DNA of 25,710 bases from Ktedonobacteraceae bacterium (lineage in GTDB: Bacteria > Chloroflexota > Ktedonobacteria > Ktedonobacterales > Ktedonobacteraceae), in assembly GCA_014896635.1 (NCBI GenBank), contig JADBKA010000047.1:1-25710 (forward strand), written 5' to 3'. This document shows, piece by piece, positions 1 to 25,710 of this stretch; the stretch's first letter is position 1; every line of letters begins with the position of its first letter. A program made the translations under genes and the position numbers. The notes beneath the pieces were generated by a model, which saw only the letters and a list, made by a program, of their open reading frames with translations, did not search any database and was not told where the DNA came from.

Positions 1-618
1 AGCCGGGTGCAGATCGGCCAACCGCTTATGGCTCACGTTCAACTGCACCTGTGGCACAACGCCGCCTGTGCCGTCGCCTGCCAGGGCGGGCGTCAATTGA
101 CCCGTCGCCGCCCTGACTACACGAATCGGCTCGACATAATTCCAGGTGATCGTGCGCTCGCTTAGATTGACCGGCAGCACACGACAGGCGGCATCAACCA
201 GCGGCTTCACGCCCAGGCGGCGCAGCAGGCCGCTGAAACTGATATCCACACCAACCAGCCGTGCTGTCTTCTTGATCTGAGCCAGCTTGAGATCGTTCAC
301 TTTGACCACGCGAAATCCCTGCGTATCTACAATCTGCTTATCCAGAATATCGCGCTTCAACAGCAGTTCATCTTCAGTGGGAGTATAAGGTGTAATCTGC
401 GATTCTTTTACTGCAAGTCGCACGGGCATTTCTTCTATCGACTGGACCTGCGACCAGGGAATAATCAGTTCATGACTGCCTGAGACAGGATTAACGATGA
501 GAGCCGTCACAACGGGAAACGTCTCATTCAACGCGACACAGACGTCGCTCAGTACGCCCACACGGCGCTGTTCCTTATCATAGACTCCCTGGCGCAGCAG
601 GGTGCTCAGAAAAATCAT
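1..618 (-). CDS. PRC-barrel / MgtE N-domain protein, 5' part (runs off the left edge)
   Basis: My own translation from the ATG at 618 gives 206 residues with no stop before the window edge. It starts MIFLSTLLRQGVYDKEQRRV. The first ~160 residues look like two PRC-barrel-like beta domains (phrases such as GVYDKEQRRVGVLSDVCVAL and KQIVDTQGFRVVKVNDLKL). The visible end, VSHKRLADLHPA, is the start of an MgtE intracellular N domain. In other bacteria this architecture usually continues with CBS domains and acts as a cytoplasmic Mg2+/Mn2+-linked sensor or transporter-associated protein, but the CBS part is outside the window. The start is supported by a near-perfect Shine-Dalgarno AAAGGTGGTGA five bases upstream. 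Three DnaA boxes lie at 646-679, immediately upstream of that site. The domain assignment is by recognition of sequence patterns; the exact substrate is unknown. Confidence 0.75.
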   Translation of the reverse strand, partial: MIFLSTLLRQGVYDKEQRRVGVLSDVCVALNETFPVVTALIVNPVSGSHELIIPWSQVQSIEEMPVRLAVKESQITPYTPTEDELLLKRDILDKQIVDTQGFRVVKVNDLKLAQIKKTARLVGVDISFSGLLRRLGVKPLVDAACRVLPVNLSERTITWNYVEPIRVVRAATGQLTPALAGDGTGGVVPQVQLNVSHKRLADLHPA

Positions 619-645
619 TGGTATCACCACCTTTCTGAGGACAGA

Positions 646-679
646 TTATCCACAACTTATCCACAAAAAATGTGTATAA
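646..679. promoter_or_regulatory. Cluster of three consensus DnaA boxes
   Basis: TTATCCACA occurs at 646-654 and again at 657-665, two bases apart. TGTGTATAA at 671-679 is the reverse complement of TTATACACA. All three fit the TTATNCACA consensus without mismatch and fall within 34 bp. The cluster lies between the start codon of the minus-strand PRC-barrel gene (618) and a 900-bp tract rich in inverted repeats. It could be a DnaA-controlled promoter, a DnaA-titrating site, or part of a replication origin. No dnaA or dnaN gene is visible in the window. Confidence 0.8.
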
Positions 680-719
680 GTCACCCTCACAGGAAAAATC
701 TTTACCGTATTTTCACCAT

Positions 720-1075
720 GTTATTACCTGAACAGATAAACCGGCACCTTGCAATAACAGGCCGCTCGTCATACGAGCAAAACCCATGCGCTTCTACATG
801 CATGAGAAGCGGTTTTCTCAGCATACGGTGCCGCTTTAGACTGAACAGGGATGCTGCGTACGCAGCAAGGACAGGCTGGCTGTGATGGGGGTGGTCTTAC
901 TCGATGCTATACGTATTCTTCGACGTGTTAGCTGCATACTCATCGAGTAAGCGGTGGTGATACGTGTACAGGCGCTTTATCAGCGGATCAGGAGAACGGG
1001 GTAGTATCCCACAAGCATACTCGATGAGGAGAAGAACATCCCCGACAGCAGGTATAAACGAGTGCTATACCTACT
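720..1075. other. Gene-poor tract dense in inverted repeats (possible structured RNA or origin-type DNA)
   Basis: No convincing long protein-coding gene is seen here. Perfect or near-perfect inverted repeats follow one another. TAAA-c-CGGCACC (737-748) pairs with GGTGCCG-c-TTTA (827-838). It encloses GCTCGT/ACGAGC (764-769, 773-778) and AAAAC plus CGCTTCT (779-783, 789-795) pairing with AGAAGCG plus GTTTT (805-816). A 16-bp perfect palindrome TGCTGCGTACGCAGCA follows at 852-867. CTTACTCGATG (896-906) pairs with CATCGAGTAAG (941-951), and GGTATA (1051-1056) pairs with TATACC (1066-1071). The 737-838 part can be drawn as an outer stem with two inner hairpins. I recognise no known RNA family (no RNase P, tmRNA or SRP signature). 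Confidence 0.45.
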
Positions 1076-1096
1076 ATGACCAGGGCCAGCGTCCAT
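980..1096 (-). CDS. Small hypothetical protein, 38 residues, with a strong RBS
   Basis: The ATG at 1096 is preceded on the minus strand by AAAGGAGGTGA (plus 1102-1112) with about eight bases between GGAGG and the start, which is an almost ideal Shine-Dalgarno site. The peptide begins MDAGPGHSRYSTRLYLLSGM and continues with a serine run and a hydrophobic tail ending GYYPVLLIR. The second half could be one short membrane segment. A longer reading of the same frame upstream is possible but lacks a better RBS. I do not recognise the protein, and the ORF lies inside the inverted-repeat tract, so it may be spurious. The RBS is the only strong argument for it. Confidence 0.35.
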   Translation of the reverse strand: MDAGPGHSRYSTRLYLLSGMFFSSSSMLVGYYPVLLIR

Positions 1097-1196
1097 GTCC
1101 CTCACCTCCTTTGACCCACACAACTGCCGCTTTCTCCGCGCGGCACACCCATGACACGATGGGTTGCCAGCAAAGAAGGACAGACCGGAGTGTACA

Positions 1197-1480
1197 CGCA
1201 GTTGCGGGCTGCGACAAAAATTTGAGTATTGCCGGGATTCCCTTGCAAACAGGTCGCTTTCAGGTTTCCCGCAAAGAGTATAGCACGCCAATGCCGAATC
1301 GGCAAGAGAAATAGCTCACAGATTACTCTTGAGCTACGCTACTCTGCTCTCGTTCCCATCCCCCAGAGGTTACAAAAATTTTACAAACTCTTGCTCTATT
1401 CTTGATAGAAATTTTGATAAAATATAGTAGCTGAGTAGAAAGCTGGGCATAGCTCCGGAGGCGGCTTGAGCCGGATTTGC
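1197..1480. other. Non-coding stretch with hairpins ahead of the two-component operon
   Basis: Inverted repeats seen here are CGCAG/CTGCG (1197-1201, 1209-1213), TGCCGA-A-TCGGCA (1292-1304) and a perfect 7-bp pair TAGCTCA/TGAGCTA (1312-1318, 1330-1336). The stretch 1370-1430 is markedly AT-rich, as expected for a promoter of the response regulator gene, but no clean -35/-10 pair with normal spacing stands out. From 1444 to 1480 there is a nested arrangement GGGCA ... TCCGG ... CCGGA ... TGCCC that could fold in the leader transcript. I cannot match it to a known riboswitch. Confidence 0.35.
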
Positions 1481-1523
1481 CCTCACAAAAGGAGACTCTG
1501 GGCCAGAAAAAGGGGGTGAAAAA

Positions 1524-1610
1524 ATGCGATATGCGGAAAAGCTTGATCGGATCGACCCCTCATGCTACACTGGAGATGTGGCAGTCAGAATGGCCTGTGC
1601 AGCCCGTTAG
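1524..1610 (+). CDS. Short upstream ORF (28 residues) before the response regulator
   Basis: The ATG at 1524 follows AGGGGGTGA with a five-base spacer, a better RBS than that of the next gene. The peptide begins MRYAEKLDRIDPSCYTGDVA and ends MACAAR, with a TAG stop at 1608-1610. The response regulator's own Shine-Dalgarno (AGGGA, 1609-1613) overlaps this stop codon, and its ATG is at 1622. This is a typical geometry for translational coupling. No homologue is recognised. It may be a leader peptide or a chance ORF. Confidence 0.35.
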   Translation: MRYAEKLDRIDPSCYTGDVAVRMACAAR

Positions 1611-1621
1611 GGATTGAAACT

Positions 1622-2362
1622 ATGAAAATCCTTGTCATCGAAGATGAAGCGAATATTACGCAGGTGATCAAACTCTACCTGGAGCAGGCAGGCTATACCG
1701 TTCTGAGCGCCGCCGATGGAGCAGCCGGGCTGGAGCTACACGCGCGTGAGCAGCCTGACCTGGTGATCCTGGATCTGATGCTGCCCGCGCTAGACGGCAT
1801 GGAAGTCTGCCGGCGCATCCGGGCCTGGGCCACGACGCCGATCCTGATGCTCACGGCGCGCCAGGGCGAAGAGGACCGCGTTGAGGGCCTGGAAGCCGGG
1901 GCTGACGACTATCTTGTCAAGCCGTTCAGCCCGCGCGAACTGGTCAGCCGCGTCAGGGCCATTCTGCGCCGCAGCGCCGTGCCGTCCAGGACAGGAGCAG
2001 GCGAAAGCGGGCAGCCCCAGACGACAGAGCGCGCGCCGCAGCACGGAGAAGAACTGCGCTTTGGCGGGTTGATCATCAACCAGCCGGCGCGCCGCGTCAC
2101 GTTCAGGGGACAGCCCATTGCGCTCACCGTCAAAGAATTTGACCTGCTTGTCACTCTGGCCTCGGCGCCTGATCGCGTTTTTACACGTGAGGCGCTGCTG
2201 CACCAGGTCTGGGGCTATACGTATCTTGGAGATGGCCGCACCGTCGATGTACATGTTGGCACCCTGCGTAAAAAACTCGAAACGCTCGCTGGCGCGCCTC
2301 ACCATGTTCAGACGGTATGGGGTGTGGGCTACAAATTTGTGCCGCAGCCGGCGGAAAGTTAG
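1622..2362 (+). CDS. OmpR/PhoB-family response regulator
   Basis: A two-component DNA-binding regulator of 246 residues. The N-terminal receiver domain shows the acidic pair in VIEDEANIT, the phosphoacceptor Asp at residue 51 in VILDLMLPALDG, the conserved Thr in ILMLTARQ and Lys100 in DDYLVKPFSP. After a linker of about 35 residues comes a C-terminal winged helix of the OmpR type (phrases LTVKEFDLLVTLA, VWGYTYLGDGRTVDVHVGTLRKKL, VWGVGYKFV). I chose the ATG at 1622, not the in-frame ATG at 1562, because MKILVIEDE is the family's usual start and AGGGA lies eight bases upstream. The gene stops four bases before the kinase start, so the two form an operon. The signal sensed and the regulon are not evident. 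Confidence 0.93.
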   Translation: MKILVIEDEANITQVIKLYLEQAGYTVLSAADGAAGLELHAREQPDLVILDLMLPALDGMEVCRRIRAWATTPILMLTARQGEEDRVEGLEAGADDYLVKPFSPRELVSRVRAILRRSAVPSRTGAGESGQPQTTERAPQHGEELRFGGLIINQPARRVTFRGQPIALTVKEFDLLVTLASAPDRVFTREALLHQVWGYTYLGDGRTVDVHVGTLRKKLETLAGAPHHVQTVWGVGYKFVPQPAES

Positions 2363-2366
2363 CCAG

Positions 2367-3836
2367 ATGAAACCGCTCCTCTCTTTTTCACATTTGAGCC
2401 TGCGCGTAAAGTTGATGCTGAGTTACCTGGCCGTGACGATGGGCGCGATCCTTTTTCTCACGTTCGCCGTCTCACTGGCTGTGCAAAACTACTTCCGGCA
2501 GGACCAGATCAGCAAATTGCAGCATGCGGCATCGTTCATTGCTTACCAGCTTGAACAGTCATACCGTTTCAGCGGCAGCCTGTCGAACAACGGCAGGACG
2601 ATCATGACGCTCTCCAACGTGCCGGTATTGATCGTCGTGGTAGATACTTCAGGCCAGCAGGTGTTTTGCAGCGAGCCAACGTTCCTCACCGATCACAACT
2701 GCCACGATCCCCGGCTCAACCAGGCCCTCCAGGACGCCATGCAGCAGAAAAAGGAAGTGAGCGGCGATCTGGAAGTCCATACCGATGATGGAACTTTCTC
2801 ATCGGTCTATATTGCCACACCTCTGCAATCTGGCAATCGGACCATCGGCGCAATTTTCCTCTCCTCTCCTGAAAACCAGCGCGGACCAACCTTTCTCAAA
2901 AGCGTCAATGATACCATCTTTCTGGCGGGTATCTTTATCTCACTGGCCGTCGTCATTTTCAGCTTTGTGCTCGCACGCCGCCTGACGCAGCCGCTGGTGG
3001 TGCTGACTACCGCCGCTGAAGAGATGAAGGAAGGGAATTATACTTCGCGCGTCACTACTCCCAGGACACAGGACGAACTGGGACGCCTGGCCCAGGCTTT
3101 TAACGAGATGGCCGATACCATCGAAGCCGATGTCAGCGAACTGAAACGTCAGGAACAGGTGCGCCGCGACCTGATCGCCAATATCGCGCATGATCTGGTC
3201 ACGCCGCTGACGGCTATCCAGGGCTTTAGTGAAGCTCTGGCCGATGACGTGATCTCCGATCCGGCAGCGCGCCAGGAGACAGCTCAGCGCATTGCCCGCG
3301 AGGTACAGCGCCTGCGCCGCATGGTGGTGGATCTGCGCCAGATGACTTCGCTCGAATCAGGCCAGGCCCGCCTGGACCTGGCTCCACTCGATATGCATAC
3401 GCTCGTCGATGAAACGCTGGTAGTGATCGCTCCCGAATGTGAGCAAGCAGGCATTACCCTGCATAACGATATCTCTCCCTCAACGCCACAGGTGCTGGCC
3501 GATAGTGACCGCATCACCCAGGTGCTGCTCAACCTGCTGGATAACGCGCGCCGCCATACGCAACGCGGCGGCAGCATCCATGTGGGAGCCGAGAGCAAGG
3601 AACATATGCTCTTTGTCCACGTCAGCGATAACGGTAGCGGCATCGCACCTCAAGATCTTGACCACATCTTTGAACGCTTCTACCGCGCCGACCGCTCGCG
3701 CAGCAAATCGACCGGCGGCAGCGGGCTGGGCCTCGCCATTGTGAAGGCGATCATCACCGCCCATCACGGTAAAGTCTGGGCCGAGAGCGAGCCTGGCAAG
3801 GGGACGCGCATCACCTTCACGCTTCCCCTTGCATAG
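2367..3836 (+). CDS. Membrane sensor histidine kinase (HAMP-HisKA-HATPase_c)
   Basis: A 489-residue partner of the preceding regulator. A first membrane segment at about residues 14-40 is followed by an extracytoplasmic sensor region of about 140 residues with two Cys (VFCSEP and HNCHDP), which might form a disulfide. A second membrane segment lies at about 180-203, then a HAMP linker. The dimerisation/phosphotransfer helix carries His275 in NIAHDLVTPLT; many relatives have HELRTPL here. The ATPase domain has the N box NLLDNARRHT, the G1 box DNGSGIAP, the F box FERFYRAD and the G2 box GGSGLGLAI. The start at 2367 lies four bases after the regulator stop; the long in-frame extension upstream overlaps the regulator and is not real. 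The last 20 bases overlap the convergent XRE gene. Confidence 0.93.
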   Translation: MKPLLSFSHLSLRVKLMLSYLAVTMGAILFLTFAVSLAVQNYFRQDQISKLQHAASFIAYQLEQSYRFSGSLSNNGRTIMTLSNVPVLIVVVDTSGQQVFCSEPTFLTDHNCHDPRLNQALQDAMQQKKEVSGDLEVHTDDGTFSSVYIATPLQSGNRTIGAIFLSSPENQRGPTFLKSVNDTIFLAGIFISLAVVIFSFVLARRLTQPLVVLTTAAEEMKEGNYTSRVTTPRTQDELGRLAQAFNEMADTIEADVSELKRQEQVRRDLIANIAHDLVTPLTAIQGFSEALADDVISDPAARQETAQRIAREVQRLRRMVVDLRQMTSLESGQARLDLAPLDMHTLVDETLVVIAPECEQAGITLHNDISPSTPQVLADSDRITQVLLNLLDNARRHTQRGGSIHVGAESKEHMLFVHVSDNGSGIAPQDLDHIFERFYRADRSRSKSTGGSGLGLAIVKAIITAHHGKVWAESEPGKGTRITFTLPLA

Positions 3837-4032
3837 GTTCTGGCTCCGGTTCAAAGATCTCTTCAATCGACATCTGGAAAAGACGTGCGATCTTGAAGGC
3901 CAGCGGCAGGCTGGGGTCGTACCTGCCCGTCTCTATCGCATTAATCGTCTGGCGCGACACATCCAGTCGCTCGGCGAGATCTGCCTGCGACCAGTTGCGC
4001 ATCGCACGTAGCACTTTGAGCTTGTTGTTCAT
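3817..4032 (-). CDS. Small XRE/HTH-type transcriptional regulator
   Basis: A 71-residue protein that is almost entirely one Cro/C1-type helix-turn-helix: MNNKLKVLRAMRNWSQADLA, then ERLDVSRQTINAIETGRYDPSLPLAFKIARLF and a short acidic tail. This matches the compact regulators that pair with a small membrane protein. The ATG at 4032 is favoured over 4044 because GGAG lies six bases upstream and because the ATG overlaps the stop of the preceding gene as ATGA (4029-4032), implying translational coupling. The 3' end overlaps the histidine kinase's last 20 bases in the opposite orientation. Its likely target is the promoter of its own operon near 4517-4553 (inference). Confidence 0.9.
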   Translation of the reverse strand: MNNKLKVLRAMRNWSQADLAERLDVSRQTINAIETGRYDPSLPLAFKIARLFQMSIEEIFEPEPEPMQGEA

Positions 4033-4424
4033 CGGTATCTCCATGAAGCGATGGCGACGCCAATACCCCAGAGCGCGATCATCAGCGGAAAGACGAAAAG
4101 CCAGCTCAGATGTGGAAAACCGACGTTCTCAAGAAAGCCATAACTGAACGTCAGGACGCCCGCGCCACCAAAGCCAAAGGCCAGCGCCTCAAGCTGGATG
4201 CGGCGCTGCAACTCATCCATGCGCTGCAAGAAACGGATATAGGCCATCATGGCAAAAATGGCCGGCACGACCGGAGCCAGCGCCAGCGGAATACGCCACC
4301 ATGCCGAAGCTGGACTGACATTGATCAGCGTGATCGACACAATCAGCACGATCACATAGGCTCCCATCGCCATCAGAAACTCTCTGGTGTACCGCTTACC
4401 CGCAGATGCTGTTTTGCTCATCAT
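4029..4424 (-). CDS. Four-helix membrane protein paired with the XRE regulator
   Basis: A 131-residue protein with about four predicted membrane segments: around 18-36 (FLMAMGAYVIVLIVSITLI), 44-62 (IPLALAPVVPAIFAMMAYI), 80-98 (LEALAFGFGGAGVLTFSYG) and 108-125 (LSWLFVFPLMIALWGIGVA). The cytoplasmic-looking loop FLQRMDELQRRIQLEALAF is a signature I have seen in small membrane proteins encoded next to XRE regulators, but no function is established for it that I can name. It is the first gene of a two-gene operon, with a promoter at 4517-4545 and an AAGGA-type RBS before the ATG. The next ATG one codon downstream is equally possible as the start. Confidence 0.8.
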   Translation of the reverse strand: MMSKTASAGKRYTREFLMAMGAYVIVLIVSITLINVSPASAWWRIPLALAPVVPAIFAMMAYIRFLQRMDELQRRIQLEALAFGFGGAGVLTFSYGFLENVGFPHLSWLFVFPLMIALWGIGVAIASWRYR

Positions 4425-4516
4425 TTATTCCTTATCTCCATATGTTGAATTTACCCTTCATGGGCATACCCATTCTGGCTGTTAAACTTCAGCAAAATGC
4501 AAAGCTTACTTTCCAT

Positions 4517-4553
4517 AGTGTAAAGCATAGCCACAAATTTGTCAAGTATGCTT
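4517..4553 (-). promoter_or_regulatory. Promoter and putative operator of the XRE/membrane-protein operon
   Basis: On the minus strand TTGACA (4540-4545) and TACACT (4517-4522) are separated by exactly 17 bases. An inverted repeat AAGCATA (4523-4529) / TATGCTT (4547-4553) flanks the -35 box and is a natural candidate for autoregulation by the XRE protein. The operator role is inferred. Confidence 0.65.
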
Positions 4554-4607
4554 GTCTTTTTTTTTATAAATTACTATAAATTACCAGGTGCGATATTCGC
4601 TAAGCTC

Positions 4608-4667
4608 TTGACAAAATCAGGTCGAAGAGTCATCATTTTCAATGAAAGAAATTTTCATTCATTGAAA
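4608..4667 (+). promoter_or_regulatory. tetR promoter with palindromic operator
   Basis: A perfect -35 TTGACA (4608-4613), a 17-base spacer and CATCAT (4631-4636) are followed at once by TTTCAATGAA (4637-4646) ... TTCATTGAAA (4658-4667), a perfect 10-bp inverted repeat. A second palindrome, AATGAAA/TTTCATT (4641-4647, 4653-4659), is nested in it. The operator covers the expected transcription start and ends just before the RBS of the TetR gene, the normal layout for TetR autorepression. Confidence 0.75.
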
Positions 4668-4677
4668 GGATGGTAGA

Positions 4678-5298
4678 ATGCCACGAACGCCGGAAGCGAA
4701 TCGACGTATCCGCGAAGCGCAGCGTGCGAAGATTCTGGAGAGTGCCAGGAGCGTTTTTGCTCGCAAGGGGATGGAGACGACGATCATGGATATTGCCTCC
4801 GAGGCAGGGATCAGCCTCGGACTGGCCTACCGCTACTTTGCTGACAAGGAGGCGATCTTCTCTGAACTGATCAGGCAGACTACCCCAGACATTTCTGCCG
4901 GCCTCCAGCAGCTTTTGGAGATGCCTGCGACGCCGGGGAAACGTCTCGCTCTGTTAATTTCGAGCATCGTGACAGCGCAGGGGCGGCGCGAAACGCTCGA
5001 AGCTTATCAAATTCTCAATCATGCACTGCATAGCGGGACCATGCCTGATGACGTGCGTGAACTGCTGGGCAAACGCTATCAAACGCTTCTGGAGACAATG
5101 AGACAACTGATTATCGAGGCCCAGGCAACTGGAGAAGTGGCTCCAGGCAACCCGGATCAGTTAGTAGCAATTGTAAGCGCCTGTCTTGATGGTTTAACCC
5201 GCTGGGCAGTGCAAAACCCGGAGCAATTCCGCACCTATGTTCCCGATGCTGAGATTGTCCTGCGACTGTTCAAGCTCCGCGTCTCGGAAGAGAGTTGA
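4678..5298 (+). CDS. TetR/AcrR-family transcriptional regulator
   Basis: A 206-residue regulator. The N-terminal DNA-binding domain is canonical: RAKILESARSVFARKGMETT, IMDIASEAGISLGLAYRYFADKEAIFSELI. The rest is the helical ligand-binding and dimerisation domain, with family-typical VSACLDGLTRWAV near the C terminus. The RBS GAAAGGA lies seven bases before the ATG, and a palindromic operator overlaps its own promoter. No transport gene lies next to it on the same strand, so the controlled target and inducer cannot be read from the context. The gene ends convergent to the Ser/Thr kinase gene. Confidence 0.92.
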   Translation: MPRTPEANRRIREAQRAKILESARSVFARKGMETTIMDIASEAGISLGLAYRYFADKEAIFSELIRQTTPDISAGLQQLLEMPATPGKRLALLISSIVTAQGRRETLEAYQILNHALHSGTMPDDVRELLGKRYQTLLETMRQLIIEAQATGEVAPGNPDQLVAIVSACLDGLTRWAVQNPEQFRTYVPDAEIVLRLFKLRVSEES

Positions 5299-5417
5299 AA
5301 TATATCCTCGTTTCTGTGACGGGAAAGAATTAATGAAGCGTTTCCCTATACGAGTTTACATCCCGATGTCCTCTCGTTCTTTTTGCAAAGGAATCGATTG
5401 CTTAGCTAATGCGAGAC

Positions 5418-5440
5418 TGGCAGGCGTCACGCGCCTGCCA
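5418..5440. terminator. Hairpin between convergent tetR and kinase genes
   Basis: TGGCAGGCG (5418-5426) and CGCCTGCCA (5432-5440) form a perfect 9-bp stem with a 5-base loop. The loop holds the TGA stop codon of the minus-strand kinase gene. There is no clear poly-U tract on either side, so it may be a weak bidirectional terminator or an mRNA-protecting hairpin. Confidence 0.5.
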
Positions 5441-8400
5441 CATCCTTCACCACCACGACGATCTTCGCTGGATCGGACGGTAGCCTGCTCCCACCCTGAA
5501 TCGACACATCCACCACGCCCTCAACGCTCTTGAGCAGGGCTATCGCATCACCCACAGTTTTGCCGGCGATCAGACTGCTGAACGCCTGCTTCTGCTCATC
5601 TGAGAACTGGTAGGCCCAGCGTCCCTTCGCCTCCGCATGGATGGTACTGCCTTGCGCGTTCGTTTTTATCGTCACGTCACCTACCAGGGCATAGTGAGAG
5701 CCGGGATTGTTGCTGGCTTTGTCTTTCAGCAGTTGCACCACCAGATCTTTTACAGACTGCGGGTTATAGGCCAGTTGTGTACAGGTGACGGTCACTGTCA
5801 CCTGAGCTGTGGGGATGTTTCTTCTCTGATCACCTACCGGAACATCAGTCCTCGCCACTGGCGCTGAACACTGCGCGCCGCCCACCGTTTGCTCGCCAGG
5901 ATGGATCTGCGCGGGCAGCGCACTCTGTGCAGATTGTGCAAGCGCGGGAGCCACAGTACGCGAGTACGCATCAACATCGCTCTGCTGGACGAAGGTATAC
6001 GGCACCGCATCCACACCACCGGTAAACGCTGCGCTATTTGTCACAGACACAGTATTATTATAAAGGGCGGTGTTGATATCTCCCGCAGCAATATTGCCTT
6101 TCGCGCCAGGAACAACGGCATGAGCGGCAACAGTATACGCTGGCACAGTGCGCGGCGAGTTAATCCCCTGATCCATCACCACCTGGACGCCATCTTTGCC
6201 TGTAAAGACAGTGCCGGCGGGAATAACAAGCGTTCCTACAGGCTGGCCGGCGGGAGGCGGTATGAGCGCGGTTGAATCGCGGATAGTCAGCGTTCCTCTT
6301 GCCGATACAGCCGGGATCGCGCCTTTGCCGGTCCCATTGACCAGCCCGCTTTGCGTCCCTTGCCCGACTGCGGCATGCCCCCCGATCAGATGTCGGGCGG
6401 CATCGCTGCTGCCATCGACTACCTGGAGATCGTAGCTATCGGTCACAATCTTGCTATCAGGAACCAGAGTTACAGTGCTGACAGAGGGTATTGCGGTAGG
6501 AAACGGCACAAATGGCCCCTTGATCTGCCGATTGGAGAAAGCAAAAGGAATCACGCTGAAGGTTGCCGTCCCCAGGACAAACAACACAATCACTATCGTC
6601 GTGATCCTTTTAATGGCAGAGCGCCTTTTCTCCATTTCAGGACGCACGATCACAGTGCCGAGTGTAATGCTCTTGTTTTTCCAATCAACATCCAGTTGTT
6701 TTTGTTTGCGTCCTCTGAAGAGTTTGAATTTTCTGGTGAAGAGGTACAGCCAGTTCTTATGATAAGCCAGCCCGCGCAACCTGCGCGTCAGTTGTTCCAG
6801 TTGCGCAGAGACGTCAGGATCAGCAGCAGGAATAGGAGAAGAAGCAGCAACCGGTGATTGATCATCACGATCATTACATGTCTCTTGCGAGGGAAAGGAA
6901 TCATCAACAGATGAACATTTATCACTGTTTTCAGCAGCCTGGATGAGCAATTGTGAATCATCAGCGGAAACGAGGATTGCTTCCCCTGGCCTGGAGTGAG
7001 CATGTTTCTCGCTGTCGGTCGCAGGCACCTCACCGGCACCAGAAGAGGCAGTAAGGGCTGAAGGGGCAGGCGACGATTCATCTTCTTCTGCAACAGGGCC
7101 AACTATCACTGTTTCTCGACCATCATTACCGGTCTTATCTTCAGATATCACTGAAGGCGGTTCTTCCTCTTCTTCTCCGTCTACCCCTTCTTCAGACGCT
7201 ACTGGAGGCGGTTCTTCCTCTTCTTCTCCGTCTACCTCTTCTTCAGACGCTGCTGAAGGCTGTTTTCTCTCATCTTCACCTTCTCCTTCTTCTTCATTAC
7301 TACTAGCCTCTTCTTCAAATATCACTGAAGGCGTTTCATCACACTTCTCTGAGCGTGATGAAAGTTCCTCGTTTTCTGCCGGCGCCGGAGGGATAGACTC
7401 GTTCTCTTCAGGAGCGCCATCTGAGGATGGAGCAGATGTGGCACATGTTTCGGCATCGACGGTATCGCTTTGCCCGATAGCCGCATCATCCTCGTTCGTC
7501 GCAATAGGAGATGAAAGCTGCGGCAAGACGTCATCGGCAGGGTCAGTAGCCTGAACAGAGAAGGGAGATGACTCGGTATCTTCAGCGGGTTCGCCCTGCC
7601 CATCCGGGATAGCGGGCTTTTCATATTGATCGAGTTCTTCAGTCGCCTGTATAGAAGAGATAGTCGCAGGATAAACAGCTGCGAGGTGAGGTTCTGTTTT
7701 GTCTTCCTCTACGGCCTCCTGGACAGCTTCCCAGAACAACAAGGCAGAAGTGTAGCGGGCAGCGGGATCAGGAGAGAGCGCGATAAGAATAACTTCGTTA
7801 AGCGCAGGAGGGAGGGCCGGATTAAAAAGGCCGGGAGGAAGGGGAACGCGCTGCCTGTCCAGACTGCGCAACTCTTCCAGCGAGCGACGGAAAGGGAGTT
7901 GCCCTGCACAGAGCCGGTAGAGCAGGACACCGAGCGAGAAAATATCGCTGGCTGGTTGCGGCTGACCCTGTATCTGTTCGGGTGCCATGTACAGAAGCGT
8001 ACCGCCGCCGGCAAAAGTATGGTGCGAAGCCTCGACTTCTACAGCCAGGCCAAAATCGCTCAGCACGGCCTCTTCTACCCCATCAGGCAAGCGGCGGAAG
8101 AGAATATTCAAAGGCTTGATATCCCGGTGGATGATTCCCTGTTCATGAGCATAGGCAACGGCACTGCAAATCTGGGAGAAGATCTCCATCGCCGCGTCAA
8201 AAGGATAAGGAGTACCGGGAACAAGGCGTTTATTGAGGTCGCCCCCCTGCGCATATTCCATCACAATATAAGGGATGGCGGCTTCCTGATCGCCTGCGAG
8301 CAACTCCAGTTGCAGTCCGCCATAGGTACGGAGAATATGCGGATGGTGCAGACGGCTGGCGTGTGCCGCCTCTTTCTGGAAACGCTCTAATGTAAACTGG

Positions 8401-8561
8401 TCCAGTTGATCGGGCTTGATCACCTTGATAGCGACTTCGCGTTCCTCGCGCTCGTCCCAGGCCTGGCAGACATCGGCCATACCCCCGCTGCCCAGGATGC
8501 CGTCCAGCCTGTAGCGCGCGCCCAATCGCTCAACGGCTTGTCCATAGCGCCATAGCTTCAT
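5427..8561 (-). CDS. Membrane-anchored Ser/Thr protein kinase fused to a baseplate-J-like extracytoplasmic domain
   Basis: About 1044 residues. The first ~290 form a PknB-like kinase with the glycine loop LGSGGMADV, the catalytic Lys in VAIKVIK, the HRDIKPLN catalytic loop, DFG (SDFGLAVE) and APE (YMAPEQIQG). Residues ~290-590 are an acidic, low-complexity linker containing two 17-residue repeats. A basic juxtamembrane stretch precedes one membrane helix at about 650-680 (RITTIVIVLFVLGTATFSVI). The remaining ~360 residues are predicted outside. They contain phrases such as GTLVIPAGTVFTG and VAAHAVVPGAKGNIAAGDIN that resemble baseplate-J-like proteins, with two Cys (GAQCSAP, TVTCTQ). The kinase should act in the cytoplasm on sensing by the outer domain (inference). 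I prefer the ATG at 8561, with AGGA upstream; a GTG at 8579 would add six residues. A promoter lies at 8599-8627. Confidence 0.88.
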   Translation of the reverse strand: MKLWRYGQAVERLGARYRLDGILGSGGMADVCQAWDEREEREVAIKVIKPDQLDQFTLERFQKEAAHASRLHHPHILRTYGGLQLELLAGDQEAAIPYIVMEYAQGGDLNKRLVPGTPYPFDAAMEIFSQICSAVAYAHEQGIIHRDIKPLNILFRRLPDGVEEAVLSDFGLAVEVEASHHTFAGGGTLLYMAPEQIQGQPQPASDIFSLGVLLYRLCAGQLPFRRSLEELRSLDRQRVPLPPGLFNPALPPALNEVILIALSPDPAARYTSALLFWEAVQEAVEEDKTEPHLAAVYPATISSIQATEELDQYEKPAIPDGQGEPAEDTESSPFSVQATDPADDVLPQLSSPIATNEDDAAIGQSDTVDAETCATSAPSSDGAPEENESIPPAPAENEELSSRSEKCDETPSVIFEEEASSNEEEGEGEDERKQPSAASEEEVDGEEEEEPPPVASEEGVDGEEEEEPPSVISEDKTGNDGRETVIVGPVAEEDESSPAPSALTASSGAGEVPATDSEKHAHSRPGEAILVSADDSQLLIQAAENSDKCSSVDDSFPSQETCNDRDDQSPVAASSPIPAADPDVSAQLEQLTRRLRGLAYHKNWLYLFTRKFKLFRGRKQKQLDVDWKNKSITLGTVIVRPEMEKRRSAIKRITTIVIVLFVLGTATFSVIPFAFSNRQIKGPFVPFPTAIPSVSTVTLVPDSKIVTDSYDLQVVDGSSDAARHLIGGHAAVGQGTQSGLVNGTGKGAIPAVSARGTLTIRDSTALIPPPAGQPVGTLVIPAGTVFTGKDGVQVVMDQGINSPRTVPAYTVAAHAVVPGAKGNIAAGDINTALYNNTVSVTNSAAFTGGVDAVPYTFVQQSDVDAYSRTVAPALAQSAQSALPAQIHPGEQTVGGAQCSAPVARTDVPVGDQRRNIPTAQVTVTVTCTQLAYNPQSVKDLVVQLLKDKASNNPGSHYALVGDVTIKTNAQGSTIHAEAKGRWAYQFSDEQKQAFSSLIAGKTVGDAIALLKSVEGVVDVSIQGGSRLPSDPAKIVVVVKDVAGA
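7153..7254 (-). repeat. Two tandem 51-bp units in the kinase linker
   Basis: Units 7153-7203 and 7204-7254 are nearly identical and encode two 17-residue acidic repeats of the form SEE-x-VDGEEEEEPP-x-V. A degenerate neighbour on either side suggests slippage-driven expansion. The coding strand is almost pure purine here, as expected for a poly-Glu tract. Confidence 0.85.
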
Positions 8562-8598
8562 GGTTCGCTTATCCTGCACTCTTTATTCAACAATTTCG

Positions 8599-8627
8599 AT
8601 TATTCCACACGTAAGAAAAAATTACAA
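8599..8627 (-). promoter_or_regulatory. Promoter of the Ser/Thr kinase gene
   Basis: On the minus strand TTGTAA (plus 8622-8627) and AATAAT (plus 8599-8604) are 17 bases apart, with a TG one base before the -10 (extended -10). The expected start is near 8592, about 30 bases before the ATG at 8561. Confidence 0.6.
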
Positions 8628-8651
8628 GCAGATGTTACTTCTGTATTAGAG

Positions 8652-8698
8652 CTGTTACACAAACAGGCAAAAAAAGGCAAGGTTCTGTTTTTTTTGCC
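8652..8698. terminator. A/T hairpin in the divergent intergenic region
   Basis: CTGTT/AACAG (8652-8656, 8662-8666) is followed by GGC plus seven A (8666-8675), which can pair with a T run plus GCC (8688-8698). Its position between two divergent promoters argues against simple termination. It could be a regulatory hairpin or a binding site. Confidence 0.3.
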
Positions 8699-8782
8699 AC
8701 TGCTCAAAACCTTGTAGTAACAGGGCGGTTGCAAAGCCGGGAATAGAAAAGCATGTACATATTCTTACAACGGTCAGCGTGT

Positions 8783-8788
8783 TATAAT
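8783..8788 (+). promoter_or_regulatory. Extended -10 promoter upstream of the single-domain response regulator
   Basis: A perfect TATAAT at 8783-8788 with TG at 8780-8781 (TGnTATAAT). No good -35 is visible, as is common for extended -10 promoters. The start would be near 8795, about 100 bases before the ATG at 8892. Confidence 0.6.
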
Positions 8789-8891
8789 AGTTCTATGTTC
8801 TTTGCAGAGTATCCTCAGGATCTGGTCTGGCGGCCAGAAAGGATGCCTGTAAATTACAATGTTCTTGATTGAGATGAGGGGATGCAGTTTT

Positions 8892-9284
8892 ATGGCGAAG
8901 AAAATTCTGATAATGGACGACGACCCGACCATTGCCGAATTACTGACAGAATCTCTGGCAGACGAGGGCTATGAAACCTACATGGTGACGCAGAGCCTGC
9001 GCTTCTACGACGCTGTGCGCGAACACATGCCCGATCTTGTCCTGCTTGACATAATGATGCCTTATCTGGATGGACACGACCAGCTCAAGCTCATGGGAAT
9101 GCTCAAGGAAATCGGGGGCATCGAGCATCCGATTCCGGTTATTATCGTCACGGCCATGAACGCGGCCAACGTCGCCAAAGATGAGCAGGAGTTTCGTGAG
9201 GCTGGCGTCATGCATATTGTCTACAAACCGTTTGACCTGGAGAAGCTCTCAGCCCTGGTCAGAGACACGATAGGAGAACCCTGA
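8892..9284 (+). CDS. Single-domain response regulator (CheY-like receiver)
   Basis: A 130-residue stand-alone receiver domain without an output domain. It has the acidic cluster IMDDDPTIAELL, phosphoacceptor Asp53 in DLVLLDIMMPYLDG, the switch Thr in VIIVTAMN and the conserved Lys112 in IVYKPFDLEKL. Such proteins relay phosphate or bind partner proteins. The start at 8892 (MAKKILIMDDD) is preferred to the upstream ATG at 8859 because the receiver fold begins there and GAGGGGA is upstream. plsX begins 27 bases after the stop, so co-transcription is likely; no histidine kinase is adjacent. Confidence 0.9.
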   Translation: MAKKILIMDDDPTIAELLTESLADEGYETYMVTQSLRFYDAVREHMPDLVLLDIMMPYLDGHDQLKLMGMLKEIGGIEHPIPVIIVTAMNAANVAKDEQEFREAGVMHIVYKPFDLEKLSALVRDTIGEP

Positions 9285-9311
9285 AAAATCTGAGGGAAGG
9301 AACCGAGGAAC

Positions 9312-10370
9312 ATGAGCGTCTCTACTTCTGCTCCCACTGTACGGATTGCCCTGGATGCAATGGGAGGCGATAAGGCTCCCGGCGAGATCGTGCAGGGGGC
9401 CATTCAGGCTGCCCGCGAGTACCACATGGGTATTTACCTTGTTGGGCGCCAGGAGGCGATACAGGCCGAACTTGCCAGGCATGATACGCGCGGGCTAGAT
9501 CTGCCGATCATCCACACCGACGAAGTAATCGAAATGGACGAGCATCCCGCCGCTGCCGTCCGCCGCAAGAAAGATGCCTCGATGGTTGTCGCGTTGCAAC
9601 AGGTACGCGAGGGGGCCGCGCTTGGCGCGGTTTCTGCCGGCAACAGCGGGGCCATGCTGGCCGCATCGCTCTTCACGCTCAAGCGCCTGCCCGGCGTTGA
9701 TCGCCCGGCGCTCGGTGGCATCTACCCGACGCGCAGCGGCGTCTGTCTCGTGATCGATATGGGCGCCAACACCGACTGCAAACCGGAATATCTGCTGCAA
9801 TTCGCCCTGATGGGGTCCATCTATATCGAGCGTATTTTCCATATCAAGGCGCCGCGAGTCGGCCTGCTTGCCAACGGCGAGGAAGAATCGAAAGGGAATC
9901 AGCAGGTAATAGAGGCGCATCAATTGCTCAAAAAAAATGCGCAGGCGTTGCATCTGAACTTTATTGGCAATATCGAGGGGCGCGATATCCCCACAGGCAA
10001 CGTCGATGTCGTGGTCTGCGACGGTTTTGTTGGCAATGTCGTGCTCAAGCTCAGTGAAGGGATTGGCGAAACGTTTACCGACATGCTCAAGGAACAATTG
10101 ACGAGCAGCCTGCCGAGCAAACTTGCGGCGGCAGTGCTCAAGCCCGGCCTCTACCGCATGTTCAAGCGCCTCGACTACGCCGAGTACGGCGGTGTACCGC
10201 TGCTTGGTATCAATGGAGCGGCGATCGTCGCTCACGGGCGCTCCAATGCCAGGGCAATCAAAAACGCTCTGCGTGTCGCGCGCCAGACGGCGGAGATGGG
10301 TGTTGCAGCAGCAATCACTGAAGGGCTGGCAAAGCTCAATGCCCCGGAGACGCGGCAGGCGGAAGTCTGA
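9312..10370 (+). CDS. plsX: Phosphate acyltransferase PlsX
   Basis: A 352-residue protein of normal family length. It makes acyl-phosphate from acyl-ACP and phosphate, the first step of the PlsX/PlsY route to membrane phospholipids, at the cytoplasmic face. Recognised by the hallmark start RIALDAMGGDKAPGEIVQGA and by EVIEMDEHPAAAVRRKKDAS, GAVSAGNSGAMLA, IDMGANTDCKPEYLLQFA, GLLANGEEESKGN, FIGNIEGRDIPTG and VCDGFVGNVVLK. RBS-like GAGGAAC and AAGGAACC lie close to the ATG. It follows the receiver gene by 27 bases; ftsH follows with its own promoter. In many bacteria plsX sits with fabH/fabD or rpmF, which are not seen here. Confidence 0.96.
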   Translation: MSVSTSAPTVRIALDAMGGDKAPGEIVQGAIQAAREYHMGIYLVGRQEAIQAELARHDTRGLDLPIIHTDEVIEMDEHPAAAVRRKKDASMVVALQQVREGAALGAVSAGNSGAMLAASLFTLKRLPGVDRPALGGIYPTRSGVCLVIDMGANTDCKPEYLLQFALMGSIYIERIFHIKAPRVGLLANGEEESKGNQQVIEAHQLLKKNAQALHLNFIGNIEGRDIPTGNVDVVVCDGFVGNVVLKLSEGIGETFTDMLKEQLTSSLPSKLAAAVLKPGLYRMFKRLDYAEYGGVPLLGINGAAIVAHGRSNARAIKNALRVARQTAEMGVAAAITEGLAKLNAPETRQAEV

Positions 10371-10412
10371 TCTATTCTCTCCCAGGAAGCAGGCAAAAGT
10401 GCCAGTCTGTGG

Positions 10413-10418
10413 TATAAT
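10413..10418 (+). promoter_or_regulatory. Extended -10 promoter of ftsH
   Basis: TATAAT at 10413-10418 with TG two bases upstream (TGGTATAAT). The start would be near 10425, which excludes the in-frame ATG at 10421 as the ftsH initiation codon and supports 10529. Confidence 0.65.
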
Positions 10419-10528
10419 ATGTGACGTTATCATACGATGGCTTTCTTAGACTCTTTACACTGGCGTGTCTCTTGTCTTTGGCATCCGACATTGGAAGAAA
10501 AGACCCCAGAAAACAGGTAGGTACATAC

Positions 10529-12568
10529 ATGGATAGACAGCCGGGAAACACAGACTGGCTCCAGAATAATGACAGGCAGCAACTGCGCCCTGGTCCCCCC
10601 AGGCGGCCAGATAGGCAGACGCCACAGAACCGCACACCAGGTGGCGGCGGCGGAAGCAATTTGAACCGCTGGCTGCTTTTTATCGTCGGTGTCATGCTGA
10701 TTGTGTATATCTATACATACTTCAGTTCAAGTCCCACCAGTAATACGCCTCAAAGCGTTGAACTTACATATAACGAGTTTTATCAGCAGATAGATCAGCG
10801 CAATATCGCAACAGCCACCATTGTCGGGCAGAGCGAGATTCAAGGCAAACTGAAAACAGCTTATAAAGGGCAGACGAACTATCATGTGATACAACTGCCG
10901 TCCGGCGACCCCAAACTGACCCAGAAACTGGTTGCCAGCGGGGCGACTGTCGTCTACAAGCCACCCCCTGATAATTCCTTCTGGCTTTCGCTACTGATCA
11001 ACTTCCTGCCCTGGGTTTTCCTGATCGGCCTGTTCTTCTTCTTCACGCGCCGGGCAACACAGGGACAGCAGGGCATTTTCAGTTTTGGCAAAAGCCGGGC
11101 CAAATTAATCCTCGAAGATCGGCCAAGCACGACGTTCGCGGATGTAGCCGGCGTCGACGAAGCAAAATACGAGTTGCAGGAAGTGGTGGAGTTTTTGAAG
11201 ACGCCACAGAAGTTCCAGCGGCTCGGCGGGAAGATCCCGCGCGGCGTACTGCTAGTCGGCCCGCCAGGAACCGGTAAGACGCTGCTGGCGCGTGCGGTGG
11301 CCGGTGAAGCAGGCGTACCATTCTTCTCGATGAGCGGCTCCGAGTTCGTCGAAGTGCTGGTCGGCGTCGGCGCCAGTCGCGTGCGCGATCTGTTCGAGCA
11401 AGCGAAAAAATCTTCGCCAAGCATCATTTTCATCGACGAAATCGACGCCGTTGGCCGCCAGCGCGGCGCCAGTATCAACACCAACGACGAGCGCGAGCAG
11501 ACGCTGAATCAGTTGCTGGTGGAGATGGACGGCTTCGATAGCAGCCAGGCCGTTGTGGTGATTGCCGCGACAAACCGCCCGGATGGTCTCGACCAGGCGC
11601 TCCTGCGACCGGGCCGCTTCGACCGCCGCGTGACCGTTGATCGTCCCGACTGGAACGGGCGTCTGGCAATCCTCAAGATCCACACGCGCAACGTGCCGCT
11701 TGCCAGCGATGTCGATCTGCTGGCCGTTGCGCGCTCAACGACCGGTATGGTCGGCGCGGACCTGGCAAACCTGGTAAACGAAGCGGCGCTGCTGGCAGCC
11801 CGCCGCAATCTGGATTCCGTCACGCAAAACTGCTTTGACGAGGCGCTCGATAAAATCGTACTTGGCGCCGAGCGGCCTCTGGTACTCAGCGAAGAAGATC
11901 TCAACATCACCGCTTACCACGAGGGCGGCCATGCTCTGACCAATCTGCTCATGGAAGAAGGCGACCCGGTGACGAAAATCACCATCGTCCCACGCGGCCA
12001 GGCTCTCGGCGTCACCATGTACACACCGCTGGATGATCGCTACAATTACTCAAAAGAATACCTGCTGACTCGCATCGTCACGGCTCTGGGTGGACGGGCC
12101 GCCGAACAGGTGGTGTTCGGACGGGTAACCACCGGGGCTGAGAACGATTTGCAGCGTGTGACCCAGATCGCACGCCAGATGGTGATGCGCTGGGGCATGA
12201 GCGAGCGCCTCGGCACCATCTCCTTCAGCGAACGCCAGAGTCCCTTCCTGAGCGGGGGCGATACCAGCGCTCCTGCTGACTACAGCGAAGAGACCGCGCA
12301 GCTCATTGATGAGGAAGTTGACCGCATCGTGCGCTCCTGCTATCAGCAGGCCATAGACCTGCTAACGGCTCATCGCCCGACCCTTGACCGCATCGCCCAG
12401 GAACTGCGCCGCCACGAGACAATTGACGCAAAGCAACTGGCGGCCATCCTCGAAGAAACTGGCGTGCCGATCCCGGCAGCTCAGCTACAATCCACACAAA
12501 AAGGCGGCATCACCCTCGCTCCGACTCCCCCGTCGAACGAGCCTGCTCAACCGCCCGAAGTGCAATAA
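10529..12568 (+). CDS. ftsH: ATP-dependent zinc metalloprotease FtsH
   Basis: A 679-residue membrane-bound AAA+ protease that degrades misfolded membrane proteins and regulatory proteins. The N-terminal ~45 residues are Pro/Gln/Gly-rich and cytoplasmic. Membrane segment 1 is at about 47-65 and segment 2 at about 151-172, enclosing an outer domain. The AAA domain has Walker A GPPGTGKT at 244-251, Walker B IIFIDEID at 299-306 and the second region of homology [19 protein letters not shown]. The protease domain has the zinc motif HEGGH at 464-468 (HEAGH in many relatives). The tail is Pro-rich. The ATG at 10529, with AGGTAGG upstream, is chosen because the promoter lies at 10413. A very strong terminator follows directly. 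Confidence 0.96.
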
Positions 12569-12570
12569 TG

Positions 12571-12626
12571 AGCGTCCAGTCCAGTCCAGGAGCCGGGACA
12601 GCTCCTGGACTGGACTGGACGCTTTT
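12571..12626. terminator. Perfect 23-bp hairpin terminator shared by ftsH and the thioesterase gene
   Basis: Positions 12571-12593 are the exact reverse complement of 12601-12623, with a 7-base loop CGGGACA, and TTTT follows on the plus strand. The arm contains three tandem copies of GTCCA-type units. The hairpin starts two bases after the ftsH stop, and its far side abuts the minus-strand stop at 12625, so it should terminate both convergent transcripts. Confidence 0.9.
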
Positions 12627-13116
12627 ACTCCTCGTGCCTATCCTGATTCTCAAAAAACGCTCTCATGCCCGGAAAATCCTTCATCACCTCGTCCAGCACT
12701 TCCGCTTTGAGCGCCATAAATGATCCCTGCGCCTCTGCTAGCACCTCGCTCTCGTCATGGGCGGGCGTCAACGTCCCGCTGGCCTGGATCATGCGTCCAC
12801 GCTGCATCGTCAGCCTTGCACGTACACGTAACAGTGGACCGTAGGGGACAAAACGCCGGTAGCGGATCTCCAGCTTACCGGTCGTTGACCAGGCCGGCGG
12901 ATGCGCCAGCATTGAAGTCCGGTTCAACGCTTCGTCAAAAATCGTTGCGATAATGCCGCCATGAATCACACCGGGAAAGCCCTGATGCTCTTCACGTGGC
13001 TGAAAATCAGAGACTATCGTCTCACCATCCTGGTAGAAGTGCATTTTCAGACCAGCGCTGTTCTGCTGCCCGCAGGCAAAACAGCGCTGATAGTCAGTCG
13101 TATCGTTCAGTTGCAT
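12625..13116 (-). CDS. PaaI/4HBT-type hotdog-fold thioesterase
   Basis: A 163-residue protein of the hotdog thioesterase superfamily, expected to hydrolyse acyl-CoA or a related thioester in the cytoplasm. Visible signatures are the N-terminal CFACGQQNSAGLKMHF, the core GFPGVIHGGIIATIFDEALN (HGG plus an acidic residue on the central helix, the usual active site) and the strand LEIRYRRFVPYGPLLRVRA. The substrate is not predictable. GGAG is five bases before the ATG at 13116. The gene ends against the shared terminator of ftsH. The gap to the next upstream gene is 127 bases and shows no obvious promoter. Confidence 0.88.
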   Translation of the reverse strand: MQLNDTTDYQRCFACGQQNSAGLKMHFYQDGETIVSDFQPREEHQGFPGVIHGGIIATIFDEALNRTSMLAHPPAWSTTGKLEIRYRRFVPYGPLLRVRARLTMQRGRMIQASGTLTPAHDESEVLAEAQGSFMALKAEVLDEVMKDFPGMRAFFENQDRHEE

Positions 13117-13243
13117 GCGCTCTCCACATTACTCGTTTACTTTTTTCTGATAACAGCCTATCACATCCCGATCTGGCTCCACCGCTTTTTAGTACCTACC
13201 AGGACAGAAGTACAAAAGCATGGGCGCTCCTGCATGCCGGGCA

Positions 13244-15157
13244 TCACGGTTTCGCCGTTGGTGTGATGGCAGGCGTGGCAGTTGCGCCTGCTGCCGGCGT
13301 CGGCGTTGCCGAGCCGAGCTGGATCGAGAGATCGTCGAAGCTTTGCAGGTTCACGACGGTACCACTGCCAGCCACGTACGTCCCGGTTACGGTGTCGCCG
13401 GGCTGCACCAGCGGGAGCTTGGGCGAGAGCGAGAGGTTAGCGGTGAAAATGGCCTTCTGCCCCTCAACCTGGATATAGTAGACGGTATTCCCCCCCTGCG
13501 AGACGGGCGAGATGCGCAGCACTTTGCCGGTGAAGGTCTGCGTTGCACCGGCGGGCGCGCCGGTCCCGCTGCTATTCTGCACCAGCCACTGCTGGTAATC
13601 CTGCAAAGCCTGCGTGAGCGATGGCTCAAACTGCACATTGCTGCCATTCAGGTTTTTGGCGTCTACCATGCCGACAGCCTGAAAGATATCGCCGCTGGCC
13701 GTGTTCTGAACATAAATGGCGACCCAGGTCGGCGTATTAAAGATCTGATAGAGTTGCACGCTGGCAACATCGTAGTTGCGGATATTGGCGCGCGTCGATT
13801 GGAACGTCTTTACTACGTTATCACCGATACCCAGGCCGCTCAGTGGGTAGAAGTCGGCCTCATTTTTATGCGTATTGAACAGGAAAACGCCGGTGCTCGA
13901 ATTGTCGCTTCTGGATGCGGAAGTCACGGGAACCAGCCAGACGGGCTGGTCAACGCTGTTGTAGAGCAGTTCGGGATCGCTGGCCGGTTTCTGCTGGCCC
14001 TGACCGGAAGGATTGAACCAGGGCGCGTCGTGGTAGAGTCCCCACCATTGCAGGTATTGTGTCACTGTCTCAGCCGGCATGACGCGATCCACCCAGTTCG
14101 GCACGTTCTGCGGGCTGTAGCGCGTAATGTTTCCCGTGTGCGCATCTATCACCAGCACACCCTGCAAGTGATCACCTACATACCCGCGAATCGGTTGCAT
14201 CAACGAAACCGTCCAGTAGGGATGAAAGTTATCGTCCAGCTCCAGCGTGGGATCGAGCAGGCGATCAAAATTATAGCCGCTCAGATAGACGTGCCGCAAT
14301 AGATCCTGGTTGAGCAGCGCGCCGGGCAGGTACGCCAGTGAACTGCCGGGATTTTTCTCATCCGTGTAGAGCTTCGGCACCGCCTGCGGATTTTCGGCAT
14401 CTACAACCACAAAGCCGGGCGTGCGCGGGCTGGAGAGGTTGACGAAGAGGTTGTTATAGGAGAGAGGCGCGACATAATACAGGTGCTTGTTGATAGATTG
14501 CAACGTGTAACTGTCGGGATCAAGCCGGTAGGCTGAACCGAGATTCTGGCCCGTTGAGCCGAGAATCTGCTGCCCCTTGTAAGAGGCAACACTTTTGCTC
14601 ACCAGTACGATATGGCGCTCGTCGGTCGGCGGCATATCTTTCGCCTGCTTCATCTGCACATTGGGGATGGCTGCCAGCGCCTTCGCATTTGAATCGAACC
14701 AGGTCGTGAAGACGGTAATCAGAAAAGGCGCGGCAATGCCAAGCGCGGCAACAATGATCAGGCCGAAGATGCCAGCAGCAACCTGGCCGCGTGAGATGCC
14801 AGCAGGTACGCTGCGACTCGTCGTGCGACTCGACGAGCGATAGCCACCTTGCGCGGCGGCGGCAACTTCTTCCAGCGTCGCCATCGCGGGCCTGAAATAG
14901 GCAAACAGGTTGCCGACACAGCTAAAGATCAGCGGCCATGCCGTCCACTGCCAGCCCCAGAACGGGCCGGTGAAGGCAGGTAGGTAGAAGTAGAGGATAA
15001 ACAGGGAAAACAGGTAGTTAAAGATGAAATACCTGACGAACCAGTTCAGAAATTTGCGCGTGTCGAATTTTTCGCGCCTGCCAAAGGCAAGCCGTCCGAT
15101 AGTCAGCACGGCCATCACAATCAGTGTTCCGATCAGTGCCAGCAGAAAGATGATCAT
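13244..15157 (-). CDS. Large membrane protein of unknown function with an extracytoplasmic domain
   Basis: 637 residues from the ATG at 15157; the in-frame start at 15229 lacks an RBS, whereas AAGGAG lies eight bases before 15157. The N-terminal ~170 residues hold several membrane helices: about 1-20 (MIIFLLALIGTLIVMAVLTI), two or three more between ~40 and 95 (YFIFNYLFSLFILYFYLPAF, WTAWPLIFSCVGNLFAYF), and one at ~130-155 (AGIFGLIIVAALGIAAPFLI). The remaining ~470 residues are predicted outside. They contain MPPTDERHIVLVSKSVASYK and repeated statements resembling stored-value or solute-binding folds (GVLVIDAHTGNITRYSPQNVP), and end in a Pro/Thr/Ala-rich tail. I do not recognise a family with a known function. 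No partner gene is adjacent. Confidence 0.75.
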   Translation of the reverse strand: MIIFLLALIGTLIVMAVLTIGRLAFGRREKFDTRKFLNWFVRYFIFNYLFSLFILYFYLPAFTGPFWGWQWTAWPLIFSCVGNLFAYFRPAMATLEEVAAAAQGGYRSSSRTTSRSVPAGISRGQVAAGIFGLIIVAALGIAAPFLITVFTTWFDSNAKALAAIPNVQMKQAKDMPPTDERHIVLVSKSVASYKGQQILGSTGQNLGSAYRLDPDSYTLQSINKHLYYVAPLSYNNLFVNLSSPRTPGFVVVDAENPQAVPKLYTDEKNPGSSLAYLPGALLNQDLLRHVYLSGYNFDRLLDPTLELDDNFHPYWTVSLMQPIRGYVGDHLQGVLVIDAHTGNITRYSPQNVPNWVDRVMPAETVTQYLQWWGLYHDAPWFNPSGQGQQKPASDPELLYNSVDQPVWLVPVTSASRSDNSSTGVFLFNTHKNEADFYPLSGLGIGDNVVKTFQSTRANIRNYDVASVQLYQIFNTPTWVAIYVQNTASGDIFQAVGMVDAKNLNGSNVQFEPSLTQALQDYQQWLVQNSSGTGAPAGATQTFTGKVLRISPVSQGGNTVYYIQVEGQKAIFTANLSLSPKLPLVQPGDTVTGTYVAGSGTVVNLQSFDDLSIQLGSATPTPAAGATATPAITPTAKP

Positions 15158-15249
15158 GAATGTGACTCCTTGTAGAAATAAACATACAATAACAATAACA
15201 TGTACGGATGAAAGCCCTTTGTGATGCAATTTTCAGCAGGCGCGAATCA

Positions 15250-15843
15250 CCCTGGTAGAAACTTTACTTTTCCCCTTTTTTGTGCTATAGAAATTGTGGC
15301 TGGCAATCGTTCTGCATTTCCTCGCAATGTGGCTGCAATTTCGGCTGTACGTTCTGCTCTACCGGGGCGATTGGACTGAAAAGAAGTCTTACCGCCGATG
15401 AAATCACCGATCAGGTGCTGTACTTTCATCTACAAAGGCATAGCATCGACAGCATCTCTTTTATGGGCATGGGCGAGGCTCTCGCCAATCCCCACACGTT
15501 TATCGCTCTACGAACGCTCACCGATCCTGCCCTGTTTGGCCTATACCTTGCTGCAAGGGATCAACGATACGCCCGCTCACGCAGAGGCGCTTATCGCTCT
15601 CCTCAAAGGCCGGGGACATGGGACCATCTCTATCACGTCAACTTGATCCGCTACAATCCGGCAGCGGGCGCGCCGGGCAACTATCGCAGCACGGATCAGC
15701 AAACGCTAGACCATTTTTTCCAGCGGCTAAAAGCTGCTGGTTTGCATGTCACTATCAGGCAATCTTTTGGAGTGGAGATTGATGCAGCTTGCGGTCAACT
15801 CTATGGCAACTATCAACTAATATCAAATCTTTTTAAAAAGTGA
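15250..15843 (+). pseudogene. Decayed Cfr-like radical SAM 23S rRNA methyltransferase
   Basis: The reading VETLLFPF, then after a frame change GWQSFCISSQCGCNFGCTFC, then GLKRSLTADEITDQVLYFHL, IDSISFMGMGEALANP and near the end LYHVNLIRYNPAAGAP, IRQSFGVEIDAACGQLYGNY is characteristic of Cfr, which methylates C8 of A2503 in 23S rRNA. The CxxxCxxC iron-sulfur motif and the C-terminal Cys survive. The gene is broken in three ways. The first ~90-100 residues are missing. A frameshift lies at the C4T6 run near 15271-15281. About 70 central residues are deleted after LTDPALFGL, and the next segment (AYTLLQGINDTPAHAEALIA) lies in another frame before the frame returns near 15614. The longest open stretch begins at a TTG at 15280. 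The remnant ends at an inverted-repeat element. Confidence 0.85.
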
Positions 15844-15936
15844 TTGATGTGGGGGGACACCCCAGACCCCGCCAGGGGGCCGTGCCGGCCCCCTGGACCC
15901 CCACGCTAATGATCACTATTTAACCGGATTTGATAT
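15820..15936. repeat. Long imperfect inverted-repeat element with GC-rich core (repeat family copy 1)
   Basis: ATATCAAATC (15820-15829) pairs with GATTTGATAT (15927-15936), and AGTGAT (15839-15844) with ATCACT (15912-15917). G5-6 (15851-15856) pairs with C5 (15898-15902), and the centre CCAGGGGGCC (15872-15881) with GGCCCCCTGG (15887-15896) around a 5-base loop. The arms are nested in register over almost 120 bp, as in a MITE-like element or a very long hairpin. The GC core matches three other copies in the window. It sits directly at the 3' end of the cfr-like pseudogene. Confidence 0.75.
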
Positions 15937-15979
15937 AAGAAGTCGCCAGCTTCAGTAAAAATGTGGGAGAAATATCGTG

Positions 15980-15990
15980 GAATATCACAG
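15980..15990 (+). promoter_or_regulatory. GAATATCACAG motif upstream of the molybdopterin oxidoreductase gene
   Basis: This 11-mer is the exact reverse complement of 20242-20252, the last of three CTGTGATAT repeats next to the spoVR stop. It lies about 80 bases before the ATG at 16072, a plausible operator position. The regulator is unknown. Confidence 0.3.
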
Positions 15991-16071
15991 TGAGAAATCG
16001 CGTTCTTAATAGATAGATAGTTGTGCATTGTGAAAGTAACTGCAAATTGCAAATAAAGGGGTAAAAGATTC

Positions 16072-16680
16072 ATGCGCTGGTTCGGCAAGAGAGCGATGAC
16101 GGAAGAAGAGAAGCGTTCCGATGGGCGAGACCGTCTTCCTCCCGGACAATACCTGACGAAGAAATGGCCGGTTTTGAGCTATGAGCGCACGCCTGAGCGG
16201 CTGCCGCCTGACTGGAAATTGAAGATCACGGGCCTGGTTGAGCATCCTTTTGAGTTGACGTGGGACGAGTTGCTGGCACTGCCTCGCACAACGCTGACCA
16301 GCGATATCCACTGCGTCACTACCTGGAGTCGCTACGACAATACCTGGGAAGGCGTACACATCCGCGAGATTTTGCGGCGCGCGAAACCCTTGCCGCAGGC
16401 GAAATTTGTGATGGCTCATTCCTGGACAGGCTACACGACCAATATCCCGCTTGAGAACCTTGACGATGATGATGTATTGATCGCGCTCAAGCACGACGGC
16501 AAAGATCTCGCACCCGAACACGGCGGACCGGTGCGCCTGCTTGTGCCGAAGCTGTACTTTTATAAGAGCGCCAAGTGGTTTGACGGGCTGGAATTTATGG
16601 AGCAGGATCGTCCCGGCTTCTGGGAGCAGCGCGGCTATCACAACCGGGCCGATCCCTGGCTGGAGGAGCGTTACTGGTAG
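16072..16680 (+). CDS. Molybdopterin-dependent oxidoreductase, sulfite-oxidase fold
   Basis: A 202-residue protein consisting only of the molybdopterin-binding sulfite-oxidase-type domain. Visible signatures are PPGQYLTKKWPVLSYERTPE, LKITGLVEHPFELTWDELLA, TSDIHCVTTWSRYDNTWEGV (Cys81, expected Mo ligand), FVMAHSWTGYTTNIPLENL, LAPEHGGPVRLLVPKLYFYK and SAKWFDGLEF. There is no Tat or Sec signal and no haem or dimerisation domain, so it resembles the short cytoplasmic YedY/sulfite-oxidase-like proteins. The electron partner and substrate are unknown. AAAGGGG lies ten bases before the ATG. A GGGCGACC hairpin and repeat-family copy 2 follow the stop codon. Confidence 0.9.
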   Translation: MRWFGKRAMTEEEKRSDGRDRLPPGQYLTKKWPVLSYERTPERLPPDWKLKITGLVEHPFELTWDELLALPRTTLTSDIHCVTTWSRYDNTWEGVHIREILRRAKPLPQAKFVMAHSWTGYTTNIPLENLDDDDVLIALKHDGKDLAPEHGGPVRLLVPKLYFYKSAKWFDGLEFMEQDRPGFWEQRGYHNRADPWLEERYW

Positions 16681-16694
16681 AGCAAGAAGGTCCA

Positions 16695-16715
16695 GGGCGA
16701 CCGCCAGGGTCGCCC
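16695..16715. terminator. GC hairpin after the molybdopterin oxidoreductase gene
   Basis: GGGCGACC (16695-16702) and GGTCGCCC (16708-16715) form a perfect 8-bp stem with loop GCCAG, fifteen bases after the stop. It has no U-tract, so termination would need help or the hairpin protects the 3' end. Confidence 0.5.
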
Positions 16716-16785
16716 CCATAAGCGTTAACTTAAGGGGGTATTCCTTCTCTCTCAAAAGAGAAAAAACAGGAAAAAAGGATTTTTC

Positions 16786-16834
16786 GGGGGACACCCCGAA
16801 CCCCGCCAGGGGGTCTTTTCCCCCCTGGCCCCCC
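16786..16834. repeat. GC-rich hairpin element, repeat family copy 2
   Basis: An outer pairing of five G (16786-16790) with C run 16829-16834 encloses a GACACCCC-type 5' spacer and the inner stem CCAGGGGG/CCCCCTGG (16806-16813, 16821-16828). It lies between two convergent genes, ending 16 bases from the acs stop, where it could act as a bidirectional terminator. A weak purine/pyrimidine hairpin just upstream resembles the one preceding copy 3. Confidence 0.75.
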
Positions 16835-16849
16835 TTTTCACACCAGGAC

Positions 16850-18973
16850 TTAGCCGGCGCTACTGCTGCCGAACTCTCTGAGTTCGGCCAGTTCTGACTC
16901 CGAGAGTTGGCGCGGTGTTTCGCCACGCGCGATTTTCTCGCTCTGCACAGCGCGGCGCACGCTCTCGACAATCTCCGGGTTTGCCAGGGTTGTCGTATCG
17001 CCAATAGCCGCGAAGTTGGTGATCGAGGCGAGGACGCGGCGCATGATCTTACCGGAGCGGGTCTTGGGCATATCCGCGACGATCCAGACATTTCTCGGTT
17101 TCGCAATCTTGCCGATATCGCGCTCAATCGCGGCGGAGACCTTCTCCTCAATCTCCTTGCTTGCTTTGATGCCCGGTTTCAGCGAGACATACACTTCAAC
17201 CACGCGCCCCCGCAGTTCGTCCATCATTGGCACGACGGCGGCCTCGGCAACCTCATCAACGGTGAGACAAGCCGACTCCAGCTCCTTTGTTCCCAGGCGG
17301 TGGCCGGCTACATTGATCACATCATCGACGCGGCCCAGGATGCGGAAGTAGCCATCAGCAGCCAGCACGGCGCCATCACCGGCAAAGTACGGCCAGTCGC
17401 GCCAGTCCTTACTCTCCTTGTTCCGGCAATACTTCTCATAGTAGGTCTGGACGAAGCGTTCAGGCTGGCCCCAGATGGTCTGGAAGATGCCGGGCCAGGG
17501 ATTGCGGATGCAGATGTTACCGGCGCGCCCGCTGCCGGCTTTGACTTCCTCACCCCGCTCATCATAGATCACGGGATAGATGCCGAGGACGCCCGGCCCG
17601 CAGCTACCAGGTTTCATAGCCTGCAAGCCTGGCATGGTACTGCACAGGAAACCGCCATTCTCGGTCTGCCACCAGGTATCGACGATCACCGCCTCACCTT
17701 TGCCAACGACGTTATAATACCAGCGCCAGACATCCGGCTCGATAGGCTCGCCTACCGTTGTCATATGCTTGAAATGGTAGTTGTACTTCTTCGGCTCATC
17801 GGGACCAACTTTGCGCAGCATGCGAATTGTCGTTGGCGCCGTGTGGAAGATATTCACATTGAGCCGCTCGGCGATACGCCAGGGACGACCGGGATCAGGA
17901 TACGTCGGCACTCCTTCATACATCACGCTCGTTGCCGCCAGCGCCAGCGGACCATAGACGATGTAGGAATGCCCGGTGATCCAGCCGATATCGGCGAAGC
18001 ACCAGTAGGTATCCTCCGGGTGAATATCCTGGTAGTATTTTGACGTGCCGGCAACGTATGAGAGGTAGCCCCCGGTACTGTGCTGGCAGCCTTTGGGTCG
18101 GGCCGTCGTGCCGCTGGTGTACATCAGGAAGAGCGGTGCCTCGGCGGGCATCGAGACCGGCTCCACAATCTTGCCACGATAATCTTTCAGCAAATCGTCG
18201 ATGAAGAAATCGCGGCCCTCAACCATCGGACTCTTCGAGACATAGCGGCCTGGATAGCGGCGCCAGACCAGCACTTTCTCAATCTCGACACCGCGCTCAC
18301 GGGCCACTCTCAGCGCATCGTCAGCTTTAGCTTTGTGATCGAGCAGCTCCCCATTGCGATAATAGCCGTCTATCGTCACCAGGATGCGGCTCCCCGAGTC
18401 GGCAATGCGATCTCCGCAGGCTGCCCCGCTGAATCCACCGAACACTTCGGAGTGAATAACGCCCAGGCGCGCGCAGGCTAGCATCGAGACCGGCAACTCC
18501 GGCACCATCGGCAGGTGGAAGGTTACGCGGTCGCCCGTCTTGACCCCGGCGAAATCTCGCAGCAGCGCGGCGAACTCGTTCACCCGCATGTAGAGTTCCT
18601 GGTAGGTGATCGCCTTTGTATCTTCTGTCTCCAGTTCAGGCACCCAGATGAAAGCGGCCTTGTTGCGGTATGTCGCCAGGTGGCGGTCCACGCAGTTATA
18701 GCAGGCGTTGAGCCGGCCACCGACGAACCATTTCCAGAACGGCGGGTTGCTGGTGTCCAGCGTCGTATGCCAGTAGTGATCCCATGTGAGGAGATCGGCA
18801 TATTCCTTGAAGCATTCGGGGAAGTTCTCCTCGCGGAATCGCTCAAAAATACCAGGATCGCTGGCGTTGGCCTGTCCGATAAACTTAGGAGAGGGTTGGT
18901 AGTTTTCCTCCTCTCGCCAGTGAACGGCGATCTGGGCTTCGGAGACGGCTATGCCTTCTTCTTCTCTCGCCAT
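16850..18973 (-). CDS. acs: AMP-forming acetyl-CoA synthetase (acetate-CoA ligase)
   Basis: A 707-residue adenylate-forming enzyme that converts acetate, ATP and CoA to acetyl-CoA, AMP and PPi. Signatures in order: the N-terminal ACS region with FWKWFVGGRLNACYNCVDRH, the P-loop-like MYTSGTTARPKGCQHSTGGY, FADIGWITGHSYIVYGPLA, GEPIEPDVWRWYY, VDTWWQTENGGFL, the hinge region AADGYFRILGRVDDVINVAG, and PKTRSGKIMRR with the Lys that is acetylated in well-studied Acs proteins. Two motif letters differ from the usual forms: TARPKG in place of TGxPKG, and QTENGG in place of QTETGG. Another short-chain acid as substrate cannot be excluded. AGGAGGT precedes the ATG. It is downstream of the acetate transporter gene on the same strand, with a structured leader between them. 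Confidence 0.92.
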   Translation of the reverse strand: MAREEEGIAVSEAQIAVHWREEENYQPSPKFIGQANASDPGIFERFREENFPECFKEYADLLTWDHYWHTTLDTSNPPFWKWFVGGRLNACYNCVDRHLATYRNKAAFIWVPELETEDTKAITYQELYMRVNEFAALLRDFAGVKTGDRVTFHLPMVPELPVSMLACARLGVIHSEVFGGFSGAACGDRIADSGSRILVTIDGYYRNGELLDHKAKADDALRVARERGVEIEKVLVWRRYPGRYVSKSPMVEGRDFFIDDLLKDYRGKIVEPVSMPAEAPLFLMYTSGTTARPKGCQHSTGGYLSYVAGTSKYYQDIHPEDTYWCFADIGWITGHSYIVYGPLALAATSVMYEGVPTYPDPGRPWRIAERLNVNIFHTAPTTIRMLRKVGPDEPKKYNYHFKHMTTVGEPIEPDVWRWYYNVVGKGEAVIVDTWWQTENGGFLCSTMPGLQAMKPGSCGPGVLGIYPVIYDERGEEVKAGSGRAGNICIRNPWPGIFQTIWGQPERFVQTYYEKYCRNKESKDWRDWPYFAGDGAVLAADGYFRILGRVDDVINVAGHRLGTKELESACLTVDEVAEAAVVPMMDELRGRVVEVYVSLKPGIKASKEIEEKVSAAIERDIGKIAKPRNVWIVADMPKTRSGKIMRRVLASITNFAAIGDTTTLANPEIVESVRRAVQSEKIARGETPRQLSESELAELREFGSSSAG

Positions 18974-19011
18974 TGTTCGATTACCTCCTGCATTTACAGT
19001 AATTTCGCGCC

Positions 19012-19137
19012 GCCCTTGCTACGTTGCAAGAGCATCCACCGGGTTCTTCAATCATTGCTCACGAAATACAACAATGATTGGGGAACCTTCAGATACCCAC
19101 CTGGCCGATAGATGGCCAGGCAGGCACCAGAAGGTTC
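19012..19137 (-). promoter_or_regulatory. Structured 5' leader of acs with alternative pairings
   Basis: Read on the minus strand, hairpin 1 is GAACCTTC ... GAAGGTTC (19130-19137 with 19083-19090) enclosing CCTGGCC/GGCCAGG (19114-19120, 19100-19106) with equal 9-base internal loops. Hairpin 2 is CAATCATTG/CAATGATTG (19072-19080, 19049-19057). Hairpin 3 is an 8-bp stem GCTCTTGC/GCAAGGGC (19026-19033, 19012-19019). GGTTC at 19083-19087 can pair either back into hairpin 1 or forward to GAACC at 19042-19046, extending hairpin 2. The Shine-Dalgarno of acs follows. No known riboswitch consensus is recognised; a regulatory function is inferred. Confidence 0.6.
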
Positions 19138-19154
19138 TAATTATTTCAACACCT

Positions 19155-19160
19155 GTTATA
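19155..19160 (-). promoter_or_regulatory. Possible -10 element of acs
   Basis: TATAAC on the minus strand (plus GTTATA) has five of six consensus bases and would start transcription about ten bases before hairpin 1 of the leader. No good -35 is seen, so this is tentative. Confidence 0.35.
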
Positions 19161-19228
19161 TACCATACTTTCACAATCCATGCCAGTCCGGTCAGCGGGC
19201 CGTTCAATGAAAAGCCCTGTCCCGGAGG

Positions 19229-19858
19229 CTATCCACGTGGACCAACAGGCAATGTAAAGATGCCGTTGTGGGCAGCAAGAATGCCGGCCAGCGCGGCATA
19301 CCATGCCGCGAGCGCGGTGAGGATACCCAGGTAGCCACCGATCATCGGCAGTCCGCCGCCCACAAACTCGCCTACACCGAGCGCCAGGAAAGTCAGGGTC
19401 AGCAGACCAAACACGGCGATTGTCGCCATGTTGATTCTCAACGAGCCGAGGAACATCAGGAAGGTGAAGATCGCCCAGGCCAGCAGGTAGATGCCGAGCG
19501 CAGGATGCAACATGTTCGCTTTCGTGAGAGCGTCAAGAACACCGGTGCCAGGAATAAAAATGACGGCGAAAGAAAGCCAGAAAGCGCCATAGGAAGAGAA
19601 AGCCGTTGCGCCAAAGGTGTTGCCGCTTCTGAACTCCCACATACCGGCCAGGAGCTGGGCAAGTCCACCATAGAAAAGGGCCAGACCTACAACGATGTTC
19701 ACTCCGGTACCGGGCAGCCAGCCCGCATTGAATGCGCTGAGGACAAATGTGGTCAGTGCGAATCCACACAGACCGAGAGGACCAGGATTGGCGACCGCAG
19801 GAGCTGCATAAGCAGCACGATTGCTCTCCGCTGCAATTTGAGCCACGATGCTTTCCAC
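19229..19858 (-). CDS. satP: Acetate uptake transporter, GPR1/FUN34/YaaH (SatP) family
   Basis: A 209-residue inner-membrane protein with six expected helices. The family hallmark ANPGPLGLCGFALTTFVLS is at about 23-41. Further helices are GVNIVVGLALFYGGLAQLLA, AFWLSFAVIFIPGTGVLDAL, LGIYLLAWAIFTFLMFLGSL, MATIAVFGLLTLTFLALGVG and LGILTALAAWYAALAGILAA. These proteins take up acetate or succinate with protons; acs lies downstream, which favours acetate. The frame opens with GTG at 19858, two codons after a stop, with AAAGG touching it. A GTG at 19846 has AAAGGTGG eight bases upstream and may be the true start (205 residues). Confidence 0.92.
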   Translation of the reverse strand: MESIVAQIAAESNRAAYAAPAVANPGPLGLCGFALTTFVLSAFNAGWLPGTGVNIVVGLALFYGGLAQLLAGMWEFRSGNTFGATAFSSYGAFWLSFAVIFIPGTGVLDALTKANMLHPALGIYLLAWAIFTFLMFLGSLRINMATIAVFGLLTLTFLALGVGEFVGGGLPMIGGYLGILTALAAWYAALAGILAAHNGIFTLPVGPRG

Positions 19859-19966
19859 CTTTCATTACAAGACTGTACCTTCATGGTACGGCCAGTAGAG
19901 CAGAAACGCACTACAATTCGCCTACCTACAGGAAATCAGGACTTTATCTGTTAAATCAGGTGGTCT

Positions 19967-19996
19967 ATCATTCACCGGCATTGTGAATGATATCAA
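19967..19996 (-). promoter_or_regulatory. Possible promoter/operator upstream of satP
   Basis: On the minus strand TTGATA (plus 19991-19996) and AATGAT (plus 19967-19972) are 18 bases apart. They bracket the perfect inverted repeat TCATTCAC/GTGAATGA (19968-19975, 19983-19990). The palindrome lying in a promoter spacer suggests a repressor site. Upstream of the satP start, 19859-19966 shows only two AAATCAGG direct repeats. Confidence 0.4.
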
Positions 19997-20142
19997 GCAC
20001 AAAGATAGACTACAGACCGAAAATTTCGCAGGTCTTCTGCACAGGGACGGACACAGTCTGATGATCCCCGGCAGCCATCGCTATACCAGGTGAGCGGCCT
20101 ACGTGCTCTCCGATCCCCCCCTTCCCGTTCTTGTTCTCATAA

Positions 20143-20250
20143 GCTGATGAATAAGCGTTTCTTCCGCTTAATTTGAGCATACTCAAAGGAGTCAGCATCT
20201 GTCAAGTGGAAGCTGTGATATTGCCGGACACTGTGATATAGCTGTGATAT
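20143..20250. repeat. Three CTGTGATAT repeats and a branched hairpin region after spoVR
   Basis: CTGTGATAT occurs at 20213-20221, 20231-20239 and 20242-20250, directly after the spoVR stop. Beyond it GCTGA/TCAGC (20143-20147, 20192-20196) encloses two 6-bp hairpins, TAAGCG/CGCTTA (20152-20157, 20165-20170) and TTTGAG/CTCAAA (20172-20177, 20182-20187). The hairpins may end the spoVR transcript. The TGTGA-containing repeats could bind a CRP/FNR-type regulator (inference). The rest of 19997-20142 shows nothing clear. Confidence 0.45.
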
Positions 20251-20251
20251 T

Positions 20252-22933
20252 CTACTTCTCCAGCGTACTCTTCGAGTTGCGCTCACCATCGTAGGTGAGC
20301 AGGATACGCTTGCCGTCATAAACGGTCTCCAGATGCACGGGACGGCCCCAGAGCAAGTAGACATGCTGGAGCGTCTTCTCCGCGTACACCAGGTCGAGTT
20401 CCTGGCCCTCGAAGAGGTGTTTGATGTAGAGTTCGCGGTTGCCGCGATAGTCGCCATTCTCGACAACCAGGTAGGGAAAGCCGAAATTGGTCATACTGGC
20501 AACAATGCTATCACGCACCTTCTGCCAGTTCTTTTCGACGATAACCCATTCATCGCCCTCTTTGCGATAGAGATAGAGATCGAGGTCTTTGATCAGATCG
20601 CCGGTCAGATAGTTGCGCAAGAAGGAGACGTCGTTATCCATTTCGCGCACTTCAAACATCTTCTCCTTGCCTTTCCCTGGCTGCCGGCCCAGTCTCTCTC
20701 GTTCCTCTTGCGTCGGATTATCCCAGCGCCGCTCGATGTCCTCGAAGATCTTGAAGCCGAGATAGTAGGGATTGAGCGAGGTACGTGATGGCGAGAGCAC
20801 ACCTGAGTGCAACTGTGCAAACTCTAGCATCTCGGCATCAGAGAGCACGCCGCGATCCCCCAGCTCGCGCATGATGCGCGAGTGCCAGATGCTGTTGTGA
20901 TGCAGCATGCCATTGGCAACATAGCGATGCGTGCGATCTACTGTGATGTCATACACATCGGCGACATCGCGCTCGATACTCACCACCTCGTCCACCGGGT
21001 CCTCTTTAAGAAACCAGCGATGACTTGCCAGGTACTGCTCCAACTTTTCCCGCTTACAGGCAAGTCCGAAATTGATCTCACGCGCAAACACCCGCGCCGA
21101 TTCGCCCTTGATGCGCACGTTCGGTCCATAGCGACGGGAGAGAATACCATAATTGAGCAGAACGATTTGCAGGGTCTGGGCGATCTCATCGCTATAAGTC
21201 GAGAGGATTACCCCATCCGTGAGCGAGGCACAGCCATCACAATCAAAGTACGCTCGTAAGAACGCACTCACAACAGGTCTGGGCGAGCGCAGAATGATAT
21301 CAGGAATACGCTTCTCCCGTGCTCTGGCTCGCAGATCGATCCCCAGAGATTGCAAGAGGTCGAGCACATTCGCTGAATAGAAGATAACGCGCCAGCGACC
21401 ACCCTTGCCGTTCGCCGTCCGGTCATCCCAGAATAGAGACGCTTCAATTGCAAACAGATTGGTGACAAGCAGCGCATAACGCTTCGCCAACTCAAGATCA
21501 CCGGAGGTAAAGCCGATGGCGTTCTTCGAGACATGGATATTGCCATCACCAACAAGGTAGCCGAGAAACTCGGCAAAAGCTTCAGTGACATGGGTAGGTG
21601 CAACAAGAGGGAAGCGACTCTTATACAGAGGTTTGCCCTCATTTCCAGGAGTGTAGCCTGTCTGCCTGATCGCCGCTTTTATGCGATCTTTAGCATACAA
21701 AGTCTTACCACTCAAGGAGCGATAAACCGTATGCGCGCCTACACCCGCCACCCGTGCCACATCTTCTACCGTCGCACTTACTTTGCGTACAGGTTGCGCG
21801 ATAGAGACGGGATGTTCAGGCCATATATTATCCCCCACACTCAAGGGAATACGCTGGCCGACCTTCACATCTTTCAGCGCGATCCATTGATCGGGTCCAA
21901 TGCTCAGTTTATGCTCTTCCGCACCTTCCAGAACCAGACCACGCCGTGTGCGCAAGCGAATTGTAGGAGCATTGCGACGTACATGCCTGTCAGTAATCCT
22001 GTCCAGTTCGCTATTACCACTCCCTACCGTCACAGCCTCATCTTGCGCCAGCATTTCGTGTAAGGTTCTATATCTTATAAAGCCTTTTTCAGTCAATACA
22101 AGGCTATTTCCCGTAAGGCAGGCCCAGCCCTCGTTCATGATCTTGGTCTGCATCTGTGGCACAAAGTAGAGAAACTCGGTGCGCACGATTTCGAGAATGT
22201 CGCGCTGCCAGGGTTCGAGATGGGGAGCGTGGCGAATCAGGAAGAGCAGGATATCCTTCTCAGGCTTCTCAGGGAACTTCGGCGGCTTACCGGGCAGGCG
22301 GTCGCGCTCCTCTTCGGCTTTCTTCATCCTCTCATCCAGTCCCCAGAGGTCATCGTAAGCGGTACTCACTTCCCTCGGCTTCTCCTCCTCTGGCTCCTTC
22401 TCCTCATCACCACGCAGGAAGAGGTTATAGTCCACATGCTCCTGAATGGAGAGCGCCGCATCGAGGAACCGCTCTACCACGTCCTTGCCATGATCAAACT
22501 CGTATTTCGCAATGCGCTCGGCATTGATGCTCACGCGGTCGATCATACGGCGCGAGGTGTGCTGGAAGTAGGCGTTATTCTTGAAGAAGTCGGTATGGCC
22601 GAAGACATGTGCCGCCACAAAAGTATTTTGCAGCAGGTCGTTCATCTCCATCAGGAAGGCGTAGCTTGGATTGGTATTGACCACCATTTCGTAGATCTTG
22701 CTCAATCCCAAGTCATACTGCATTTTCTGCCTATAGTACGCCTTGCCAAACGTCCAGTGGCTAAAGCGGCCAGGCAGGCTGTACGAGGCGAATTCGTACA
22801 TAATAGATGCAGGGACAAGTTCAAAGTGGGTAGGGAACGGGTCCAGGCCGAACTCGTGGGCTACCTCCCAGGCCGCATCTATAGAATCACGCAGGCGCTC
22901 GATATCGCTGTTACTTGAATCCATCAATGTCAT
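20252..22933 (-). CDS. spoVR: SpoVR family protein interrupted by an intein
   Basis: 893 residues as encoded: 271 residues of N-extein, a 409-residue intein (272-680) and 213 residues of C-extein. The joined exteins make a 484-residue protein, a normal SpoVR length. The N-extein has EFGLDPFPTHFELVPASIMY, FSHWTFGKAYYRQK, NTFVAAHVFGHTDFFKNN and VPQMQTKIMNEGWA. The C-extein resumes with SIWHSRIMREL, then LNPYYLGFKIFEDIERRW and YLTGDLIKDLDLY. SpoVR belongs to the PrkA/YeaH/SpoVR set used in sporulation and starvation stress; its biochemical activity is not firmly known. The RBS AGGAGGG lies seven bases before the ATG. It is the third gene of the minus-strand cluster, 232 bases after yeaH. Confidence 0.95.
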   Translation of the reverse strand: MTLMDSSNSDIERLRDSIDAAWEVAHEFGLDPFPTHFELVPASIMYEFASYSLPGRFSHWTFGKAYYRQKMQYDLGLSKIYEMVVNTNPSYAFLMEMNDLLQNTFVAAHVFGHTDFFKNNAYFQHTSRRMIDRVSINAERIAKYEFDHGKDVVERFLDAALSIQEHVDYNLFLRGDEEKEPEEEKPREVSTAYDDLWGLDERMKKAEEERDRLPGKPPKFPEKPEKDILLFLIRHAPHLEPWQRDILEIVRTEFLYFVPQMQTKIMNEGWACLTGNSLVLTEKGFIRYRTLHEMLAQDEAVTVGSGNSELDRITDRHVRRNAPTIRLRTRRGLVLEGAEEHKLSIGPDQWIALKDVKVGQRIPLSVGDNIWPEHPVSIAQPVRKVSATVEDVARVAGVGAHTVYRSLSGKTLYAKDRIKAAIRQTGYTPGNEGKPLYKSRFPLVAPTHVTEAFAEFLGYLVGDGNIHVSKNAIGFTSGDLELAKRYALLVTNLFAIEASLFWDDRTANGKGGRWRVIFYSANVLDLLQSLGIDLRARAREKRIPDIILRSPRPVVSAFLRAYFDCDGCASLTDGVILSTYSDEIAQTLQIVLLNYGILSRRYGPNVRIKGESARVFAREINFGLACKREKLEQYLASHRWFLKEDPVDEVVSIERDVADVYDITVDRTHRYVANGMLHHNSIWHSRIMRELGDRGVLSDAEMLEFAQLHSGVLSPSRTSLNPYYLGFKIFEDIERRWDNPTQEERERLGRQPGKGKEKMFEVREMDNDVSFLRNYLTGDLIKDLDLYLYRKEGDEWVIVEKNWQKVRDSIVASMTNFGFPYLVVENGDYRGNRELYIKHLFEGQELDLVYAEKTLQHVYLLWGRPVHLETVYDGKRILLTYDGERNSKSTLEK
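20894..22120 (-). mobile_element. SpoVR intein with LAGLIDADG homing endonuclease and LacI-like HTH
   Basis: The 409-residue insert begins with Cys (CLTGNSLVLTEKG, block A) and ends DVYDITVDRTHRYVANGMLH followed by HN (blocks F and G); the first extein residue after it is Ser. Block B reads GAEEHKL, keeping the His but with Ala where Thr is usual. LAGLIDADG motifs FLGYLVGDG (intein 185-193) and FLRAYFDCDG (287-296) keep both acidic residues, so the endonuclease may be active. At intein 114-160, between splicing and endonuclease parts, lies VSATVEDVARVAGVGAHTVY then RSLSGKTL and IRQTGYTPGN, which follows the LacI-family HTH pattern. The insertion splits a highly conserved SpoVR motif, NEGWA/S-x-WH. 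Confidence 0.93.
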
Positions 22934-23165
22934 GACTGCCCTCCTGAAACTACCTTGCGCTCACGCAGGCAAGAGCCTGTATGGATATGTCTTGCCGGTC
23001 CTACCACTGGCAGGACGTTTCTGAGCGAGTTATCAAGCCCTCATGCGCCAGCGCCTTTCAACAAAGCGCCATTGTATGGGACTCAACAAGCAGGGGACAC
23101 TTCCCTGGCAAAGGCCCCCGGTTCTCCATTGACAGGGACGCATATTCCCTGAACTGAACTCCGCG
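22934..23165. other. Intergenic region between yeaH and spoVR
   Basis: No gene is seen. GTCCT/AGGAC and a bulged GCGC-CTTT/AAAGCGC hairpin near 23050-23070 are the only inverted repeats. No convincing promoter was found, so spoVR may be read from upstream. Confidence 0.4.
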
Positions 23166-24308
23166 CTACTTCGCCGGAACGGGATCACGCAACGCGAAAA
23201 ACTTGCGTAGCGCAGGATAGACCTCCTTTTTATCAGAGATCGTGACCGCGATAAACTTCTTATCGGTAATCTTGCTGTACGCCGACATCAGCGTACTGGG
23301 TGAGCGGTAATGGCCCTCGCGGATCTCGCCATAGCCGAAGATGTTGCATAGCTCCATCAATTTATGTACGAGCTGTACACAGCGGTCGTTATCCCAGGGC
23401 AGGTTGTCGCCATCCGAGAAGTGGAAAGGATAGATATTCCAGTCGTTGGGATTGTAGCGTTCCTGGATGATCTGAAGCGCCAGCTCGTAAGCCGATGAAA
23501 CCTGAGTGCCACCACTTTCTCCCCGGTGGAAGAATTCTTCTTCCGTTACCTCTTTCGCCTCCGTATGGTGGCTGACGAAGACAATTTGCACGTTATTGTA
23601 CTTCGTACGCAGGAAGCGCACCATCCAGAAGTAGAAGCTTCGCGCAATATATTTCTCGAATTCCCCCATACTGCCGCTTATATCCATCATGGCAATGACA
23701 ACGGCATTGGATTGATACTTGATGGTTGGCTCCCAGACTTTGAAGCGCAGGTCTTCGCTCTTGATATCTTTGAACTTCGGTTCGCCTTTGGCGGCGTTGC
23801 GCTTCATATTCTCTAGAATAGTGCGCTTTTTATCGAGATTGGTCATGGGGCCTTTCTTGCGCACATCAGTGAAGCGCACGGCCTCGGTCTGAAGTTCCTG
23901 CTGGCGTTTCTGTTCCAGATTCGGCAGGCCGAGATCCTCGAAGATGAGAGTGGACAGCTCTTCCATCGTGATTTCGGCCTCATAGTAGTCGTAGCCGGCA
24001 TCTTTGCCCGCGTCCCCTTTTTTGCCCTTACCGGAACGCGGTTCCTGAGCGATCACATCGCCCACTTTGCTCTTGCCGTTGCCCTGGCCGGCATGCTGCT
24101 GTCGCCCTGGATCGTAGCGGAAGCGGTATTCTTCCAGGGAGCGAATCGGGACCCGCACCACCTTTTTGCCATCGGAAAGAATAATGCTCTCCTCGCTGAC
24201 AATTTCTCCCAGATTCTTTTTGACCGCTTCACGAATCTTTTGCTTATGGCGTTCCTGGTCCATCTGTCCCTTGCGATGCAAGGACCAGTCGTGCTGAGAA
24301 ACAGACAT
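23166..24308 (-). CDS. yeaH: YeaH/YhbH (DUF444) von Willebrand-A-like protein
   Basis: A 380-residue cytoplasmic protein of the family called YeaH in E. coli and YhbH in Bacillus, a partner of the kinase PrkA/YeaG in starvation and sporulation stress. Visible features are the N-terminal RHKQKIREAVKKNLGEIVSE, a Gly/Lys-rich linker (RSGKGKKGDAGKDAG), and a vWA fold with the metal site DISGSMGEFEK and the second motif GESGGTQVSSAYELA. Further family phrases are YNPNDWNIYPFHFSDGDN and FGYGEIREGHYRSPSTLMSA. I chose the ATG at 24308 (MSVSQHDWSLHRKG), with AAGGAG eight bases upstream. The in-frame extension to 24374 reads through a GC-rich repeat and is not real. It lies between prkA and spoVR on the same strand. 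Confidence 0.94.
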   Translation of the reverse strand: MSVSQHDWSLHRKGQMDQERHKQKIREAVKKNLGEIVSEESIILSDGKKVVRVPIRSLEEYRFRYDPGRQQHAGQGNGKSKVGDVIAQEPRSGKGKKGDAGKDAGYDYYEAEITMEELSTLIFEDLGLPNLEQKRQQELQTEAVRFTDVRKKGPMTNLDKKRTILENMKRNAAKGEPKFKDIKSEDLRFKVWEPTIKYQSNAVVIAMMDISGSMGEFEKYIARSFYFWMVRFLRTKYNNVQIVFVSHHTEAKEVTEEEFFHRGESGGTQVSSAYELALQIIQERYNPNDWNIYPFHFSDGDNLPWDNDRCVQLVHKLMELCNIFGYGEIREGHYRSPSTLMSAYSKITDKKFIAVTISDKKEVYPALRKFFALRDPVPAK

Positions 24309-24365
24309 TGTGCATGCTCCTTTTCTTCTTCTCCCTCCTCTTCCAAAGGGGAAAAGGGGGGTTTC

Positions 24366-24433
24366 GGGGGACACCCCCCCGCGACGCGGGGACCCGCCGG
24401 CCCCCGCCAGGGGGCAAAGCCCCCTGGACCCCC
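24366..24433. repeat. GC-rich hairpin element, repeat family copy 3 (with extra hairpin)
   Basis: G5 (24366-24370) pairs with C5 (24429-24433), and the inner stem CCAGGGGGC/GCCCCCTGG (24407-24415, 24419-24427) has an AAA loop. An additional CCCGC/GCGGG hairpin is inserted on the 5' side compared with copies 1 and 2. Located between prkA and yeaH. Confidence 0.8.
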
Positions 24434-24457
24434 TGTTTCCGTTCAGTCTACGCCTCT

Positions 24458-24508
24458 GGGAGGCACCCCCGGCCTCGTCAGGAGGGCGTCAGCCCTCCTG
24501 GGCCTCCC
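24458..24508. repeat. GC-rich hairpin element, repeat family copy 4 (diverged, compensated)
   Basis: Outer stem GGGAGGC/GCCTCCC (24458-24464, 24502-24508) and inner stem CAGGAGGGC/GCCCTCCTG (24479-24487, 24492-24500) with loop GTCA. The same plan as copies 1-3, but with substitutions on both sides of each stem that keep pairing. It lies eight bases from the prkA stop and could terminate or stabilise the prkA mRNA. Confidence 0.75.
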
Positions 24509-24515
24509 CTGTTAT

Positions 24516-25710
24516 TTAGCGGTTCAAGAGGCTGCCGGTGTAGCGGAGAATTTCGTTCGCGCACACGTGACAGTAGCCGTGCTCCGACATCAGACGATCA
24601 ACCACTTCATTGATCTTGCGCAATTGCTCTTTATCAGGTGTGCGGGTGGACGTTGTAATTTTCACCACATCGCGCAGGTCTGCGAACAGTTTCTTCTCGA
24701 TAGCCTCCTTGAGGCGCTCATGGCTGGTATAGTCGAAGGTTTGCCCTTTACGCGCCAGGGACGAGATGCGAATGAGGATCTCCTCGCGGAAAGAACGCTT
24801 GGCGTTCTCAGTTACGCCGATCTGTTCCTCAATAGAGCGCATCAGGTGCTCATCGGGGTCTACTTCCTCATCAGTGATAGGATCGCGCAGTTTGGTCCTG
24901 TTGCAGTAGGCCTCGACGTTATCGAGATAGTTGTTCAGCAGCGTACGTGCATTCTCTTCATACGAATAGACAAAGGCACGCTGCACCTCACGCTTCGCAA
25001 TCTCGTCGTACTCGTGGCGAGCCTCGGCGATAAAGTTCAGATAGCGCTCGCGTTCCTCGCGCGTAATGCTGGTATGCTGATCCAACCCATCACGTAGAGC
25101 ACGCAGAGCGTCTATCGGATTGATACAGGTCACATTCTGTCTGACGAGCGCGTTAGAGAGACGGTTAATCACATAACGCGGCGAGATGCCATCCATCCCC
25201 TCACGCTGAGCTTCCTCCTGCAACTCACGTAGATCTTTCTGCTTGAAGTCTTCCAGTTCCTCGCCATCATAGAGCTTGAGTTTCTTCATCAGGCTCATGC
25301 CGGCCTTCTTTGACGGCTCCAGGCGTGTCAGAACGGCGAAGATGCTGGCGACCTGGAGCGTGTATGGAGCAATGTGGACGTCCTTGAGCGCGCTCTGCTT
25401 GAGCAGCTTCTCGTAGATCTTGACCTCGTCGGAGACGCGCAGGTTATAGGGTACCTTCACCAGGATCATGCGGTCCTGCAACGCCTCTGACTTCTTGTTG
25501 CCGACGAATGCCTGATATTCGTGCTCATTGGTGTGGCTGACGACTACCTCGTCGGCATAGATCATGCTGAAGCGGCCCGTTTTGATGTTCTGCTCCTGGC
25601 TCAGCGTGAGCAGCACGTACAGGAATTTTTCATCGGTCTTCAGTAATTCCACGAACTCCATCAGGCCGCGATTGGCAATATTCAGTTCGCCGTCGAAGCG
25701 ATAGGCGCGA
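24516..25710 (-). CDS. prkA: PrkA-family serine protein kinase, C-terminal part (runs off the right edge)
   Basis: 398 residues are visible; the frame is open to the window edge, so the N-terminal AAA+ part with Walker A is missing. The visible part starts YRFDGELNIANRGLMEFVEL and includes KTDEKFLYVLLTLSQEQNIK, FSMIYADEVVVSHTNEHEY and VKVPYNLRVSDEVKIYEKLL, all typical of PrkA/YeaG, then the helical C-terminal kinase-like domain (DEHLMRSIEEQIGVTENAKR, SFREEILIRIS). It ends CHVCANEILRYTGSLLNR. PrkA phosphorylates proteins in starvation and sporulation and works with YeaH and SpoVR, whose genes follow. An internal Met at 25661 is not the real start. Confidence 0.95.
   Translation of the reverse strand, partial: RAYRFDGELNIANRGLMEFVELLKTDEKFLYVLLTLSQEQNIKTGRFSMIYADEVVVSHTNEHEYQAFVGNKKSEALQDRMILVKVPYNLRVSDEVKIYEKLLKQSALKDVHIAPYTLQVASIFAVLTRLEPSKKAGMSLMKKLKLYDGEELEDFKQKDLRELQEEAQREGMDGISPRYVINRLSNALVRQNVTCINPIDALRALRDGLDQHTSITREERERYLNFIAEARHEYDEIAKREVQRAFVYSYEENARTLLNNYLDNVEAYCNRTKLRDPITDEEVDPDEHLMRSIEEQIGVTENAKRSFREEILIRISSLARKGQTFDYTSHERLKEAIEKKLFADLRDVVKITTSTRTPDKEQLRKINEVVDRLMSEHGYCHVCANEILRYTGSLLNR

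Follow-up and report, generated by a model that had tools for sequence, protein, structure and literature searches.

A LacI-type helix-turn-helix module in the SpoVR intein of a Ktedonobacteraceae bacterium, a probable accessory module of its homing endonuclease

Why does an intein interrupting spoVR carry a segment that resembles the DNA-binding headpiece of a LacI-family regulator, and with which part of the intein does this segment work? The question is raised by a window of 25,710 nucleotides, the whole stretch of DNA that was analyzed (Ktedonobacteraceae bacterium, assembly GCA_014896635.1, contig JADBKA010000047.1). A preliminary description of this DNA had reported a LacI-type helix-turn-helix inside the SpoVR intein, and the peptide quoted there was located as claimed, at 21643-21781 on the minus strand (SpoVR residues 385-431, intein residues 114-160). 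The gene and its intein are made up as follows.

20252..22933, minus strand: SpoVR gene, 893 codons with the intein in frame (open reading frame list; Pfam SpoVR, 2.7e-141; SpoVR_C, 2.3e-13)
20894..22120, minus strand: SpoVR intein, 409 amino acids, protein residues 272-680, from Cys1 to His408-Asn409 with Ser at +1; insertion site NEGWA/SIWH
21836..22120, minus strand: N-terminal splicing part, intein residues 1-95 (NCBIfam TIGR01445, 21.8 bits, below the cut-off of 24.5; beta structure in the AlphaFold model)
21641..21775, minus strand: LacI-type helix-turn-helix module, intein residues 116-160 (Pfam PF00356, PDB profile search, AlphaFold model)
21746..21769, minus strand: module helix 1, intein residues 118-125 (AlphaFold model)
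21713..21736, minus strand: module helix 2, the recognition-helix equivalent, intein residues 129-136, with Arg134 at the position of LacI Arg22 (model, alignment register, conservation)
21659..21691, minus strand: module helix 3, intein residues 144-154 (AlphaFold model)
21026..21571, minus strand: LAGLIDADG homing-endonuclease core, about intein residues 184-365
21542..21568, minus strand: LAGLIDADG motif 1, FLGYLVGDG, Asp192 (Asp in 120 of the 121 rows, counting that of the window)
21233..21259, minus strand: LAGLIDADG motif 2, LRAYFDCDG, Asp295 (Asp in 121 of 121 rows)
20894..21025, minus strand: C-terminal splicing part, about intein residues 366-409 (TIGR01443 above its cut-off)

The Pfam SpoVR match is split into two pieces because the 409-residue intein lies between NEGWA and SIWH. 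The marks of an intein are present, namely, Cys1 at the N-terminal junction, a His-Asn C-terminal end, Ser at +1, and intein-free homologues (29 of 45 class genomes). Both LAGLIDADG motifs of the window intein possess their catalytic Asp (Asp192 and Asp295), and Pfam LAGLIDADG_3 is matched. The GC3 of the intein is lower than that of the flanking extein (0.53 versus 0.72), in keeping with foreign or mobile DNA. Considered jointly with the accessory role proposed below, it is probable from these sequence features that the SpoVR intein is a mobile element composed of a splicing domain, a two-motif LAGLIDADG endonuclease, and a LacI-type helix-turn-helix tethered between the N-terminal splicing half and the nuclease, with splicing and cleavage activity predicted.

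Further intein sites and genes were observed around this locus and in related genomes. The PrkA gene adjoining spoVR (window 24516-25709, minus strand) has an empty intein site with Thr (LK/TDEKF, junction near 25637/25638), and a PrkA intein of 442-458 amino acids is found at LK/C...HN/CDEKF in eight class-genome loci (L040, L042, L043, L045, and L067-L070). At the place of the LacI-type module these PrkA inteins have almost nothing, but past the nuclease core they carry a long additional region. SpoVR proteins P0225, P0229, P0243, P0244, and P0262 are 1098-1315 amino acids long, with a PF13403 Hint match in four of the five, and these features suggest a further intein within the same gene. 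Downstream of spoVR, and likewise on the minus strand (window 16850-19858), lie a gene of the Gpr1/Fun34/YaaH family and one resembling acetyl-CoA synthetase, which are likely to serve acetate uptake and activation. Long overlapping frames lie on opposite strands at 13247-15229 (minus) and 13220-14299 (plus); Pfam finds nothing in either frame at E ≤ 0.001.

The Pfam LacI profile, PF00356, matched a 56-residue piece of the intein with an E value of 2.3e-7 and 30.9 bits against a cut-off of 27, intein residues 117-158 corresponding to profile positions 1-45 of 46, and the 46-residue module alone reached 31.8 bits. In the whole intein the same profile gave 25.1 bits (E value, 1.5e-5) and in the whole protein 23.6 bits, so that the search proposed in the preliminary description passed the cut-off with the piece but not with the longer sequences; the full-length inteins L007, L011, and L012 also remained below it (20.4, 18.6, and 14.8 bits). 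NCBIfam LacI-family models matched the 56-residue piece as well (best E value, 3.2e-5, for GntR), far below their own whole-protein cut-offs. A PDB search with a profile of 12 family members placed LacI-family chains on top (best E value, 9.6e-6). At E ≤ 0.1, Pfam LacI was matched by 12 of 12 varied first-clade members, and of the 120 closest relatives (best 120 of 889 matches), just 11 have PF00356 in their precomputed annotation. The alignment register equates intein residues 129, 130, and 134 with LacI positions 17, 18, and 22, which we take to be base-contacting residues. Like the headpieces of the lac repressor, CytR, and PurR, the module has T-xx-DVA-xx-AGV-xxx-TV-xR followed by the L-x-G turn, and this part of the LacI pattern claimed earlier stands; however, the module is about three residues shorter than LacI between the turn and the third helix, and the hinge-proximal GYxP mark is mostly not kept, because its proline position holds P in just 18 of 121 rows and F in 82.

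An AlphaFold model of the intein (pLDDT, 91.6; pTM, 0.85) predicts three helices at residues 118-125, 129-136, and 144-154, between flexible stretches and ahead of the LAGLIDADG core. In blocks of ten residues, pLDDT was 87-90 over residues 121-150, 69 in 111-120, 73 in 151-160, and 48 in 161-170. A separate structure prediction from six rows had a pLDDT of 47.7 overall and of 76-84 in the blocks of 121-150. Fold searches were run with the whole intein rather than the module alone, and the absence of a LacI chain among the 50 matches listed is uninformative on the fold of the module. The Pfam match of the piece, the PDB profile search, and the high-confidence model, whose three helices lie where a LacI headpiece would have them, agree and support the earlier proposal of a LacI-type helix-turn-helix inside the intein.

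The distribution of the module was followed in protein searches taken from the best 120 of 889, 292, and 1082 matches, with about 8000 candidates scored in each. The first search returned 889 matches at E ≤ 1e-5, the best 120 of which were SpoVR proteins with an intein identity of at least 74%, from Ktedonobacteraceae or Chloroflexi where hosts were named. As the preliminary description had suggested looking for it in other SpoVR inteins, the module segment was sought in these and found in all 120 of the closest inteins listed (best 120 of 889), with gaps of 2-3 residues in 6 of 121 rows; a diverged form is present in a second clade. A scan of GTDB contigs gave 20 loci, of which 13 are SpoVR inteins in Ktedonobacteria/Chloroflexi records and the other 7 are archaeal and match the nuclease part, with 2 of these matches extending to the C-terminal end. 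The junction type is the same in 12 of the 13 Ktedonobacteria/Chloroflexi loci (L004-L016; the match of L010 ends at residue 393) and in 13 of 13 loci L054-L066. Among 47 class genomes, SpoVR was found in 45, with an intein in 14, uninterrupted in 29, and with the intein state not called in 2. Thirteen further genomes with SpoVR inteins at the same site were found among 400 genomes drawn from the phylum, a survey from which the match in G236 (intein residues 1-123) was left out.

A search with a second-clade intein gave 1082 matches, and the best 120 include Roseiflexaceae, Chloroflexaceae, and Herpetosiphonaceae proteins and one from Tepidisphaeraceae (Planctomycetota). From these 120 proteins 117 inteins were cut, three with an unmatched junction pattern being dropped. 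Equivalents of Arg134 and Gly138 are found in 106 of the 117, and the module score exceeds 0 in 108 of 112 second-clade inteins (<97% identity) and in 269 of 285 SpoVR inteins of the combined set. The Pfam LacI match is weaker in this clade and covers mostly helices 1-2, with 6 of 9 members matching at E ≤ 0.1, and the module profiles of the two clades align with an hhalign probability of 98. One ancestral module, with a diverged helix 3 in the second clade, is the likely reading of these profiles. A chance match to the LacI helix-turn-helix was also considered and is ruled out by the E values and the retention across the family.

With regard to origin, the module might instead be a generic helix-turn-helix of the HTH_31, HTH_17, HTH_3, or resolvase type, with a source other than a LacI regulator. 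Although other helix-turn-helix families match many members and HTH_7 is annotated beside LacI in P0154, LacI has the best E value (4e-8) and the most members matched in the first clade; and although the second-clade match lies mainly in helices 1-2, LacI leads the PDB lists obtained with the profiles of both clades. Inteins of other genes also speak against a generic module, since those of phage Romulus are gapped over helices 1-2 (its DNA-polymerase intein aligns over residues 1-409 with this gap) and PrkA inteins have about 6 residues where the SpoVR intein has 59 (G003). We therefore consider a generic source unlikely and infer that the module came from a LacI-family regulator.

To judge constraint on the module, dN/dS was estimated from 11 sequences with dS near saturation and 15-29 of 55 pairs usable (29 for the module), giving about 0.15 for the module, 0.12 and 0.06 for the splicing parts, 0.07 for the nuclease, and 0.24 for the linkers. 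The module is therefore under constraint, which is weaker than that on the nuclease and stronger than that on the linkers. Positions equivalent to LacI contacts are mildly more conserved than the rest (entropy, 0.83 versus 1.12 and 1.65 versus 1.85), and Arg134 is nearly fixed (145 of 149 and 109 of 113). On the evidence of alignment and model, the module is present, is predicted to form three helices, is under purifying selection, and is common to a large family of SpoVR inteins.

Trees of 33 rows (24 K, 9 O) separate the host groups for both intein and extein, and because both do so, no recent exchange between host groups is shown; recent transfer between them was rejected on this ground. 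Median identity between the K and O groups is higher for the intein (0.70) than for the extein (0.635), which is a hint of older transfer only, and within K it is lower for the intein (0.775 versus 0.845; 80 of 155 K rows used). Regarding viral carriage, a query with six peptide patterns from one sequence, able to reach only close relatives, had no match in IMG/VR. A phage collection returned 69 records, all below 60% identity; with the module alone it returned 35 records (best E value, 3e-3), mostly unannotated, the named ones including trehalose, sucrose, and other LacI-type regulators.

Next, the fate of the module was compared with that of the nuclease active site in 160 inteins under 97% identity (26 of 186 near-identical sequences dropped; D to E counted as Asp lost). 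Asp and module were both intact in 144, Asp intact with the module broken in 5, Asp lost with the module intact in 5, and both lost in 6 (Fisher P value, 8.7e-6, without correction for kinship). Four of the five Asp-intact inteins with a broken module have a 3-residue deletion, and two of the five Asp-lost inteins with an intact module have D to E. Module loss goes with kept splicing residues, because none of the 11 Asp-lost rows, 5 with an intact module, has lost Cys1 or the C-terminal His-Asn. Both are kept in the intein of Thermosporothrix hazakensis (L015) and in P0127, which lack the module and both catalytic Asp, and in that of Ktedonosporobacter rubrisoli (L013), where the module is broken and Asp295 lost. 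Within the second clade, loss of an Asp is accompanied by an altered or degraded module in L056, L058, L061, and L062. Neither motif Asp is left in L063, L064, and L066, nor is the module, and in L065, which is also without both Asp, only an unrelated stretch occupies the module place.

In a combined set of 285 inteins (262 with both Asp, 21 Asp lost, and 2 D-to-E set aside; 31 of 316 near-identical sequences dropped), 19 of 21 Asp-lost tips had a lower module score than their nearest relative with both Asp (Wilcoxon P value, 5e-5), as did 17 of 19 lineages, grouped by pairwise similarity and not on a tree (sign test P value, 3.6e-4). The difference exceeded 25 units in 14 of the 19 lineages versus 16% of intact-intact comparisons. 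Identity to the neighbor was lower in the module than in the splicing part in 17 of 19 lineages, a lean also seen in intact pairs (medians, 0.73 for the module, 0.82 for the splicing part, and 0.87 for the nuclease); in P0127 it was 0.74 for splicing, 0.62 for the nuclease, and 0.00 for the module. A strict independent-pairs test on paths sharing no branch had 9 supported pairs, averaging 3.5 with and 0.2 against (median P value, 0.25), and 2.5 with and 0.1 against under a stricter cut (P value, 0.5). This test agrees in direction and is not significant; it is underpowered, with significance out of reach. Exceptions occur both ways. Both Asp remain in P0137, P0218, P0261, and P0270, whose module is gone or altered; P0097, P0125, and P0150 lack an Asp and retain the module; and P0097 and P0202 have module scores above those of their neighbors. 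In P0218, P0261, P0270, and P0137 the module is replaced, scrambled-looking, or shortened, possibly through module swaps or recent decay. Overall, the alignments indicate a tendency of the module to degrade or disappear together with the nuclease active site, the splicing residues being retained.

Because the module tends to decay when the nuclease decays, it probably works with the DNA-cutting enzyme. Alternatively, the segment could resemble a LacI helix-turn-helix without contacting DNA and serve as a structural spacer or an aid to splicing, as might be argued from the sub-cut-off Pfam score of the full-length protein. However, all 12 varied members match Pfam LacI and LacI chains are the top PDB matches; the contact-equivalent positions are only mildly conserved, but Arg134 among them is nearly fixed; and several nuclease-intact inteins do without the module, while module loss accompanies kept splicing residues. 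On balance, we regard a spacer as quite improbable. The endonuclease role suggested in the preliminary description is thus supported indirectly: most inteins with an intact nuclease retain the module, and it tends to decay with the Asp, although the strict tree-paired test is not significant. Our preferred reading, which we consider probable, is that the module is an accessory DNA-recognition module of the homing endonuclease with putative DNA binding, probably captured from a LacI-type regulator. The LAGLIDADG core of the free intein would cut intein-free spoVR alleles, the LacI-type headpiece would dock on DNA beside the cleavage site, and its contacts next to the cut may change affinity or specificity for homing.

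A broader proposal views the free intein as a natural chimera of LacI and meganuclease: its headpiece, captured from a regulator, would anchor it to spoVR-operon DNA for homing and, while bound, influence transcription of the host operon. This proposal seems to us very improbable. Repression or regulation of the spoVR operon by the excised intein or its precursor, also raised in the preliminary description, is scarcely credible and is ruled out as the main reading: a LacI-type headpiece is present and would remain with the free intein after splicing, but in 409 amino acids Pfam finds no hinge, C-terminal ligand-binding (effector), or other regulator domain, the GYxP mark is mostly lost, the module tends to go with the nuclease Asp, and SpoVR is uninterrupted in 29 of 45 class genomes.

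In the literature searched, which left most subscription papers outside, no paper was found that combines SpoVR (or "stage V sporulation protein") with an intein, and titles and abstract openings on inteins and homing endonucleases, within the same scope, report no LacI-type module in an intein. Pietrokovski reportedly studied intein modules in earlier work. The kind of module is already known, because helix-turn-helix accessory domains have been described in TliVMA and PI-TkoII (PMC8966425, in the portion of the text available). The preliminary description's view that such a module was undescribed therefore needs narrowing to the LacI type, which does look new in an intein, as do the position before the nuclease and the retention across one family.

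It is proposed in PMC8966425 that inteins obtain accessory domains for DNA binding from other genes, among them those of transcription factors. The same text describes how deletion of the TliVMA helix-turn-helix-like accessory domain alters DNA cleavage and how this domain, instead of sharpening cleavage, made cutting at an additional site possible; it also describes the isolated domain as seemingly without added DNA affinity, and because of this, and because few relatives pass the Pfam cut-off, our confidence in the accessory-module reading is slightly lower. By profile and model, the SpoVR intein likewise joins a helix-turn-helix-like domain to an intein nuclease. In TliVMA (7qss), however, the accessory domain forms the link from the nuclease to the C-terminal half of the splicing domain, whereas the SpoVR module follows the N-terminal half and precedes the nuclease, and the TliVMA host is an archaeal VMA, with no LacI resemblance named in that portion of PMC8966425. 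PI-TkoII (2cw7) and PI-PfuI (1dq3) are likewise inteins with a nuclease and accessory domains, that of PI-TkoII being helix-turn-helix-like (PMC8966425, same portion); their hosts differ from that of the SpoVR intein, and the likeness is one of architecture, not domain by domain. WhiA (3hyi, 8dy7) also combines a LAGLIDADG scaffold with a helix-turn-helix (PMC11701221, in the part available), but it is a stand-alone transcription factor, while in the present case both nuclease Asp are kept and the whole combination sits inside an intein. Beside these systems, a recognizable LacI-type module kept in most SpoVR inteins compared (269 of 285) and tending to decay with the nuclease is a case bearing on the acquisition proposal in the available text of PMC8966425. 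The natural module-less inteins make the role of accessory domains directly testable, and the arrangement offers a ready-made LacI-meganuclease fusion for study.
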